64,000 nt of DNA, taken from contig NZ_JACOMF010000014.1 in assembly GCF_014283215.1 (NCBI RefSeq), forward strand, positions 1 through 64,000. Reading direction: 5' to 3'. The position numbers were made by a program, and so were the translations under genes. Of the stretch, positions 1 through 64,000 are shown piece by piece. The notes beneath the pieces were generated by a model. It was not told where the DNA came from. It worked only from the letters and a program-made list of their open reading frames with translations, and did not search any database. The stretch is from Siccirubricoccus deserti. Its GTDB lineage: Bacteria; Pseudomonadota; Alphaproteobacteria; Acetobacterales; Acetobacteraceae. How positions within the stretch are numbered: the stretch's first letter is position 1; each line of letters starts with the position of its first letter.

Positions 1-132
1 ATCGGTTGGATCAGCCGCAACCGCCGCCTCGCCCGCGACTTCGAGCGACACTGCCGCATCGCCGCCGCCTTCGTCCGCATGGCAATGATCCGCATCATGC
101 TCCGCCGGCTGGCCAGAAAGCCCTCAGCGTGA
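1..132 (+). mobile_element. IS5-family transposase, C-terminal fragment (cut by window edge)
   Basis: The reading frame is open from base 1 to a TGA at 130-132 and encodes a 43-residue basic tail. It contains the block WISRNRRLARDFE followed by a helix ending in LRRLARK. This is the usual C-terminus of IS5-group (IS427-like) DDE transposases, where the conserved final helix follows the last catalytic Glu. The catalytic residues lie outside the window. It is part of, or an insertion into, the integrated element that ends near base 2008. No clear terminal inverted repeat is visible just downstream, so the right end of the IS is not fixed. Confidence 0.7.
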
Positions 133-318
133 ATCGAAACATCCCGGATGGGCTTTAAGGCTGGTGCCAAGCTGCATTTCGCAAAGTGGCCCTTCCCGGT
201 GTAGGAAAGAACGGCCTTCTCCGGGTCGTCGGGCGGCGGTAGGGTTCGGAGCGCCATTGAGGGCATTTGCCTTTTGTGCCCGCGGGCATGAAGTGTAGTT
301 CGGGGCGACCGAAACGTA
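133..318. other. Short non-coding stretch between IS tail and integrase
   Basis: This stretch separates the transposase stop from the stop codon of the convergent integrase gene. No credible coding frame, tRNA or strong hairpin is visible. The IS terminal repeat should lie within the first 30-50 bases but could not be identified without the other IS end. Confidence 0.5.
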
Positions 319-1788
319 TCAGGGAAGATGGCCCTTGTGCTGGGCAGCGACCCGTCCCGGTTGCCGGTCTACCATCACGTCTCGCTCGCTCTGCGACGAC
401 GAGGGCAGCGACCCACTCTCCCGAGACCGAGTACCCTTGAACGCATCGTTGGCTGCAGCGAGAGTGTCCCTAACCTCCTCCTCAGAGACTTCGACGTAGT
501 GTTCCATGGTGGTCTTTGCGCGCAGATGGCCGACCACTGGTGCGATTTGCTCCGCCGTTCTTCCCACTCTGCGCAGTGCATTAATGTGGATCGACCGCAT
601 CGAGTGCGCGGTCAAGTGGATGCCAGTGCGCTTGGCGAGCGTAGCCGCATAGGCCCAGGCATGACGGATGTATCCCTGCTTGTCCCGCTGGCGGCCGGGA
701 CCAGCGAACACGTAAGGTGATGTGTTAAGCCCTTCGCGCCGACGCCATGCATCAGCCTCCGAGACAACGGTCTTCGCTTCCGCACTGATGTAGAGAATGC
801 GGTCAATTTGCCGCCGCGAGTTCTTGTGCTTTCCCACCCTCGCCTGATCACCATCGATCGCATCGCACCGCAGCTTTGCAGCCTCGCCGGGCCTGCAACC
901 GACCAGCAAGCAGAACTCAATTAGAAGGAAGCCAAGCGGGTGTCGGATTTCGACTTCGACCTCACGCCGGCCCTGAATGATGTGCGCCCGACGCGCATTC
1001 ACCCGGTACTCCGCGATTGCATCTCTGACGGCTTGGCGAAGTGCGACGATCTGCTCAGGGGACAGCGCACGCTTGTAGCCTTTCCGAGTACCGATTCTCA
1101 GGCGCTCGTCACACTTCGTCAGAAGTTCGGCAACGTTGGGGAATGCCTCGGGTAGAATGCCTGTAGACGGCAATCGACAGTGGTCGATCGCCGTGGCTAC
1201 ATTACGCACGAGCCGATTTGCGGCGGCGCGCCGCCACACCTCCGGCTGGTCCCGTGGAGTCAAATGCAATGCCTCTGTCACATCGAACAACATCTTTGCT
1301 GTGACTTCCTGGATCGGCAGACCTCCATACGCACGATATACAACCTCAACAATGCGGTCACCCTTCGTGACCAAGTCCGTCCATCCGTCAAGCAGCGGCC
1401 TAACCGAACTGCGGACTCGGCGCGCAGTATCATCGTTGACTCGGCCGGATTCGACGTAGGTTTCGATGACCTTGCGTAGCGTTGTCGGAGTGCCCCTCGG
1501 CATGATCACTGCTGCCGCGTCACCGCCCTTTTGCTTCGTGACTCGCGCCTGCATCACCTTGGATGCAGCCTCCTCATAGTCGAGGCCATCGGGAGTCTTA
1601 GGCGTCTGTAAAGAACCGATTTGGTGCCGCTTGCCACTGCTCTCGCGCCACATCCACATTCTTCGCCCCGTGGCGGTCACGCGCAACTGCAATCCCGCAC
1701 ACGACGTGTCCGTGTAGTCGCGGAAGGGCTTCCCTGGCGCGGGTCCTGCGAGCTTGGCGGCACTGTGCTTGAGCGGCTGGGCCATCAT
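319..1788 (-). CDS. Tyrosine-type site-specific integrase of the flgG-splitting element
   Basis: This protein of about 489 aa has the architecture of P4/phage-type integrases. The N-terminus (about residues 1-90) resembles the DUF4102-like arm-binding domain, then comes a core-binding helical domain, then a C-terminal catalytic domain. The catalytic set is recognisable: Arg in GCRPGEAAKL, Lys in GKHKNSRRQ, His-x-x-Arg in HSMRSIHI, His in VVGHLRAKTT, and the nucleophile Tyr in MEHYVEV. Two adjacent ATGs (1788, 1785) can serve as start. The gene reads away from the junction with flgG, the normal position of an integrase next to its attachment site. It shares the uncommon HxxRS motif with the integrase at 42002-43300, so the two belong to the same broad group. 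It looks intact. Confidence 0.93.
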   Translation of the reverse strand: MMAQPLKHSAAKLAGPAPGKPFRDYTDTSCAGLQLRVTATGRRMWMWRESSGKRHQIGSLQTPKTPDGLDYEEAASKVMQARVTKQKGGDAAAVIMPRGTPTTLRKVIETYVESGRVNDDTARRVRSSVRPLLDGWTDLVTKGDRIVEVVYRAYGGLPIQEVTAKMLFDVTEALHLTPRDQPEVWRRAAANRLVRNVATAIDHCRLPSTGILPEAFPNVAELLTKCDERLRIGTRKGYKRALSPEQIVALRQAVRDAIAEYRVNARRAHIIQGRREVEVEIRHPLGFLLIEFCLLVGCRPGEAAKLRCDAIDGDQARVGKHKNSRRQIDRILYISAEAKTVVSEADAWRRREGLNTSPYVFAGPGRQRDKQGYIRHAWAYAATLAKRTGIHLTAHSMRSIHINALRRVGRTAEQIAPVVGHLRAKTTMEHYVEVSEEEVRDTLAAANDAFKGTRSRESGSLPSSSQSERDVMVDRQPGRVAAQHKGHLP

Positions 1789-2008
1789 TTCTGTGCACGT
1801 TGGGCGGCCGTCAGGTTACCACGCGGCCAGTGGCTAGCGTATGTAGAATTCGATAGCCATTTAGCCAGTTTTCACGGGAAGTGGCGGGAATTGACGGGAA
1901 TACACAGAGAACGGGCAGCCATTTCGCATGCCTTGAGCTTCCTCGAAGCCATTGATTTCACGGAAGATATCGCAGGCCGGCCCGGTGTCAGCCGGGTACA
2001 TTTGACAT
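1789..2008. other. Non-coding element end: integrase promoter and attachment region
   Basis: This 220-bp AT-richer stretch lies between the integrase start and the point where flgG sequence resumes at about 2009. It contains the decamer repeats described separately. The recombination core should lie at its right end, around CTGGCCCAGCAGACC, which is flgG sequence. The matching copy at the other end of the element is outside the window. Confidence 0.6.
1871..1900. repeat. Three decamer direct repeats NNNNCGGGAA, probable integrase arm sites
   Basis: Three copies of CGGGAA are spaced exactly 10 bp apart: TTCACGGGAA, GTGGCGGGAA and TTGACGGGAA. One helical turn between copies places them on the same face of the DNA. 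They lie between the integrase start and the integration junction. Iterons of this kind are typical arm-type sites for the integrase N-terminal domain or sites for an excisionase. The role is inference. Confidence 0.6.
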
Positions 2009-2761
2009 CTGGCCCAGCAGACCAATGTCGAGGTCATCTCGAACAACATCGCCAACATGAACACCACCGGCTATAAGCGGAGACGCGCCGAATTCCAGGA
2101 CCTGCTGTACCAGAACCAGCGCCGCGTCGGTTCGCAGTCCTCGGAGACCGGCAGCATCCTGCCTTCGGGCGCGCAGGTCGGCCTCGGGGTGAAGACCGCC
2201 GCGATCTACCGCATCGGCGAGCAGGGTAGCCTGAGCCAGACCGAGAACCGCTTTGATCTCGCCATCCGCGGCAACGGCTTCTTCCAGGTCCAGCTTCCCT
2301 CCGGCGAGACCGCCTATACCCGCGACGGCACCTTCGGCCTGTCGGCGGAAGGCCAGCTGGTGACCGCGGAGGGGTTCCTGGTGCTGCCGGGCATCACCAT
2401 CCCGGCGGCGGCGCGCGACGTCACCATCAACGTCGCCGGCGAGGTGCTGGCCAAGCTCGACGGCCAGGTCGCGCCGCAGAATGTCGGGCAGATCCAGACC
2501 GCCATCTTCGCCAATGAGGGCGGGCTGGAGGCGATCGGCGACAATATGCTGCTGGCGACCCCGGCCTCCGGCCAGGCGCAGCTCGACGCCCCCGGGCAGC
2601 CAGGCCATGGCCAGGTGCTGCAGGGCTTCATCGAGACCAGCAACGTCAATGTGGTGCAGGAGATCACCAATCTGATTACCGCCCAGCGGGCCTATGAGAT
2701 GAACAGCAAGGTCATCACCGCAAGCGACGAGATGCTCTCGACGCTGTCGCGGATGCGCTGA
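2006..2761 (+). pseudogene. flgG: flgG, flagellar distal rod protein, 5' end removed by integration
   Basis: From 2009 the frame reads LAQQTNVEVISNNIANMNTT and continues as a clear FlgG to the TGA at 2759-2761. It includes the hook-type domain (RGNGFFQVQLPSGETAYTRDG) and the C-terminal rod motif (NVVQEITNLITAQRAYEMNSKVITASDEML). FlgG forms the distal rod of the flagellar basal body. A family N-terminus would be about 11 residues longer and begin MR(S/A)LxIAATGM. Here a stop (TGA 2003-2005) lies immediately upstream, and the first in-frame ATG is at 2057, inside the conserved N-terminal rod helix. The missing codons and promoter must lie beyond the left end of the integrated element. Unless the element supplies a substitute start, distal rod assembly and motility should fail. 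The ATG at 2057 could still give a truncated 234-aa product. Confidence 0.88.
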
Positions 2762-2772
2762 GGAGGCGGGCA

Positions 2773-3711
2773 ATGCGCAGTGTCCCGGTGCTGCTCGGCC
2801 TGCTCCTCGCCCTGCCGGCGGCGGCGCAGGAGATGCCGGCGGCACGGCCGCTGGCGGTGGTGGAAGCGGCGACGCTCCGCCTCGGCGACATCTTCGAGAA
2901 TGCCGGCCCGCGCGCTGGCCAAGCGATCGGCGCAGCGCCGGCGCCCGGGCGGCGCTTCGTGCTGGAGGTGGCGCAGCTTGCCGCCATCGCCCGCGCCCAT
3001 GGCGTCGCCTGGCGGCCGCTCTCGGCCAATGAACGGGTGGTGGTGGAACGCCCCGGCCGCGCCGTGCCGCGCGACGAGATCACCGCCGCGCTGCGCGAGG
3101 CGCTGCTGCAGCTTGGCATGGACGCCGAAGCCGAGCTCGACCTCGGGCCACTGCTGCCGCCGATGGTGCCGCCGGCGGCGCTGGTGCAGCTCGCCGTCGA
3201 GTCGCCCGGCTTCGACGCCGGCACCGGCCGCTTCGCCGCGACGCTGGTGCTGCTGGCTGAGGGCATGCCAACCCTGCGCCAGCGGGTGACCGGCCGCGCC
3301 GTGGCGACCCTGCCGGTGGTGGTGGCGACCCGCCGCATGGCGGTCGGCGAGGTGGTGCGGCCGGGCGATCTCCGCGCGGCCCGGCTGCGGGCCGAACGGG
3401 TTCGCGCCGGCGCGGCGCAGCAGGCGGAGGAGGTGGTGGGGCAGCAGCTTCGCCGGCCGATGGCGGCAGGCATGGCCTTCCTCGGGGCCGACCTGGCGCC
3501 GCCTTCTCTGGTGGAGCGGAATGCGCTGGTGGTGCTGGTGCTGGAAGCGCCAGGGCTCTCGCTCACCGCCCAGGGGCGGGCGCTGGAGGCGGCGCCACGC
3601 GGCGGGCTGGTGCCGGTGATGAACCTCGGCAGTCGCGCCGTGGTGGAAGGCCAGGTGATCGGCCCCGGAAGGGTCCGCGTCGCCATGGGTGCCACCCCGG
3701 TCAGCCGCTGA
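2773..3711 (+). CDS. flgA: FlgA, flagellar P-ring chaperone
   Basis: This periplasmic protein of 312 aa begins with a signal peptide (MRSVPVLLGLLLALPAAAQ). Its C-terminal half carries an SAF-type domain (AVATLPVVVATRRMAVGEVVRPGDL) and ends with the FlgA tail (PVMNLGSRAVVEGQVIGPGRVRV). FlgA assists FlgI assembly into the P ring around the rod. It starts 11 bp after flgG with a good GAGGAGG ribosome site and runs straight into flgH, giving the alphaproteobacterial order flgG-flgA-flgH. flgI does not follow and must be elsewhere. Its transcription may be cut off from the original flagellar promoter by the element in flgG. Confidence 0.9.
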   Translation: MRSVPVLLGLLLALPAAAQEMPAARPLAVVEAATLRLGDIFENAGPRAGQAIGAAPAPGRRFVLEVAQLAAIARAHGVAWRPLSANERVVVERPGRAVPRDEITAALREALLQLGMDAEAELDLGPLLPPMVPPAALVQLAVESPGFDAGTGRFAATLVLLAEGMPTLRQRVTGRAVATLPVVVATRRMAVGEVVRPGDLRAARLRAERVRAGAAQQAEEVVGQQLRRPMAAGMAFLGADLAPPSLVERNALVVLVLEAPGLSLTAQGRALEAAPRGGLVPVMNLGSRAVVEGQVIGPGRVRVAMGATPVSR

Positions 3712-3719
3712 GGAGGCCG

Positions 3720-4448
3720 ATGATGCGCAATCTCTCCCTGCTGCTGGCGGCGGCGCTGCTCACCGGCTGCGGCACGCTGGAGCGGCTGTCGCGGGTCGGC
3801 CGCCCGCCCGAGATGAGCCAGGTGAGCGATCCCACCGCCGACCCCGCCTGGCGCCCGGTCTCCATGCCGATGCCGGCGGCGCAGGACCCGCCCACCGCGG
3901 CCAACAGCCTGTGGCGACCGGGCAGCCGCACCTTCCTGCGCGACCAGCGGGCCGCCCAGGTCGGCGACCTCATCACCATCCTGGTCACCATCGACGACAG
4001 CGCCCAATTGCAGAACCGCACCCAGCGGACCCGCACCGGCGCCGACAGCATGGGGATGCCACAGTTCTTCGGCATGCAGAGCCGCTGGTTGCCGCGCGCC
4101 GCCAGCCCGGATACGCTGGTCAGCGCCTCCGGCGAACAGGCCACGGACGGCAACGGCACGGTCCGCCGCAACGAGACGGTGCAGCTGCGGCTGGCGGCGA
4201 CGGTCACCCAGGTGCTGGGCAACGGCAATCTTGTGGTGGCCGGCAAGCAGGAGGTGCGGGTCAGCGCTGAGCTGCGCGAGCTGGCGGTGCAGGGGGTGAT
4301 CCGGCCGCAGGATATCGCCAGCGACAACACGATTCGTCACGACCGGCTGGCCGAGGCGCGCATCGCCTATGGCGGACGCGGCACGCTCTCCGACCTGCAG
4401 CAGCCGCGGCTCGGCTCGCAGATCCTCGATGCGTTGCTGCCGTTCTGA
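3720..4448 (+). CDS. flgH: FlgH, flagellar L-ring lipoprotein
   Basis: This 242-aa protein has a lipoprotein signal ending in the lipobox LLTGC (Cys17 or 16, depending on which of two adjacent ATGs is used). The body has the FlgH pattern: an N-terminal segment with SLWRPGSRTFLRDQRAAQVGD, a beta-rich centre, and the conserved NGNLVVAGKQEVRVSAELRE followed by GVIRPQDIASDNTI near the C-terminus. It makes the outer-membrane L ring of the basal body. The AGGAGG site overlaps the flgA stop, so the two are translationally coupled. The protein is full length and intact. Confidence 0.93.
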   Translation: MMRNLSLLLAAALLTGCGTLERLSRVGRPPEMSQVSDPTADPAWRPVSMPMPAAQDPPTAANSLWRPGSRTFLRDQRAAQVGDLITILVTIDDSAQLQNRTQRTRTGADSMGMPQFFGMQSRWLPRAASPDTLVSASGEQATDGNGTVRRNETVQLRLAATVTQVLGNGNLVVAGKQEVRVSAELRELAVQGVIRPQDIASDNTIRHDRLAEARIAYGGRGTLSDLQQPRLGSQILDALLPF

Positions 4449-4493
4449 GCCGGGCGGATCGACAGTCGCCGCCGGCGGGTCCATCTTCCCGGC

Positions 4494-5219
4494 ATGTGCG
4501 GACGCTATTTTCAGCAGCGCGGCCCGGCCTCGATCGCCCGCTACTTCGAGACGGTGAACCCGCTGCCGAACATCCCGGCCAGCTGGAACCGCGCCCCGAC
4601 GCAGGACGCGCTGGTGGTGCGCCGGCATCCGGAGACTGGCGCCCGCCACCTGGACGCGCTGCGCTGGGGGCTGGTGCCGCGCTGGGCGAAGGATGCCTCC
4701 GGCGCGGCGAAGATGATCAACGCGCGCTCCGAGAGCATCGCCGAGAAGCCGGCCTTCCGCGAAGCCTTCGCCCGCCGCCGTTGCCTGGTCACCGCCGATG
4801 GCTTCTATGAATGGCGCAGCGAGGGCAAGGCCAAGCAGCCCTTTGCCATCGCGCTGGCGGATGGTGAGCCGATGGCGCTGGCCGGGCTGTGGGAAGGCTG
4901 GCGGGCGCCGGACGGCAGCATCCTGCGCAGCTGCACCATCGTCACCGGCGAAGCCAACGCCAAGCTGGCGCCGCTGCACCACCGCATGCCGATGATCCTG
5001 CCGCGTGCGCATTGGCCGCTCTGGCTCGGCGAGGAACCGGCCGGGCCGGATGAGCTGCTGGCCCTGCTGCGGCCCTGTCCGGAGGATCGCGTGCTGGTTT
5101 GGCCGGTGAGCCCGCGGGTCAACAAGGTGGCCGAGAATGACGCCGGGCTGCTGGCTCGCGACCCGCAGGCGATACCGCCGCCGGGGCTGGACGACTCGCC
5201 ACCTGATTTCACCGGCTAG
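4494..5219 (+). CDS. HMCES/YedK-type SOS-response-associated peptidase
   Basis: This 241-aa protein starts with the diagnostic MCGRY, where Cys2 becomes the N-terminal catalytic residue. It contains the other family residues: Asn in KMINARSESI, Glu in DGFYEW, and His in APLHHRMPMIL. Members form a stable thiazolidine crosslink with abasic sites in single-stranded DNA and so protect replication forks. It stands 46 bp after flgH on the same strand but has no functional link to flagella. The length is normal for the family. Confidence 0.95.
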   Translation: MCGRYFQQRGPASIARYFETVNPLPNIPASWNRAPTQDALVVRRHPETGARHLDALRWGLVPRWAKDASGAAKMINARSESIAEKPAFREAFARRRCLVTADGFYEWRSEGKAKQPFAIALADGEPMALAGLWEGWRAPDGSILRSCTIVTGEANAKLAPLHHRMPMILPRAHWPLWLGEEPAGPDELLALLRPCPEDRVLVWPVSPRVNKVAENDAGLLARDPQAIPPPGLDDSPPDFTG

Positions 5220-5264
5220 CCCGCCTTGTGGTTGATAAGGGCGGGAGTCCATGGAGAATTACTA

Positions 5265-5279
5265 GGTGGATACTCCACC
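5265..5279. promoter_or_regulatory. Short inverted repeat GGTGGA-TAC-TCCACC
   Basis: Perfect 6-bp arms surround a 3-nt centre, upstream of the candidate promoter. It could be an operator or part of a terminator for the upstream gene; there is no T-run after it. Confidence 0.35.
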
Positions 5280-5309
5280 ATTAGGCGATCAACATGATCG
5301 CGCATAGTT

Positions 5310-5337
5310 TTGTTTGATTTTCTGGGCAATTTATACA
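5310..5337 (+). promoter_or_regulatory. Candidate sigma70-type promoter for the exopolysaccharide locus
   Basis: TTGTTT (5310-5315) and TATACA (5332-5337) are separated by 16 bp in an AT-rich region, about 150 bp upstream of the first gene of the cluster. The fit is by eye and not proven. Confidence 0.4.
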
Positions 5338-5401
5338 AACTTCTGCCTAATCTTTCCGTCACTTCATGCAAGTCTACTAATTAGAACACATTTCAAAATG
5401 C

Positions 5402-5419
5402 GCATGGCCACGGCCATGC
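5402..5419. promoter_or_regulatory. Palindrome GCATGGCC-AC-GGCCATGC
   Basis: Perfect 8-bp arms surround a 2-nt centre, located between the candidate promoter and the first gene. The size and symmetry suit a dimeric repressor operator. A leader hairpin is the alternative. Confidence 0.45.
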
Positions 5420-5484
5420 ATGGTGTCATCTGGCCGCGATCTATTTCGTTCAAGTATTTATTAGCACAGAGGAATTGACCGGAC

Positions 5485-6462
5485 ATGCAGACCGTCCTCG
5501 TGACTGGTGGTGGTGGCTATCTTGGCTCGGTGCTCGCGCATCGCCTTCTGGGGGCCGGCTATCGGGTCGCCGTGCTGGACAGCTTGGTCTTCGGCGGCCA
5601 GGCCCTGCTGCCGCTGCTGGCACAGGCGAATTTCCGCTTCATCCCAGGCGACGTGCGCGACCGGGCCTGCCTGGCCGGGGCCCTTGATGGCGCCACGGCA
5701 GTGGTCCATCTCGCCGCCATCGTCGGTGACCCGGCCTGCGCCGCGGCACCGGAGACCGCCATCGCGGTTAACCGCGACGCCTCGCTCGGGCTGCTGGAGT
5801 CCGCCGCCAAGGCCGGCATCGGCCGTCTGATCTTCGCCTCCACCTGCAGCAACTACGGCAAGATGGCCGATACCTCGGTGCTCGCCACCGAGGAGCATGA
5901 GCTACGGCCGGTCTCGCTCTACGCCGAGACCAAGGTTGCGGTGGAGCGGGAGCTGCTGTCCGGCCGCTTCGCCGCGCTCTGCCCTACCGTGCTTCGCTTC
6001 GCCACCCTCTACGGCTTGTCGCCGCGCATGCGCTTTGACCTGACGGTGAACCAATTCGCCGCGGAGATGCAGACCGGCGGCAAGCTCACCGTCTTCGGCG
6101 AGCAATTCTGGCGGCCCTATGTCCATGTGCGCGATGCCGCTGAGGCGATCCAGCGCTGCCTGGAAGCACCGGGCGGGACGGTGGGCGGCCAGGTGTTCAA
6201 CGTCGGCGCCACCTCGCAGAATTTACGCAAATCCGACATCGTCGCGCTGGTCCAGCAGCGGCTGCGCACGCCAGCCGAGATCACTCGCGTCGCCAAGGCC
6301 GAGGATCCACGCGACTACCGTGTCGCTTTCGACAAGATCGCCGGAACCCTCGGCTTCGCCCCGCGCAACACGGTGGCATCCGGTATCGATGAGGTGGTGT
6401 CGGCCTTCGAGACCGGCATCTTCCCAGCGAGCATCCTGCAAGCCCAGGGCACGGCGCGATGA
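5485..6462 (+). CDS. NAD-dependent epimerase/dehydratase (extended SDR) for nucleotide sugar
   Basis: This 325-aa protein has the N-terminal Rossmann motif GGGGYLG (residues 8-14) and the catalytic pair Tyr146/Lys150 in YAETK, preceded by the Ser/Thr-rich FASTCSNYG. It is an extended short-chain dehydrogenase acting on an NDP-sugar in the cytoplasm. The exact sugar cannot be read from sequence. It is the first gene of the polysaccharide locus and overlaps the nucleotidyltransferase by 4 bp (ATGA), suggesting one makes or modifies the NDP-sugar used by the other. A GAGGAATT ribosome site precedes the ATG. Confidence 0.9.
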   Translation: MQTVLVTGGGGYLGSVLAHRLLGAGYRVAVLDSLVFGGQALLPLLAQANFRFIPGDVRDRACLAGALDGATAVVHLAAIVGDPACAAAPETAIAVNRDASLGLLESAAKAGIGRLIFASTCSNYGKMADTSVLATEEHELRPVSLYAETKVAVERELLSGRFAALCPTVLRFATLYGLSPRMRFDLTVNQFAAEMQTGGKLTVFGEQFWRPYVHVRDAAEAIQRCLEAPGGTVGGQVFNVGATSQNLRKSDIVALVQQRLRTPAEITRVAKAEDPRDYRVAFDKIAGTLGFAPRNTVASGIDEVVSAFETGIFPASILQAQGTAR

Positions 6463-7211
6463 TCTCCCCTGCCCCCGCCGCTGGCGCCCTCGCCGGGGTA
6501 AAGGCGGTGATCCTGGCCGGTGGCCGCGGGACCCGGCTGCACCCCTTCACCGTGACCTTCCCCAAGCCGCTGATGCCGCTCGGCGACACTCCGGTGATCG
6601 AGACCCTGCTGCAGCGGCTGATCCGCTTCGGCTGCCGCGACGTCACCCTGACGCTCGGTCATCTGGCGGAGCTGACCAAGGCCTATTTCGCACAGCGCAA
6701 CGGCGCCTATCCGGGCCTCAACCTGCGCTTCGTGCAGGAGATGGAGCCGACCGGCACTGCCGGGTCGCTCTCCCTGGTGCCCGACCTCTCCTCCACCTTC
6801 GTCACCATGAATGGCGATGTGCTGACCGATCTCGACTTCGCGGACCTGCTGCGCGCCCACCGCGAGCAGGGCGCCATCCTGAGCATCGCCACCCACCAGA
6901 AGCAGGTGAAGATCGATCTCGGCGTGTTGAAGCTGGCCGCCGACGGCAACGTCACCGACTATCTGGAGAAGCCCGAGCACAACTATCCCGTCAGCATGGG
7001 CATCTATGTCTACGAGGCCCGCGTGCTGCGCTACATCGAGCCGGGCCGCTACCTCGACTTCCCCGACCTCGTCCTGAAGCTGATCCGCGCCGGGGAGCGC
7101 GTGTACGCCCACCGGACCAATTGCCTCTGGCTCGATATTGGCCGGCCCGACGACTACGCGCGGGCGCAGGCGCTGCACGCCGAGGAAAGGAGCAGGTTCG
7201 ACCGTGTCTGA
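6459..7211 (+). CDS. Sugar-phosphate nucleotidyltransferase
   Basis: This 250-aa protein has the signature VILAGGRGTRLHPFT and then FPKPLMPLGDTPVIETLL, the nucleotide and Mg binding motif of the RmlA/GlmU/RfbF superfamily. The segment TMNGDVLTDLDF supplies the second metal-binding Asp. It activates a sugar phosphate to an NDP-sugar. A 14-residue Ala/Pro-rich leader precedes the core. It overlaps the preceding SDR (ATGA) and its 3' end overlaps the aminotransferase start, so these three form a translationally coupled unit supplying an activated, probably amino-substituted, sugar. Confidence 0.9.
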   Translation: MISPAPAAGALAGVKAVILAGGRGTRLHPFTVTFPKPLMPLGDTPVIETLLQRLIRFGCRDVTLTLGHLAELTKAYFAQRNGAYPGLNLRFVQEMEPTGTAGSLSLVPDLSSTFVTMNGDVLTDLDFADLLRAHREQGAILSIATHQKQVKIDLGVLKLAADGNVTDYLEKPEHNYPVSMGIYVYEARVLRYIEPGRYLDFPDLVLKLIRAGERVYAHRTNCLWLDIGRPDDYARAQALHAEERSRFDRV

Positions 7212-8376
7212 CCCCAGCGCCGTGCCCGGCGTTCCGCTGAGCGACCTCGACTACGACGCCGCGGAGGAGACGGCGGTGCTGCGCGTCCTGCGCAGCAAAT
7301 GGCTCTCCACCGGCCCCGAGGTGAAGCAATTCGAGGCCGAGGTGGCGGCGCTGCTCGGCGTGCAGCACGCCGTCGCCGTTGCCAACGGCACCGCCGCGCT
7401 GCACCTGGCCCTGCTCGCACTCGGCATCGGCCCGGGCGATGAGGTGATCCAGCCGGCGATCAACTTCGTCGCCGCGGCGAATGTCACCCGCGCCACCGGG
7501 GCGACGCCAGTGCTGGCCGATATCGTCGGCCTGGCCGAGCCGGTGCTCGACCCTGCCGAGGTCGAGCGGCGGATCACCCCACGCACCCGCGCCGTGGTGG
7601 TGATGCATTACGGTGGCTACGCCACGCGGCTGGTCGAGATTGCTCGCCTCTGCCGCGCCCGCGGCCTGGCGCTGGTCGAGGATGCCTGCCATGCGATCGG
7701 CGGCCGCGCCGGCGGTGGCGCCGATGCGCCGATGGCCGGCAGCCTTGGCCATCTTTCCTGCTTCTCCTTCTTCAGCAACAAGAATCTGGCGATCGGCGAA
7801 GGCGGGATGGTGACGACCGACCGCGACGATCTGCTGGCGGCGGTCACTCGGCTGCGCTCGCACGGCATGACCAGCCTGAGCTGGGAGCGGCATCGCGGCC
7901 ACGCCAGCAGCTACGACGTCGTGGTCAATGGCTACAACTACCGCATGGATGATCTGCGCGCAGCGCTCGGCCGGGCGCAGCTGGCCAAGCTGGCGCGCAA
8001 CAACGACCGGCGCCGGGCGCTGGTCGCCGCCTACCGGGCCCGGCTGCGGGAGGTGCCGGGGGTGATCCTGCCCTTCGCCGAAGCCGATATCGCCGCCAGC
8101 GCCTGCCATCTGATGACCCTGGTGGCGCCCGGCGCCGCGGCGCGCGAGGCGATCGCCGAGGCGCTGCGGGCACACGGCATCCAGAGCAGCCGGCACTACC
8201 CCTGCATCACCGGCTTTAGCGCCTTCGCCGAGATGGCCGAGAACAGCCTGCCGCACAGCCTGGAGTTCGCGGCGCGAACCCTGACGCTGCCACTGTTCCC
8301 GACCATGACCATGGACCAGCTCGACCGGGTCTGCGATGCGGTGGCCGCGGCCCTGCGCCAGACGCTGGCGGCCTGA
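7204..8376 (+). CDS. DegT/DnrJ/EryC1/StrS-family sugar aminotransferase
   Basis: This 390-aa PLP enzyme has its internal aldimine Lys at residue 193 in SFFSNKNLAIGEGGM. Other family marks are the N-terminal NGTAALHLALLALGIGPGDEV and the NYRMDDLRAALG block. It transfers an amino group to a keto-sugar nucleotide. The chosen start is GTG 7204, which follows the ribosome site GAGGAAAGGAG and overlaps the nucleotidyltransferase stop. Upstream in-frame codons lie inside the previous gene and lack a site. Together with the SDR and nucleotidyltransferase it implies an amino-deoxysugar in the polymer. Confidence 0.93.
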   Translation: MSDPSAVPGVPLSDLDYDAAEETAVLRVLRSKWLSTGPEVKQFEAEVAALLGVQHAVAVANGTAALHLALLALGIGPGDEVIQPAINFVAAANVTRATGATPVLADIVGLAEPVLDPAEVERRITPRTRAVVVMHYGGYATRLVEIARLCRARGLALVEDACHAIGGRAGGGADAPMAGSLGHLSCFSFFSNKNLAIGEGGMVTTDRDDLLAAVTRLRSHGMTSLSWERHRGHASSYDVVVNGYNYRMDDLRAALGRAQLAKLARNNDRRRALVAAYRARLREVPGVILPFAEADIAASACHLMTLVAPGAAAREAIAEALRAHGIQSSRHYPCITGFSAFAEMAENSLPHSLEFAARTLTLPLFPTMTMDQLDRVCDAVAAALRQTLAA

Positions 8377-8389
8377 CGGGGGCGCAGCC

Positions 8390-9577
8390 ATGGCGGCCCC
8401 CAGCGACGGGCGGCACGACGAGGCGCCGGTCGTCACCCTCCTCGCCTTCCCCCTGCAGGAAAGCGGCGGCATCGCCGCCTTCGTGCGCAGCCTGCTGGCG
8501 GCGCTGGAAGCGGCGCATGGCAAGCGCTTCCCGCTGCTGGCGCCGACCCCTGAAGAGGCCGGGACCAGCAGCCGGCTCGGCCAGTTGCGGATCGCCGCCC
8601 GGCTGTTCCGGGCGCTGCTCAAGGCCAGGCCGCGCGCCATCCAGAATCACGAGAACCTGCCGCTGCTCGCCGTCGCGTTGCTCGGCAAGCTGCTCTCGCC
8701 CGGCCGGGTGCGGGTGGTGCACACCGTGCATGTCGATCCCGCCGAACGGAAGCCCTGGCTCAAGCGGGCGCTGATCGCCGCGATGTTCGCACTGTGCGAC
8801 CGGGTCGTCGTGGTTTCCAGGGACACCAGCCGTCGGCTCGACAACATGGCGCTGCCGCTGCCGCGCAACGTGGAGGTCATCTACGGCGCGCCGCCACCCG
8901 CGCCCGCACCTGCGGCCGAGGCGCTGGCGGGCTACGCCGCAGCGCATCGCCTGGGTCCGGGGCCGGTGATCTGCCAGATCACCCGCTTCTACTATCCGCT
9001 GAAGGTGCAGGGCGCGGAGCGGTTGCTGGCGGCGTTTCGCATGGTGCGCCGGACGGTGCCCGAGGCGCAGCTGCTGCTGGTCGGATCCGGCCCGCTATGG
9101 GCGGAGTTCCGCGACCGGCACGGGCTGGCGACGCCTGTCGATGGCGTCACCCTTACCGGCTTCGTCGTGGATCCGCAGCTGCCGATGGGGCTGGCCGACG
9201 TCTACTGCCACCTCAGCTTCCAGGATGCGCTGCCGATCGTGGTGCTGGAGGCGATGGCGCTCGGCAAGCCGGTGGTGGCCTCGCCGGTCGGCGGGATTCC
9301 GGAACTGATCGAGGATGGCGTCAGTGGCGTGCTGGCCGGCCCGACCGTGGCGGCGCTGGCCGAGGACCTCATCCGCCTGCTGCAGGCGCCGATGGAACGC
9401 CAGGCGTTGGGCCGCCAGGCAGCGGCCCGGATCGCCCGCGAGTTCAGCTGGCCGCGCTGCGCCGCGCAGTATGCCGCGCTTTACGGCATGTCGCCCGCGT
9501 GCGCGGCCACGCCTCCGGGAACCGAATGGGCGCCCCAGCCGGCACCGGCCGGCCCGACCCGACGGGCGCTGCGCTGA
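8390..9577 (+). CDS. Glycosyltransferase family 4
   Basis: This protein of about 395 aa has the GT-B fold pattern. The N-terminal half carries ESGGIAAFVRSLLAAL, and the C-terminal half has the donor-site block LPIVVLEAMALGKPVVASPVGGIPELIEDG with the E-x7-E motif. It is likely cytoplasmic or membrane-peripheral and adds one sugar to the lipid-linked repeat unit. ATG 8390 sits 13 bp after the aminotransferase stop. An AT-rich gap of 310 bp follows, the longest within the core cluster. Confidence 0.92.
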   Translation: MAAPSDGRHDEAPVVTLLAFPLQESGGIAAFVRSLLAALEAAHGKRFPLLAPTPEEAGTSSRLGQLRIAARLFRALLKARPRAIQNHENLPLLAVALLGKLLSPGRVRVVHTVHVDPAERKPWLKRALIAAMFALCDRVVVVSRDTSRRLDNMALPLPRNVEVIYGAPPPAPAPAAEALAGYAAAHRLGPGPVICQITRFYYPLKVQGAERLLAAFRMVRRTVPEAQLLLVGSGPLWAEFRDRHGLATPVDGVTLTGFVVDPQLPMGLADVYCHLSFQDALPIVVLEAMALGKPVVASPVGGIPELIEDGVSGVLAGPTVAALAEDLIRLLQAPMERQALGRQAAARIAREFSWPRCAAQYAALYGMSPACAATPPGTEWAPQPAPAGPTRRALR

Positions 9578-9887
9578 GGCCGGGCCGGAGGAATGCAGGG
9601 ATTGCGTCCGGGCATAATTCGAGAGGGAGAGCATTCCTGCCCAGCCGATCACGGAATTATGTTATTCTGGTGAATACTTTATCGTATACCAATTATGCAT
9701 GTATTTTCTCTGAGCCCTGACCGCACGAACTGGCGGCCCGACTTCCGGCCTCTGTGGCCAGTTAGAGCGACACCAATATTAGCGACACCAATATTCAGGA
9801 GCCGCATTTGCCCTTCGCCCTCCATTGCAAGCTTGGCCCATCCGGTTGTTCCCCTTCTCGCCCAAGCCAACGCCATCGGGTGAGGGT
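9578..9887. other. AT-rich intergenic island inside the polysaccharide cluster
   Basis: These 310 bp break an otherwise gapless run of genes and are distinctly AT-rich between 9640 and 9800. They hold a spaced inverted repeat, CATAATTC at 9613-9620 and GAATTATG at 9654-9661, and a 15-bp tandem repeat at 9766-9795. No convincing coding frame is present. A second promoter or a remnant of inserted DNA are both possible. Confidence 0.55.
9766..9795. repeat. Exact 15-bp tandem duplication AGCGACACCAATATT x2
   Basis: Two head-to-tail identical copies of AGCGACACCAATATT lie about 90 bp before the next glycosyltransferase. This may be a duplicated regulator site or slipped-strand duplication. Confidence 0.8.
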
Positions 9888-11144
9888 GTGAGCACCTGCC
9901 CGCCAGCCGGGCGGCGCCGGGTGCTGATGGTCAATCGCGTCGCCCATCTGGGCGGCGTCGAACGGGTCATCCTCACCCTGATCGGCGGCCTCCGGGCGCA
10001 TGGCTACGAGGTGCTGCTCGCCTGCCCAGGCGAGGGCGAGTTGCCGGAGGCGGCGCGCGCCGCCGGTGGCACAGTCCTTCCCGTCGCCTTCGATCGCATG
10101 CGCATCACCGCCGACCCGCGCAGCCTGCTCCGCTACCCCGCCGCCTGGCGGGACGGCGCCGCGGCGGTGGAGCGGCATTGCCGCGACCGGGGCATCGCCC
10201 TGCTCCATACTCACCACCCGGTCGGCACGCTCTATGCGATGCGCGCGGCGCGACGGCTGCGCCTGCCGCTGGTGCAACACATGCACGAGGTGCTGCCGGC
10301 GCGAATGGCCTATGCCGCGGCACAACGCCTCGGTGCCCGCGCCTGCACGCGTTTCCTCTGCGTCTCCGGCGCCGGACGGGCGCTGCTGGAAAGCCTCGGC
10401 ATCGACCGGGTGCGGACCGACATCATCCACAATGGCGTCGATCCCGGCTTCCTCGCCGCCGGGCCGGCGGCGCCGGCTGCCGACATCGCCGGGGCCGGAC
10501 CCGGGCCGCACCTTGGCGTCTTCGGCGTGATCGAGCCGCGCAAGGGCCAGCACCTGTTCCTCGAAGCCGCCGCGGCACTGGCGGCGCGTTGGCCGCAGGC
10601 ACGCTTCTGGGTCGTCGGCAAGCTCGCCCTCGCCGACCATGCAGACTACCTGCACCGGCTGCAGACGATGGCCGAGGCGCCGGCGCTGCGCGGCCGTGTC
10701 ACCTTCACCGGCTACCGCGCCGATGTCGCGGGCTGCCTGCGCGCCATGGATGTGGTGGTGCAGGCCTCGACCCGGCACGAATCGCTGAGCATGGCGCTGA
10801 TCGAGGCGCTGAGCCTCGGCTGCCGGATCGTCGCCACCGATGTCGGCGGCACCGCCGAGATCGTGACCCATGGCCGCACCGGCCTGATCGTGCCGCCCGG
10901 CGATGCCGCGGCGCTCGCCGCTGCGATGGAGCGGATGCTGGGGCTGAACGCCGCCGGCTTCGGTGGCCGCGCCGCCGCCGATGCCACTCGCTTCCGGCCG
11001 GAGATCTTCTGCGCTGCCGTCGCCGGCCGGTTCGATGCCGTGCTCGGTGCCTGGCGGCGCACCTCCGGCCAGTGCGTTCAGCGCCACCAGCCGCTGCTTG
11101 GCGCCCGGGTCGGCGCCCAAGTCGGCAAGGACATGCCGCTATGA
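9888..11144 (+). CDS. Glycosyltransferase family 4
   Basis: This protein of about 418 aa has the GT-B/GT4 layout: MVNRVAHLGGVERVILTLIGGL near the N-terminus, IHNGVDP at the domain hinge, GVIEPRKGQHLFLEAA, and the donor-site RHESLSMALIEALSLGCRIVATDVGG. It transfers a sugar from an NDP donor during repeat-unit assembly. I chose GTG 9888 with the nearby GAGGG. An upstream TTG at 9825 would add 21 residues of low-complexity leader. It overlaps the next GT gene by 4 bp (ATGA), so the pair is translationally coupled. Confidence 0.9.
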   Translation: MSTCPPAGRRRVLMVNRVAHLGGVERVILTLIGGLRAHGYEVLLACPGEGELPEAARAAGGTVLPVAFDRMRITADPRSLLRYPAAWRDGAAAVERHCRDRGIALLHTHHPVGTLYAMRAARRLRLPLVQHMHEVLPARMAYAAAQRLGARACTRFLCVSGAGRALLESLGIDRVRTDIIHNGVDPGFLAAGPAAPAADIAGAGPGPHLGVFGVIEPRKGQHLFLEAAAALAARWPQARFWVVGKLALADHADYLHRLQTMAEAPALRGRVTFTGYRADVAGCLRAMDVVVQASTRHESLSMALIEALSLGCRIVATDVGGTAEIVTHGRTGLIVPPGDAAALAAAMERMLGLNAAGFGGRAAADATRFRPEIFCAAVAGRFDAVLGAWRRTSGQCVQRHQPLLGARVGAQVGKDMPL

Positions 11145-12322
11145 AGTTGGCCATCGTCCATGACAGCATCAGCCAGTACGGCGGCGCCGAGAAAGTGCTG
11201 GAGGAGATGCACGAGGCCTTCCCCGAGGCGCCGATCTTCCTCGGCCTGTGGGCACCGGATTGCCTGCCGCAGCGGTTCCGCGACTGGGACATCCGCACCA
11301 GCTGGCTGGACCGCCTGCCGGGCGCGCGGCGCTACCACCGGGCGATGTTCCCGCTCTACCCCTGCGCCATGCACAGCCTCGACCTACGCGAGTTCGACGT
11401 GGTGCTGAGCAGTTCCTTCAACTTCGCCCACAACGTGGTCACCGGGCCGGATGCGGTGCATGTCTGCTACTGCCATTCGCCGGGCCGCTTCCTGTGGGAT
11501 TTCCCCGCCTATGCGGAGCGCGAGCGGCTCGGCCCGGTCACCCGCGGCGTGGTCACCGCGATGCTGCCTCGGCTGCGCGCGCTGGACACCGCCGCGGCGC
11601 ATCGGGTGGATCATTGGATCAGCACCAGCCGGCTGGTGCAGAAGCGGATCAGCAAATACTACCGCCGCGACAGCATCATCCTGCCACCGCCGATCCGCGT
11701 CGCCGATTTCCACGCCGGCCCCGCCCAGGGCGAGCATTTCCTGCTGCTGATGCGGCTGGTCGGCTGGAAGCGCCCCGACATCATCATCGAGGCCTGCAAC
11801 CGCCTCGGCCTGCCACTGGTCGTCGCCGGCGACGGCCGCGATGAGGCCCGGTTGCGCTCCATGGCCGGCCCGACCGTGCGCTTCGCCGGCCGCGTCGATG
11901 GCGCCGAGAAGGCAGAGATCTACGCCCGCAGCATCGCCCTCATCCTGCCCTCGGCGGAGGATTTCGGCATCACCGCGCTGGAGGCAATGGCCTCCGGCCG
12001 CCCGGTCATCGCGCTGGGCGAGGGCGGTGCGCTCGACACCGTGCGCCCCGGCGTCACCGGCGAGTTCTTCGCCCACCAGACCGTCGACAGCGTGGCCGAG
12101 GCGCTGCGCAACTTCCGGCCCGAACGCTACGACTCGGAAGTGATCCGGGCGCATGCAGAGACCTACGACGCCGTCGCCTTCCGCGCCCAGCTCATCGGCA
12201 TCGTGCAGGGCGCCCTGGCCCGGCAGCGCGGCGGCCAGGCGCCGCTCCGCGTGATCGGCCGTCGGCTGGCCGACTGGCCCGTCGAGGCACCGCCCGGCCA
12301 TGCCGCCAGCCAGACCGGCTGA
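11141..12322 (+). CDS. Glycosyltransferase family 4
   Basis: This 393-aa protein starts MKLAIVHDSISQYGGAEKVLEEM, a common start for capsule and exopolysaccharide GT4 enzymes. It carries CYCHSPGRFLWDFP in the acceptor domain and SAEDFGITALEAMASGRPVIALGEGG in the donor domain. Enzymes with this N-terminus often act as mannosyltransferases, but that specificity is only a guess here. Its start overlaps the preceding GT (ATGA), and its TGA overlaps the ATG of the Wzc-like gene (TGATG). Confidence 0.92.
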   Translation: MKLAIVHDSISQYGGAEKVLEEMHEAFPEAPIFLGLWAPDCLPQRFRDWDIRTSWLDRLPGARRYHRAMFPLYPCAMHSLDLREFDVVLSSSFNFAHNVVTGPDAVHVCYCHSPGRFLWDFPAYAERERLGPVTRGVVTAMLPRLRALDTAAAHRVDHWISTSRLVQKRISKYYRRDSIILPPPIRVADFHAGPAQGEHFLLLMRLVGWKRPDIIIEACNRLGLPLVVAGDGRDEARLRSMAGPTVRFAGRVDGAEKAEIYARSIALILPSAEDFGITALEAMASGRPVIALGEGGALDTVRPGVTGEFFAHQTVDSVAEALRNFRPERYDSEVIRAHAETYDAVAFRAQLIGIVQGALARQRGGQAPLRVIGRRLADWPVEAPPGHAASQTG

Positions 12323-14670
12323 TGACCACGAACGAAATGGGCCGCGAGCCGCCGAGGGACCACGCCATGATCCATGATCCTGCCCTGCGCCAGCCCGTCG
12401 CATCAGCCCCGCCCGACGCAACGCCGGCGCCGGCGGCCCCGGCGCCCGGGAGCCCGTACGTCGACGGCGGGCTGCGCACCGCCTTCAGCGCGCTGCGGCG
12501 TAGCCGCGGCCTGCTGGCGCTTTGGGTGCTGGTCACCTTCGGGCTGGCGATGGCGGCGATCCTCCAGCTCACGCCGCGCTACCGCGCCACGGCGCTGGTG
12601 ATGCTCGACATGCGCGAGCTGAATCTCGGCGACGTCCGCGGCCCGCTCAGCGGCTCGCTTGCCTCGCTCGACAGCACCATCGTCCGCAGCCAGGTCGAGA
12701 TGCTGGCGAGCGAGGAGCTGGCGCGGCAGGTGGTCGCCGACCTCGACCTCACCCAGGCGCCAGCCTTCCGCCCCCGCCAGTCGCGGCGGGCGGCGGTGCT
12801 GGCCTGGGCGGCCGGGCTGGTGCGCCAGGCCGAGGATGCGCTCCGCATCCCGCCGGATTGGCGCCCGGTCGGCGCCGCGCCGCCCGACCAGCCGTTGACC
12901 CGAGCCGAGCGAACCGCCTTCGCGGTGGAGACCTACCGGCGGTCGCTGTCGGTGTTCAACGACGGGCGTTCCTTCGCCATCTCCGTCAGCGTGCAGTCCA
13001 CCGATCCGGTGCTCGCCGCCCGCATCGCCAACCGCCATGTCGCGCTCTACGTCGAGGAGCAGCGCCGGGCCAAGCGCGAGGCCCTGGTCGCCGCCGGGAC
13101 CTGGCTGACCGGGGAGGTCGAGGACCAGGCGGCCCGGCTGCGCGAGGCCGAGCATGCGCTGCAGGACTACCGGGAACGCAACAACCTGTTCGCGCCGCGC
13201 GGCATCTCGATGGTCGGGCAGGAGCTGTCCGAGGTGAACAACCAGCTCGCCATCGCCCGCGCCGACCTGGCGCAGAAGGAAGCCCGGCTGCGCAGCATCC
13301 AACTCGCCCGCCTGCAGTCCGGCGCCAGCGAGGCGGAGCTGGCGGTGACCGGCTCCGACACCATTGCCCGGCTGCGCGATCAGGAAGCCACTGCCCGCCG
13401 CCGCTCGATCGAGGCGGGCAGCCGGCTCGGCGACCGCCATCCGGAGGTGGTGGCGGCCCGCGCCGAGGTGCGCGAGGTGCAGGCCAAGATCGCCGAGGAG
13501 GTGCAGACGATCCTGCGCGGCCAGGCCAGCGAGGCGGCCATCGGCCGGATCCGGGTGCAGGAGCTGCAGCGCTCGGTCGCCGAGCTTGAGCAGCGGCTGG
13601 CGGAGACCGAGCGGGCCGAGACCGGCGCGCGCGACCTGGAACGCGTCGCCAGCGCCACCCGCACCCTCTACGAGAACCTGCTGGTCCGGCAGAAGCAATT
13701 CGCGGCACAGGAGGGCATCCAGCGGGCCGATGCGCGGATGGTCTCGCCGGCCGGCGTGCCGTTGCGGCCGACCTTCCCTGACGTACCGCTGTTCCTGGCG
13801 GTGGCCTTCCTCGGCTCCTGCGGCTCAGGCATCGGCATCGCCCTGCTGCGCGACCGACTGCGCTCCCGCATCACCTCGCTGGAGGAGGCGAGCGAGGTGG
13901 CGAACACGCCCGGCCTCGGCGCCATGCCGCGCATGCCGCTGCGCTCGCCGATGCACCGGCGGGTGGTGGAGAAGCCGAAATCCGCAGCCGCCGAGGCGAT
14001 CCGCACCCTGCGCAGCGCGCTGGCGCTGCAGCAGCGCGGGCTGGAAGGGCGCGGCCATGGCGCCCGCACCCTGGGGCTGACCTCGGCGTTGCCCGGCGAG
14101 GGCAAGACGACCATCTCCGTCGCCCTGGCCCGCAGCATGGCGACCTCCGGCCTCAACGTGCTGCTGATCGACGCCGACCTGCGCAAGCCGAAGGTGGCGC
14201 GGCTGATCTGGGGCCGGCCGCCGGTCGAGCCGGGCCTCGCCGCGGCGATCGAGGATGACCTGCCGCTGGATGCCGTGCTGCTGACCGACCATGCGACGCC
14301 GCTGCGGGTGGTGCACGCCAACGACCGCCCGCCGGCGGCGCCGCCGCAGGACCTGCTGGCCTCGCCAGTGATGCAGCGGCTGCTCGCCGAGGCGCGCCGG
14401 AGCTTCGACTACGTCATCATCGACACGCCTCCGGCCGGGCTGGTGACCGATGCGGCGGTGGTCGGCGGCCAGGTCGAGGGCATGCTGCTGATCGCCCGCT
14501 GGGACCGCACCCCGGTGGCGGCGCTGCGGGCCGCGGCGCGGGCGCTGGCGACGGCGCAGGTCCGGGTATTCGGTGTCGCGCTCAACGACGCCGACCCGGA
14601 CCGGCTACCCGAGTACGGTGGCGGCGCCACCTATGCGATCGGCAGCCGAAAGCGGTACTTCGAGGCATGA
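12322..14670 (+). CDS. Wzc/ExoP-like polysaccharide co-polymerase with tyrosine autokinase domain
   Basis: This 782-aa inner-membrane protein has a Wzz-type chain-length domain between a first membrane helix (about 63-82) and a second (about 490-515), with a long periplasmic coiled-coil region and GNVR-like segment between. A cytoplasmic BY-kinase follows: Walker A GEGKTT at about 590, Walker A' LLIDADLRKP at about 613, and Walker B VIIDTPP at about 697. The C-terminal tail has only three Tyr (YGGGATYAIGSRKRYF), fewer than enterobacterial Wzc. It controls polymer length and export together with Wzx/Wzy. No separate outer-membrane Wza-type exporter gene is visible in this window. Confidence 0.93.
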   Translation: MTTNEMGREPPRDHAMIHDPALRQPVASAPPDATPAPAAPAPGSPYVDGGLRTAFSALRRSRGLLALWVLVTFGLAMAAILQLTPRYRATALVMLDMRELNLGDVRGPLSGSLASLDSTIVRSQVEMLASEELARQVVADLDLTQAPAFRPRQSRRAAVLAWAAGLVRQAEDALRIPPDWRPVGAAPPDQPLTRAERTAFAVETYRRSLSVFNDGRSFAISVSVQSTDPVLAARIANRHVALYVEEQRRAKREALVAAGTWLTGEVEDQAARLREAEHALQDYRERNNLFAPRGISMVGQELSEVNNQLAIARADLAQKEARLRSIQLARLQSGASEAELAVTGSDTIARLRDQEATARRRSIEAGSRLGDRHPEVVAARAEVREVQAKIAEEVQTILRGQASEAAIGRIRVQELQRSVAELEQRLAETERAETGARDLERVASATRTLYENLLVRQKQFAAQEGIQRADARMVSPAGVPLRPTFPDVPLFLAVAFLGSCGSGIGIALLRDRLRSRITSLEEASEVANTPGLGAMPRMPLRSPMHRRVVEKPKSAAAEAIRTLRSALALQQRGLEGRGHGARTLGLTSALPGEGKTTISVALARSMATSGLNVLLIDADLRKPKVARLIWGRPPVEPGLAAAIEDDLPLDAVLLTDHATPLRVVHANDRPPAAPPQDLLASPVMQRLLAEARRSFDYVIIDTPPAGLVTDAAVVGGQVEGMLLIARWDRTPVAALRAAARALATAQVRVFGVALNDADPDRLPEYGGGATYAIGSRKRYFEA

Positions 14671-15533
14671 GCATGGCGGGACTCGCCGCCACCATGGAGC
14701 CCCTGGAAGCTGTGCGGCCCGACCGGGTGCCGCTCAGCGTCGTCATCATGTCGCGTGACGAAGCGATGATGATCGGCCGCTGCATCGGCGCGGTGGCGAG
14801 CTGGGTGGACGACGTGGTGGTGCTCGACTCCGGCAGCACCGACGGCACGCGCGAGATTGCCGCCGCTGCCGGCGCCCGGGTCTTCGAGCAGCCCTGGCTC
14901 GGCTTCTCGGCGCAGCGCAATCGCGCCGTGGCGCTGGCGCGTCATGACTGGGTGCTCTGCCTCGATGCCGATGAGGTGGTGGATGCGCGCCTGGCCGCGG
15001 CGATTCGCGCCGCGATCCTGGCCGGGCCGGACCCGCGCGACGGCTTCGCTCTCGACCGCCGCGACGAGTTCTTCGGCAGGCTGTTTCCCAATCTGAAGAA
15101 CCGGGCGCGCAGGCGCGCCTTCATCCGGCTGTTCCACCGTGGCCACGGCCGCTGGAACCCCGACCAGCTCATTCATGAGGAGGTCACGGTGCCCGGCCGG
15201 TCCATCCCGCTGCCGGGCGTGCTGCTGCATTGGCGCAGCTTCACCATGGCGGAGCAGCTGCACCGCTACCTCGGCAATGCCGAGCTGGAGGTGGCGCAGA
15301 TGATGGCACGCGGCCAGCGCGGCAGCGTCTGGCGGATGATCCTGCAGCCGCCGCTGCGCTTCCTCTGGTGTTATGTCGCCTGCGGCGGCTGGCGCATGGG
15401 CGAGGCCGGGCTGGTCCAAGGGATGATGGTGGCGCATGCCGAGTGGCTGCGCTGGGCGATGCTGTGGGAGCGGCAGAGGATCCGACGCGTCCCGCACCCG
15501 CCGCCGGAGCTGGTCGCGGGCAAGGACGGCTGA
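14667..15533 (+). CDS. Glycosyltransferase family 2 (WaaE/KdtX-like)
   Basis: This 288-aa GT-A enzyme carries LSVVIMSRDEAMMIGRCIGAV, the nucleotide-binding DSGSTDGTREIA, and the metal-binding DADEVVDARL (DxD-type). The C-terminal part, with HEEVTVPG and a WRSFTM segment, resembles the LPS-core glucosyltransferase group around WaaE. It probably adds a residue to the lipid-linked repeat at the cytoplasmic face. Its start overlaps the kinase gene (ATGA). Confidence 0.9.
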   Translation: MSMAGLAATMEPLEAVRPDRVPLSVVIMSRDEAMMIGRCIGAVASWVDDVVVLDSGSTDGTREIAAAAGARVFEQPWLGFSAQRNRAVALARHDWVLCLDADEVVDARLAAAIRAAILAGPDPRDGFALDRRDEFFGRLFPNLKNRARRRAFIRLFHRGHGRWNPDQLIHEEVTVPGRSIPLPGVLLHWRSFTMAEQLHRYLGNAELEVAQMMARGQRGSVWRMILQPPLRFLWCYVACGGWRMGEAGLVQGMMVAHAEWLRWAMLWERQRIRRVPHPPPELVAGKDG

Positions 15534-15535
15534 GC

Positions 15536-16924
15536 ATGGATGGCCGATCTTCGCCCATCAGGGTACGATCCGGCGCGCGGCGCGGCGCGCTATTGTATGG
15601 GCTGGCGGCAGCGCTGCTGAGTGTGCTGCTGCGTGGCCGAGGGACCCATGCGCGCTTCCTGCAGGCCCTGTCGATCCAGGTCGCGGTCGTGCTGGTCAAC
15701 GTCGTCACCGGCCTGCTGGTGGCGCGGCTGCTCGGGCCCGAGGGACGCGGCTCACTGGCGGCCATCGTCTTCTGGCCGCAGTTCCTGGCATCGCTCGCAC
15801 TCGCTGGCCTGCCCTATTCTGTCATCTTCCACCTCCGGGCCACGCCTGCGGCACGGCGGGAAATCTTCACCGCCGGCCTGGCTCTCGCGGCCGGGCTCGG
15901 CTGCCTCGGGATGCTCGCCGGCGCTGTCATCGTTCCCGTGGCGATGTCGCACGGCCACCCGCCGGCGGTGGTGGCCTTCGCACAACTCGGGGTCGCATTC
16001 ACCATCGTCAACTTGTTGGCGATGCTGCTCAAGAGCAGCCTCTGTGCGCTCGACCGGCAGGGGCTGGCCAACCGGTTCGGTTTCGCCGATCCCGTGCTGT
16101 ACCTGGTGCTCCTGTTGTTCGCCGCCGCCCTTGTCCCGCTCACGCCGCAGATCGCGGCGGCCTGCCTGTTCGGTGGCGCGGTCGTGACCCTCTGCGTGGT
16201 GCTCTACGGGCTTCGGGCCGGGCGGCCCTCGGGGCTCGGCGGACTCCGCCGCTGGCTGGGCCCGATCAGCGGCTATGCGCTGCGGGCCGCGCCCGGAGGG
16301 CTGCTGACCAACCTGTCCTATCACCTCGACCGCCTGATCCTGATCGCTCTGATCACCCCGCGCGAGCTCGGCCTGTACGCGATCGCCTTCAGCCTGTCGC
16401 GGCTGATGGAGGTGGTGAAGACCACCGTCGCCTCGGTCGGCATGGCCGCCATGGCGGGGCGGACGCCAGCGGAAGCGAAGGCGCTGCACGATCGGGTCCT
16501 CCGCTTCGTCCTATATGCCGTCCTTGGCATCGTCGCGGGCGGCTGGGCGCTTGGTGGCCCCGCGATCACCCTGGTCTATGGCCCGGATTTCGCCGCCGCA
16601 AACGGCTTCTTTCGCGTGCTGGTCGTGGAAGCGGCGCTCGCCTGCCTGGGGCAGGTTGTCGCGCAGCTCTACTTCAGCCTTGGTCGTCCGAGCCAGGTCT
16701 CGATCGCCCAGGCTGTGAGCTTCGTGGTGTCGCTCCTTGCCATGCTGCTTCTGGTGCCGGGTCTCGGGGCGCTTGGGGTGGCCATCGGCCTTACACTCGG
16801 CACGCTGCTGCGGCTCTGCATGCTGGTCGCGGGCGTGCGCCTGGTGCTGGGAATGGGCTTGCCACGCCTGGTTCCGGAGCCTGGCGAATTCGGCCTGTTC
16901 TGGCGGAACCTGACACGTGCCTGA
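15536..16924 (+). CDS. Wzx-like oligosaccharide flippase (MOP superfamily)
   Basis: This polytopic membrane protein of about 462 aa has 12 or so hydrophobic helices and the early motif VNVVTGLLVARLLGPEGRG, which is characteristic of polysaccharide-type MOP exporters. The middle has LSYHLDRLILIALITPRELGLYAIA, also typical. It would move undecaprenyl-linked repeat units across the inner membrane. ATG 15536 lies two bases after the GT2 stop. The frame is open further upstream but runs through the GT2 gene. Its last codons overlap the GTG of the aldo/keto reductase frame. Confidence 0.9.
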   Translation: MDGRSSPIRVRSGARRGALLYGLAAALLSVLLRGRGTHARFLQALSIQVAVVLVNVVTGLLVARLLGPEGRGSLAAIVFWPQFLASLALAGLPYSVIFHLRATPAARREIFTAGLALAAGLGCLGMLAGAVIVPVAMSHGHPPAVVAFAQLGVAFTIVNLLAMLLKSSLCALDRQGLANRFGFADPVLYLVLLLFAAALVPLTPQIAAACLFGGAVVTLCVVLYGLRAGRPSGLGGLRRWLGPISGYALRAAPGGLLTNLSYHLDRLILIALITPRELGLYAIAFSLSRLMEVVKTTVASVGMAAMAGRTPAEAKALHDRVLRFVLYAVLGIVAGGWALGGPAITLVYGPDFAAANGFFRVLVVEAALACLGQVVAQLYFSLGRPSQVSIAQAVSFVVSLLAMLLLVPGLGALGVAIGLTLGTLLRLCMLVAGVRLVLGMGLPRLVPEPGEFGLFWRNLTRA

Positions 16925-17772
16925 GCACCATACGTTCCGCGATGGCCAGCCTCGGGCGGCGGCAGCTGCGCCGGTCCGCCACCCAGGATCGGCCATCGAC
17001 AGCCTGACGCTTCCGGGAACTACGCCGTGCGTGTCGCGGCTCGGCTATGACGCCGTCGCGCTCATGAGCAGGACCGACGGGCACAGGTCGGTGCGCCTGC
17101 TGCAGCCAGCCTTCGATGCCAGTACCACGCATTTCGACACTGCGCGCTCCCATGGCTACGGCGAGGCGGAGGTCGCGGTTGGCGATCTGCTCGCAGCGGT
17201 CGGGCGGGACCGGGTCGCCGTCGCCACCAAATTTGGCATTCCGGCGCCGCGGCGATCCCCGATGGTGATGGCGGCGAAGGCCGCAGCACGCCTGGTCGCC
17301 TTGGCATCCAAGCCTCGGCCGCCTGGTGAACCGCCGCGCACAGGAGATAATCCGCACCGGCACATTCGATGTCGCAAGCGCCATGGCAAGCCTAGAAGCC
17401 AGTCTGCGCGCGCTGCGGGTGGACCACGTCGAGCTGCTGCTGTTGCACGAATGCGAGTCGGAGGACATGTCGGACGATATCCTCGCCTTCCTCGACCGCG
17501 CCTGGCGTGACGGCAAGATCCCGGCGCACGGCACCGCCACCCGGGCGGTATCGACGCGGGACAGACTGACGCAGCGAAGGGGGGCCGTTCCGGTCGTGCA
17601 GGTCGCCGACGGCATCGTCTCGCCGCAGTTGCCGAAGCTGCCGCTCGGCGCCACACCGGCACCGGTCTGGCTGGCTGGCGCATCGGCGGGCGACATCGCG
17701 GCCATCGCGGCACCGGCGGGCCGGCGTCCCGAGGCCGCGGCGCCACTCGGGACCATGTGGGGCCAGCCATGA
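16917..17772 (+). pseudogene. Aldo/keto reductase, disrupted by a frameshift near 17290-17320
   Basis: The first frame (GTG 16917, overlapping the flippase stop) encodes the AKR start with THFDTARSHGYGEAEVAVGDLL, containing the catalytic Asp and Tyr, and VAVATKFGIP, containing the Lys. Similarity then jumps to another frame, which continues LVNRRAQEIIRTGTFDVASAMASLEASLRALRVDHVELLLLHE, with the catalytic His region, to about 17772. A one-base indel between about 17290 and 17320 explains this. The C-terminus is also shorter than usual. Aldo/keto reductases of this type occur in acetobacterial polysaccharide loci. Either the gene is dead or the base call is wrong here. Its end overlaps the start of the Wzy-like gene. 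Confidence 0.7.
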
Positions 17773-19202
17773 CGACGGCCGTCCAGCCCAAGGCCGGCGT
17801 TGCCGCCGGCCCGGCATCACGCCTGGCGCCCGGCGCCGATCTCTGGGGTGTCGAGCCCCTGCTTTGCGCCATGGTCGCGCTGGTCCTGCCACTGGTCCTG
17901 TACCTGACCGGGCTGTCGGCGCTGAACCGGAGTTTCTACCCCGGCTTGGCCTTCGTCGCGGCCGGCATCCTCCAGGCCCGGCGGTCGCCCTGGTATCTCG
18001 GCCTCTGCATCTGGCTGTTTGCCGCCTCGCCGCTGGTCCGCCGGATGACGGATTACGCGCTCGGCTTCGAGCCGGCGAGCACGGTGCTGCTGGCCCCTTA
18101 CCTGGCCTGCCTCTGGGCCGGGGTGGCCGGGCTTGGCTACTGCCTCGGGCCCCGGCCGCGCTATGCCGGCGCCTTCATGCTCATGCTCGGCTGCATCCTC
18201 TTCGGCTTCGGCGTCGCGGTGTTCAGCGGCCGGATGCTCTCCGGTGCGGTGGAGACGCTGAAATGGGCGGTCGGGCCGCTGCTTGCCTTGCATGTCATCG
18301 CCCAGCCGGCGCTGCGCCCGGCGTTCCGCCGCGTGGTGGTGCTGGCCTTCGTCGCCGCCGGCCTGGCGATGGCGCTGTACGGCGTCGCGCAATTCCTCCG
18401 TCCCACCGTCTGGGACACCGAATGGGTCGCCAACATGCGGCAGATCGGCATGACCTCGGCCGGGACGCCGGAGCCCTTCGGCATCCGGGTCTTCGCCACG
18501 ATGCATTCGGCGGGCTCACTCGGCGCCTTCCTGATGGCGGCGATGCTGTTCGCCCTGGCACTGCCGGTGACCCTGGCACTGCCCAGCCTGCTGCCGGTCA
18601 TGCTGACCATCGGGCTGTGCCAGTACCGCGCCATCTGGGCCGGCACGCTGCTCGCCATCGGCTGCGTCGCGCTGGCCGGCCCGGTGCGGGAACGCGGGCG
18701 GATCCTGGTCACGGCGGTTGCGGTGGTGCTGTCGTTGGGCGCGCTGAGCACGGTGCCGGAGATCGAGTTCACCCTCGGCGAGCGGCTGCGCTCGCTGACC
18801 GAGTTGCGTTCCGACGCCAGCGGCGAGGAGCGGCTGCAGCAATACGAACGCCTGCTCGACCAGAACGACGGGCTGCTGCTGGGCGCCGGCCTCGGCACCG
18901 GCGGTGGGTCGCAGGTGGAGGAGGCCGGCGCCGGTCCCGGCTACATCGACGGCGGGCTGCTGATGTCCGTCGTCGCCCTCGGCGTGGTGGCCGCAACCTT
19001 CTATTTCGTCGCCCTGGGCCTGGTCGTGCTGCGGGTCTTCGGTCTGGTCCGGCAGCTGCCGGGCGAGGGCTTCCTCTACGCGGCGATCGTGCTCGGCTGG
19101 GTGGTCCAGCTGCCTTTCGGCGCGGTGCACATCGGCGAGCAGGGCATTCCGGCCTGGCTCGCCATCGGCTTGGCGTTGGCCGGCGGCCGGCGATCCGGCT
19201 GA
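17769..19202 (+). CDS. O-antigen ligase/polymerase-like membrane protein (candidate Wzy)
   Basis: This protein of about 477 aa has 10-12 hydrophobic segments and one larger periplasmic loop (about residues 340-400: LTELRSDASGEERLQQYERLLDQNDGLLLGAGLGTGGG). That loop resembles the R-x-x-x-W/G-x-G loop region of Wzy/WaaL proteins. It follows the flippase region and would polymerise repeat units in the periplasm. The call rests on topology and context, because Wzy proteins share little sequence. ATG 17769 overlaps the end of the AKR frame. Confidence 0.7.
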   Translation: MTTAVQPKAGVAAGPASRLAPGADLWGVEPLLCAMVALVLPLVLYLTGLSALNRSFYPGLAFVAAGILQARRSPWYLGLCIWLFAASPLVRRMTDYALGFEPASTVLLAPYLACLWAGVAGLGYCLGPRPRYAGAFMLMLGCILFGFGVAVFSGRMLSGAVETLKWAVGPLLALHVIAQPALRPAFRRVVVLAFVAAGLAMALYGVAQFLRPTVWDTEWVANMRQIGMTSAGTPEPFGIRVFATMHSAGSLGAFLMAAMLFALALPVTLALPSLLPVMLTIGLCQYRAIWAGTLLAIGCVALAGPVRERGRILVTAVAVVLSLGALSTVPEIEFTLGERLRSLTELRSDASGEERLQQYERLLDQNDGLLLGAGLGTGGGSQVEEAGAGPGYIDGGLLMSVVALGVVAATFYFVALGLVVLRVFGLVRQLPGEGFLYAAIVLGWVVQLPFGAVHIGEQGIPAWLAIGLALAGGRRSG

Positions 19203-19220
19203 CCGCGCGCCCGGCCACAG

Positions 19221-19487
19221 GTGGAGGCCAGCAGCGATGCGCAGCGAAGCTCAGGGCTCTGGCCGTGGCTTGCCGACCTCGCGCTGATCGCCGGCTGCGC
19301 CACCCTGCTGCGGCTGCCGACGCTGTCGATCAGCACCTTCGACAACGCCGGCACCTGGGACGAGCACGCCTTCATCCTGGCGGCGCGCGATGTGCCGCTG
19401 GGACAGTTTCCCTACCTCACCTTCTGGGACCACAAGCCGCCCGGCTCGCCCGATCACCCGCCCCTCATCCAACGGACCAGTCGGTGA
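19221..19487 (+). pseudogene. GT39-type (dolichyl-phosphate-mannose-like) glycosyltransferase, N-terminal fragment
   Basis: An 88-residue frame from GTG 19221 has the N-terminal hallmark of GT39/PMT-like membrane transferases: a first hydrophobic helix (LADLALIAGCATLLRLPTL), then FDNAGTWDEHAFILAARDV and LPYLTFWDHKPPG-like text (here FPYLTFWDHKPPGS). Full-length members have 400-600 residues with many helices. Here the similarity stops right after HKPPGS, followed by a few unrelated residues and a stop. It is a truncated remnant marking the point where the forward gene run of the cluster ends. Confidence 0.75.
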
Positions 19488-19505
19488 GCCGGTCCCCGAC
19501 ATGGT

Positions 19506-21173
19506 TCAGCCGCCGGCGCCAAGCTCGACCGTGGCCAGGCCATTCGTCGCGTAGTAGGCCCAGCCCACGGTGTTCTGCCGTGGCCCCGCGGCCGGCGCCG
19601 GCTCGGCGGTGCCGTCGGGGCCCTTGACCAGCCAGACATCCGCGCGGCCCGGCGGGGAACGCACCGTGAGCGTCGGCCCGGCGGTGGCGGCGACGGCGAG
19701 GCCGCCCGGCGGCGCGCCCATGACGCAGACGCCAGCGACCGGCGCCGGACCCGAGGTGCCGCGCCGCACCCGCCCGCCCGGCGCCCATTCCAGCACATCG
19801 CCGGGGATGACCGGCGGGGTGTCCTCGGCGACCAGCGCGAAGCGGCCTTCCCAGGCGCCCGGCTCGGCCAGGCGCCAGCCGCGGAAGCTGCTGTCGCGCA
19901 CCGTGCCGGGGTGCAGCATCGGCCGCTTCTGCTCGGCGCAATTATAGGTCAGATGGGAGGCATGGCCGACGATCTCGCAGCTTTCCGCGGCGGCGATCTT
20001 CAGCAACGCCTCATCGCCGGGCAACAGGGCGAAGGGCTCCTTCGGCTGCAGCCAGCGGATGTGCTCGGCGCGGTAGAGGTCCCAGACCGCGGCGCGCGGC
20101 GCGCCTTGCCAGCGGCTGTCATCGGACCACTGGAAATAGCAGGTGTCGAAGGTGACCTTGCGCACCAGGGCGCGGCGCGGCTGGTTGGCATCCTGCAGCC
20201 AGGCATTGCCGACATACTCGAACATGCAATTCAGGAAGACCGAATTGCTGAGCATGACGTCGTCGTTCCCCGGCGCGCCGCGCGGCCCGGCCTCCTTCAT
20301 GATCGCATAGGGCGAGCCGCCGATGTAGCAGGAGATCATCGTGCAGCCGCCCATCTGCGCCGCGGGGTGCACCGCGATGGCGGCCATGGCGCAGCCGGAG
20401 AACATGCATTTCTCGAACAGCAGATCGCCGTAGAGATGCTCGCTCGGGCGGGGAAAATAGACGGCGTAGTAGTTCTCCCGACTGACCAGATCCTCGAACC
20501 GCGAATGGTCGCCGATGATGTTCAGCCCGGCGCGGAACCGGCTGGCGGCGCAGCGGGTCATGCGACGGCGGGCGCCCCAGCCCCAGCCGTCCATCCGGGC
20601 CGGCAGCACGCCCGGCGCCGGGGCGACGCGGGCCGGGCCGATCAGGCCGATATCCTGCCAGAGCCCTTCGTACATGCCATCCGCCGCGCGCCGCTGCGGA
20701 CAGAGCACGGCGCAGCGCTCCTCGCCGAGATCGATCGGCCAGCGGTAGAGGGTGGCGAATTTTCCCTCGCCCAGCCAGTTCACCTCGACCCCGCGCTCGC
20801 CGTATTCGCGGCATTCGGGGAAGCTGATCGTGCGGTTGCACAGGTAGGTGCCGGCGGGCGACAGCACGGTGCCGCCGCCCGAGGCCGCGACCAGCGCGAT
20901 CGCCGCCTGGGTCGCCGCCCAGTCGATCTCGTCGTTCAGGCTCTCGGCCTGGGGGAAGTCCCGCTTCGCGGCGGCGAGGCTGCGGTAGCGCTCGGACAGG
21001 GGATGATGCCTTCCGTCGCCGACCGCGCCCAGGTCGCGCACGGAGACGAGGCGTGACCCGCGCAGCGCCGCGACGCTGAGCGGGCGGGTGACGCCGTCGC
21101 TGCCGACCCCCGCGAGAACGTCACCGCGATCGACCACCGCCATCGGCTGACGGCGCATTCCGTCATCTGACAT
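19506..21173 (-). CDS. Right-handed beta-helix protein with pectate-lyase-3-type start
   Basis: This protein of about 555 aa begins its fold with SVRDLGAVGDGRHHPLS and then GGGTVLSPAGTYLCNRTISFP. That is the standard first turn of Pectate_lyase_3/GH28-like beta-helices acting on polysaccharides and of phage tailspikes. The centre is rich in Asn/Cys/Gly turns. The last 150 residues look like a separate small beta domain. No signal peptide is seen at the chosen start (ATG 21173). It lies on the opposite strand to the rest of the cluster and shares overlapping start codons with the divergent frame at 21172. A role in trimming or modifying the exopolysaccharide is inference; catalytic residues cannot be assigned. 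Confidence 0.75.
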   Translation of the reverse strand: MSDDGMRRQPMAVVDRGDVLAGVGSDGVTRPLSVAALRGSRLVSVRDLGAVGDGRHHPLSERYRSLAAAKRDFPQAESLNDEIDWAATQAAIALVAASGGGTVLSPAGTYLCNRTISFPECREYGERGVEVNWLGEGKFATLYRWPIDLGEERCAVLCPQRRAADGMYEGLWQDIGLIGPARVAPAPGVLPARMDGWGWGARRRMTRCAASRFRAGLNIIGDHSRFEDLVSRENYYAVYFPRPSEHLYGDLLFEKCMFSGCAMAAIAVHPAAQMGGCTMISCYIGGSPYAIMKEAGPRGAPGNDDVMLSNSVFLNCMFEYVGNAWLQDANQPRRALVRKVTFDTCYFQWSDDSRWQGAPRAAVWDLYRAEHIRWLQPKEPFALLPGDEALLKIAAAESCEIVGHASHLTYNCAEQKRPMLHPGTVRDSSFRGWRLAEPGAWEGRFALVAEDTPPVIPGDVLEWAPGGRVRRGTSGPAPVAGVCVMGAPPGGLAVAATAGPTLTVRSPPGRADVWLVKGPDGTAEPAPAAGPRQNTVGWAYYATNGLATVELGAGG

Positions 21174-22056
21174 GCTGCCGTCCTGTATGCGGGAGCGGAC
21201 GCTAAGGGAAATGCTGCGGCGTCGCCATCTGCCGGGCCTCGTCCTGCCGGTCACAGCGGCGCGCGCGCCGGCGACGGCGCTTCAGGTGGCGCCCGCGGCG
21301 GCGGCCCTGACGCCATGGCTGCGCGCGCTGGCGCGACGGGTCGCGACGCTGTCCGGCGGCGCCTGCACCCTGGTTCCGGGTCCGGGTGGCGCGGTGCTCG
21401 GCAGCCTTGGCTTCGGCCCGGTGTCACTGGGTGCGGCGCTGGAGCCCTTCGCCGGCTTCCCCTTCGGCATGGGCGCCGGCGAACTGGCGCATTGGCTTGG
21501 CACCGCCGATGGCGCGGCGCTGTGGCGGAGCGGCTTCGCCTTGCGCGGGCTGCATGCCTGGCCTTGCGCCATTATCGCGTTCCCCGGCCTCGTGGAGGGC
21601 GGATGCGCCCCGGAGGGCAGCGCGGAACTCGGCGGCCTGCGGCTGGAATGCCGCGGCGATGGCGTGCTTGGCCTCGGGCTGCGCGACTGCGGCGCCGTGC
21701 CGGTGGCAGGTGGCGGCGCGGCGCGGCTGGCAATGCCGCCCGGCGGGGCTGGCTGGCGGCTCTGCCCGCCATTCGGCACGGTCCTCGAACTCGCCCTGCC
21801 CGCCGCCGCCATCGCGGAGCTCGAACCGCACGTCCTGGCGGTGCTCCGGCGAGCCTCAGCCGATACGCTCGCGGCATCGATGCGCGCACCGCTTCCGACG
21901 TCCGGCTCGCTGCCAGCCGCGGCGGCGATCCTCGCCGGCCGGATGGCGGCCCGGCTGGGCGATTGCCTCGGCGCGCCCGAGGCGGTGGAGCTGCGGGTTG
22001 CCGAACGATACGCCGCCGCGCGGCTGGCGGCGATGCGGGCAGGCGCCTGGGGCTGA
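21172..22056 (+). CDS. Protein of unknown function
   Basis: This 294-aa frame is rich in Ala, Gly and Leu, with no membrane helix or motif that I recognise. It contains a central Cys/Gly-rich stretch (GGLRLECRGDGVLGLGLRDCGAV) and a helical C-terminus. Start choice is open: ATG 21172 overlaps the divergent beta-helix gene's ATG by two bases, and ATG 21187 is 5 codons in. Codon-position GC looks coding, and the competing reverse frame (21282-22103) is Ser/Arg/Pro-rich in the manner of an antisense shadow. It lies between two polymer-acting genes, so a role in polysaccharide metabolism is possible but unsupported. Confidence 0.5.
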   Translation: MLPSCMRERTLREMLRRRHLPGLVLPVTAARAPATALQVAPAAAALTPWLRALARRVATLSGGACTLVPGPGGAVLGSLGFGPVSLGAALEPFAGFPFGMGAGELAHWLGTADGAALWRSGFALRGLHAWPCAIIAFPGLVEGGCAPEGSAELGGLRLECRGDGVLGLGLRDCGAVPVAGGGAARLAMPPGGAGWRLCPPFGTVLELALPAAAIAELEPHVLAVLRRASADTLAASMRAPLPTSGSLPAAAAILAGRMAARLGDCLGAPEAVELRVAERYAAARLAAMRAGAWG

Positions 22057-22191
22057 GTTCGGCCGCTGCCAAGCCGCATGAGCGGCGACCATCCTTCTGG
22101 CATACGGGGCGAGCAAGGACAACTTGGGGTTGCCTGTGAACTTTAGATTTTGCATATTGTCTGCATTACACAGAAACGTGAGTGCATCTGT

Positions 22192-24279
22192 ATGGCAGCT
22201 ACTCCGGTCGCAATGCGCACCGCCAACTTCCTCGACACCATTGGCGTGAACACCCACATCAATTGGCAGGACAGCGGCAGCGCCTATGCCAACCAGGAGA
22301 CCATCAAGGAGGCGATCGAGTATCTCGGGGTCGGCTACGTTCGTGACGGCGTACCCTATGAGGGCTGGACGCTGCCGTTCTACCAGGAGCTTGCCAACGC
22401 CGGAGTGAAGTTCAACCTGCTGACCATGGCGACAGCCTTCAACGAGACCGGCAGCTTCGAGACGGACCTAGACCGCATCAGCGCCCTGGCCGAGATCTCG
22501 CCGGGCAGCGTCGCCTCGATCGAGGGGCTGAACGAGATCAATACCTGGACCGTCGACTACAAGGGTCAGAACACCGGCAGCAACCTGGCGCTGGGCCGCG
22601 AGGTGCAGGCGCTGCTCTACAGCCAGGTCCAGGCCGACGCCGCGCTGGCCTCCATTCCCGTGCTGAACCTCACCGTCGGCGGCCTCACGGCGCAGCAGGC
22701 CTCGGTCATGGGCGACATGAGTGAACTGGCGGATTACGGCACCTGGCACACCTATTTCGGCAATGGCGACCAGCCCCTGGCCAACATCACCTCCGGCATC
22801 GCCGCGGCCAGGCTGCTCAACCCCGCGGATGCGGTGCAGATCACCGAAACCAATTACTACACCGCGGTCGATTCGATGGAGTGGGGCGGCGGCGGCGTCA
22901 CCGAGGAGGTGCAGGCGAAGTTCGACCTTAACCTGCTGCTGGATGCGGCCAAGGGCGGCGTCGCCCGCACCTACCTGTATGAGCTGCTGGACAACGGGTT
23001 GAGCCCGACGACGACGATCGAGGGCAGCCTTGGCCTGTTCCACAGCGACGGCACGCCCAAGCAGGCGGCGACGGCGATTCACAACCTCGGCGTCATCCTG
23101 GAAGACAGCGCGGCGAATGCCAGCAGCTTCACCACCAGCGCGCTCGATGTCTCGGTGGACGGGCTGTCCGACACCGGCCGGACCCTGCTGATGCAGAAGG
23201 CGGACGGCAGCTACAGCCTGGCGATTTGGGCCGAGCCGGACATCTGGAACGAGCAGAGCCGCACCGCCATCAGCGCCCCGACCCAGTCGGTGACCATCAC
23301 CCTCGGCACCGCGGCCGGGACGATCACGGTGTATGATCCGCTGACCGGGACCTCGGCGATTGCCAGCGCGAAGGATGCCGACAGCATCACCGTCGAGGTC
23401 ACCGACCATCCGCTGATCATCGACATCGCCGGCCCGTCGACGGCGCCCGTTGCCGAGTCTCCGGCCGAGGAGGAGCCGCCGGTCGCCCAGCCACCGGCCA
23501 CCCAGCCGCCCGTCGTGGATGCCGGCGGCACGGTCATCGGCACCGGCAGCGACACGCTCGTGCTGAAGATCTCGCAGGATGCCTGGCAGGGCGATGCGCA
23601 ATACACCGTCAGCGTCGATGGCGAGCAGCTCGGCGGCACCCTGACCGCCAGGGCGCTGTCCGGCTCGGGCGAGTCGGATACGGTCACGCTGCAGGGCGAC
23701 TGGGGGCTCGGCGGCCACGAGGTGTCGGTGAGCTTCATCAACGACGCCTGGGGCGGCAGCAGCAGCACCGACCGCGACCTGCATGTCGACAGCGTGACCT
23801 ACAACGGCGTCGCCGCCGGCCGGGCGACCACGCTCTACGGCAATGGCGCCGCCCACTTCACGGTCAAGGATGCGACCGGCCCCGATGCCGCCGGCTCCGA
23901 CGCGACCATCGGCAGCGGAACCGACAGCATCGTGCTGAAGATCGCACAGGATGCCTATGATGGTGACGCGCAGTACGTCATCCTGGTCGATGGGGAGCAG
24001 GTCGGCGGCACGCTGACGGCGGGTGCGAGCCATGCCCTCGGCGAGCATGACACGCTGACGGTCAAGGGCAGCTGGGCCGCCGGCGACCACAGGCTGTCGG
24101 TGAAGTTCCTCAACGACGCCTATGACGGCACCCCCGAGACCGACCGCAACCTCTACGTCGAAGGCATCACCTACGACGGCAAGGCGGTGGCCGGCGGCAC
24201 CGCGACGCTGCTGGGTGCGGGCACCGTCAACTTCACCCTCACCGACCTCACCGCACCGGCGGATAGCTGGGTGCTGTGA
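22192..24279 (+). CDS. Glycoside hydrolase (GH39/GH5-like clan) with two Ca-type carbohydrate-binding modules
   Basis: This protein of about 695 aa has a TIM-barrel-type N-terminal domain (about 10-340) with Asn114-Glu115 in EGLNEIN as probable acid/base and Glu219 in QITETNYYT as probable nucleophile, the clan GH-A arrangement. A Pro/Glu-rich linker (about 425-445) leads to two tandem copies of a roughly 120-residue module (about 445-565 and 571-690). Both copies share GS(D/G)T(L/D)xLKI(S/A)QDA and the (D/E)TDRxL block, like the CBM36/CBM60 xylan-binding type. The N-terminus has no signal peptide, so export, if any, would use a C-terminal or other route. The AT-rich upstream region and ATG 22192 suggest an independent promoter. 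Likely role: cleavage or remodelling of the locus' polymer. Confidence 0.8.
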   Translation: MAATPVAMRTANFLDTIGVNTHINWQDSGSAYANQETIKEAIEYLGVGYVRDGVPYEGWTLPFYQELANAGVKFNLLTMATAFNETGSFETDLDRISALAEISPGSVASIEGLNEINTWTVDYKGQNTGSNLALGREVQALLYSQVQADAALASIPVLNLTVGGLTAQQASVMGDMSELADYGTWHTYFGNGDQPLANITSGIAAARLLNPADAVQITETNYYTAVDSMEWGGGGVTEEVQAKFDLNLLLDAAKGGVARTYLYELLDNGLSPTTTIEGSLGLFHSDGTPKQAATAIHNLGVILEDSAANASSFTTSALDVSVDGLSDTGRTLLMQKADGSYSLAIWAEPDIWNEQSRTAISAPTQSVTITLGTAAGTITVYDPLTGTSAIASAKDADSITVEVTDHPLIIDIAGPSTAPVAESPAEEEPPVAQPPATQPPVVDAGGTVIGTGSDTLVLKISQDAWQGDAQYTVSVDGEQLGGTLTARALSGSGESDTVTLQGDWGLGGHEVSVSFINDAWGGSSSTDRDLHVDSVTYNGVAAGRATTLYGNGAAHFTVKDATGPDAAGSDATIGSGTDSIVLKIAQDAYDGDAQYVILVDGEQVGGTLTAGASHALGEHDTLTVKGSWAAGDHRLSVKFLNDAYDGTPETDRNLYVEGITYDGKAVAGGTATLLGAGTVNFTLTDLTAPADSWVL

Positions 24280-24452
24280 TGGCCATGGACCGGTTCACCG
24301 ACCGGTCCAGGCCCGCGCCCGCGGCCCAGCGCTGACCGCGCCGGGCCGTGCCGAGGCGGGGATCGCGGGGACGCGGGCAGGCGCACCAGGGCTTCCGCTG
24401 CGCGCCATCCGCGGCCATGCTGCGCGCCAGGAAACAGCCAGGCGCGAGACTC

Positions 24453-25208
24453 ATGGGCGAAAGCAATACCAAGATCGCGGCCGACATCCTGCTGGGTGTC
24501 CGCCAGGGCAAGCCGAAGGTCGCCGGCCTCGGCGCCGCCGCCCCGGCCAATGAGGCCGAAGCCTTTGCCATCCAGCGTGCGGTGCTGGCGGCGATCGGTG
24601 GTCGCATCGGCGGCTACAAATGCGCCGCTCCGCCGGGCAAGCCAACCTCCGCCGCCCTGCTGAACGCGGCCGGGCTGCGCAGCGCGCCGACCGCCTGGCC
24701 GGTGCCGGCGGGCGAGAAGATCGGCATCGAGACCGAGATCGCCTTCCGTCTGGGGCAAGACCTGCCGGCGCGCGGCACGCCCTACACGCGGGAGGAGGTG
24801 CTGGATGCCGTCGCCGGTGCCTTCCCGGCGGTGGAGCTGGTCTCCAGCCGCTACCTTGATCCGTCCAAGGTCTCGCTCATGGAAGCGATGGCCGACAACA
24901 TTGCCCATGCCGGGCTGGTGGTCGGTGCCGACGTGCCGGGCTGGCGCGGCATGGACCTGCCGGGGCTGACGGTGCGGCAGAGCTGCGGCGGCGTGGTGCA
25001 GGTGGAGAAGGTTGGCGGCAATCCCTCGGGCGACCCGGTGACGCCGCTGGTCTGGCTGGCGAATTTCCTGCCGAGCGTCGGGCTGAAGCTGGAAGCCGGC
25101 CAGGTGGTGACCACCGGCAGTTGCACCGGGCTCATCTGGGTGGAGGGCAGGCAGCGCGTCGTCGGCGGCTTCCAGGGCTTCGGCGAGGTGGTGATCGAGC
25201 TGGAGTGA
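24453..25208 (+). CDS. 2-keto-4-pentenoate hydratase-type enzyme
   Basis: This 251-aa protein is of the fumarylacetoacetate-hydrolase-like hydratase/decarboxylase group. It contains IGGYKCAAPPGKPTSAALL, the acidic metal-binding IGIETEIAFRLGQDLP and VELVSSRYL, and the late VVTTGSCTGLIWVEGRQRV. Such enzymes add water to 2-hydroxypenta-2,4-dienoates or decarboxylate oxalocrotonate in meta-cleavage pathways. No ring-cleavage genes lie nearby, so the substrate is open. Its stop overlaps the GTG of an MFS carrier, suggesting uptake and breakdown of the same compound. Confidence 0.88.
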   Translation: MGESNTKIAADILLGVRQGKPKVAGLGAAAPANEAEAFAIQRAVLAAIGGRIGGYKCAAPPGKPTSAALLNAAGLRSAPTAWPVPAGEKIGIETEIAFRLGQDLPARGTPYTREEVLDAVAGAFPAVELVSSRYLDPSKVSLMEAMADNIAHAGLVVGADVPGWRGMDLPGLTVRQSCGGVVQVEKVGGNPSGDPVTPLVWLANFLPSVGLKLEAGQVVTTGSCTGLIWVEGRQRVVGGFQGFGEVVIELE

Positions 25209-26404
25209 CCCGCGCCGCGCCGAAGCCGCCGGCGCGGCGCCTTCCTCTGGCGCTGCTGGCGACGCTGGTCCTCAACCTGCCGCTCGGCACGGTCTATGCG
25301 TTCAGCGTGCTGCTGCGGCCGCTGGAGGCCACGCTGGCGGTCAGCCGGGCGGAGCTCTCCTTCGTCTTCGGCCTGGCGCTGGTGTGCTTCACCCTCGGGA
25401 TGAACCTTGCGCCGCTGCTGTACCGGCTGGCACCGGCCTGGGCGCTGGTCGGCGGCGCCGCGGCGCTGGCCGCCGGCGGCATGGGGCTCGCGGCCGCGGC
25501 AACGGGCCTCGGGCAATTGGCCATCGGCTACGGCCTCGGCTTCGGCCTCGGCGGCGGGGCCGCCTATGTGCTGCTGCTGCAGGGCGTGAATCTGTTGCTG
25601 CGCGAGCGGCAGGGGCTGGTGAACGGCTTCATCGTCAGCCTCTACCCGGCAGGTGCCATGCTGGGGGCGCCGCTGCTTGGCTGGTCGATCGGCCAATGGG
25701 GTCTGCGGCCGACGCTGGCCGGGTTGGCGACGACCCTGGCGATGGCCGGGCTGGCGGCGGCGCTGCTGGCCCGGGCCGCGGCGATGACCGTGGTCGCACC
25801 GGCGGGCGGCACGACCGTGCCACCACAGCGCCATGCCGGGATCTTCGCCCGGCTCTGGGCGGTGTTCTTCCTGGCCGCCGCCGCCGGGCTGACGGTGATC
25901 GGCCAGGCCGCCGGCATCGTCGCGGCTTATGGCGGCGGCAGCGGCCTCGCGCTGTTCGCCGCCACCGCCATCACCGGCTGCATCGCCGTGGCGCGGCTCG
26001 GCGGCGGCTGGCTGGCCGACCGCACCACCGTGCCGGCGGTGATGGCCGGCGCGCATGCGCTGGCGCTGCTGGGCGACCTGCTGCTGCTGGGCTTTCCCGG
26101 CCCGCTGATGGCAGTGGCGACGCTGATCATGATCGGCACCGGCTATGGCATCGTCAGCGGCAGCACCGCCGCGGCGATCGGCACCTATTGGGGTGCGGCG
26201 CATTATGGCCGCATCGCCGCGCGGCTCTACATCGCCTGGTGCGTCGCGGCGGTGACCTTGCCGATCGTCGCCGGGCGCATCTTCGATCTCAGCGGCGGTT
26301 ATGCCGGGGCGATCATGCTGGCCATGGCGGGCAACGCGCTCGGCATACTGGTCGCCGCCACCCTGCCGCGACGCAGCGTTGCGCCGGTGCAGGCCCGCTC
26401 GTAG
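25205..26404 (+). CDS. MFS transporter (oxalate/formate antiporter-like group)
   Basis: This membrane protein of about 399 aa has 12 predicted helices. NLPLGTVYAFSVLLRPLEATL in helix 1 and the following segment resemble the OxlT/monocarboxylate branch of MFS. GTG 25205 overlaps the hydratase TGA, so the two are translationally coupled. Probably an importer of an organic acid. Confidence 0.85.
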   Translation: MTRAAPKPPARRLPLALLATLVLNLPLGTVYAFSVLLRPLEATLAVSRAELSFVFGLALVCFTLGMNLAPLLYRLAPAWALVGGAAALAAGGMGLAAAATGLGQLAIGYGLGFGLGGGAAYVLLLQGVNLLLRERQGLVNGFIVSLYPAGAMLGAPLLGWSIGQWGLRPTLAGLATTLAMAGLAAALLARAAAMTVVAPAGGTTVPPQRHAGIFARLWAVFFLAAAAGLTVIGQAAGIVAAYGGGSGLALFAATAITGCIAVARLGGGWLADRTTVPAVMAGAHALALLGDLLLLGFPGPLMAVATLIMIGTGYGIVSGSTAAAIGTYWGAAHYGRIAARLYIAWCVAAVTLPIVAGRIFDLSGGYAGAIMLAMAGNALGILVAATLPRRSVAPVQARS

Positions 26405-26449
26405 GGCGGATCGCGGAAGGGTATGAATTCGCTCCACAAACAAGAAATG

Positions 26450-26485
26450 CAGCGGATTGCGGTCAGACATGAATGAAATCCGCTG
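26450..26485. promoter_or_regulatory. Spaced palindrome CAGCGGATT-N18-AATCCGCTG, candidate operator
   Basis: Perfect 9-bp arms (26450-26458 and 26477-26485) lie 32 bp before the SDR start, in a 112-bp gap. The arrangement fits a dimeric repressor or activator site, or a weak terminator for the MFS gene upstream. No regulator gene is adjacent. Confidence 0.45.
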
Positions 26486-26516
26486 TAGCCTGCCATCAAA
26501 CACAGGAGGGAACAGG

Positions 26517-27278
26517 ATGCGGTTCCAGGATCAGGCGGTGCTGGTCACCGGCGGCGGCAGCGGGATCGGCCAGCAGGTCTGCTACGCCGCGGCGCGGGAG
26601 GGCGCGCGGGTCGCGGTCGGCGACCTCGACCTGGAGCACGCCGAGACAACGGCCGCCAGCATCCGCGAACGCGGCGGCGAGGCGCTGGCGCTGCGTCTCG
26701 ATGTCGCCGACCCGGCTTCGGTGACCGGGTTCGTGGCGGCGGCGGAGGCCGCGCTCGGCCGGCTCGACGTGCTGGTGAATTCCGCCGGCATCCGCGAGGT
26801 CGTTCCCGTATTGGAACTTTCCTTCGAGGATTGGCAGCGGGTGATCGGGGTGAACCTTTCTGGCACCTTCCTGCCGAGCCAGGCCTTCGCCCGGCGGCTG
26901 GTGGCGCTGGGCCGGTCAGGGCGGATCGTCAACCTGGCCTCCACCCTCGGTCTGATGGCGGCGCCGCAGCGGGCAGCCTATGTCGCCTCCAAGCATGGCG
27001 TGGTCGGGCTGACCAAGCAGATGGCGATGGAGTTCGGCGGCCTTGGCATCCGGGTGAATGCGGTGGCGCCTGGCGTAGTCCGCACGCCGCTGACCGAACG
27101 CTATTTCCAGGACCCGGAGATGACGGAGACGATCCGCGGCATCCACGCCCTCGGCCGCTGGGCGGAGCCGGCGGAGATCGCCACCGCCATCCTGTTCCTC
27201 GCCGCCGAGGAGAACGGCTTCATCACCGGCACGGTACTGACGGTGGACGGCGGCTGGACCGCCGGCAAACGGATGTGA
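26517..27278 (+). CDS. SDR-family oxidoreductase (classical)
   Basis: This 253-aa protein has the TGGGSGIG cofactor loop (residues 10-17), the NSAG motif, and the catalytic Ser-Tyr-Lys in LASTLGLMAAPQRAAYVASKHG. NAVAPGVVRTPL and the C-terminal FITGTVLTVDGGW are typical of 3-oxoacyl-ACP-reductase-like SDRs. ATG 26517 follows a strong AGGAGGG site. Upstream in-frame codons lack one. It probably oxidises an alcohol or hydroxyacid; the substrate is unknown. Confidence 0.93.
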   Translation: MRFQDQAVLVTGGGSGIGQQVCYAAAREGARVAVGDLDLEHAETTAASIRERGGEALALRLDVADPASVTGFVAAAEAALGRLDVLVNSAGIREVVPVLELSFEDWQRVIGVNLSGTFLPSQAFARRLVALGRSGRIVNLASTLGLMAAPQRAAYVASKHGVVGLTKQMAMEFGGLGIRVNAVAPGVVRTPLTERYFQDPEMTETIRGIHALGRWAEPAEIATAILFLAAEENGFITGTVLTVDGGWTAGKRM

Positions 27279-27315
27279 CGGCCGCCGGGCCGGGCCCCTG
27301 CCCGGCCCGCGGGCC

Positions 27316-28509
27316 TCAGCGGCGGCCCGGCCGTCCGACCAGCGCCAGCGCGCCGCCGATCAGCGCGATGGCGGCAGTAAGCGGGCCGAACAGGGCGAAG
27401 CCGCCCTCGGCGATCATCCAGCCGCCAAGCGCCGCCGCGCCGAGCCAGCCGAGCGATGCCGAGGTCACGTTCAGCCCCAGCACCGTCCCGCGCACCGAAT
27501 CCGGCACATTGGCCAGCGCCGCCATCAGGCTCGGCCGGGCGATGGCGTTGACGAAAACATAGACGAATCCGAGCACCACCGACCCCGCCAGCCCGGTAGT
27601 CCAGCTGAACAATGCCAGCCCGGCAACGGCGGAGCCGGCCATCGCCGCGGCGAAGGTCAGCAGCCGGTTCGGCAGCCGGTCCGCCAGCTGCCCGCCAAGG
27701 ATGGTGCCCAGGATGTTGCCACCGGCGAACAACGCCAGCGGCAACGCCACCCCGGCCAGCGACAGCCCATAGGTCGCCTGCAGGAAGGTGGCGAAGAAGA
27801 CGGCGGTGAGGCCGTAGCAGATGCGCTCCGCCACCCCCATCGCCAGCAGCCGCACGACCGGGCCAGAGAGCGCCGCACGGGCGCTCGGCCCTCGGGTACC
27901 GGCGGTGCGCGGCCCATCCACCGGCCGCAGCGTGGTGACGAAAAGCGCGATGGCGGCAAGCAGTGTCACCCCGGCGACGGTGAGATGCACCCCGCGCCAG
28001 CCGATGAAGCTGCCGATCCAGGCGGCGAGCGGCACGCCGACCAGCAGAGTCAGCGACTGCCCGGCCATGACCCAGCCGAGCGCCCTGCCCCGCTGGCGAT
28101 CGACGGTGCGGGCCGAGGCCTCCGCCATGATGACGCCGGTATAGGCGCCGGCGCAGCCACCGCCGATGGCCGCCCAGACGGCGACGCCGAGGAAACTTTC
28201 GGAAGCGGCGATGGCGACCAGGCTGAACCCGAGCCCGACCGGGCCGCCGATGAGAAATGGCCGCCGCCCCCAGCGGTCCGAACCGGCGCCAGCCAGCAGC
28301 GAGGTGATGCCCCAGCTGACCGAGGTCATTGCCATGAGGTTGGCGACCAGCGGCAGGGTGGTGCCGAGATCCCGCGCCATGTCGAGCAGGAAGGGTGCCC
28401 GGGTAGTGCCGCTGCAGGAGGCGGCAAACATGCCGAGGCAGGCGGCGGCCAGCAGGGCCCAGGGCATGGGCGGCAGGTCGGGCGAGTCTTTGTTGGCTGA
28501 GGGCATCAT
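27316..28509 (-). CDS. MFS transporter
   Basis: This 397-aa protein has 12 hydrophobic helices and the MFS loop 2-3 motif GAGSDRWGRRPFLIGG, with a second copy at GGQLADRLPNRLL. It resembles drug/sugar efflux-type (DHA1) members; the substrate cannot be told. It is convergent with the SDR. Two adjacent ATGs open the frame. A hairpin-forming repeat lies right upstream of its start. Confidence 0.9.
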   Translation of the reverse strand: MMPSANKDSPDLPPMPWALLAAACLGMFAASCSGTTRAPFLLDMARDLGTTLPLVANLMAMTSVSWGITSLLAGAGSDRWGRRPFLIGGPVGLGFSLVAIAASESFLGVAVWAAIGGGCAGAYTGVIMAEASARTVDRQRGRALGWVMAGQSLTLLVGVPLAAWIGSFIGWRGVHLTVAGVTLLAAIALFVTTLRPVDGPRTAGTRGPSARAALSGPVVRLLAMGVAERICYGLTAVFFATFLQATYGLSLAGVALPLALFAGGNILGTILGGQLADRLPNRLLTFAAAMAGSAVAGLALFSWTTGLAGSVVLGFVYVFVNAIARPSLMAALANVPDSVRGTVLGLNVTSASLGWLGAAALGGWMIAEGGFALFGPLTAAIALIGGALALVGRPGRR

Positions 28510-28516
28510 CCAGGCT

Positions 28517-28565
28517 AGAGCGGTTCATGGAGGGGCGTGAATGCCCCGGGGCTTGAATCCGCTCT
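28517..28565. repeat. 49-bp intergenic hairpin repeat, copy 1
   Basis: The sequence runs from AGAGCGG to CCGCTCT. It folds on itself: AGAGCGGTTCA pairs with TGAATCCGCTCT, with an inner hairpin GGGGC-GTGAAT-GCCCC. In reverse complement it matches 54313-54361 at 42 of 49 positions. It sits between the MFS start and the ABC permease stop (both minus strand). It may be a REP/MITE-like element or a shared terminator. Confidence 0.75.
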
Positions 28566-28608
28566 GAAGCGGCCCCCGCGCAACCGCGAGGCGGCTTTTC
28601 GAGGAGTT

Positions 28609-29439
28609 CTAACTCCCGGACGATGCCGCCCCCCGCAGGCGCTCCGTGCGCCGCCGCAGCAGTTCGATGACACCTACCAGACCCACCGAGACGAGGAACA
28701 GCAGCGTCGCCGCCGCAGTGATGGCCGGGCTGATCTGCTCACGCACGCCATCGAACATCTGCAGCGGCAGGGTGCGCTGCTGCGGACCGGCGAGGAAGAG
28801 GGTGACGACGATCTCGTCGAAGGAGGTCGCGAAGGCGAAGATCGCGCCGGAGACAACGCCCGGCAGGATCAACGGCAAGGTGACACGGCGGAAGGCCTCG
28901 AGGGGCGTGGCCCCGAGACTCAAGGCCGCCTGCAGCAGGCTGCGGTCGAAGCCGGCGAGGGTTGCAGCCACCGTGATCACCACAAAGGGCGCGCCAAGCA
29001 GCGCGTGGGCGAGGATCAGCCCAAGATAACTCCCGGTCAGGCCCAGCCTGGCGAACAGCGCGTAGAGGCTGCTGCCGATGACGACGACAGGGACCACCAC
29101 CGGCAGCAGGAACACAGCATTCAGCACCTGGCGCGGGATGCCGCCCATCCGGTCCAAACCCAGCGCGGCCGCGGTGCCAAGCAGGGTGGCGATCAGCGTG
29201 GCAATGGAGCCGATGAACAGGCTGTTCGAGAGCGAGGGCAGCCAGCGGGCGGAGGTGTAGAAATCCACGTACCAGCGTGTCGAGAAACCGGCCAGCGGAT
29301 AGGTAAGGAACGATCCCGCATTGAAGGACAGCGGGATCACCGCCAGGACCGGCACCAGCAGGAAAGCCAAAATCGTGACGCAGAGCGTGATCAGGCCCCA
29401 GCGGAGCGCACGGTCGACAGGGGCGAGCGGCAGGCTCAT
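28609..29439 (-). CDS. ABC transporter permease, PotC-like (polyamine/opine group)
   Basis: This 276-aa inner-membrane protein has six helices and the EAA-loop signature ALSLGATPLEAFRRVTLPLILPGV. FATSFDEIVVTLFLAGP is typical of PotC/PotI. It is the last gene of a minus-strand operon (regulator, aminotransferase, ATPase, binding protein, two permeases) and overlaps the other permease gene by 4 bp. Confidence 0.92.
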   Translation of the reverse strand: MSLPLAPVDRALRWGLITLCVTILAFLLVPVLAVIPLSFNAGSFLTYPLAGFSTRWYVDFYTSARWLPSLSNSLFIGSIATLIATLLGTAAALGLDRMGGIPRQVLNAVFLLPVVVPVVVIGSSLYALFARLGLTGSYLGLILAHALLGAPFVVITVAATLAGFDRSLLQAALSLGATPLEAFRRVTLPLILPGVVSGAIFAFATSFDEIVVTLFLAGPQQRTLPLQMFDGVREQISPAITAAATLLFLVSVGLVGVIELLRRRTERLRGAASSGS

Positions 29440-30617
29440 CGCGCCGGCCCTGTGGCGCGACTGAGCCGCGCATAGGCGATGTAGAGCAGACCGGTCGCCA
29501 GCAGCAGGATCAGTGAAAGCGCGCCAGCCAAACCCCAGTTCGTCGTGCGGTTGGTGTAGAAGGCAATGAAGTAGCTGATCATCTGGTCGCCGCCGCCGCC
29601 GATGAGCTCCGGCGTCACATAGTAGCCGAGCGCCGAAATGAAGACGAGCAGGCAGCCCGCGCCAATGCCGGCCCTCGACTGCGGCAGGTACACCCGCAGG
29701 AAGGCCTCGAACGGCCGCGCCCCGAGCGACATGGCCGCGAGCATGGGCGCCCGCCCGATGCCTTTCATGACACTGTAGAGCGGCAGGATCATCAGCGGCA
29801 GCAACACATGCACCATGGCGATCAGCACGCCGGTGCGGTTGTAGATCAGCGTCAGCGGCTGCTCGATCAGGCCGATGCGCCGCAGCAAGCCATTCACCAG
29901 CCCGTCACGCTGCAGCAGCACAATCCAGGCGGTGGTGCGGACCAGGACGGAGGTCCAGAACGGAATCAAGACCAGGACCAGCAGCGGGTTCGCGTATCTC
30001 GCCGGCAGGCTCGCCAGCAGATAGGCCAGCGGGTAGCCAAGCAGCAGGCAGAAGCCGGTGACGAGGATGGAAACCCACAGGGTGCGCAGGAAGACGCCGA
30101 CGAAGACCGCGCGTTCGGCTGGCACGGCAGCCACCGCGCCATCATCGTCGCGCTGAAGATCCAGCGCGGCAAGAAGGAAGTAATCGGTGACAGGACCTGA
30201 GGCGCGCCGCATGGCCGTCCAGGTGGATCGCTCCCCCCAGCGCGCATCGATGCGGCGCAGGGTCTCGGCCGCATCGCCGCCATCAGCCTGCGGCAGCATG
30301 CGCGCCGTACGCAGCAGCATCGACCGGAAGCCGCTGATATCGGCATTCAGCCGATTGGCCGCGAAGCTGATCCGGTCCGTGCCCCGCACGCCTCGGAGTT
30401 CGGTGATGAAGGTGCTCATCGCCTCCGGTCGGGGCAGGTCCTGCCCGTCCCAGCGCGCCAGCTCGGCCGCGGTGCGCGGGAAGGCCGCGGCAAGTTCCGG
30501 GTCCTGCACGCTCCGCAGCAGCATCAGCGCGATGGGCGCCACGAAGATGCCCGCGCTGAACAGGAACAGCGGCAGGACCAGCAGCCAGTTCGAGAGTTGC
30601 GGCAGGGTGCGCCTCAC
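29436..30617 (-). CDS. ABC transporter permease, PotB-like, with long insertion after helix 1
   Basis: This permease of about 393 aa has the EAA motif AMSLGARPFEAFLRVYLPQSRAG and the PotB-like TPELIGGGGDQMISYFI. Between helix 1 (about 10-30) and helix 2 (about 160) there is an extra periplasmic segment of about 120 residues, rich in Arg and Asp (for example TELRGVRGTDRISFAANRL). Ordinary PotB is about 280-300 aa. I chose GTG 30617 because AAGGAG lies 6 bases upstream; the overlapping GTG 30620 is an alternative. The frame is open further upstream but runs through the binding-protein gene. Confidence 0.88.
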   Translation of the reverse strand: MRRTLPQLSNWLLVLPLFLFSAGIFVAPIALMLLRSVQDPELAAAFPRTAAELARWDGQDLPRPEAMSTFITELRGVRGTDRISFAANRLNADISGFRSMLLRTARMLPQADGGDAAETLRRIDARWGERSTWTAMRRASGPVTDYFLLAALDLQRDDDGAVAAVPAERAVFVGVFLRTLWVSILVTGFCLLLGYPLAYLLASLPARYANPLLVLVLIPFWTSVLVRTTAWIVLLQRDGLVNGLLRRIGLIEQPLTLIYNRTGVLIAMVHVLLPLMILPLYSVMKGIGRAPMLAAMSLGARPFEAFLRVYLPQSRAGIGAGCLLVFISALGYYVTPELIGGGGDQMISYFIAFYTNRTTNWGLAGALSLILLLATGLLYIAYARLSRATGPAR

Positions 30618-30648
30618 CACAGGCTCCTTCCTGGGCTGCAAGCCATCC

Positions 30649-31698
30649 CTATCGGGCTGCCCAGGCGTTGAAGCGCTGGGTAAGCTCCTCGATATTGTCC
30701 ACCCAGAACTCGACATCGAGCGACACGGCGACCGCGAGGTTGTCGGGATGCGTCGGCAGGCTCGTCGCCACCGCCGGATCCACCTGCCGCGCTGCCCGCA
30801 GGTTGGTGACACCCTGCATGGCCAGAGTCGGGAAGCGGCTCTGATTCTCCGGGCGTGTCGCGAATTGCACGAAGCGCATCGCATTGTCGCGGTTCTGGGA
30901 GCCGCGCAATACCACCCAATGGTCCACGGCATAGACGCTGCCGTTCCACACCACCCGGAAGTCGCGCCTGTCATCGCGCCGGGCGGCGAACATGCGGCTG
31001 GTGTAGGCGGCTGCCATCACCACCTCGCCGGAGGCGAGCAACTGGCCGGGCTGCGCGCCCGCGGTCCACCAGACGATGTTGGGGCGGAGCTGGTCGAGGC
31101 GGCGGAAAGCGCGGTCCACACCCGCCGGCGTGCGCAGCACGCGATACACCTCGGATTGCGGCACGCCGTCCGACATCAGCGCGATCTCGAGGGTGTACTT
31201 CGGGCCGCGGCGCAGGGTGCGCTGGCCGGGAAAGCGCTGGGTATTCCAGAAATCCGCCCAGGAGGCCGGCGCGTCACGCAGGCGGGACCCGTCATAGGTC
31301 AGCCCCACGGACCAGACGACGGCGCCGACGCCGCAATCGCTCACCGCTTCCGGCATGAAGGCGTCGCGCCCGCCGAGGGCCGCCCAGTCGATGCGCTCGT
31401 AGAGACCCTCGTCGCAGCCAAGCTGCAGCTCGTCGGACTCCACCTGCACGACATCCCATGTGGGGTTCCCCGCCTGCACGCGGGTGCGGAGGATGCCGAG
31501 GCCGCCGGACCAGGAATCCTCCAGCAGCGGCACCCGCGTCTGCTCCGTGAAGGGGCGGTAATAGACCTCGCGCTGCGCCGCCTGGCTGGAGCCGCCCCAG
31601 GCGACGACCGTGAGATCGCGCGCCGAGGCCGAGCCGGCGATGAGGGAGACGCCAAGGGCCAGAAGCCCCATCGCTCGCTTGGGCAGGAAACCGGTCAT
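30649..31698 (-). CDS. Extracellular solute-binding protein, PotD/spermidine-putrescine type
   Basis: This 349-aa protein has a cleavable signal peptide (MTGFLPKRAMGLLALGVSLIAGSASA). LTVVAWGGSSQAAQREVYYRPFTEQT, then WDVVQVESDELQLGCDEGLYERIDW, is the fold start of PotD-like family 1 binding proteins. It captures the ligand in the periplasm for the adjacent permeases and ATPase. The ligand is inferred to be a polyamine or related amine from the family and the neighbouring aminotransferase. Confidence 0.92.
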   Translation of the reverse strand: MTGFLPKRAMGLLALGVSLIAGSASARDLTVVAWGGSSQAAQREVYYRPFTEQTRVPLLEDSWSGGLGILRTRVQAGNPTWDVVQVESDELQLGCDEGLYERIDWAALGGRDAFMPEAVSDCGVGAVVWSVGLTYDGSRLRDAPASWADFWNTQRFPGQRTLRRGPKYTLEIALMSDGVPQSEVYRVLRTPAGVDRAFRRLDQLRPNIVWWTAGAQPGQLLASGEVVMAAAYTSRMFAARRDDRRDFRVVWNGSVYAVDHWVVLRGSQNRDNAMRFVQFATRPENQSRFPTLAMQGVTNLRAARQVDPAVATSLPTHPDNLAVAVSLDVEFWVDNIEELTQRFNAWAAR

Positions 31699-31734
31699 GC
31701 TCGTCTCTACTCCTGTCGGTAGCGGGTGGCGCGC

Positions 31735-32829
31735 CTAGCGAGGCGCGTCGGCAGGCGACGGATCCAGCGCACGAGCATCCTCGCCGCGCCAAGCGGCCCG
31801 GAGGATCGCCTCGGGCCGCAGCCATTCGGGGGCAGCGCCGCTGAGAATCTTGACGAACAGCTCCTGCCCGGACTCCGCGCCGAGCCGCACGCGAATATGG
31901 TCGCCATGGTAGATCAGCTCCGCGACACGGGCCGGCGCCCCTTCGCTGGCGCTGAGACGGATACGCTCGGGCCGGACCGAGACGATGGTGCGCGCACCGA
32001 CACCGGCGGCATGGGCCAGCATCGCCGGAACGGTCCAGCCACCATCCAGCTCCACCACGCAGGCCTCGCCCCGCACTTCGCGTATGGTGCCGGCGAACTG
32101 GTTGCTCTCGCCGACGAAGCGCGCGACGAAGCTGGTGCCCGGGCGTTCGTAGACATCGAGCGGAGAGCCGACCTGCTCCAGCCGGCCATCGCGGAAGATC
32201 GCGACGCGGTCGGACATGGTCAGCGCCTCGCCCTGGTCATGCGTCACATACACCAGCGTCACGCCGAGCCGGGCATGGATGTGCTTGATCTCGATCTGCA
32301 TGTGCTCGCGCAACTGCCGGTCGAGCGCACCCAGCGGCTCGTCCATCAGCACCAGCGGCGGGTTGAAGACCAGGGCGCGGGCCAACGCGACGCGCTGCTG
32401 CTGGCCGCCGGAAAGCTGTGCCGGGCGACGGTCGCGCATGCCGGAGAGCTGCACCAGGTCCAGCACGCCCAGCACCGCCGCCTCGATCTCGGCGCGCGGC
32501 GTGCGGCGCACCGTCAAAGGAAAGGCGATGTTCTCCGCCACCGTCATGTGCGGGAACAGGGCGTAGTTCTGGAACACCATGCCGATGTTCCGCCGATAGG
32601 GCGGGACATTGGCCAGCGCCTTTCCGTTCAGGGTGATGTCGCCGGCACTTGGCGTCTCGAATCCCGCGAGCATCATCAGCGAGGTCGTCTTGCCCGAGCC
32701 CGAAGGCCCGAGGAAGGTGACGAACTCGCCACGGGCGATCTCAAGGTCAAGGTCGCGCACGGCGTGCACTCCGCCCGGATAGGTCTTCCTGACCTTGTCG
32801 AAGACGACAAAGCGGGCAGCATCGGTCAA
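31735..32829 (-). CDS. ABC transporter ATP-binding protein, PotA-like
   Basis: This 364-aa protein has Walker A GPSGSGKT (41-48), Q-loop FQNYALFPHMTV, signature LSGGQQQR (139-146), Walker B LVLMDEP (159-165) and switch His in YVTHDQGEAL. The C-terminal TOBE_2 domain (about 240-350) marks the Pot/Mal-type import ATPases. It powers the adjacent PotB/PotC-like permeases. The gene stands between the aminotransferase and the binding protein. Confidence 0.95.
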   Translation of the reverse strand: MTDAARFVVFDKVRKTYPGGVHAVRDLDLEIARGEFVTFLGPSGSGKTTSLMMLAGFETPSAGDITLNGKALANVPPYRRNIGMVFQNYALFPHMTVAENIAFPLTVRRTPRAEIEAAVLGVLDLVQLSGMRDRRPAQLSGGQQQRVALARALVFNPPLVLMDEPLGALDRQLREHMQIEIKHIHARLGVTLVYVTHDQGEALTMSDRVAIFRDGRLEQVGSPLDVYERPGTSFVARFVGESNQFAGTIREVRGEACVVELDGGWTVPAMLAHAAGVGARTIVSVRPERIRLSASEGAPARVAELIYHGDHIRVRLGAESGQELFVKILSGAAPEWLRPEAILRAAWRGEDARALDPSPADAPR

Positions 32830-32846
32830 GTCAGTCGGTTCCCCGG

Positions 32847-34250
32847 TCAGAGAGCGCTGACCTCGTGATGCACCGCGTTCAGGGTCGCCCGCAAGCGCCT
32901 CGCCAGCTCGCGGATCTCATCCGCGGTGATGATCAGCGGCGGGGAGAAGGCGATGCGGTTGCCGACGATACGCAGGATCAGCCCGTTGCGCCGCGCATGC
33001 GCGTCCACGCGGGCGCCGAGCCCGATTTCGGCCGGCCAGTTCTCCCTGGTGGCCTTGTCGCGCACCAGTTCCAGCCCGCCGATCAGCCCGATGCCGGTGA
33101 AGTCACCCACCAGCGGATGGTCCCTCAGCGCGCCGAGCTCACGCAGGAAGACTGGCTCGACCGACCTCACATGGCCGATCATGCCGATCTCCTCGTAGAT
33201 CTTCAGGGTCTCCAGCGCGACCGATGCGGCGACCGGGTGGCCGGCATAGGTGTAGCCGTGGATGAAGGCGCCGTATTTGTCGCTCTGCTGCAGGACGGAC
33301 TGGTAGATGCGCTCGTTCAGCAGCACGGCGGAGATCGGCTGCATGGCGGCCGACAGGGCCTTGGCGCAGCTGATCATGTCGGGTTCCATGCCATAGGCCT
33401 GGCAGCCCCACATGTGGCCGGTGCGACCAAAGCCGCAGATCACCTCATCGGCGACCATCAGGATATCGTACTTGCGCAGCACCGCCTGGATCTTCTGGAA
33501 GTAGTCGCGCGGCGGTGGCAAGGCCCCGGCACCGCCCTGGACCGGGTCGCACCAGAAGGCGGCGACGGTCTCCGGACCTTCCGCCAGGATCAGCGCCTCG
33601 AGCTTGTCGGCCAGACGCTGCGAGAAATCCTCCTCGGTCTCGCCCGGCAGCGCGGTGCGGTAGTAGTCCGGGCAATCGGTGTAGAGAAAGCCGTCGAAAG
33701 GCAGGCCGAAGCCGGTCTGGTACTCGGGCTTCGCCGTCAGGCTGATGGCGACGCAGGTGGAGCCGTGATAGCTGCCGCGGCGGGAGATGATCTTCCGCTT
33801 CTCCGGCTTGCCCTGCGCATGCCAATGGTACCAGACGAGCTTCACCGCGCTGTCATTGGCTTCCGAGCCCGAGCACTGCAGCAGCACCTTCGACATCGGC
33901 ACCGGCGCGATCGACAGCAGCTTCTCCGACAGGTCGATCGCCGGCCCGTGCGAGGCATGCCGGAAGATCTGGTAGTAGCCGAGGGTCTTCATCGCCTCGT
34001 AGGCGACCTTGGCCAGGCGCTCGTTGCTGTAGCCAAGGGAGGCGCACCACAGCCCCGCGCCGGCATCAAGGAAGGCATTGCCGGCATCATCGTGGACGAA
34101 GATGCCCTCGGCATGGGTCATGATCGTCGGACCCGTCTCGCGGTGCTTCCGCGCATTGGTCTGCGGATGCAGGACCGAGGCGATGTCACGCGCATGCGGG
34201 CTGTTGGCCGTGAAATGGGTCATGGCGAGGGTCCTGCTGCGATCTGCCAT
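32847..34250 (-). CDS. Class III (omega) aminotransferase
   Basis: This PLP enzyme of about 467 aa has SGSEANDSAVKLVWYHWHAQGKP, RRGSYHGSTCVAISLT, the cofactor Asp in LMVADEVICGFGRTG and the aldimine Lys in DMISCAKALSAAMQP. It resembles putrescine/beta-alanine:pyruvate-type aminotransferases. ATG 34250 and ATG 34223 (MTHFTANSPHA) are both possible. Sitting in a polyamine-type ABC operon behind a LysR gene, it probably removes the terminal amine of the imported compound. That substrate is inference. Confidence 0.92.
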   Translation of the reverse strand: MADRSRTLAMTHFTANSPHARDIASVLHPQTNARKHRETGPTIMTHAEGIFVHDDAGNAFLDAGAGLWCASLGYSNERLAKVAYEAMKTLGYYQIFRHASHGPAIDLSEKLLSIAPVPMSKVLLQCSGSEANDSAVKLVWYHWHAQGKPEKRKIISRRGSYHGSTCVAISLTAKPEYQTGFGLPFDGFLYTDCPDYYRTALPGETEEDFSQRLADKLEALILAEGPETVAAFWCDPVQGGAGALPPPRDYFQKIQAVLRKYDILMVADEVICGFGRTGHMWGCQAYGMEPDMISCAKALSAAMQPISAVLLNERIYQSVLQQSDKYGAFIHGYTYAGHPVAASVALETLKIYEEIGMIGHVRSVEPVFLRELGALRDHPLVGDFTGIGLIGGLELVRDKATRENWPAEIGLGARVDAHARRNGLILRIVGNRIAFSPPLIITADEIRELARRLRATLNAVHHEVSAL

Positions 34251-34283
34251 GTGATCGTAGGAGCGGATGTCCCGCCTGCGGAG

Positions 34284-35210
34284 CTAGCGTTTCGAGAGGA
34301 TGACATCTCCAACGGAGATGCCTGAAGCCTCCTCTCCTGCCCCTTGGAGAAGCGTGTCCAGCAGCAGCCTGGCGGCAGGTGAGAGTTGCTCCGGGTTCCG
34401 CACGCAGAGCCGGTGCTGTCGCCGCGCCCAGGAGTCCAGCACCGTCAGGGCGACCAGACCCATCGCTGGCGCGAGGAGGTTCGCTGAGCTTTCGGCGACG
34501 ATCCCGATGCCCAGGCCCTGCTGCGCCAGCCGGCAGACGACATCGAAGCCATCGGCACTCACCCGCACCCGCATCGACCGCCCGAGCGCGGTCGCCTGCC
34601 GGTTCAGCAAAGCGCCGAGGGCACCACGCCGATCCTGGCCGATCATGTCGTGGTCCAGCATCTCCGCCATGGTCACGCCGGGATAGCCGGCGAGCGGATG
34701 GTCGGGCCGCATCACCGCGACGATCTGGTCGCGGCGCCACGGGCGGGTCCAGACATCCGGCGGCATCGCTTCCCCCGGCAGCACGCCGATGTCCGCCGCC
34801 TGATCCTGCACGGCCCGCAGGACATCTATGTGGATCCGCTCGTCGAGATCGACACGGATGCCGGGATTGTCGTGGAGGAAGGTCGCAAGCACGTCGGGAA
34901 GATGGCTGACCAGCATGGTCTCGCCGGAGGCCACGCGGACATGGCCGGTGACGCCGCTGCCGAGCTGGCGCAGTTCTGCCTCAAGCTGGCCGGCCTCGTG
35001 CAGCAGGTTTCGCGCGCGACGCAGGACCGCTGCACCTGCCGCGGTGATCTCCACGCCACCGGCGTGGCGCCGCAGCAGCATGAGGCCCAGCCGGTGCTCA
35101 AGCTCGCTGATGCGCTTGCTGATGGCCGAAGCGGCGATTGCCTCCCGTCTGGCGGCGCGCGCGATGCTCCCTTCCTCGAGGACCGACACGAAGAGACGGG
35201 CGGTCACCAT
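34284..35210 (-). CDS. LysR-family transcriptional regulator
   Basis: This protein of about 308 aa has an N-terminal winged HTH (LFVSVLEEGSIARAARREAIAASAISKRISELEHRLG) and a LysR-substrate effector domain with MLVSHLPDVLATFLHDNPGIRVDL and the late GLGIGIVAESSA. It is the first gene of the minus-strand operon and likely controls it, with its coinducer being the transported amine or its product. I chose ATG 35210 because the HTH begins directly there. The frame is open to 35273, but those residues do not fit the family. Confidence 0.9.
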   Translation of the reverse strand: MVTARLFVSVLEEGSIARAARREAIAASAISKRISELEHRLGLMLLRRHAGGVEITAAGAAVLRRARNLLHEAGQLEAELRQLGSGVTGHVRVASGETMLVSHLPDVLATFLHDNPGIRVDLDERIHIDVLRAVQDQAADIGVLPGEAMPPDVWTRPWRRDQIVAVMRPDHPLAGYPGVTMAEMLDHDMIGQDRRGALGALLNRQATALGRSMRVRVSADGFDVVCRLAQQGLGIGIVAESSANLLAPAMGLVALTVLDSWARRQHRLCVRNPEQLSPAARLLLDTLLQGAGEEASGISVGDVILSKR

Positions 35211-35522
35211 GTCGAGCAGGAACGCCAGTGGAGAGCCTTGTCTTCTAGTGGCCGGGAAAGACCAAGGTTCCAACGAGGTTGGAGGTTGTCAAGCGGGACG
35301 CACTGATCCGACGAATGCGTCGAGCTTCGATTGGCGGCTGCGTCTCGTACAGGAGGTGCCGGGCTTCCGATTACCCACATTCCGGCGGCGTTCGCGCTTC
35401 TTGATGACGCGGTCCTGCAGGTGATGCCGTAGCCGGCACGGGACCGCGCGATGGGAAGCGGCGATACCGACGGTGGCGCAACAGGCGAGCGACAGCAGCT
35501 GCAGCGTGGTACCGCTGACGGG
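35211..35522. other. Non-coding stretch, no recognisable gene
   Basis: About 310 bp lie between the LysR start and the first recognisable transposase residues. All frames are broken or without similarity. The LysR/operon promoter should lie in the first 100-150 bases. Confidence 0.5.
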
Positions 35523-35822
35523 GCATCCTGGATCGATGCGGAGGTGGCCAGATGCGCGCTTGGGGACAATCGTCTCTGCGACCGATTGCGGCTGCCGCAG
35601 CATCTCAAGGGGGCGGTGGGCGCGCCGCTGCCGTTGGCGTGCCAGGACTGGGCCGACGCGAAGGCCACCGGCGGCCGCTTCGTGTCCACGGCCGGCTTGG
35701 TTCCGGTTGTCCAGGACACGACCGGGTCGGCTTGCGCTGGGCCAAGCCGGAGGCCATTGGCCCGATCGGCCGAATGCCGATCGGTCGGGACCGCAAAGGC
35801 AATCCGCGGACCCACACGCTGC
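35523..35822 (+). pseudogene. IS4-family (Tn5-like) transposase, N-terminal remnant with frameshift
   Basis: The frame at 35523-35720 reads SWIDAEVARCALGDNRLCDRL, then PLPLACQDWADAKAT and VPVVQDTT, which matches the N-terminal DNA-binding and first catalytic-Asp region of IS4-group Tn5-like transposases. After a frame change, about 35735-35822 continues RWAKPEAIGPIGRMPIG and RKGNPRTHTL, the next conserved block. The rest of the transposase is missing. Similarity switches directly to an integrase remnant. Confidence 0.7.
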
Positions 35823-36391
35823 CTGCATGGACGGATGAGGTGCTATCGGCCGCGCTGAAGGCTCTGCCCGAGGCATACCGCCGGCCGTGATCCTTGGCGG
35901 CCATGCCGGACAGGGCCGCGGGGATCTCTGCGCCGTGACCTGGGGCGCCTATGACGGGCAGAACATCCCGGTCAAGTAGAAGTAAGGATCGGCAGGTTGA
36001 GAAGCCAACCCTAACCATTCCTGTTCATACAGATCTGAAGCTACGCCTCGACGCATGGAAGGCGGAGAGCGCCGCCCGCAAAACGCCGACCACGCATATC
36101 CTGACCAGCCCGCGCGGACTGCCATGGACACCACCCTATCCCAGGCGGGTGTTAACCGAGCAGGTCAAGGCCCTGGCCTTTGGCCGGCTCACGGTGCATG
36201 GGTTCAGGAAACCATGCGCGACATGTGTAGCCGAGGCCGGCTGCACGGCGCACCAGATCGTGGCAGCAGGCGGGTGGCGGACCCTGGCCATGGTCCAGCA
36301 CTACGACCGCTCGGCCGATCAGGAGGACCTCGCCAGAGCCGCCATCGTGACACTAGAAGGCGCCAAGCGAGAAAACGCGGAAAACACTTAG
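35823..36391 (+). pseudogene. Decayed tyrosine recombinase, C-terminal half
   Basis: In-frame pieces spread over several frames align end to end with an integrase catalytic domain. They are AWTDEVLSAALKALPEAYRR, then VILGGHAGQGRGDLCAVTWGAYDGQNI, then (after stops at about 35977-36000) LTIPVHTDLKLRLDAWKAE, and finally RLTVHGFRKPCATCVAEAGC and WRTLAMVQHYDRSADQEDL. The box I Arg is replaced (AGQGRGDL where GQRRGDL is usual) and the box II Gly-His is AGGW. It is therefore inactive even apart from the stops. The last 146 residues remain open from 35951 but have no function of their own. Confidence 0.75.
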
Positions 36392-36407
36392 CAGAGGATT
36401 GAAAACA

Positions 36408-36662
36408 TTGCGCGCGATCTTTGTCATGGTGAAATGCGAAATGGGCCACGCCTACCGCGTCGCCCGCGAAATGGCGGATAATATCCCGGAGCTGTCGGAG
36501 ATGCATTCCATCTCCGGCCAGTACGATCTGATGGGAAAATTCTATCTCGAGCCCGACCAGGACATCGGCTTGTTCGTGGTGGAGACACTGCAGACCGTGC
36601 CCGGGGTGAAGGACACCTACACGCTGCAGACCTTCAACGCCTTCTCCGCCGGGAAAACCTGA
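36408..36662 (+). CDS. Stand-alone Lrp/AsnC ligand-binding (RAM) domain protein
   Basis: This protein of about 84 aa consists only of the AsnC-type effector domain: RAIFVMVKCEMGHAYRVA, then ISGQYDLMGKFYLEPDQDIGLFV, then VPGVKDTYTLQTFNAF. There is no HTH. Such proteins assemble into octamers that bind amino acids and may modulate full-length Lrp relatives. Start: TTG 36408 gives the family-like N-terminus with AGAGGA 9 bases upstream. TTG 36399 would add three residues. It is complete despite its position beside the recombinase graveyard. Confidence 0.88.
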   Translation: MRAIFVMVKCEMGHAYRVAREMADNIPELSEMHSISGQYDLMGKFYLEPDQDIGLFVVETLQTVPGVKDTYTLQTFNAFSAGKT

Positions 36663-36785
36663 CCCAGCGGCCACGAAGCCGCCCGATTTCCGCCACCCCT
36701 GCCCCGGTTCCGCCCGACCTCGCCGCGAAGCGGCCCGATGGCCGCCGCGACCGGGTGGCAGGATGCGCGTCGAGGAGATAATCCG

Positions 36786-37019
36786 ATGACGCGCATTCTG
36801 TCTGCCCTCGCCCTCTCCACCGCCCTGCTGCTCGGTGGCTGCCAGAATCTGGATGGTTCGACCAACTGGGGCAATACGCTGCTGCTGGGCGCCGGCCTCG
36901 GCGCCGCCGCCGGGCTGGTCGCCGGCGCCGCGACCGACCGGCCAAACCACCACGCGCACGGCTACGGGCGTCGGGGCTACGGCCCGGGCTATGGGCATGG
37001 CCGCTATCGCGGCTGGTAG
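36786..37019 (+). CDS. Small lipoprotein with glycine-rich tail
   Basis: This 77-aa protein has a signal peptide ending in the lipobox LLGGC (Cys20), then a short Gly/Ala hydrophobic segment (LLLGAGLGAAAGLVAGA) resembling a glycine-zipper. A His/Gly/Tyr/Arg-rich tail (HGYGRRGYGPGYGHG) follows. It has a good GAGGAGA ribosome site. Probably anchored in the outer membrane; function unknown. Confidence 0.8.
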   Translation: MTRILSALALSTALLLGGCQNLDGSTNWGNTLLLGAGLGAAAGLVAGAATDRPNHHAHGYGRRGYGPGYGHGRYRGW

Positions 37020-37025
37020 GGCGCC

Positions 37026-38534
37026 TCAGCCGAAGCCGAGGAATCCTTCCATGCCGGCGATCGGCGCCGCCGCCCGCAGCGCCGCCGGATCGGGCAGCGG
37101 CCGGCCGAGCACCGCATCTCCGGCCAGCGCCTGCTCCAGCGCCGTGGCGACCCCCAGCACGAAGGCGTCGCCACCACGCGGGCCGACGATCTGGAGGCCG
37201 AAGGGCATGCCCCGCTCATCTATGCCGAGCGGCAGCGAGACCGCCGGATGGCCGGCCAGGGTCACGTAATAGGCGAGCGCCAGCCAGTGGAAGTAGGTGC
37301 GGGTCGGCTGGCCGTCGATCTCCGCCGGATAGAGCTCCCGCCAGTTCCGCGGGCTGATGGTGATGGCCGGCGTCACCAGCACGTCATGCTCGGCGAAGAA
37401 GCGCTGGAAATCGCGGTAGATCCGGGTCTGGGAGGCGGCGGCGCGGGCGGCGTCGACCAGGCTGTAGCGCAGCCCCTCCTCGACATTGGCGATGATGTTG
37501 GGGCCGCAATCCTGCGGCCGGGTGCGCACCTTCTCACCATGCGCGGTCAGCATGCCCTGGGCGCGCAGCACCTCGAAGGCCTCGTCGCCGCCGCTGCAAT
37601 CAGGATGCGCCGCCTCGGCGGAGCGGAACAGCGGGGCGATGGCGGCGACGCGCTGGCGGAAGGCGCGGCGGATCAGCTGCTCGGTCGGCGCCTGGCCGAA
37701 ATCCTCGGAGAACGCCAGGCGCAGCCCGGCCAGATCGATGCTGCGCGGCGGGTGGAACAGCCCCGCCTCGCCGCGCACCGGGCGGGCGTGCAGCGTATAG
37801 GCCAGCGGGTCGCGGGCATCGTCGGAGACCATGGCCGAGAGCAGCAGGCAGGCATCGGCCATGTTGCGCGCCATCGGCCCGAGCACCGGCAGCGGCGACC
37901 AGCCATGCGGCCGCTTCTCCGAAGGAACCAGCCCCGGGCTTGGCCGATAGCCGACGATGCCGCTGAAGGCCGCCGGGTTGCGCAGCGAGCCGCCGGTGTC
38001 GGAACCCGTGCACAGCGGCGCCATCCCGGTCGCCAGCGCCACCGCCGAGCCGCCGGAGGAGCCGGCCGCCGAGCGGGTGTTGTCGAAGGGATTGCCGGTC
38101 GCGCCATAGACCCGGTTGCGGGTATTGGCGCCGGCGCCAAACTCCGGGGTGTTGGTCTTGCCGATGACGATGCCACCGGCGGCGCGGATGCGTGCCACCA
38201 TGCCGCAATCCTGCTCCGGCACGAAATCGGCGAAGATCGGGCTGCCATAGGTGGTGCGCAGCCCGGCTGTCTCGTCCAGATCCTTGATGCCGACCGGAAG
38301 GCCGTGCAGCGGGCCGAGGCTCTCTCCGGTCATCACCGCCTGCTCGGCCGCCTTCGCCGCGACACGGGCGCGCTCCGCATCCAGCGCCACCATGGCGTTG
38401 ACCGCCGGGTTCACCGCCGCGGTGCGGGCCAGGCAGCTTTCCAGCAGCTCGACCGGCGAAAGCGCCTTGCGGCCGATCAGCCGGCGAGCTTCGGTCGCGG
38501 TCAGGTCGCAGGGTTCGGTCGCCATCCGTGTCAC
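37026..38534 (-). CDS. Amidase (amidase signature family)
   Basis: This protein of about 502 aa has the Ser-cisSer-Lys triad of the amidase signature family: Lys in [13 protein letters not shown], Ser in [17 protein letters not shown], and Ser in [16 protein letters not shown]. It hydrolyses an amide; the substrate is unknown. The GTG at 38534 overlaps the macrodomain gene stop (GTGA), so the pair is translationally coupled. ATG 38525 is the alternative start. Confidence 0.93.
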
Positions 38535-39049
38535 GTCGCAAGTTCCTTTTCGTAGAGCGCCAGGGTGCGGTCGTCGAAGCAGGCGAGGATTATGTCCACC
38601 GAGGCATGCGCCGCGAGTGCCTCCCGCAGCGTCGCCACGGCGATGGCGCAGGCCGCTTCGGCCGGGTAGCCGTAGACACCGGTGGAGATCGCCGGAAAGG
38701 CGATGGAGCGCCCGCCGACGCCATGCAGCAGCGCGAGGGCGGCGCGGTAGCAGCCGGCGAGCAGCGCCGCCTCCCCTGCCCCACCGCCCTGCCAGACCGG
38801 GCCGACGGCGTGGATCACATGCCGCGCCTTCAGCCGGAAGCCGGGGGTGATCCGCGCTTCGCCGGTCGGGCAGCCGCCGAGCCGGCGGCAGGCGGCGAGC
38901 AACTCCGGCCCGGCGGCGCGATGCACCGCGCCATCCACCCCGCCGCCGCCGCGCAACGCGGCATTGGCCGCGGTGACGATGGCGTCGACCTCGAGGGTGG
39001 TGATGTCGGCTTTCAGGGCACGCAGCATGGCAGACCGGTCCTGACGCAA
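38531..39049 (-). CDS. Macrodomain protein (ADP-ribose/O-acetyl-ADP-ribose hydrolase type)
   Basis: This protein of about 172 aa is a single macrodomain. It has [37 protein letters not shown], where the Asn/Asp and GGGGVDGA loops bind the distal ribose as in MacroD/YmdB. It continues with [12 protein letters not shown] and the phosphate loop [13 protein letters not shown]. It probably removes ADP-ribose from proteins or hydrolyses O-acetyl-ADP-ribose. ATG 39028 (MLRALKADI) gives the family N-terminus; ATG 39049 adds seven residues. It is upstream of and overlapping the amidase. Confidence 0.9.
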
Positions 39050-39193
39050 GGTCGGGGAGGAGGCTGTCCTCCTCAGGCCCTACCTGCCAGGGGTCGGGCG
39101 CCCCCTGGACCGGCCTGAGTCGAACTCACGGCGTCCAAGGGCCCTTCGGCCCTCGGCGGTGGGGGCGCAGGGGAAACAGCGTCTCCCCCACTC
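39050..39193. terminator. Hairpin-rich intergenic stretch
   Basis: Short inverted repeats occur here: GAGGAGG/CCTCCTC at about 39057-39075, TGAGT-CGA-ACTCA at about 39115, and a pyrimidine/purine complementary pair around 39160-39190. Both neighbours are on the minus strand. This is probably the 3' end of the gamma-glutamyltransferase transcript. No coding frame. Confidence 0.35.
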
Positions 39194-40807
39194 TCAGAAC
39201 CCCAGCGCACACCCATCCTTGCGCGGATCGCTGCCACCCACCAGCAACCCGCGCTTCCGGTCGATCAGGATGGCCTGGCCACCGCCATGCGGCTTTTCGA
39301 TCTGCGCCACCTCATGGCCAAGCCGCGACAGCCGATCGAGCACCGCTGTCGGGATGCCGCGCTCCACCTGCACCACGCCCTTCGCCGGAGAGGGGAAGAG
39401 CCGCGGGCAATCGATCGCCTCCTGCACGTCCAGGCCGAATTCGAAGTGGTTGGTCAGGAACAGCGTCTGCCCCATCGGCTGGAAATGCCCACCCATGACG
39501 CCATAGGGCATGATGCATTCGCCATCCTTCATCACCATCCCGGGGATGATGGTGTGCAGCGGCCGCTTGTTCGGCGCGATGCAATTCGGGTGGCCTTCCT
39601 GCAGGCGGAAGCCGAAACCGCGGTTGTGCAGCATCACCCCCGACTTCTCGGCCAGGATGCCGCTGCCGAAGCTCTCGAACAGGGAGTTGATGAAGGAACA
39701 GGCGTTGCCGTCCTGGTCCACCACGCAGAGATAGACGGTGTCCTTGTGCCGCGTCAGGTCGCCCGGGCCCGCCGGCGGCAGCGTCCTCATCGCCCGGTCG
39801 TCGCGGATCAGCCCGCGCAACGCCGCCAGGTAGCCAGGGTCGGTCAGCGCCGCCACCGGGACATCCGCCTGGGACGGATCGGCGAGGAAGGCGTCGCGAT
39901 CGCGGTAGACCAGCCGCGCCGCCTCGATATGGCGGTGGTAGCGCTCGGCGCTGATCGGCCCCTGGGCCGGCGTGTCGAAGCCGCCCAGGATGCCGAGGAT
40001 CTGCAGCACATGCATCCCCGACCCGTTCGGCGGGCACTGGAACACCTGCATGCCGCGCCAGCCGATGCTGATCGGCTCGACGAACTCCGCCTGGGTCAGG
40101 CCGCGGGCGAAATCCTCCTCGGTGTGCAGCCCGCCGAGGGCACGCAGCGCGGCCACCATGTCGGCGGCGATCTCTCCTTCGTAGAAGGCACGGGCGCCGC
40201 GTTCGGCAATGGCCCGGAGCGTCCGGCCCAGCTCCGGCTGGACGAAGCGATGCCCGACCGCGGGCGCCTCGCCATCCACCATGAAGCGGCGGGCGGAGGC
40301 CTCGTTGCCGCGCAGCTTGCCAGCGGCTGCGGCCCAATCGGCGGCGACCCGCGGGTGGACCGGCCAGCCTTCCTCGGCGCAGCGGATCGCCGGGCGCAGC
40401 AGCTCGCCGAGCGGCTTCCGGCCATGGGTCCGGTTCAGCAACTCCCAGGCGGAGATCGCGCCGGGCACCGTCACCACATGCGGGGAGGTGTTGACCAGGG
40501 TGCTGACCTGGCGGCTGCGCAGCGCCTCCGGCGTCGCCGCCGCCGGCGCCCGGCCGCTGCCGTTCATGGCGACGACCTTGCCGGTGCCGGCCGGGGCGTA
40601 GAGGCAGAAGCAGTCGCCGCCGATGCCGGTGGACTGCGGCTCGACCACGCCGAGCACCGCGACGGCGGCGATGGCGGCGTCCAGCGCATTGCCGCCGGAT
40701 TTCAGCACCTCGAGCGCGGTCAGGGTGGCGATTGGCATGGAGGTCGCGGCCATCCCGCCGGTGGCGTAGACCGCGCTGCGGCCAGGGGCGTGGAAATCGC
40801 GCTTCAT
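39194..40807 (-). CDS. Gamma-glutamyltransferase-family Ntn hydrolase
   Basis: This protein of about 537 aa has the GGT family start ([45 protein letters not shown]) and a self-processing Thr in [16 protein letters not shown] that becomes the N-terminus of the small subunit. The segment after the Thr ([12 protein letters not shown] and [10 protein letters not shown]) resembles the HpxW/oxamate-amidohydrolase branch as much as true glutathione hydrolases, so the substrate is open. No signal peptide is visible at ATG 40807, which suggests a cytoplasmic location, unlike classical periplasmic Ggt. It is divergent from csaA. Confidence 0.88.
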
Positions 40808-40944
40808 GGGGTGGTCTTTCGTGTTCGACGGGCGGTCCTGTTCCGATCCTGTTGCATGGCCCCGCTGGGACGGCAACCACTCCCCGGCCCGCTGGCCGCT
40901 CGCCGCCCTTCCCCTCGCGGCCCGAGACGCGCTATGCCAGCGGC

Positions 40945-41286
40945 ATGGGAGACCAGATCGCCTTCGCCGATTTCGAGAAAGTCGATATCCGGGTCGGCAC
41001 CGTTATCGACGCCCAGCCCTTCCCGGAGGCGCGGAAGCCGGCGATCAAGCTCTGGGTCGATTTCGGCAGCGTTATCGGGGTGAAGCGCAGCTCCGCCCAG
41101 CTCACCGTGCATTACCCGCCGGATCGGCTGATCGGCCGGCAGGTGCTGGCGGTGGTGAATTTCCCACCGCGGCAGATCGGCCCCTTTGTCTCCGAGGTGC
41201 TGGTGCTGGGCGCGCCGGACGAGAATGGTGCGGTGGTGCTGCTACGCCCCGACCTCAAGGTACCCGATGGCGGGCGGATGTTCTGA
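40945..41286 (+). CDS. csaA: CsaA-like tRNA-binding-domain protein
   Basis: This 113-aa OB-fold protein carries the CsaA signature [32 protein letters not shown], then [34 protein letters not shown] and [11 protein letters not shown]. CsaA dimers bind tRNA and have chaperone-like activity linked to export in other bacteria. The TGA overlaps the ATG of the phosphoribosyltransferase (TGATG). Confidence 0.92.
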
Positions 41287-41795
41287 TGGCCGAGGCGCCT
41301 GCCCCGGCCCCGAAGCCGTCGCCGCGCTACTACACCGTGTCCTGGGACCAGCTCCACCGCGACAGCAAGGCGCTGGCCTGGCGGCTGGTGGAGCGTGGCG
41401 GGTTCCGTGGCGTTGTGGCCGTCACCCGTGGCGGGCTGATCCCGGCGGCGATCGTGGCGCGGGAGCTGGAGTGCCGAATCATCGAGACCGTCTCCGTCGT
41501 CACCTATGAGGAAACGCTGCGCGGCACGCCACAGGTGGTGAAGCCGCCCACCGCCGCCGGCGACGGCGAGGGCTGGCTGCTGGTGGACGATCTGATCGAC
41601 ACTGGAACCACCGCGAAGGCGGTGCGGGCGCTGCTGCCGAAGGCGCATTTCGCCACGGTCTACGCCAAGCCGGCGGGCCGGCCGGCGGTCGACACCTTCA
41701 TCACCGAGGTCAGCCAGGACACCTGGATCCTGTTCCCCTGGGACACGGAAGCGCGATTTGTAGAACCGATCGCTAGATCAACCAATCAGCCGTGA
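41286..41795 (+). CDS. gpt: Xanthine-type phosphoribosyltransferase with element-supplied C-terminus
   Basis: This 169-aa protein has the PRPP loop [16 protein letters not shown] and the Gpt-like start [20 protein letters not shown] with [19 protein letters not shown]. It recycles xanthine/guanine to nucleotides. An integrative element has inserted at codon about 150. The sequence from [20 protein letters not shown] onward comes from the element, whereas the displaced original ending FPWDTEAQFVPPIARR with its stop is found at 47848-47898. The reading frame is restored with only a few changed residues, so the enzyme is probably still active. Confidence 0.9.
41733..41746. repeat. attL core, TTCCCCTGGGACAC
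   Basis: This copy lies inside the gpt reading frame. The identical 14-mer recurs at 47848. Downstream of each copy the sequences are similar but diverged (GGAAGCGC versus CGAGGCGC), as expected when an element brings its own version of the target gene's end. Confidence 0.88.
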
Positions 41796-42001
41796 GGCCA
41801 CGCTTACAAATCTGATTCTGTTAGTTTTTTTGGTTTCATATTCTTGCCCTGGGCCACACCACCTCTCTCCTTTCGCGTGCAATTCGTAGGTATTAGGCGC
41901 AATTACGGGCGAAATCGGGGGAGGAATGTATGGTGCTTGTATGAGTTGCGGAGCGCCCATACACGGCCTAAAGCGGACACCTGATCCCATAAGGCCCCCA
42001 T
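41796..42001. promoter_or_regulatory. AT-rich leader of the integrase gene
   Basis: These 206 bp hold a T-run (about 41820-41832) after the gpt stop, AT-rich DNA, and GGGGGAGGAATG at about 41917-41930. The stretch should hold the integrase promoter and arm-type sites. No clear iterons could be recognised. Confidence 0.4.
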
Positions 42002-43300
42002 GTGCCGACGATCCGCCTCCGCACCGAAGCCCCCTCGCTGACCTGCCCGCCCGACCGGGTACAGGTTTATTTCACCGACCTCGAAACGCAGCGGCTCCGC
42101 CTTCGGGTGGCCCGCAGCGGGCGGCATGTTTGGGACTGGCGCGCCGGGCAACGGACGGAGTTGCTGGGCCGTTTCGATCCCGCCGGGGAGCGCGGCCTGA
42201 CCTATCAGGAGGCCAAAAGGCGCGCCGACGCGCTGAACGCTGCGCTTGATCGCGGGCACAGCGTGGAGTCCGCTATCGCCACGCCGCGCGTCCGAACCGT
42301 CACCGAAATGTGCGAGCACTATCTGACTAAGAAGGTCCGCGACTTCACCCGCACCCGGCGGCCGAAGGCCACGGAGGCTGGCACGCGCTCGTCGTTGAAG
42401 CCCTTGCTGGCGCGCTACGGCGAAGAGCGGGTCATCGACCTCAGCCGCGAAATGATCCTCCGCGTCGTGGAGGCTGCCGGGCTGGCCAACCGGCCCGCGG
42501 GGATGAAGCTGGTCAAGGCGCTGCGTGCAGCGTTCAACTACTGCCAGCGTAGCGGCGTCCTAGCTCCGTTCGGCCGCGACGGCGCGCCACTGACCAACCC
42601 GGCCTCCAACCTCATCCGCGACGAGCGCTTGCTGAAAGTACGCAACCGCAACAGCTACGCGGCCTCACTGAGCGACGCCAAGATCGTGGCGCTGATGCGC
42701 GGCATCGGACGCGCGAAAGGTGTTTGGGACGGCGGGCGGCGCGCGAGGCCGGGCATCGACGAAGTCCCAATGCGGTGGCCCGCGGGGTATCTCGCCGTCG
42801 AGTTCTTGATCCATACCGGCTGCCGCCGCGCGGAAGCCGAACTGCTGCACGTGGGCGACATCTTGGGGGACGTGGCGGTCATCGGGGAGCACAAAACCGA
42901 CGACACGGGCGCGAAGCGGGTTCACCTCTCGCCTCAGGCCCTCCGCGTGCTGGACGAAGCCGCGCGCCTCCGCGAGAGCATGCGCTACAGCGGGCCGTTG
43001 GTGTTCCCTGGACAGGCCGGAGAGGTCATAACTTCGGTCAACGATTGCCTCGACACCGCCTGCCAGGTTGCGGGCATCCGGCGGCTGATCGTCCACAATC
43101 TCCGCAGCGTCTACATCAACTTCGCCGTCAGGCAGGGCACGCCGCTTGAAGTGGTGCAGCGGAACGTCGGCCACCGCAACATCGCCACGACGCGCCAGCA
43201 CTACCGGCTGGTTGAGGACCAAATTCGCAAGCAGGCCGCCGACGAAGTATCGGCAGCGATCGACCGGCTGCTGGCAATGGAGACATCGGAGGCCGCGTAG
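42002..43300 (+). CDS. Tyrosine-type site-specific integrase of the gpt element
   Basis: This protein of about 432 aa has an N-terminal arm-binding domain (PTIRLRTEAPSLTCPPDRVQVYFTDLETQRLRLRVARSGRHVW), a core-binding domain, and a catalytic domain. The catalytic domain has Arg in TGCRRAEAELL, Lys in GEHKTDDTGAK, HNLRS (His-x-x-Arg), His in NVGHRNIATT and the nucleophile Tyr in RQHYRLVED. GTG 42002 is used; the overlapping ATG at 42000 is in another frame. Its place next to attL agrees with a role in insertion and excision. Related in motif style to the integrase at 319-1788 but clearly different in sequence. Confidence 0.94.
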   Translation: MPTIRLRTEAPSLTCPPDRVQVYFTDLETQRLRLRVARSGRHVWDWRAGQRTELLGRFDPAGERGLTYQEAKRRADALNAALDRGHSVESAIATPRVRTVTEMCEHYLTKKVRDFTRTRRPKATEAGTRSSLKPLLARYGEERVIDLSREMILRVVEAAGLANRPAGMKLVKALRAAFNYCQRSGVLAPFGRDGAPLTNPASNLIRDERLLKVRNRNSYAASLSDAKIVALMRGIGRAKGVWDGGRRARPGIDEVPMRWPAGYLAVEFLIHTGCRRAEAELLHVGDILGDVAVIGEHKTDDTGAKRVHLSPQALRVLDEAARLRESMRYSGPLVFPGQAGEVITSVNDCLDTACQVAGIRRLIVHNLRSVYINFAVRQGTPLEVVQRNVGHRNIATTRQHYRLVEDQIRKQAADEVSAAIDRLLAMETSEAA

Positions 43301-43432
43301 CCGAACACCACTGCACGAAGATACGCGAGCGGCCCGGCGGGCCGATCAAGCTCATCACGTGTAGCATAGCAGATGCGCACGGGGCACGGGCTCTGGCGCA
43401 GAGTTCGGGGAACCATGCTGGCTAAATAGCCG

Positions 43433-43783
43433 GTGAAACCCTTCGACCCTGCCGCTCTACGTGACCGCCTGGCACGCACCGGCCTTCGGTTCGGCTGGCC
43501 CACCGCCACCGACCTCGCCCTCCACCCGCACGTCGTCGTCCTGCACGACCTCTCCCGCGCCAAGCTCGGCGACTGGCGCTTCGTTCGCGTGTTCCAGACC
43601 GCCCGTGCCGCCGCCGCGCGGCTCGCGCCCGGCGCCCATCTCGTCGAGGCCATCTACGAGCAGCACCAGCGTACCGGCTACAAGTTCCGGTTCGCCACCT
43701 CGATGGCCGCGCTGCGCTTCCGGCTGTGCTACTCCGCAGCCCTCGCCGGGCGACCGTCTCCCTTGATCTCGGGAGGCCGGTGA
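43433..43783 (+). CDS. Hypothetical protein, first gene of the HUH-protein operon
   Basis: This 116-aa protein is basic, with no membrane helix. RFGWPTATDLALHPHVVVLHDLSRAKLGDWRFVRVFQTA and the helical middle suggest a compact alpha/beta domain, but I do not recognise the family. GTG 43433 is the first start. The stop abuts the ATG of the next gene, so the three genes 43433-44967 look like one transcript. Confidence 0.6.
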   Translation: MKPFDPAALRDRLARTGLRFGWPTATDLALHPHVVVLHDLSRAKLGDWRFVRVFQTARAAAARLAPGAHLVEAIYEQHQRTGYKFRFATSMAALRFRLCYSAALAGRPSPLISGGR

Positions 43784-44050
43784 ATGGCTACCCGCAAGCC
43801 CCTCAAGCCGGGCGACATGACCCGGCGGATGGAGCGCGTCGCCACCATCCACGCAAAGCTCGACGACGAGCGCGCCCGACACCGCGACAAGATGCGCGAC
43901 CTCGCCCTCGCGCGCACCGAGGCAGAGGCGATGGACAAGCCAGCCGCGCGGCTGGCCCGCATGAACCGCATCACGCAGCAGGAGGCGGCCGAGCGCGACC
44001 GTCACCGCCGGGCGGTGGCGCGGCTACGCGAGCGGATCGCATCCGCATGA
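43784..44050 (+). CDS. Small highly charged helical (coiled-coil) protein
   Basis: This 88-aa protein is almost wholly helix-forming, with alternating Arg/Glu/Asp runs (HRDKMRDLALARTEAEAMDK). It starts directly after the preceding stop and overlaps the next gene by ATGA. It may be a DNA- or partner-binding accessory of the downstream HUH-like protein. The family is unknown. Confidence 0.65.
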   Translation: MATRKPLKPGDMTRRMERVATIHAKLDDERARHRDKMRDLALARTEAEAMDKPAARLARMNRITQQEAAERDRHRRAVARLRERIASA

Positions 44051-44967
44051 CCGCGCGCAGCAACCGCATCGTGATCTCGGCGCGCGAGCAGGCCGACGCC
44101 GAAATGGCCGCGATCTTCGCCGCGTCGGATGACCCGGCGCTCCGTGCGCTTGCCGAGAGGATGGTGCGCTGCCAGCAGTCGCGGGCCGAGAAGTCGCGGT
44201 GGCGCGACCTCCGCGATGTCATCCGAGTGGGATGGGGCTACCAGTGCAAGACCGTGGCCTGCTCGGCCTGTCGTCGTGCCCACCACATCCGCGAATGGCA
44301 GGTTAGGGTCCATGACCGCTTCGTCGATGCCGACAACGAGGATTGCAGCCTGGTGACAGTCCACCTCGCGCGTGTCGGCGACCTGAATGACATCCGCGAG
44401 GTGGTGGCGGGTGCGCGCCGAGCATTCCGTGATCTGCGCGACCGGCAGGCACGTCAGCGGCACCGCTGGCGCAGCGTCGAGGTGGCGGGCGTCGTGGAGG
44501 TAGACGCGATGGCGTCGGGCGACGTTCCGCTTCTCTTGTCCGACCGCGCCGCGATGCTGCCCTGCCTGCCGATGGTCGGTGCGGCCGGGCCGGTGGTTTG
44601 GCTTCCGCACCTCCATGCGGCCGTTCACCACCCTGACGTGGACAGGGCGGAACTGCGGGCGGCTCTGGAAGCGCGGTGGGAAGGCCCGCACCGTGTGGAC
44701 GTGCGAGAGTTCCACAGCGACAAGCTCGCTGGGGAGAACGCCGCCGATATCAACGGCTACGCCTCCAAATTCGATGCCTGCACCAACACGGACGGGATCG
44801 AGGAGCCGTGGCCCGTGTCGTGGCGGGCCGAGTGGTGGGGCTGGCTGCACTCGCTCCGCCGTGGCCTTGAACCGATGCGCGTCTCGTTCAAGCCGATGAA
44901 GGCGGTGGTGCCACTGCATGTGGTTCGCTGCGTCGAGGTCGAGCCCATGCCGTTCATCATCGCCTGA
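44047..44967 (+). CDS. Candidate HUH-type (rolling-circle) replication initiator/nickase with zinc-knuckle N-terminus
   Basis: This 306-aa protein contains, in the right order and spacing, the marks of plasmid rolling-circle Rep proteins. There is an N-terminal Cys cluster (C67, C72, C75 with H79/H80). A beta strand LVTVHLARVGDLNDIREVVAGARRAFRDL (about 102-130) corresponds to motif I (FLTLT). A second strand RSVEVAGVVEVDA follows. The metal-binding PHLHAAVHH has His188-Leu-His190 as HUH, and a Tyr motif NGYASKF has Tyr238 and Lys241 (YxxK). These enzymes nick one strand and bind covalently to it via Tyr. No helicase domain is present. The assignment is from motif order only and needs structural confirmation. 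It is the last gene of a three-gene coupled unit in the gpt element. Confidence 0.65.
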   Translation: MTARSNRIVISAREQADAEMAAIFAASDDPALRALAERMVRCQQSRAEKSRWRDLRDVIRVGWGYQCKTVACSACRRAHHIREWQVRVHDRFVDADNEDCSLVTVHLARVGDLNDIREVVAGARRAFRDLRDRQARQRHRWRSVEVAGVVEVDAMASGDVPLLLSDRAAMLPCLPMVGAAGPVVWLPHLHAAVHHPDVDRAELRAALEARWEGPHRVDVREFHSDKLAGENAADINGYASKFDACTNTDGIEEPWPVSWRAEWWGWLHSLRRGLEPMRVSFKPMKAVVPLHVVRCVEVEPMPFIIA

Positions 44968-45018
44968 CATGTCGATCGGCTCAGGATTCGGGGAGTGTAT
45001 AAATTGGTGGGTGCCGCG

Positions 45019-45705
45019 TCAGGCTCGCAGGCCGAGCCGTTCCAGCACGCGCGCGACTTGCACCGGCCTCCACGCCGAGCCGCCGCGCGTCGGGATGTTC
45101 TTCGCGTTCAGCGCGGCGGCGATGGTGTGCAGGCTGGTGGCACCCGTCCCCATGATCTGCTCGACCACCGGGCGGATGTCGCTGGCGAACTCCACGGCTT
45201 TGGCCTTGTTCGCCTTGGCGCCGTTGATGCGGCCCGTCGCCTGGTTGCTCAGGTTCGCCGGGTTGCCCAGCGGCAGGCCACGACGGCGACGCGCCGCCAG
45301 CGCAGCCTTGGTCCTGATGGACACGGCCCGTCGCTCCTCCTCGGCGGCGAGCGCGAGGACGCCGATGGTCATGCGGTTGACCGAGGGGCAGGAGGCCACC
45401 ACGAAGTCGATGCCGCGCCGCTCAAGGCCAAGGAGCCATGCCGCGTCTCTGCTCAGCCTGTCCAAGCGACTCACGATGAGCTTGGCCTTGTGGATGCGGC
45501 ACGCCTGAATGGCCGCCGCCAGTTCTGGCCGCTCGTCATCGAGCTTGGCGCCGGAGACCGTCTCGGTGAACTCCGCGACCAACTCCCACTGGCCGCCGTT
45601 CAGGTAGGACAGCACCTCCTCGCGCTGGCCTTCGAGGCCGAGGCCGGATCGACCCTGCCGCTGGGTGCTGACCCGGTACAGCGCGACGAACCTGCTCTTG
45701 ACCAC
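45019..45705 (-). CDS. Small serine recombinase (resolvase/invertase family)
   Basis: This protein of about 228 aa has catalytic Ser13 in ALYRVSTQRQG and the Arg-rich active-site helix LIVSRLDRLSRDAAWLL. It continues with a long E-type helix (TIGVLALAAEEERRAVSIRTKAALAARRRRG) and a C-terminal DNA-binding part (SLHTIAAALNAKNIPTRGG). GTG 45705 matches the family start and follows AAGGGG. The frame is open much further upstream, but those residues are not protein-like. Within the element it could resolve multimers, invert DNA or assist excision. It is the only serine recombinase in the window. Confidence 0.9.
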   Translation of the reverse strand: MVKSRFVALYRVSTQRQGRSGLGLEGQREEVLSYLNGGQWELVAEFTETVSGAKLDDERPELAAAIQACRIHKAKLIVSRLDRLSRDAAWLLGLERRGIDFVVASCPSVNRMTIGVLALAAEEERRAVSIRTKAALAARRRRGLPLGNPANLSNQATGRINGAKANKAKAVEFASDIRPVVEQIMGTGATSLHTIAAALNAKNIPTRGGSAWRPVQVARVLERLGLRA

Positions 45706-46066
45706 CCTGCCACACCCCTTTCGACGAACGTCGAAAGAGGTGTTACACCATATGTTTTGAAAAATCAACGTTAATACCGGCCGGTTCTCGGTCATGTTTT
45801 GGACTTGGCATCGCCCACCTCGCCGTTGATGTGCAGGGGTGCGACGAGGCGCGCTGTGCAGCAAGCCTCCTGACGGCATGCTGGGAAGGATGACGGCCGC
45901 TGCCGCCAGCACCCCTCCTGAGCCTTTTTCCGCACCGCTGGGGTGGGGTAAGGTGTGGAGGTGGCTCACCCCCTCACCGAAGTTCCTGACGGCGCTGATG
46001 GCCCCCGCTGCCGCCCGAGGCGGCCCCTCCACAAGGCAGGCGCAACAGCTACACGAGAGAAGATTA
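45706..46066. promoter_or_regulatory. 361-bp control region upstream of the serine recombinase
   Basis: The part at 45735-45800 is AT-rich and is followed toward the gene by the inverted repeat at 45718-45737. The rest (45800-46066) shows no convincing frame and should hold the end of the membrane-protein transcript. Confidence 0.45.
45718..45737. promoter_or_regulatory. Perfect inverted repeat CTTTCGAC-GAAC-GTCGAAAG at the recombinase start
   Basis: The 8-bp arms and 4-nt loop lie 13 bp before the GTG and overlap the AAGGGG ribosome site. An operator for autorepression or an mRNA hairpin that masks translation are the two natural readings. Confidence 0.55.
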
Positions 46067-47080
46067 TTAGCTCGCTGCACTCGTCAGCTTGGGAACAGCC
46101 TGGAAGATGTTGGTCGGGAGATCGGTTTGCGCCCCGCCCTTCGTGTATCCGGTCTCCTGCGGCGCGAAAATGCAGGCCGCAGCGTAGGTGAGCACGATGT
46201 CGCGCTTCTCCTCCTGCCCGGCGGCATCGACCAGAGCCTTGAAGGTCAGCAGGGCGTTCTGCCGGTGGCGGTTCACGATCGCATTGTGCTTGTGCGACAG
46301 GAAGTTCCGCGCGGACAGAAACAACATGTAGCCCATGACAGCGAAGATCAGCACCTTGCTCAGGCCCAACTGCACGGCCTCGTAGGTGTTGGTAGGAGCC
46401 AGCCAGGGGACCTTGTGCAGGCCGATCGAGAGCAGCGCGTACACGCCGAGCGCGACGGCAACCGACACGGTGTACCGGCGCCAGCGGTGAGCCTCCGCAT
46501 CATGCTCCTGGCTCTCGTCCTTAAAGTAGATTGCCTGCTGCGACACGCCCTGCTCGGCGGCCGTCTTGCGAACATCCTCCAAGATGCGCTGCGCCTCGGC
46601 CTGATGCCCCTCAAGCTCCGCCGCGATTGCATCGGCGCGGTCCGACGCAGCCTGCATGGCGGCTCGGGCATCTCGTTCTAGCGCCGAGTAGTCGCGCAGC
46701 CGCGACGCGCCGTAGGAGATCATCGAGTGCAGGGTGGTGAAGTGTTGGACGTACTGCGTCTGTAGCGTGGCGATGAGGTTAGTCCGCCGCGAAAATGCGT
46801 CGCCCTGCCTGGCGTCGAACTTAATGATCTCGTCGAGGATGCTGTAGAGCGAATCCGCACTGGACTTTATGTGCGCGATCATCTGGTCGGGCAACTCGTC
46901 AAGGTACTGGGCCGGGAATTGGGCGAAGAGGCTGATGATGCGCTCCGCGGGCGCGACTGCCTCGGCGAAGCTGAGGTCAGCGCCAAGCTTCTCGATCTGC
47001 GGCAGCACCTTGGCGTCGAAGTTCTGGACGCGCTCAAGCGATCTACGCGCTTCTACGACCTGCGCTTCCGACATCTTCAA
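46067..47080 (-). CDS. Coiled-coil protein with two membrane helices, unknown function
   Basis: This protein of about 337 aa has a helical N-terminal half with heptad-like spacing (about 5-60 and 130-175). Two membrane helices follow (about 203-222 and 241-257). The cytoplasmic C-terminal domain begins ARNFLSHKHNAIVNRHRQNALLTFKALVDAA and ends near CIFAPQETGY. I recall similar unannotated proteins with the NxHRxNALxTF block but know no function for them. TTG 47080 and ATG 47074 are both possible starts. As the largest non-recombination gene of the element it is the candidate cargo; an anti-phage role is speculation. Confidence 0.8.
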   Translation of the reverse strand: MKMSEAQVVEARRSLERVQNFDAKVLPQIEKLGADLSFAEAVAPAERIISLFAQFPAQYLDELPDQMIAHIKSSADSLYSILDEIIKFDARQGDAFSRRTNLIATLQTQYVQHFTTLHSMISYGASRLRDYSALERDARAAMQAASDRADAIAAELEGHQAEAQRILEDVRKTAAEQGVSQQAIYFKDESQEHDAEAHRWRRYTVSVAVALGVYALLSIGLHKVPWLAPTNTYEAVQLGLSKVLIFAVMGYMLFLSARNFLSHKHNAIVNRHRQNALLTFKALVDAAGQEEKRDIVLTYAAACIFAPQETGYTKGGAQTDLPTNIFQAVPKLTSAAS

Positions 47081-47291
47081 TCTCTACGTCAAAATGGGGC
47101 GCCATAATACCACAGCGCCTACGACCAATCACGTCCCCGTGTGATGCGCCTCGCGGGTGCGCGACCTGCGCCTTGGGCATGGCTCCGCTTGGGGACTACG
47201 CGCCTTCTGAATAGCGAAGCCGTGGTCTTACGTTAAGAACATGGCTGCCAAGCGGACACATGACGCCTCATGTCTCGGAGCACATCGCTTC
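47081..47291. other. Non-coding gap inside the element
   Basis: About 210 bp lie between the membrane-protein start and the stop of the HTH gene, both minus strand. It should contain the membrane-protein promoter. Nothing else is recognised. Confidence 0.4.
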
Positions 47292-47696
47292 TCAGGCAGG
47301 TTGCTGCCGGGGCCTACCGCGTCCGCGCTTGACCGGCACCGGCTCTGGCGCGACGGCCGTGTTCTTCAAATGTGCGGCCTTCCACTCCATCAGGTCGCGG
47401 AACGGGTAGCGAACCGCCTGCCCGAGATCGGTGTACGGCGGCCCCCGCTTCTTCGACGCCCAGTCTGCGAGCGTGGCTGCGGTGACACTCAACACCCGCG
47501 CTGCCTCCTCCCTGCTCAGGTCGGGATTGGCGTCGAGCGCCGCCTGTGCGGCGGGCGGGAGTGGGGCGACCGGGGCGGGCTCGGGTGCCTGTACGGCTCC
47601 CGGCAGCGGATGGATTATCGGCTGCCCCGTCGTGGGGTCGCAGTAGACGGCCCGGCCGAAGTGCCAGCCTAGGACGGGCTTGTAGACCACGCTCAT
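47292..47696 (-). CDS. Excisionase/AlpA-like HTH protein
   Basis: This 134-aa protein contains a MerR-like HTH_17 domain (LSREEAARVLSVTAATLADWASKKRGPPYTDLGQAVRYPFRDLMEWKAAH, about residues 61-110) as in AlpA and many excisionases. A Pro/Ala-rich linker and a variable N-terminus precede it, and an Arg/Gly/Pro tail (KRGRGRPRQQ, AT-hook-like) follows. It is the first gene inside attR. Probable recombination directionality factor or regulator of the element. Confidence 0.8.
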   Translation of the reverse strand: MSVVYKPVLGWHFGRAVYCDPTTGQPIIHPLPGAVQAPEPAPVAPLPPAAQAALDANPDLSREEAARVLSVTAATLADWASKKRGPPYTDLGQAVRYPFRDLMEWKAAHLKNTAVAPEPVPVKRGRGRPRQQPA

Positions 47697-47847
47697 GCGG
47701 TTGATCCCTGAACGGGGGCGGGCTCATACCGCTACGGGACACATGGGAGCAACGCCCAATTTTGATCTGAATGGGACGCGTATGGGCCAGGGGGTTAGTC
47801 TCCGGTATTTCCGTTTAAAATCATCGTGTTGGATTTTAAGGCTTTTA
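47697..47847. other. Right end of the element, AT-rich
   Basis: About 150 bp lie between the HTH gene start and attR and become AT-rich toward the core (47800-47845). This is the likely site of HTH-gene promoter and excisionase binding. Confidence 0.4.
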
Positions 47848-47898
47848 TTCCCCTGGGACACCGAGGCGCAGTTCGTCCCGCCGATCGCCCGGCGGTAG
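47848..47898 (+). pseudogene. attR with the displaced original 3' end of gpt
   Basis: The 14-mer TTCCCCTGGGACAC (47848-47861) is followed in frame by codons for FPWDTEAQFVPPIARR and TAG. This is the typical C-terminus of this phosphoribosyltransferase group and so the pre-insertion end of the gene at 41286. Confidence 0.88.
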
Positions 47899-47930
47899 CG
47901 GCCCGGGGCGTCGGGCCGCGCCTGCCGGCC

Positions 47931-48272
47931 CTACGGCAGCTCCAGCCGTACCGCAATGGCGGCGGTGGCGATCACCGCCGGGTCGTGGCGTTCCGCATCC
48001 GGCACGTCCAGCCCGCCCTTCACCACCTGCACCGTCACCTTGCCATGCGGCAGCGACGCGCGCACCCGCTCGGCATCCACCTGCCCAGGCTGCTGCACAC
48101 CGATGGTGACGTCCACCAGCATGGCCTTCGGATCGACCTGCAGCGCCCGCAGCATGGAAAGCGAGGAATGATGCAGCGCATCCTGCACCGCCCGCAGCGC
48201 CGCCTTGGTGTAGTCGCCGCCATGCAGGTCGTTGCCGGCGCCAAGTTCCAAGATCACCCGCCTCGCCGGCAT
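47931..48272 (-). CDS. Lin0512-family protein, copy B
   Basis: This 113-aa protein of the conserved Lin0512 family carries ILELGAGNDLHGGDYTKAALRAVQDALHHSSL and VDVTIGVQQPGQVDAERV. It is paralogous to the neighbour upstream (same start and central motifs) but more diverged. ATG 48272 lies just after the stop of copy A. The members form small alpha/beta oligomers of unknown function. The two may work as a hetero-oligomer. Confidence 0.85.
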   Translation of the reverse strand: MPARRVILELGAGNDLHGGDYTKAALRAVQDALHHSSLSMLRALQVDPKAMLVDVTIGVQQPGQVDAERVRASLPHGKVTVQVVKGGLDVPDAERHDPAVIATAAIAVRLELP

Positions 48273-48273
48273 C

Positions 48274-48627
48274 TCAGCGCCCCCCTTCCGGCAGGTCGAG
48301 GAAGACCTCGGCCGCCGCATGCGCCACCAGCGTGCCGCCGGTGCCGGCCTCGTTGAGGATCTCGAGCCCGCCCTCGACGCAGTCTACCGTTCCGGTGCCA
48401 TGCGGCAGCACCGCCAGCACCTGGGCCTTGTCCACTGTCTGCGGGCGCGGCACGCCGATGGTGACCTTCACCTGCATGGAATCGACATCGACCCCAAGCG
48501 CATGGGTGACGGTCAGTGCGTTGTGCCACAGCGCGTCGCGCAGCGCCCGCACCGCGGCCTTGGTGGAATCCTGCCCACGGATATCGGTGCCCATGCCGAT
48601 CTCCAGGACCATGCGCTTCAATGCCAT
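48274..48627 (-). CDS. Lin0512-family protein, copy A
   Basis: This 117-aa protein carries RMVLEIGMGTDIRGQDSTKAAVRALRDALWHNAL and VKVTIGVPRPQTVDKAQVLAVLPHGTGTVDCVEGGLEI, close to the family consensus. Its stop is 1 bp from the start of copy B. Upstream on the same strand is a periplasmic oligopeptide-type binding protein, which may share the transcript. Function unknown. Confidence 0.88.
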   Translation of the reverse strand: MALKRMVLEIGMGTDIRGQDSTKAAVRALRDALWHNALTVTHALGVDVDSMQVKVTIGVPRPQTVDKAQVLAVLPHGTGTVDCVEGGLEILNEAGTGGTLVAHAAAEVFLDLPEGGR

Positions 48628-48655
48628 CCCAATCCCCTCTCCATCCGGCGGCCGG

Positions 48656-50230
48656 TCAGCCCTTCTCGATGTTCCAGAACACCGGCACCGGGCCCTTCAG
48701 CATGCCGCGCAGGTTGCTCCGCCAGGCGGCAGGCGGCAAATACTGGCCGAGCGGGATGAAGGGCACCTGCTGGAAGGCGCGGCGCTGGATCGCCTGATCC
48801 AGCCGGCGCATCTCCTGCTCGTCGGTGCTGCCCATCCAGGCGTCGCGCATCGCCTCGATCTCGGGATCCTCCGGCCAGCCGAACCAGGCGTCCTTGCCGT
48901 TGCCCCGCAGGTTGGTGGCGAAGACCGGGTCGCGGTACTCCGCCGCCGGAAAGCCGGAGGGGAAGACCGACCAGCCGCCCTTGTCCAGCGGCTCGCGGCT
49001 GGTGCGGCGCTGCACCACCGTGCCCCAGTCCATCGACTGGTCGTCGACGTTGACGCCCACCTCCCGCCAGGCGGCGACGCAGACGCTGGTGAAGGCGTCG
49101 TAGAAGCTCTGGTCGGTGGGATGCATGCAGACGATGCGCTCCCCGGCATAGCCGGCCTCCGCCAGCATGGCCTTGACCCGGTCCTTGCCCGGCCGCTGGC
49201 GCACCACCTCCATCCCGGCGTCATTCGCTGCCGGGGTGCCGGGCAGGAAGAAGCCGACAGGGGCGCGGAACAGTGAGCGGTCCTCGCCCATGGCGGCCGT
49301 CATCACCTCCACCTGGTCGATCGCCGCCATCAGGGCACGGCGCACCCCGGCATTGGCGGTTGGGCCGTGCAGGTGGTTCGGCCGGATCGCCCCGAAGGTC
49401 CCGTAACTGTCGATCACCCCGACGGTCACGCCGCGCGCACGGCGAAGCCGCGGCAGCAGGTCCGGCAGGGGCTGGTCGATCCAGTCGACCTCGCCGTTGA
49501 TCAGCGCATTCGCCGCGGTCGCCGCATCGGGAATGAACTGCCACTCGACCCGGTCGACCAGCACGCGGTGGCCGCCGGCGCAATGGCTGGCGGGCTCGTC
49601 GCGCGGCCGGTAGCGGTCGGATTTGGCGAAGACCGCGCGGTTGCCCGGCAGGTATTCCTCGGCCACCCAGCGGAACGGCCCGCTGCCGACGATCTCCGAT
49701 ACCTGCCGGTAAGGGTCTGTCGCGGCCAGCCGGGCCGGCATGATGACCGGGCTCGGCTGCGTCTTCGCCAGCGCGTAGGGCAGTGATGCGAAAGGCTTGT
49801 TGAGCCGCCAGACCAGGGTGCGGTCGTCCGGCGCCTCCAGCGAATCCAGCCGCGCCGCGATGGTCTGGCCGATCGGGTCGCGTACCATCCAGCGGCGGAG
49901 GGAGGCGACGCAGTCGCGCGCCAGCACCTTCTCCCCATCATGGAACACCAGCCCCTCGCGCAGCCGCATGGTCCAGTGCCGGGCATTGTCCGCGACCTGA
50001 TGCCCTTCGAGCATCAGCGGCTTGGGGTCGAGGCTCTCGTCCCGGCCGTACAGCGTCTCGAACAGCATGGTCGCGACATTGCGGGTGACGACGGCGGTGG
50101 TCCAGACCGGATCGAGGCTGCCGAGGCTTGCCTGCGGCACATGCGTCAGCACCTTCGGCGCCTGGCCGAGGGCCGGTCGCGCCAAGCCCAGCACGGCACC
50201 GCCGGCCAGCAGATGACGACGTCGGAGCAT
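48656..50230 (-). CDS. ABC transporter substrate-binding protein, family 5 (peptide/nickel type)
   Basis: This 524-aa periplasmic protein has a Tat/Sec-like signal (MLRRRHLLAGGAVLGLARPALGQA). The SBP_bac_5 pattern is clear: LGSLDPVWTTAVVTRNVATMLFETLY, LREGLVFHDGEKVLARDCVASLRRW, and GVRRALMAAIDQVEVM. It binds oligopeptides or other small ligands. No permease or ATPase genes are adjacent, so it is an orphan or works with a distant system. Confidence 0.92.
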   Translation of the reverse strand: MLRRRHLLAGGAVLGLARPALGQAPKVLTHVPQASLGSLDPVWTTAVVTRNVATMLFETLYGRDESLDPKPLMLEGHQVADNARHWTMRLREGLVFHDGEKVLARDCVASLRRWMVRDPIGQTIAARLDSLEAPDDRTLVWRLNKPFASLPYALAKTQPSPVIMPARLAATDPYRQVSEIVGSGPFRWVAEEYLPGNRAVFAKSDRYRPRDEPASHCAGGHRVLVDRVEWQFIPDAATAANALINGEVDWIDQPLPDLLPRLRRARGVTVGVIDSYGTFGAIRPNHLHGPTANAGVRRALMAAIDQVEVMTAAMGEDRSLFRAPVGFFLPGTPAANDAGMEVVRQRPGKDRVKAMLAEAGYAGERIVCMHPTDQSFYDAFTSVCVAAWREVGVNVDDQSMDWGTVVQRRTSREPLDKGGWSVFPSGFPAAEYRDPVFATNLRGNGKDAWFGWPEDPEIEAMRDAWMGSTDEQEMRRLDQAIQRRAFQQVPFIPLGQYLPPAAWRSNLRGMLKGPVPVFWNIEKG

Positions 50231-50611
50231 GTTTCCCTCCCGTTGTTTTGCCGGCAGTCTTCACTGCTTCCCGCCAGGCTGCAACGTCCTGCCACCGGAG
50301 GCGCGCATGATCCTGTCGATCCACCGCACCGGCGTCGCAACAGCCGGCACGATCCTGCACAAGGCCACTGTTGCCAATGAAGGCGGCCGCATCGCCGCCC
50401 CCGGCCGAAACGAGGCGTGACGGACGCATTATCCCGGGGCCGGCACTGCTCGGGCGAAACAGCGGAAGGCCTAGCGGCGGGTCGCGATCGTGTCAGGCCG
50501 GCCCGGCCTGGCGCGGTGAAGCGCCCCCTCGCCTGCCCCATCCGCGGCGCAGGTTGACAAGCCGCCCTCTCCGGGGTCGGCTTGCGGTAACCAATGGATA
50601 GGGAAGCGGCC
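50231..50611. promoter_or_regulatory. Divergent promoter region with TTGACA and inverted repeat
   Basis: This gap of about 360-380 bp lies between two divergent genes. TTGACA at 50554-50559 overlaps a 7-bp inverted repeat CAAGCCG (50558-50564) / CGGCTTG (50578-50584) just before the monooxygenase start. This suggests a regulated promoter, although no good -10 box is seen. Short open frames here are not protein-like. Confidence 0.4.
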
Positions 50612-52237
50612 GTGCCAACAACCCAGAGCTATGACGCCATCATCGTCGGAGCCGGTTTCGCCGGCCTCTACATGCTGCATCGGCTGCGCAGGCTGGGAAT
50701 GCGCGCGCAGGTCTACGAGGCCGGCAGCGATGTCGGCGGCACCTGGTACTGGAACCGCTATCCCGGCGCCCGCTGCGACGTCGAGAGCATGCAGTACTCC
50801 TATTCCTTCGACGATGCCCTCCAGCAGGAATGGTCCTGGTCCGAACGCTTCGCCTCGCAGCCGGAGATCCTGCGCTATGCCGGGCATGTCGCGGACCGGC
50901 TCGATCTGCGCCGTGACATCCAGTTCGATACCAGGGTCACCAGCGCGCATTTCGATGCGAAGCGCGCGCTCTGGCAGGTGGCGACCGATCGCGGCGACCG
51001 GGTGACGGCACGGTTCTGCGTCATGGCGACCGGCTGCCTCTCGGCCGCGCGGCTGCCGGAAATCCCCGGTCGCGACAGCTTCGCCGGCCCTACCTACCAC
51101 ACCGGCGCCTGGCCGCATGAGGGGGTGGATTTCACCGGCCGCCGCGTCGCCGTCATCGGCACCGGCTCCTCCGCCATCCAGGCGATTCCGGTCATCGCCC
51201 GGCAGGCGGCGCATGTCACGGTATTCCAGCGCACGCCGAATTTCAGCATCCCTTCGCGCAATGCCCCGATGGATGCGGAGTACGAAAACTGGTGGAAATC
51301 CGACTATGCCGCGCACCGCGCCAAGGCACGGGCGATGCGCACCGGCATCCTCTACGGGCTGAACGACAAATCCGCGCTGGAGGTGTCGGAGGAAGAACGG
51401 CAGGCCGAGTATGAACGCCGCTGGGCCAATGGCGGCACCGCCTTCATGGGCGCCTTCAGCGACCTGATCACCAACAGGCAGGCCAACGACACCGCCGCGG
51501 AGTTCGTCCGCAACAAGATCCGCGGCATGGTGCGCGACCCGAAGGTGGCAGAGATCCTGGCGCCGAAGAGCCACCCGATCGGCACCAAGCGGATCTGCGT
51601 CGACACCGAATACTACGAGACCTTCAACCGCCCAAACGTCGCGCTGGTGGATGTCGCCGCGACGCCGATCGAGGCCATCACTCCGGCCGGCGTGCGCACC
51701 GCCGCGGGCGAGGTGGCGGTGGACGACATCGTCTTCGCCACCGGCTTCGATGCGATGACCGGCGCGCTCGCCGCCATCGAGATCCGTGGCCGCGACGGCA
51801 TCGACCTCGCGGCGAAATGGGCGGAAGGCCCACGCACCTACCTCGGGCTGATGAGCGCGGGCTTCCCCAACCTCTTCATGATCACCGGCCCCGGCAGCCC
51901 CTCCGTGCTCAGCAACATGATCGTCTCGATCGAACAGCATGTGGATTGGCTGACCGATTGCATCGCCCATCTCCGCGCCCGCGGCCTCGACACCATCGAG
52001 CCGACGCAGGAGGCGGAGGATGGCTGGGTGGCGCATGGCAATGAGGTCGCCCACCGCACGCTCTATCCCTCGGCGGCCTCCTGGTACATGGGCGCCAATA
52101 TCCCGGGCAAGCCGCGGGTCTTCCTGCCCTATATCGGCGGCGTCGGGGTCTATCGCGAGAAATGCGATGCCATTGCCGCCGCCGGCTACGAGGGCTTCCG
52201 TCTGGGCGGGCAAAACCAGGCCGCCGCCGCCGAGTAG
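50594..52237 (+). CDS. Flavin-dependent Baeyer-Villiger monooxygenase
   Basis: This protein of about 547 aa has an FAD site GAGFAG (19-24), GGTWYWNRYPGARCDVES (48-65) and the class-defining fingerprint FAGPTYHTGAWP (163-174, FxGxxxHTxxWP). The NADPH site GTGSSA lies at 189-194. It inserts oxygen next to a ketone to give an ester or lactone. GTG 50612 has a better ribosome site (GGGAAG) than ATG 50594. Both lie before the fold. It is monocistronic; a large palindrome follows the stop. Confidence 0.95.
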   Translation: MDREAAVPTTQSYDAIIVGAGFAGLYMLHRLRRLGMRAQVYEAGSDVGGTWYWNRYPGARCDVESMQYSYSFDDALQQEWSWSERFASQPEILRYAGHVADRLDLRRDIQFDTRVTSAHFDAKRALWQVATDRGDRVTARFCVMATGCLSAARLPEIPGRDSFAGPTYHTGAWPHEGVDFTGRRVAVIGTGSSAIQAIPVIARQAAHVTVFQRTPNFSIPSRNAPMDAEYENWWKSDYAAHRAKARAMRTGILYGLNDKSALEVSEEERQAEYERRWANGGTAFMGAFSDLITNRQANDTAAEFVRNKIRGMVRDPKVAEILAPKSHPIGTKRICVDTEYYETFNRPNVALVDVAATPIEAITPAGVRTAAGEVAVDDIVFATGFDAMTGALAAIEIRGRDGIDLAAKWAEGPRTYLGLMSAGFPNLFMITGPGSPSVLSNMIVSIEQHVDWLTDCIAHLRARGLDTIEPTQEAEDGWVAHGNEVAHRTLYPSAASWYMGANIPGKPRVFLPYIGGVGVYREKCDAIAAAGYEGFRLGGQNQAAAAE

Positions 52238-52251
52238 CCCACGCCAGCCCC

Positions 52252-52292
52252 GCCCCCGACAATCCTGCGTGCCACGCAGGATTGTCGGGGGC
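52252..52292. terminator. Perfect 41-bp palindrome after the monooxygenase gene
   Basis: 20-bp arms (52252-52271 and 52273-52292) pair perfectly around a single central base. The left arm begins GCCCCCGACAATCC. It lies 15 bp after the stop codon. It would form a very stable hairpin and could act as a terminator, although no T-run follows. A second GCCCCCGAC copy occurs about 25 bp further on at about 52316-52324. Confidence 0.75.
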
Positions 52293-52324
52293 AGCCATGT
52301 CCAGGGGTCAGTATCGCCCCCGAC

Positions 52325-52446
52325 ATGCTGACCCGCCGGCTGGCCGCGCTGGTCGAGGCCGGGCTGCTGGAGCGCCTGCGCTACTCCGACCGGCGGCCCG
52401 CCATGAATACCTGCTGACCGAGCGCGGCCGGGACTTCCGTCAGGTG
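52325..52446 (+). pseudogene. HxlR-type winged-helix regulator, frameshifted fragment
   Basis: MLTRRLAALVEAGLLERLRYSDRR is followed, after a one-base shift near 52400, by HEYLLTERGRDFR. This is the wing and recognition-helix region of HxlR/MarR-like regulators (family pattern RLxxLVEAGLLERxxYxxRPxRxEYxLTExGRxL). Both ends are missing. It is a remnant of a regulator lost between the monooxygenase and the enoyl-CoA hydratases. Confidence 0.65.
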
Positions 52447-52618
52447 CCGCTGACACGGCTTGCACCGGGCTGGCGCTGTGATGGGCGCTTCACTGTCGGG
52501 CGTATTCACCGCCCTGGCGGTGTTGCTGGTGGCCTATGGCGGGCTGATCGCCGCGATGAGCGGCGGCAGTGCCTGGTTCCGGGAGGCGCCGAATGCGGCC
52601 GCCCTGGCCGGCCAGCCG
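52447..52618. other. Intergenic, only a short hydrophobic frame
   Basis: A frame from about 52481 encodes one hydrophobic helix and a GGSAWF motif, then runs antisense through the enoyl-CoA hydratase gene. It might be a scrap of a membrane protein. I do not call a gene. Confidence 0.35.
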
Positions 52619-53440
52619 TCAGCCTCGGCAAGGGCTGACGGCCCCCGCGCCCTTACCGCCGGTGAAGGCCGGCGCCCGGCGCCCGAGGAACGCCGCCACC
52701 CCCTCAGCGAAATCCGCGGTGGCGGCACAGGCCAGGAAAGCCCCCCGCTCCGCCGCGAGCTGGCCGTGCAGGTCACGCCCAGCCGCCGCCCGCAGCAGCG
52801 CCTTGACCCGCGCCTGGGCCTCACGCGGGCCGGCGGCAAGCTGGCGGGCCAGGGCTTCGGTTTCCGCCGCCAGCGCCTCGGTCGGTACCACGCGGTTGAT
52901 CAGCCCGGCGGCCAGCGCCGCGGCGGCATCCAGGCTCTCGCCCAGCAGCGCGATGCCGAGTGCCCGGCGCAGCCCGACCAGCCGTGCCAGCGCATGGGTG
53001 CCGCCGCAATCCGGCACGGTGCCAAGCCGCAGATAAGCCAGGGTGAAGCGCGCATCCGCGGCGGCAATGGCGAGGTCGACGCCAAGGGCGATGCTCATCC
53101 CCGCCCCGGCGGCTGCCCCCTGCACGCTGGCGAGCACCGGCACCGGCAGGGCCGCCAGCCCCTCCACCGCCGCATGCATCGGGTCGAGGATGGCGGCGAT
53201 CCGCGCCTCCCGCCCCACCCCCTGGAAGGCCGAGACATCGCCGCCGGCCATGAAGGCACGCCCGGCGCCGGCCAGCACCACGCAGCGCAGTCCGCGGTCG
53301 GCGGCGAGGCCCTGCACGGCGTCGCGCAACGCCTCGGCCATCGGCACGTCGATGGCGTTCAGCCGCTCCGGCCGGTTGAAGCGCAGCCAGGCGATGCCGT
53401 CGCGGCATTCGACCAGCAGCGGGGCGTCCGGCGCGTTCAT
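52619..53440 (-). CDS. Enoyl-CoA hydratase/isomerase family protein
   Basis: This crotonase-fold protein of about 273 aa has the oxyanion-hole segments AGRAFMAGGDVSAFQ and VQGAAAGAGMSIALGVDLAIAAADARFTLAYLRLGTVPDCGGT. The positions of the classical catalytic Glu pair are not both clear, so hydratase versus isomerase cannot be decided. ATG 53440 overlaps the stop of the upstream paralogue (ATGA). Together they suggest an acyl-CoA degradation step. Confidence 0.9.
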   Translation of the reverse strand: MNAPDAPLLVECRDGIAWLRFNRPERLNAIDVPMAEALRDAVQGLAADRGLRCVVLAGAGRAFMAGGDVSAFQGVGREARIAAILDPMHAAVEGLAALPVPVLASVQGAAAGAGMSIALGVDLAIAAADARFTLAYLRLGTVPDCGGTHALARLVGLRRALGIALLGESLDAAAALAAGLINRVVPTEALAAETEALARQLAAGPREAQARVKALLRAAAGRDLHGQLAAERGAFLACAATADFAEGVAAFLGRRAPAFTGGKGAGAVSPCRG

Positions 53441-54237
53441 CTCGTCTGCGCCTTGCCGCGGGCGATGGCGGAGGCCAGCCCCGCCTCCCGCGTGCGGCGG
53501 AATTCCTCCGTCACATGCGAAAGCTGATGGGTGTCGAAATGCGCCTGCACCGCATTGCGGAAGCCCTGGATATCGGCGGTACGGTTCAGCGAGCGCTTGG
53601 TCAGCTTCAAGGCAAAGGGCGGCGCGGCGGCGATCTCCTCGGCCAGCGCCATGGTGGCGCGTTCCAGTTCGGCGCGCGGCACCACGCGGTTGACCATGCC
53701 GAGCTGCTTGGCCTCCACCGCGCTCATGCGACGGCCTGTGTAGAGGAACTCCTTCGCCGTGCGCAGTCCCATCACCCAGGGGTGCAGCAGCACCTCTACC
53801 GCCGAGGCCGCCAGGGTCCGGCAGACCGGATCGGCGAAGAACGCATCCTCCGAGGCGACGATCAGGTCGCACATGTTGGCAACCATGAAGCCGCCGGCGA
53901 TACAGGCGCCCTGCACCATGGCGATGGTCGGCTTGGGGAAATCCCAGATCCGCAGGCTGTAGTCGAGGTAGCGCTGCTCCTCATAGGCATAGCGCTGCTC
54001 CACGCTGAAGCCCTGGCGCTTCTCCTGGCCTTCCTTCAGGTCGTGGCCGGCGGAGAAGTGGTCGCCGCGACCGCCGATGATGACGACATGCACGCCGTCG
54101 TCGGCCGCCGCCTCGCGCAGCGCCGTGTCCAGCTCATCCAGCAGCACGCTGCTCTCGGCATTCCGCATCGCCGGACGGTCGTGCAGGATGGTGGTGACGG
54201 CGCCGGCACGTTCAACGGCGATCTGCGTCCAGGCCAT
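53437..54237 (-). CDS. Enoyl-CoA hydratase-related protein
   Basis: This crotonase-fold protein of about 266 aa has GRGDHFSAGHDLKEG (first oxyanion Gly and AGHDL) and VQGACIAGGFMVANMCDLIVASEDAFFADPVC. The FFADPV in place of FGxPE suggests an unusual substrate. ATG 54237 follows AAGGAGGAAG. It is the first gene of a two-gene unit with the downstream paralogue. Confidence 0.9.
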   Translation of the reverse strand: MAWTQIAVERAGAVTTILHDRPAMRNAESSVLLDELDTALREAAADDGVHVVIIGGRGDHFSAGHDLKEGQEKRQGFSVEQRYAYEEQRYLDYSLRIWDFPKPTIAMVQGACIAGGFMVANMCDLIVASEDAFFADPVCRTLAASAVEVLLHPWVMGLRTAKEFLYTGRRMSAVEAKQLGMVNRVVPRAELERATMALAEEIAAAPPFALKLTKRSLNRTADIQGFRNAVQAHFDTHQLSHVTEEFRRTREAGLASAIARGKAQTR

Positions 54238-54268
54238 GTTCCTATCTTCCTCCTTGCCTGCCACGGAT

Positions 54269-54288
54269 AGCGTTCAATCCCGAACGCT
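54269..54288. promoter_or_regulatory. Inverted repeat AGCGTTC-N6-GAACGCT upstream of the enoyl-CoA hydratase
   Basis: Perfect 7-bp arms lie 30-50 bp before the start of the minus-strand hydratase operon. It may be an operator or part of the terminator for the molybdoenzyme gene upstream. Confidence 0.4.
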
Positions 54289-54312
54289 GCTCCGCTGCAG
54301 GCCGTTGTTGAT

Positions 54313-54361
54313 GGAGCGGATTCACGCTCCGGGGCGTTCACGCCCCTCCGCGACCCGCTCT
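54313..54361. repeat. 49-bp intergenic hairpin repeat, copy 2 (inverted relative to copy 1)
   Basis: It matches the reverse complement of 28517-28565 at 42 of 49 positions, including the inner hairpin GGGGC-GTTCAC-GCCCC. It overlaps the stop codon of the molybdoenzyme gene. The positions of difference keep much of the pairing, suggesting a selected structure or a mobile repeat. Confidence 0.75.
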
Positions 54362-56669
54362 ATTCCGCCGCCGCCAGGTCCGGCGGCACGAAGGCGCGGA
54401 TCGGCGGCAGGTTGCCGGTGAAGCGGGTGACCTCCACCGTGGTGATCTGGCCGGTGCAGCCCTGCGCCAGCCGCGAGGTGCCGGCATCCCGCGTCAGCAC
54501 ATTCGGGTTGCCGTGGACACAGAGCGGGTTCTCCTCCGCCGGATCTTCCGGATCGTACCAGGCGCCGGTCGGCAGCTGCACCACGCCCGGGCGGATGTCC
54601 TCGCTCACGCTGGCGGTGGCGAGGCAGGCGCCGCGGGTGTTGCGCAGGGTGACCACATCGCCATCGGCAATCCCGCGCGGCGCGGCGTCTGCCGGGTGGA
54701 TGCGCATCACCTCCCGCCCCCGCCGCTTCATGCCGCTGCTGTGGCCGCCGTAGTCGAACTGGCTATGCAGCCGCGTCGCCGGCTGGTTGGCGATGAGATG
54801 CAGCGGTGCCTCGCCCCGCGGTGCCTCGGTGGGCGGCAGCCAGGCGGGGTGGCCGGGGCAATCGGCGTAGCCGAAACCGGCGATGGTCTCGCAGAAGATC
54901 TCGATGCGGCCGGAGCGGGTCGGCAGCGGCGCGCCATCGGGGTCGTCACGGAAGGCGCGCAATATGCCGCCATCATCCTCGGCCTGCGGCAGCAGCAGTT
55001 CCCCCTTCCGCCAGAAGCTGTCGAAATCCGGGGCCGGCAGGCCCTTGGTAATAAGGTCGGCCTCGGTCTTGGCGTAGAGGTGGCGCAGCCAGTCGCCCGC
55101 GCTGCGGCCTTCGGTGAAGGCCTCCGCCTTGCCCAGCCTTGCGGCGAGATCGCTGAAGATGGCGTAGTCGTCGCGCGCCTCGCCATAGGGTTCGGCGATC
55201 CGGTGCATCGCCACCATCAGCGGGTCGGTCTGGCTGCTGCCGATATCCTCGCGCTCCAGCGTCATCGTCACCGGCAGCACGATATCGGCATGGCGCGCCG
55301 TGGCGGTCCAGCCGATCTCGTGCACCACCAGCGTCTCCACCTGGCGGAAGGCGCGGCGCAGGCGGTTGAGGTCCTGGTGGTGGTGGAAAGGGTTGCCGCC
55401 TGCCCAATAGACCAGCTTCGGCGCCGGGTAGGTCAGGGTCTGGCCGTTGTACTCGTAGCTGCCGCCGGGATTCAGCAGCATGTCGGCGATGCGTGCCACC
55501 GGGATATAGGCGCCGACCCGGTTGCGCCCCTGGGGCAGGGCCGCGGGGGAGACGGCGTTCTGCCGCCGCCCGGTATGCGCCAGCGCGCCGAGCGCATAGG
55601 CATAGCCGCCGCCAGGCAGGCCGATCTGGCCCAGCATCGCCGCCAGCACCAAGCCCATCCACACCGGCTGCTCGCCATGCTCGGCGCGCTGCAGGGAATG
55701 GGCGACGGTGATCAGGCTGCGCCGGCCGGCCAGCCGGCGGGCCAGGGCAGTGATGGTCTCCGCCGCGATGCCGGTGATCGGCGCCGCCCAGGCGGCATCC
55801 TTCGGCTGGCCATCGGTGCGGCCGAACAGATAGGCCTCGAATTTCTCCCACCCTAGGGTGTAGCGGTCGAGGAAGCCGCGGTCGTGCAGCCCCCCGCTCG
55901 CCAGCGTATGGGCCAGGGCCAGCATCAGTGCAGTGTCGGTGTTGGGGATGATGCTGAGCCATTCGGCCCCGGCATCCGCCGGCATGTCGTCCCGCAGCGG
56001 GCCGACGAGGATGAACTCGCAGCCGCGCGCCGCCGCCGTGCGCATCGCGTCGCGCTCGATATGCCGGCTGATGCCGCCGCCGCCGACCATGCTGTTCTTC
56101 AGTGCCATGCCGCCGAAGGCCAGCACCACCTCGGAATGCGCCGCCACCGCCTCCCAGGACACGTTGCGGCGGCTGACATCCTCGGTCGGCCCGACGACAT
56201 GCGGCAGGATGACGTTGGAGGCGCCGGCGCTGTAGCTGTTGACGCTGCGGACGTAGCCGCCGAGGGTCATGTTCAGGAAGCGGTGCACCTGGCTCTGCGC
56301 ATGGTGGAACCGCCCGGCCGAGGACCAGCCGTAGGAGCCGCCGAATACCCCCTCCGGCCCATGTGCATCGCGCACCCGCGCCAGCTCGCCGGCCAGCAGC
56401 TCCAGCGCACGGTCCCAGGAGACCGCGACATAGTCGTCGCGGCCGCGGCGGTCATCGGCGCCCGGGCCGCGTTCCAGCCAGCCGCGGCGGACCATCGGCC
56501 GGGCGATGCGCGCCTGGTGCCGCAGCGCTTCGGGGAAATTCTGCAGGATGAGGTTCGGGTCCGGGTCGCCGGGATGCGGGCGGACCACCAGCCGGCCGTC
56601 CCGCCAGCCAGCCGAGAAGGCGCCCCAATGCGCGCTGTGCGGGCGGAACTCAGTCTCGGCTTCGGTCAT
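54360..56669 (-). CDS. Molybdopterin-dependent oxidoreductase, BisC/DMSO-reductase family
   Basis: This 769-aa protein is close in length and motifs to biotin sulfoxide reductase. The Mo ligand is Ser147 in NSYSAGASNVILPHVVG. Other pterin-binding blocks are GGSYGWSSAGRFHHA, NTDTALMLALAHTL, YWAGGNPFHHHQDLNRLRRAF and the C-terminal cap LIANQPATRLHSQ with GDVVTLRNTRGACLATA. There is no Tat signal and no 4Fe-4S Cys motif, so it is cytoplasmic like BisC. Substrates may be S- or N-oxides (biotin or methionine sulfoxide). No chaperone gene is adjacent. Confidence 0.9.
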   Translation of the reverse strand: MTEAETEFRPHSAHWGAFSAGWRDGRLVVRPHPGDPDPNLILQNFPEALRHQARIARPMVRRGWLERGPGADDRRGRDDYVAVSWDRALELLAGELARVRDAHGPEGVFGGSYGWSSAGRFHHAQSQVHRFLNMTLGGYVRSVNSYSAGASNVILPHVVGPTEDVSRRNVSWEAVAAHSEVVLAFGGMALKNSMVGGGGISRHIERDAMRTAAARGCEFILVGPLRDDMPADAGAEWLSIIPNTDTALMLALAHTLASGGLHDRGFLDRYTLGWEKFEAYLFGRTDGQPKDAAWAAPITGIAAETITALARRLAGRRSLITVAHSLQRAEHGEQPVWMGLVLAAMLGQIGLPGGGYAYALGALAHTGRRQNAVSPAALPQGRNRVGAYIPVARIADMLLNPGGSYEYNGQTLTYPAPKLVYWAGGNPFHHHQDLNRLRRAFRQVETLVVHEIGWTATARHADIVLPVTMTLEREDIGSSQTDPLMVAMHRIAEPYGEARDDYAIFSDLAARLGKAEAFTEGRSAGDWLRHLYAKTEADLITKGLPAPDFDSFWRKGELLLPQAEDDGGILRAFRDDPDGAPLPTRSGRIEIFCETIAGFGYADCPGHPAWLPPTEAPRGEAPLHLIANQPATRLHSQFDYGGHSSGMKRRGREVMRIHPADAAPRGIADGDVVTLRNTRGACLATASVSEDIRPGVVQLPTGAWYDPEDPAEENPLCVHGNPNVLTRDAGTSRLAQGCTGQITTVEVTRFTGNLPPIRAFVPPDLAAAE

Positions 56670-56868
56670 CTAGCATCCCTTTCCGGCGGCGGCAGCCTGC
56701 CCGGAGCACGACGGTTCTGGCAAGCCGCATCGGCCGCATTGGCCTGGGCCGCTCCGGCAGATGGCGGGCATGTCCGGCAACGCGGACTGTTCCGCACCGA
56801 GTATCCGGAGTTACGCTGCGCGATACGCCGGGGATGCAATGCCCGGCCGGCCCCTGCTGCGCGGAGTG

Positions 56869-57831
56869 ATGCCCATGCCCCCGGTGATGCTGCTCTGGAC
56901 CGATGAGGCGAAGCTCTACCAGGAGGCCATCGCCGCCGCCGGCCTTGATGACGGACGGCTCGAGCTCGTCACCCTGCCGCGCGGCAGCCAGCCGGATGCG
57001 GCGCTGCTCGACCGGGTGGAGGGCCTGTTCGCCTGGGGCGCCCCGCCCGGGATGCTGGCCAGGATGCCGCGGCTGCGCTGGATCCAGGCGCTGACCGCCG
57101 GCGTCGAGGCCTGGCTGGCGCGGCCCGACCTGCGCGACGACATCGTGCTGAGTTGCGCCCGTGGCACCCATCGGGTGCAGATGCCGGAGAACATCCTCGG
57201 CGCGCTGTTCCATGTGACCAAGCCCTACCACGCCGCGGCGCTGGACCAGCGGGAGGCGCGCTGGACCCGGCGGGTGGCGACCACCCTCGCGGGCATGACC
57301 CTCGGCATCCTCGGCCTCGGCGCCATCGGCCAGGAAGTGGCGCGCAAGGCGGCGGCGCTGGAGATGCGGGTCATCGGCACCAAGCGTGGGGTGGCGGCGC
57401 TGCCGCATGTCGACCAGGTCTTCGGACCGGACGGTACGGATGCGGTGCTCGCGGACTCGGATTTCGTCCTGCTGCTGCTGCCGGTGACGCCAGCGACCGA
57501 GAATCTGGTCGACGCACGCCGGCTGGGGCTGATGAAGCCTTCCGCCTGGCTGCTGAACTTCGGCCGCGGCCAGCTGATCGTCGATGCCGATCTGGTCGCC
57601 GCGGTGCAGGCGAAGACCATCGCCGGTGCGGTGCTGGACGTGTTCCGGCAGGAGCCGCTGCCGCAGGATCATCCATTCTGGCGCACCGAGGGCATCGCCG
57701 TGCTGCCTCATATCGGCGGGCTGCATCCGGACCGCGACAGCATGGTCGCCGCGCTGCTGGTGGAGAACCTCCGCCGCTTCGCCGCCGGGGAGGGATTGAA
57801 GGAAGCGGTGGACCGCGCCGCCGGCTACTGA
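56869..57831 (+). CDS. D-2-hydroxyacid dehydrogenase
   Basis: This protein of about 320 aa has the NAD(P) motif GILGLGAIGQEVA and the catalytic Arg in LLNFGRGQLIVD, Glu in VFRQEPLPQDHPFW and His in VLPHIGGLHPD. These are the standard trio of the GyaR/SerA-like superfamily, and the short form resembles glyoxylate/hydroxypyruvate reductases (GhrA-type). ATG 56869 or ATG 56875 start the fold. Upstream in-frame codons do not fit the family. It is divergent from the molybdoenzyme gene. Confidence 0.9.
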   Translation: MPMPPVMLLWTDEAKLYQEAIAAAGLDDGRLELVTLPRGSQPDAALLDRVEGLFAWGAPPGMLARMPRLRWIQALTAGVEAWLARPDLRDDIVLSCARGTHRVQMPENILGALFHVTKPYHAAALDQREARWTRRVATTLAGMTLGILGLGAIGQEVARKAAALEMRVIGTKRGVAALPHVDQVFGPDGTDAVLADSDFVLLLLPVTPATENLVDARRLGLMKPSAWLLNFGRGQLIVDADLVAAVQAKTIAGAVLDVFRQEPLPQDHPFWRTEGIAVLPHIGGLHPDRDSMVAALLVENLRRFAAGEGLKEAVDRAAGY

Positions 57832-57850
57832 CCAGGGCCGGGGACCGGCC

Positions 57851-58714
57851 CTACCGCAGCCGCACGCTCAACGGGCAATGGTCCGACAGCCGTGCCCGCA
57901 TCCGTGGGTCGCGCTCCTCATAGACCAGCACCCGCAGGCTCTCCGGCACCAGCCACTGCCGGGCCGGGCCGCCGAGCAGGATATGGTCGATGAAGCGCCG
58001 CGCCCCACGCGGCGAAGCCCAGCAAGGGTCGGAGAAGCCCTCGGTGGCGCGGGTCAACGGCGCTTCGGCGGTCAGCGCCCGCAGCAGCTCATCCTGCGGC
58101 CCGGCGATGGCGCGGTTGAAATCGCCGAGGATGGCGAAGGCCACCCCTTCCCGCTGCCGCGCCGCCACCCAGCCCGCCAGGATCGCCGTCTGCCGCGCCA
58201 GGCTTTCGCATTTGTCGACCGGCTGGCTCAGCGTCGCGTCGCGGCAGCCGGCGACCAGATGCACCGACAGCAGCCGCAGTGGCCCGGAGGCGGTCTCCAC
58301 CGTGATGTCGGTGCCGCGGCGCAGCGAGAAGCGAGCCCGTGGTCGCAGGTCCAGCGCCGCGAGGTCCGGGTTCTGCCGCACCCGCAGGCCGTGGCGGACG
58401 GCAAAGCCGGTGCGCTGCACATCATCCTCGGCGGGGAAGAAGAAGGCGTAGCGGTCGGGGTCGAGGATGCGCGCCGCCGCCTGCGGCCCGTCCACCTCCT
58501 GCAAGGCGAGGATGTCAGCGCCCAGCCGCTTCGCATACCCCGCCAGCAAGCCAAGGTCACCGGCATCGCGCGGCGTCACATCGCCTGGCAGTTCGGCACT
58601 GCGGAGGGTCAGCCAGGCGATGTTCCAGCTGGCGAGCTTCAACTCCGCCGCGGTGGCCGGCAGGGAAAACAGCAGGGCAAGCAGCAGGGCAAGGCGGAGG
58701 ATCATGACACGCAT
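57851..58714 (-). CDS. Secreted endonuclease/exonuclease/phosphatase-family protein
   Basis: This protein of about 287 aa has a signal peptide (MRVMILRLALLLALLFSLPATAA). The DNase I-like fold markers are LASWNIAWL (Asn), LALQEVDG (Glu), SVHLVAGC (His), ILGDFNRAI (Asp and Asn) and LSDHCPLSV (Asp-His). All catalytic positions are present. It may degrade extracellular nucleic acid or hydrolyse phosphodiesters. Start ATG 58714 rather than the longer frame, because the signal peptide begins there. Confidence 0.9.
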   Translation of the reverse strand: MRVMILRLALLLALLFSLPATAAELKLASWNIAWLTLRSAELPGDVTPRDAGDLGLLAGYAKRLGADILALQEVDGPQAAARILDPDRYAFFFPAEDDVQRTGFAVRHGLRVRQNPDLAALDLRPRARFSLRRGTDITVETASGPLRLLSVHLVAGCRDATLSQPVDKCESLARQTAILAGWVAARQREGVAFAILGDFNRAIAGPQDELLRALTAEAPLTRATEGFSDPCWASPRGARRFIDHILLGGPARQWLVPESLRVLVYEERDPRMRARLSDHCPLSVRLR

Positions 58715-58759
58715 GACGCCGAGCTTGCCCGGGCACGGCCGGGGTGGATAGCCTCGGCC

Positions 58760-59368
58760 ATGCGCATCATTCTGGCCGTGGCCCTTGCGGCCCTGCTGCC
58801 CGCGGCACCGTCCCCGGCCCAGCCGGCGAAGCCGCGGGCCACGCCAGCGCCGGCCGCCGCCCCGCACCCCGTATCGCCGGCCGCCGCGGTGGCGATGCTG
58901 CCCGAGACCATCGCCGGCTGGCGCCGGGGTGCGGTCACCGACTTCTCCCCGCGGCCGGGCGGGGCCGGGCTCGGCGCCGCGGTGGAATACCGGCCGGAAG
59001 CCGGCGGCGCCGGCGTCGCCACCGTCTACGTCTACGACCGTGGCCGCACCCGCCTACGGGACGGCGCCGATTCGCCGGAGGTGGCGGAGGAACTCGACAC
59101 CGCGTTGCGCGAAATCGACACGCTGGGGCCGGTCCGGCACTATCGGGTCGAGTCACGGCGGCCGGCCACGGCACCGCCCGGGCTGCGTTGCGAGGCGATG
59201 GTGATGCGGTTCGAGGGCGGTGTCCAGGCCGATAGCCTGGTCTGCCTCGGCGTGGCGCGGGGGCGCTTCCTTAAGCTGCGGCTGACCTTGCCGGCGCGGG
59301 ATGCGGTGGCGGCAGAGCGCATTGCTGCCGAATTGGGCGCTGCGATGGTGGCGGCGAGCCGGTCCTGA
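58760..59368 (+). CDS. Exported protein of unknown function
   Basis: This protein of about 202 aa has a signal peptide (MRIILAVALAALLPAAPSPA), a Pro/Ala-rich linker and a domain with AGWRRGAVTDFSPRPGGAGLGAAVEYRP and ATVYVYDRGR. It also has two Cys (RCEAM and LVCLG) that could pair. I do not recognise the family. It is divergent from the nuclease gene, with a 45-bp gap that must hold both promoters. Confidence 0.75.
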   Translation: MRIILAVALAALLPAAPSPAQPAKPRATPAPAAAPHPVSPAAAVAMLPETIAGWRRGAVTDFSPRPGGAGLGAAVEYRPEAGGAGVATVYVYDRGRTRLRDGADSPEVAEELDTALREIDTLGPVRHYRVESRRPATAPPGLRCEAMVMRFEGGVQADSLVCLGVARGRFLKLRLTLPARDAVAAERIAAELGAAMVAASRS

Positions 59369-59514
59369 CCAGGGCTTGATCAAGGGTATGCGCCAGCGGC
59401 CGGACTACCCCCCATGGTCATTCCTCCCCAGGCTTTGTAATAGCGGCCTTGATGCCCGGCCGCACCGACGGGCCGGACGCGCCCTGCGCGGCGCGCAATG
59501 AAGGGGATCCCCGT

Positions 59515-60666
59515 ATGCGACTGGCAGTCCTGAAGGAGCGCCGGCCGGCCGAGACCCGGGTCGCGGCCACACCGGAAACCGTGAAGAAATTTATTGGTCT
59601 CGGCCTGACCGTCGCGGTCGAGGCCGGGGCCGGCCTTACCGCCGGCGTGCCGGATGCCGAATACGCCGCCGCCGGGGCCGAGGTGGCGCCGGATGCCGCG
59701 ACGACCCTGGCCGGCGCCGGCATCGTGCTGAAGGTGCGCGCCCCGCTTGGCGAGGGGCCGGTGGATGAGCTGGCGCTGATCCCGCGCGGCGCGCTGCTGC
59801 TCGGCCAGTTGCAGGCCGATGCCGATACAGCCGCGACCTATGCCAGGCTCGGCATCGATGCCGGGGCGATGGAACTGCTGCCGCGCATCACCCGGGCGCA
59901 GAGCATGGACATCCTCTCCTCCCAGGCCAACCTCGCCGGCTATCGCGCGGTGATCGAGGCGGCGGCGGCCTTCGACCGTGGCTTCCCGATGCTGATGACC
60001 GCGGCCGGCACCGTCCCGGCGGCGAATGTCTTCATCATGGGCGCCGGCGTCGCCGGGCTACAGGCCATCGCCACCGCGCGCCGGCTCGGCGGCAGGGTCT
60101 CCGCCACCGATGTGCGGCCGGCGGCGAAGGAGGAGATCAAATCCCTCGGCGCCAGCTTCGTCGGCCACGAGGATGAGGAAAGCCGCGCCGCGCAGACCGC
60201 CGGCGGCTACGCCAAGCCGATGAGCGCGGCCTTCATGGCCGAGCAGGGCAAGGTGGTAGCGGCGCATCTGGCGAAGCAGGACATCGTCATCACCACCGCC
60301 CTGGTGCAGGGCCGCCGCGCCCCCACGCTGGTGACGGCGGAGATGGTGCATTCGATGAAGCCGGGCAGCGTCATCGTCGACATCGCCTCGGATGCCGGCG
60401 GCAATGTCGCGCTGACCGTGCCGGGCGAGGCGGTGACGACGCCGGGCGGGGTGACCATCCTCGGCTACGGCAATTGGCCGGGGCGGATTCCGGCGGCCGC
60501 CTCGGCGCTCTTCGCCCGCAACCTGCTGACCCTGCTGACCACCTTCTGGGACAAGGACGCCAAGGCGCCGAAGCTGCCGGAAGACGATGACATCGTGAAG
60601 GGCATCATGCTGACCCGCGGCGGTGCGGTGGTGCACCCGAGCTTTACGCCGGCGAAAGCCGCCTGA
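59515..60666 (+). CDS. pntAA: NAD(P) transhydrogenase subunit alpha, part 1 (NAD-binding)
   Basis: This protein of about 383 aa is domain I of proton-translocating transhydrogenase. It has RRPAETRVAATPETVKKF, LLPRITRAQSMDILSSQANLAGYRAVIEAA, the NAD loop GAGVAGLQAIATARRLGGRVSATDVR and the mobile-loop-like KEEIKSLGASFV. The subunit is split from the membrane part, as in Rhodospirillum and other alphaproteobacteria. ATG 59515 follows AAGGGGA. It is the first of the three genes pntAa-pntAb-pntB. Confidence 0.95.
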   Translation: MRLAVLKERRPAETRVAATPETVKKFIGLGLTVAVEAGAGLTAGVPDAEYAAAGAEVAPDAATTLAGAGIVLKVRAPLGEGPVDELALIPRGALLLGQLQADADTAATYARLGIDAGAMELLPRITRAQSMDILSSQANLAGYRAVIEAAAAFDRGFPMLMTAAGTVPAANVFIMGAGVAGLQAIATARRLGGRVSATDVRPAAKEEIKSLGASFVGHEDEESRAAQTAGGYAKPMSAAFMAEQGKVVAAHLAKQDIVITTALVQGRRAPTLVTAEMVHSMKPGSVIVDIASDAGGNVALTVPGEAVTTPGGVTILGYGNWPGRIPAAASALFARNLLTLLTTFWDKDAKAPKLPEDDDIVKGIMLTRGGAVVHPSFTPAKAA

Positions 60667-60769
60667 GGATGGCCAACCGCCTGTCGCCCGATGACCGGAC
60701 CGCCGGATGGCGCCCGGTTGCCCAGCATCTTGAGCCGCACTGGCCGACGTTTCCGAAGGGGACCCGCCC

Positions 60770-61171
60770 ATGAACCCGACCGAGCTGGCCAACCAGGCCA
60801 GCGCCACCGCGCAGCGCGCGCTGGAGCTGGCGCAGCAGGCCCGCATGATGGCCGAGGCGCATGTCGCGCCGGTCGCCGCCGCCGCCGATCCCTTCCTGTT
60901 CCTGCTGACGATCTTCCTGCTGGCCTGCTTCGTCGGCTACTACGTGGTGTGGAACGTCACCCCGGCGCTGCACTCGCCGCTGATGGGCGTGACCAATGCC
61001 ATCTCCTCGGTGATCGTGGTCGGCGCGATCCTGGCGACCGGCCTGGGCGAGAGCCTGGCGGCGCAGGTCTTCGGCTTCTTCGCCGCCATGCTCGCCGCGG
61101 TGAACATCTTCGGCGGCTTCATCGTGACCCGCCGGATGCTGGCGATGTTCCAGACCAAGAAGAAGGGCTGA
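60770..61171 (+). CDS. pntAB: NAD(P) transhydrogenase subunit alpha, part 2 (membrane)
   Basis: This 133-aa protein has three or four membrane helices and the typical [46 protein letters not shown]. It forms the proton channel with PntB. It lies 103 bp after pntAa and 4 bp before pntB. Confidence 0.95.
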
Positions 61172-61175
61172 GGAC

Positions 61176-62585
61176 ATGGCCGCAACCTTTTCCACCCTGG
61201 CCTACCTCGTCGCCGCGGTGCTGTTCATCCTGGCGCTGCGTGGGCTGTCCCACCCCACCACCAGCCGCCGGGGCAATCTGTTCGGCATGGTCGGCATGGG
61301 GATCGCCATCCTCGCCACCCTGCTGCGGCCCGGCATGGGCGGCGGCGGCGTCGGGCTGATCATCCTGGCGCTGGCAATCGGCGGCGGCGTTGGCGCCTAT
61401 ATCGCCTCCCGCATCCAGATGACGGCCCTGCCGCAGCTGGTGGCGGCCTTCCACTCGCTGGTCGGCATGTCGGCGGTGTTCGTCGCCGCCGCCGCCTTCT
61501 ACGCGCCGGAGAGCTTCGGCATCGGCCATGCCGGGGCGATTCATGGCGGATCCCTGGTGGAGATGTCGCTCGGCCTCGCGATCGGCGCGATCACCTTCTC
61601 CGGCTCGGTAATCGCCTTCGCCAAGCTGCAGGCGCTGATGTCGGGCGCGCCGATCATCTTCAAGGGCCAGCACTGGCTGAACCTCGGCCTCGGCGTCCTG
61701 CTGCTGGCGCTGATCATCGGCTTCGTCGCCAGCGGCAGCGCGGCGCTGTTCTGGCTGATCGCGATCCTGGCCTTCGCGCTCGGCTTCCTGCTGATCATCC
61801 CGATCGGCGGCGCCGACATGCCGGTGGTCGTCTCGATGCTGAACAGCTACTCCGGCTGGGCGGCGGCGGGTATCGGCTTCACCCTGGGCAACCTGCTGCT
61901 GATCGTCACTGGCGCGCTGGTCGGCGCCTCCGGCGCCATCCTCTCCTACATCATGTGCAAGGGGATGAACCGCAGCATCATCAACGTGCTGCTGGGCGGC
62001 TTCGGCACGGATAGCGGCGGCGCCGCGGCGGCGGGGGCCGGTACGGCAGACCGCGCACCGGTGAAGGCCGGCAGCCCGGAAGATGCCGCCTACATCATGA
62101 AGAATGCCCAGAAGATCATCGTGGTGCCCGGCTACGGCATGGCGGTGGCCCAGGCGCAGCAGGTGCTGCGGGAGATGGGCGATCTGCTGAAGAAGGAAGG
62201 CGCCACGGTGGAATACGCCATCCACCCGGTCGCCGGCCGCATGCCCGGTCACATGAACGTGCTGCTGGCCGAGGCCAATGTCCCCTACGAGGACGTCAAG
62301 GAACTCGAGGAGATCAACCCGGAATTCGCCGAGGCCGATGTCGCTTATGTGATCGGCGCCAATGACGTGACCAACCCGGCGGCGAAGACCGACAAATCCT
62401 CGGCCATTTACGGCATGCCGATCCTGGATGTGGAGAAGGCGAAGACCGTCTTCTTCGTCAAGCGCGGGATGAGCAGCGGCTATGCCGGCGTCGACAACGA
62501 GCTGTTCTTCCGGCCGAACACCATGATGCTGTTTGGCGATGCGAAGAAGGTGACGCAGGAAATCGTCCAGGCATTGCAGAAATAG
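61176..62585 (+). CDS. pntB: NAD(P) transhydrogenase subunit beta
   Basis: This 469-aa protein has the membrane domain II (about nine helices, 1-270) and the NADP-binding domain III. Domain III carries KIIVVPGYGMAVAQAQ, VEYAIHPVAGRMPGHMNVLLAEANVPY and VIGANDVTNPAAK. With PntAa/Ab it couples proton entry to NADPH formation. It is the last gene of the operon; a strong hairpin follows. Confidence 0.96.
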   Translation: MAATFSTLAYLVAAVLFILALRGLSHPTTSRRGNLFGMVGMGIAILATLLRPGMGGGGVGLIILALAIGGGVGAYIASRIQMTALPQLVAAFHSLVGMSAVFVAAAAFYAPESFGIGHAGAIHGGSLVEMSLGLAIGAITFSGSVIAFAKLQALMSGAPIIFKGQHWLNLGLGVLLLALIIGFVASGSAALFWLIAILAFALGFLLIIPIGGADMPVVVSMLNSYSGWAAAGIGFTLGNLLLIVTGALVGASGAILSYIMCKGMNRSIINVLLGGFGTDSGGAAAAGAGTADRAPVKAGSPEDAAYIMKNAQKIIVVPGYGMAVAQAQQVLREMGDLLKKEGATVEYAIHPVAGRMPGHMNVLLAEANVPYEDVKELEEINPEFAEADVAYVIGANDVTNPAAKTDKSSAIYGMPILDVEKAKTVFFVKRGMSSGYAGVDNELFFRPNTMMLFGDAKKVTQEIVQALQK

Positions 62586-62594
62586 CCTTTGCCT

Positions 62595-62632
62595 GGTGGC
62601 CCCTGAAGCCGTGCATGGCTTCAGGGGCCACC
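62595..62632. terminator. Strong hairpin between pntB and the convergent rutB
   Basis: Perfect 16-bp arms (62595-62610 and 62617-62632, GGTGGCCCCTGAAGCC and its complement) enclose a 6-nt loop. It lies 10 bp after the pntB stop and 9 bp before the rutB stop. It is a likely two-way terminator, although no U-tract is present. Confidence 0.8.
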
Positions 62633-62640
62633 GCGGCGGG

Positions 62641-63330
62641 TCACTTGGCGTTCGCCATCAGGGCAGCGCGCAACTCTGCCGCGGTGGTCAGCCAGCCGAA
62701 GAACGCCGTCACGTTGAATTCGGCGGCCTTCTGCGCCGCTTCCCCGCCCGCCGTCATCGTCGCGTCGGTGACCATCACCGGGAAGAATTCACGGTGATAG
62801 GCGTCGCGCAATGTACTCTCGACACAGACATTGGTGGCGACGCCGGCAATCAGCACGGTGCGGATGCGCCTGGCATTCAGGACCTGCTCCAGCGAGGTCC
62901 CGGCGAAGCCGCTGTAACGCGCCTTCGGCACCACGATGTCGCCGGGCTGCGGTGCCACCTCCGGCACGATCGCATGATCCCAGCTGCCATGGGTGATCAG
63001 CTTGCCGGCATAAGCTTCGTTCGCGCGCATGAATTGCAACGCGTTGGATTTGTGCCAGACCGGCGCGGTCGGCCCGCCGGCCTCGCGCAGATCGGGCGAG
63101 AAGCCATTCTGAAGGTAGATGACGGGGATGCCGGCAGCGCGGCAATCGGCGATGACCCGCGCCACCTCAATGATCACCGGCGGCGCGCCGGAGACATCGA
63201 AGCCGCAGAGATCAAGGTAGCCGCCCTTCGAGAGATAGGCGTTCTGCATGTCGACGACGATGAGCGCCGTCTCCTCCGGAACCACGGCCAGTGGTTCGGG
63301 ACGGGCGGCGATCGTGACGCTGCGGGGCAT
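62641..63330 (-). CDS. rutB: RutB-type isochorismatase-family amidohydrolase
   Basis: This protein of about 229 aa follows RutB from end to end: ALIVVDMQNAYLSKGGYLDLCGFDVS, WHKSNALQFMR, GSWDHAIVPEVAPQPGDIVVPKARYSGF and the nucleophile Cys in VATNVCVESTLRDAYHREFF. RutB splits ureidoacrylate in the Rut pyrimidine-degradation pathway. No rutA, C, D, E or F gene is adjacent, so it may serve alone or as a related ureide hydrolase. ATG 63330 is the first start matching the family. Confidence 0.85.
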   Translation of the reverse strand: MPRSVTIAARPEPLAVVPEETALIVVDMQNAYLSKGGYLDLCGFDVSGAPPVIIEVARVIADCRAAGIPVIYLQNGFSPDLREAGGPTAPVWHKSNALQFMRANEAYAGKLITHGSWDHAIVPEVAPQPGDIVVPKARYSGFAGTSLEQVLNARRIRTVLIAGVATNVCVESTLRDAYHREFFPVMVTDATMTAGGEAAQKAAEFNVTAFFGWLTTAAELRAALMANAK

Positions 63331-63565
63331 GGACGGGACTCCTGCAATCGGGGTCCTGCGGTCAAGCACGGCGCATGCCAGAGGGTAGATCGGGCCAGGG
63401 CGGAGAAACTCGAACGCCCGGCAGGGCGGGACCTGATCAGGTCAGCCGGCGCCGAATCCGCCGCCGGCCAGTCATCCCGGGATGAACCCGGGCGGGCAGT
63501 CCTGCGCCAGGAAGCACGGCCGGCGGGGAAGCCTTCCCCACCGACCGCGACCCCGGCTCATTGGA

Positions 63566-63769
63566 TCAGCCGAGCTTGAGGTTCGCGGCGGCTTCCTTGC
63601 CGCGCTCACGCACCACTTCGTAGGTCACCTTCTGGCCGTCGTTCAGGCCCTGCAGCCCGGCCGCCTGCACCGCAGTGATATGGACGAATACGTCCTTGCC
63701 GCCCGATTCGGGCTGGATGAAGCCGAAGCCCTTCTGGGCATTGAACCACTTCACCGTTCCACTCGCCAT
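63566..63769 (-). CDS. Cold-shock domain protein (CspA family)
   Basis: This 67-aa single cold-shock domain has RNP1 KGFGFIQPE and RNP2 DVFVHI. It starts MASGTVKWFNAQ at ATG 63769. It is an RNA chaperone binding single-stranded nucleic acid. The frame is open further upstream, but that part is not conserved. Confidence 0.95.
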   Translation of the reverse strand: MASGTVKWFNAQKGFGFIQPESGGKDVFVHITAVQAAGLQGLNDGQKVTYEVVRERGKEAAANLKLG

Positions 63770-63898
63770 GTCACGCGCTCCATCAACCCGGCGATATAGC
63801 GCCCACGCGGGCCAGGGAGCAAGTTCTGCGGTCAGGGGCGGGTATTTGCCAGCCGCGCCGCCCGCCCATAGGACAATGGCGGCAGGAAAGGCTACCGC

Positions 63899-64000
63899 AT
63901 GGACAAGGACGCTTTGACCAACTGGGCGCTGGCCAATGGATGGCAGATGATCGCCGGCCACCCTAGCCTGACCAAGCCCTCCGCGCCGAAGGAGGCGATT
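63899..64000 (+). CDS. Hypothetical protein, cut by the window end
   Basis: ATG 63899, with AGGAAAG 7 bases upstream, opens a frame to the end of the window (MDKDALTNWALANGWQMIAGHPS and on). It resembles a short conserved alphaproteobacterial protein without known function. It is divergent from the cold-shock gene. Confidence 0.6.
   Translation, partial: MDKDALTNWALANGWQMIAGHPSLTKPSAPKEAI

Follow-up and report, generated by a model that had tools for sequence, protein, structure and literature searches.

A compact integrative element with a putative HUH-type initiator in the gpt 3′ end of Siccirubricoccus deserti

The element and its insertion site

The DNA considered here, called the window, is a 64,000-nucleotide stretch of Siccirubricoccus deserti (NZ_JACOMF010000014.1). 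In it, an integrative element of 6,115 bp (counted from repeat start to repeat start) sits in the 3′ end of gpt, a purine-salvage gene. The features of the locus, with the evidence for each, are:

41286-41795, + strand: gpt, xanthine phosphoribosyltransferase, attL side, with a 3′ end supplied by the element (NCBIfam NF006613, E=2.9e-72; translation)
41733-41746, + strand: attL core direct repeat TTCCCCTGGGACAC (repeat and empty-site comparisons)
42002-43300, + strand: tyrosine integrase, 432 aa, GTG start (PF00589, E=9.1e-12; PHROG 1, E=1e-33; 55-56% relative in G121)
43433-43783, + strand: orf116, small conserved protein 5′ of HUH-family genes (homologues near an HUH-family gene at several loci)
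43784-44050, + strand: orf88, overlapping the start of the HUH gene (ATGA) (30% relative in L012; weak YAcAr match below cut-off)
44047-44967, + strand: HUH initiator-type protein, 306 aa (invariant motif columns; low-confidence model with Microviridae Rep matches)
45019-45705, - strand: small serine recombinase, resolvase/invertase type, 228 aa (PF00239, E=5.4e-22; 41% relative in L009)
45712-45743, no strand: almost perfect palindrome immediately 5′ of the serine recombinase gene (sequence scan)
46067-47080, - strand: two-TM membrane protein, 337 aa, candidate defence cargo (hydropathy; weak DUF6161 match below cut-off; relatives)
47292-47696, - strand: HTH_17/excisionase-like protein, 134 aa (PF12728, E=1e-8; PHROG 66, E=8.7e-6; TIGR01764 excise, E=2.7e-4, below cut-off)
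47848-47861, + strand: attR core direct repeat TTCCCCTGGGACAC (repeat comparison)
47848-47898, + strand: native gpt 3′ end, displaced (95% over 44-45 nt against the uninterrupted gpt of G138 and G063)

The decisive evidence for the element is provided by empty sites. In both of the other genomes of the genus examined (G138 and G063) gpt is uninterrupted, and their native 3′ end is matched by nucleotides 47848-47892 of the window. The 14-bp repeat by itself is just moderately unusual, since 34 of 2000 shuffles gave by chance a 14-mer common to the gpt 3′ end and the 6.1 kb. The cores are embedded in a 41-nt pair with 78% identity. On the left flank the alignments with the gpt genes of the two relatives reach 41754 and 41773, 8-27 nt beyond the core, since the gpt ending that the element brings with it is similar to the native sequence. 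As integrated, gpt still encodes a 169-aa protein, and at the reconstructed empty site the protein would end in FPWDTEAQFVPPIARR, as in the two relatives. The 14-bp direct repeats and the duplicated gpt 3′ end of the initial annotation hold. With a tyrosine integrase gene, a direct repeat at either end and relatives whose site is empty, the locus has what is expected of a site-specific integrative element; the element is real. A tRNA-His reported by ARAGORN at 41381-41470 falls within gpt and was taken as a false call.

Gene content and cargo

The genes for orf116, orf88 and the HUH protein form an operon. No family match to orf116 came from PHROG, Pfam or NCBIfam searches. The extent of the 306-aa ORF was corrected to 44047-44967; for the serine recombinase, 45705 is the most likely start. 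The gene layout first described (an integrase, a coupled operon leading to an HUH-like protein, a serine recombinase, a membrane protein and an HTH gene) is borne out by the ORFs and family matches. The reported absence of capsid, terminase and conjugation genes also stands: none of the seven element ORFs searched matched a capsid protein, terminase, relaxase or FtsK.

The two-TM protein has hydropathy peaks at 203-225 and 235-261. It has a 59% relative in G171, and a 47% relative that lies on a Vibrio plasmid between Hhe and AbiH (anti-phage) genes; no relative was found among the phages or viral contigs searched. Restriction or other defence-type genes are present in three of the four relative elements described below. 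Going by these sequence relationships, the membrane protein is most likely an anti-phage cargo.

The palindrome at 45712-45743 has an 18-bp core that is unique in the genome. It is a candidate recombination site or operator, or a candidate replication origin. No equivalent was seen in the loci scanned, except for one loose match within a gene of L004/L010. Likewise, hairpin scans of nine relative stretches gave no common sequence that could be called a conserved origin.

The 306-aa protein

The 306-aa protein has no significant match in Pfam, NCBIfam, PHROG or PADLOC. As none of these four family libraries recognizes it, the initiator would probably go under the name of a hypothetical protein in annotations. 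We aligned it with six relatives that are 18-45% identical to it, omitting L045, which has H-I-Y where HxH stands in the others, and L050, which ends after about 200 residues and continues in a transposase-like frame. Besides Met1, the only columns invariant in all seven sequences are C67, C72, C75, E151, H188, H190, Y238 and K241. They make up a CxxxxCxxC cluster, Glu151, His188-x-His190 (nt 44608-44616) and Tyr238-xx-Lys241 (nt 44758-44769). In every one of the seven, HxH precedes the candidate catalytic tyrosine. At the level of sequence, this is the layout of a single-tyrosine (Y1) rolling-circle initiator.

Structure prediction was less informative. The model, built with three sequences (the window protein and those of L032 and L033), is poor (pLDDT 49.5). 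The predicted order of strands and helices fits the HUH core, as judged against what we take to be the order in that core. Of 462 BFVD matches only four reached E<=0.001, all of them unnamed. Among the best 50 viral-structure matches five are named: four Microviridae replication proteins (ranks 15, 30, 33 and 39) and a herpesvirus protein (rank 37). In the PDB, a structure search with the model found no match at E 0.001 and a profile search of the sequences found insignificant matches only. In VIA-align, the chains that we take to be HUH-type scored Z 6.7-7.2 and ranked under unrelated folds (best Z 8.7).

Seven related proteins have no HUH motif. Because such HUH-less paralogues are kept across genomes and six aligned copies of them have 35 invariant residues in common, non-catalytic roles probably exist in the family. 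By the same token, the window element could be an immobile remnant, a genomic island in which the HUH protein has ceased to replicate DNA and acts as a regulator. We consider this very improbable: the window copy retains every invariant putative catalytic residue, the repeats are exact, relatives have empty sites, and the element showed no broken reading frame.

Relatives in other genomes

An HUH homologue and an integrase lie between direct repeats in four other genomes, in three of them at tRNA 3′ ends:

G597 element: 13.5 kb, 29-bp direct repeat; only arm and SAM-like domains of the integrase matched
L032 element: 5.9 kb, 21-bp direct repeat at a tRNA-Tyr 3′ end; own integrase
L033 element: 12.4 kb, 18-bp direct repeat at a tRNA-Gln 3′ end; own integrase
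L051 element: 5.2 kb, 35-bp direct repeat at a tRNA-Glu 3′ end; PF00589 match E=4.3e-5, below cut-off

Of the five bounded elements, four (window, G597, L032 and L033, not L051) have a serine recombinase. Repeats were sought in eight loci, and convincing ones were absent from the other four: L029 and the HUH-less L053, L012 and L009. Pairs of 14 bp at L029 and 16 bp at L009 were treated as chance; L053 and L012 had none.

The genome search for relatives returned 15 rows, two from the window's own genome. It added only three homologues, in G476 (L016), G405 (L017) and G458 (L020). G405 belongs, like the window, to the Alphaproteobacteria, and the alphaproteobacterial label given earlier holds. 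Ten rows were dropped: the five of G293 (L018 and L025-L028), which on inspection look like a terminase small-subunit-type protein, and L019 and L021-L024, whose E values are 0.003-0.01. Around the match in six of these ten dropped loci (L018, L019 and L021-L024), no frame has H-x-H followed by Y-xx-K. Of two genome-contig scans, the first gave no relatives and the second found L032 and L033.

The initial interpretation is therefore supported overall. It would have failed if the 306-aa protein were not an HUH enzyme and the genes were not co-inherited between precise att repeats elsewhere; instead, HxH and YxxK are invariant in 7/7 aligned sequences, and four independent elements carry direct repeats, an integrase and an HUH homologue.

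How the element may propagate

We consider it probable that this compact integrative element represents a family centred on a tyrosine integrase and an undescribed single-tyrosine HUH initiator, working as follows. The integrase inserts a circle at the 3′ terminus of gpt by recombining across a core of 14 bp; the sequence and the empty sites show that the element restores the gpt end. The HTH protein is probably an excisionase or regulator. Once the element is excised as a circle, Tyr238 of the HUH protein may nick a double-strand origin, while His188 and His190, probably together with Glu151, would bind a metal. Nicking would start rolling-circle replication, by which the circle could be kept or amplified. 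The serine recombinase may serve to resolve multimers, or else to switch a segment; the palindrome in front of its gene is a possible site for this. The two-TM protein would be an exchangeable, defence-like cargo. The earlier proposal of an integrating rolling-circle element is the one that fits best, with replication and mobilisation as predicted steps. As no transfer machinery was recognized, the element would depend for its movement on a conjugative helper element, a helper phage or natural transformation.

The first of these helpers figures in the proposal that the element is an integrative mobilizable element (IME), with the HUH protein mainly a non-canonical relaxase hitch-hiking on conjugative elements. 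Size and layout agree, and the integrase and HTH_17 genes amount, at gene level, to the integration and excision module of an IME. In L033 a transfer ATPase is possible, since its HerA-type ATPase also scores above the Pfam thresholds for TrwB_AAD_bind and FtsK_SpoIIIE. But HUH before tyrosine is the order of initiators and not of canonical relaxases, neither an oriT nor a coupling protein was recognized in the window element, and the host assembly has no match to PF02534, the sole coupling family searched. We regard this proposal as rather unlikely.

Alternatively, the element might be a phage satellite that replicates as a circle and relies for packaging on a helper phage, either tailed or filamentous. 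The integrase/excisionase layout suits a satellite, the named viral matches of the model are mostly microviral initiators (among the best 50), and a 55% relative of the integrase adjoins a DUF5906 helicase gene (L008). Against this, no packaging or phage-interference gene was recognized in the seven ORFs, and the integrase has no phage match at E<=1e-20. The HUH protein has no homologue in 50,697 phage records, and together with that of L032 it gave no match in plasmid, phage or viral-contig searches (the viral-contig scans of the HUH protein being pattern-based). A satellite thus appears improbable. In a search of plasmid records with the whole element, seven records matched, each in the region of the serine recombinase gene and over 1-7% of the query; the element as a whole is covered by none of them.

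Beyond the integrating rolling-circle element that we prefer, a broader reading is possible, which we offer tentatively. HUH initiators with a cysteine cluster, Glu, HxH and YxxK may form a new family, which defines alphaproteobacterial integrating rolling-circle elements that shuttle exchangeable anti-phage genes. The two-TM protein would be a novel defence effector. In a sister lineage the catalytic motif would have been lost, and the protein, in many cases along with its partner gene orf116, would have been retained to bind DNA without catalysis.

Relation to known systems

Integrating elements with rolling-circle-type initiators have been described in Actinobacteria and Firmicutes (PMC3218068; PMC5704250, as far as the parts consulted go). 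The window element would be a compact counterpart in Alphaproteobacteria, of a family that is small and apparently undescribed. The portions of the literature searched hold no description of this family. Five bounded examples offer a searchable minimal module (integrase, HUH protein and usually a serine recombinase), the cargo slot is a place to look for new defence genes, and the relatives without the catalytic motif present a case of an initiator retained for another role.

Actinobacterial AICEs such as pSAM2 replicate once excised, according to the sections consulted (PMC3218068). They share with the window element an integrase, an excisionase-like gene and a rolling-circle-type initiator with HUH then Tyr motifs. 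Unlike them, the window element is alphaproteobacterial, none of its seven ORFs matches an FtsK/SpoIIIE transfer protein, and its initiator is unmatched by RepAM/Prim-Pol models (no Pfam Rep, DUF3631 or Prim-Pol match; RepSA had no model). Hence the likeness to AICEs drawn earlier holds for layout only.

Streptococcal IMEs, in the excerpts available, have non-canonical relaxases related to rolling-circle initiators (PMC5704250). Site-specific integration, an integrase with an initiator-type HUH protein, and dependence on a helper at best are common to both. The window element differs in host class, in an HUH protein that matches no Pfam Rep family and adds a cysteine cluster, in the lack of a recognized oriT or coupling protein, and in the added serine recombinase. 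Strand-biased circularizing elements (SE-6945) are also integrative and distinct from ICEs/IMEs. According to the parts consulted (PMC9345347), Xis homologues and an HUH endonuclease are both absent from them, unlike the window element with its HUH-type protein and excisionase-like gene.

The resemblance to Microviridae initiators lies in four of the five named rows among the best 50 viral model matches. In these initiators, too, HUH precedes Tyr. They are set apart by the lack of a significant PHROG match for any of six aligned members of the family described here and of a recognized capsid gene in the window element. Lastly, IS91-type HUH transposases have a cysteine cluster ahead of the HUH domain, as here, and Zn_Tnp_IS91 appeared in two relatives at a non-significant E=0.06-0.12. 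We reject IS91-type transposition because the boundaries are not those of HUH transposition: they consist of repeats of the integrase type, 14-35 bp long and placed at gene 3′ ends.

Insertion in the gpt gene

The initial annotation had claimed 14-bp end repeats and a duplicated gpt 3′-end for the element, and both are present. The repeat, TTCCCCTGGGACAC, lies at 41733-41746 and at 47848-47861 (a spacing of 6,115 bp), and gpt (xanthine phosphoribosyltransferase; NF006613, E = 2.9e-72) is the left neighbor of the left copy. In both other genomes of the genus compared (G138 and G063), gpt has no insertion, and from 47848 onward the window matches their native gpt 3′-end (95% over 44-45 nt). The left flank can be aligned with these genes up to 41754 and 41773, 8-27 nt beyond the core, because the gpt ending supplied by the element resembles the native one. 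Joining the flanks in silico restores a 165-aa gpt gene that ends as in the relatives. As a 14-mer match alone can occur by chance (34 of 2000 shuffles), proof rests on the empty sites. By these sequence comparisons, the insertion is at the core with gpt preserved, the sites are empty in relatives, and the genes are uninterrupted. ARAGORN reports a tRNA-His at 41381-41470, inside the coding part of gpt; this prediction is probably false.

Genes of the element, with strand
42002-43300, plus: tyrosine integrase
closely spaced, the last two overlapping, plus: orf116, orf88 and the 306-aa gene
3′ of the 306-aa gene, in this order, minus: serine recombinase, two-TM protein, HTH_17 protein

The G+C content of the element (0.659) is slightly lower than that of its flanks (0.697 and 0.701), and among its seven genes that of the membrane protein is the lowest (0.627).

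A protein with initiator motifs

The 306-aa protein has no significant match in Pfam, NCBIfam, PADLOC or PHROG. Its distant relatives are found in G597 (43-45% identity), G476, G405, G458, G752 and a MAG contig (L032). In an alignment of the window protein with six relatives, no column is invariant except Met1, C67, C72, C75, E151, H188, H190, Y238 and K241. Rolling-circle initiators with one tyrosine have motif 2 (the metal-binding HxH) followed by motif 3, YxxK (PMC3218068). The 306-aa protein shows this arrangement, its YxxK being some 50 residues C-terminal of HxH. In canonical relaxases, the motif order is opposite to that of initiators.

The structure predicted from a three-row alignment has a pLDDT of 49.5; its better-modeled core (about residues 91-150 and 191-220) reads strand-helix-strand-strand(HxH)-helix-strand. 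Against viral models the best E-value was 1.3e-4, and the four of 462 matches at E ≤ 0.001 are all unnamed. The five named entries in the best 50 are four Microviridae replication proteins and one herpesvirus protein. No PDB match was significant, and chains of HUH enzymes scored Z 6.7-7.2, below unrelated folds (best Z 8.7). The HUH assignment is therefore based on the conserved residues, with which the predicted fold is compatible. The protein keeps the putative catalytic residues of the single-tyrosine initiator type.

Related elements

The initial annotation suggested that the element might represent a family, and other genomes support this: an integrase and an HUH homologue lie between direct repeats in four further elements. 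L032 (5.9 kb, 21-bp repeats at tRNA-Tyr) has Int-HUH, a serine recombinase and a 425-aa ORF; L033 (12.4 kb, 18-bp repeats at tRNA-Gln) has Int-HTH-HUH and a serine recombinase; L051 in G752 (5.2 kb, 35-bp repeats at tRNA-Glu) has Int-HTH-HUH, its integrase and HTH matches falling under the Pfam cut-offs; and G597 (13.5 kb, 29-bp repeats) has orf116-HUH, a serine recombinase and an integrase known by its arm and SAM-like domains only. With the window counted, four of the five bounded elements carry a serine recombinase, none being seen in L051. Repeats were found in four of five full-HUH loci searched (L029 is the exception) and were convincing in none of three HUH-less loci.

The wider protein family is rare, occurring at E ≤ 1e-6 in nine of the 397 genomes searched from the taxonomic family, own genome included. 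Of these nine, the window, G597 and G752 have HxH; in G714 it is replaced by HIY, G767 holds a truncated copy, and the other four genomes have HUH-less copies. Smaller samples gave 4/200 and 3/299 genomes, and a class-wide sample 10/385 at E ≤ 0.01, several of these spurious. G767 holds a 46% relative of the HUH protein (L050 8261-8878) that ends about 200 residues in, with a transposase-like frame behind it; this copy has probably been interrupted.

HUH-less relatives, which retain the cysteine cluster without HxH and YxxK, occur in seven loci (L002/L012, L003/L009, L004/L010, L005/L011, L053, L054 and L055; slashes join paired handles). Six of them (218-237 aa; L004 was omitted, as its frame ends early) share 35 invariant residues, and profile comparison relates them to the HUH set at 98.5% probability. 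In five of the seven loci, an orf116-like gene immediately precedes the HUH-less gene (L002/L012, L003/L009, L005/L011, L053 and L054; that of L011 comes from the ORF list, not BLAST). Contig 124 of the window's own genome (G000) encodes one of the HUH-less copies. In L009 and L012, the opposite strand near the paralogue encodes another protein, of 166-185 aa, in which HLH and YCxK motifs occur.

Second small HUH-like protein (HLH ... YCLK/YCTK)
L009 9974-10474, minus
L012 9519-10076, minus

The L009 protein has no Pfam match and adjoins a serine recombinase. Such proteins may represent a split initiator.

At L008 (G121, 6069-10854), a 55% relative of the window integrase adjoins a DUF5906 helicase gene, and no HUH homologue was found. 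It may be that replication modules are swapped between elements whose integrases are related.

Comparison and proposed mechanism

The nearest known kinds of element are streptococcal integrative and mobilizable elements with initiator-type relaxases (PMC5704250) and actinomycete integrative and conjugative elements (AICEs; PMC3218068). We do not class the element as an AICE because no FtsK-type protein was matched in it. Two other papers concern different element types (PMC12324425; PMC9345347), and our literature search found no published description of this family.

We propose that the integrase and the HTH protein would excise the element, the HUH protein would nick DNA for rolling-circle replication, the serine recombinase would carry out resolution and the membrane protein would give defense. 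A palindrome at 45712-45743 adjoins the serine recombinase gene, its core being found once in the 6.3-Mb genome; it is a candidate for either the recombinase site or the HUH origin. Long near-perfect hairpins also occur outside the element, at 52250-52294 (21 paired positions) and 62595-62632 (16), perhaps as terminators. A search for PF02534 coupling proteins, positive in five of 14 control genomes, found none in the host assembly; a resident helper of that kind is thus not seen.

Cargo genes

The cargo differs among the elements. In L051, genes for a BamHI-like endonuclease (PF02923, E = 4e-30) and for a DNA methylase (PF01555, E = 7.5e-37) are present, and in G597 those for a C5 methylase and Vsr. 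L033 has a helicase of the HerA type (PADLOC, E = 7.4e-158) together with an HNH-type protein (PDC-M68A, E = 8.2e-30) and a relative of PDC-S31; since the HerA-type protein also exceeds the cut-offs of TrwB_AAD_bind and FtsK_SpoIIIE, it could be a DNA-transfer ATPase instead. The 425-aa ORF of L032 matched no family or defense model.

The 337-aa membrane protein of the window, with a weak, below cut-off similarity to DUF6161 (E = 0.0011), fits the pattern of a mobile defense gene, a candidate function that its relatives suggest. Besides the window's own, the only relative in 200 family genomes is in G171 (59%), with a GC3 of 0.40 vs. mostly 0.8 or above in neighboring ORFs. Among plasmids, one relative was found (47%, Vibrio tubiashii pFP31, L059), in a gene array listed all on one strand, between the anti-phage gene hhe and an AbiH-family gene. 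With its regular gaps, this array, which contains anti-phage genes, looks integron-like by eye.
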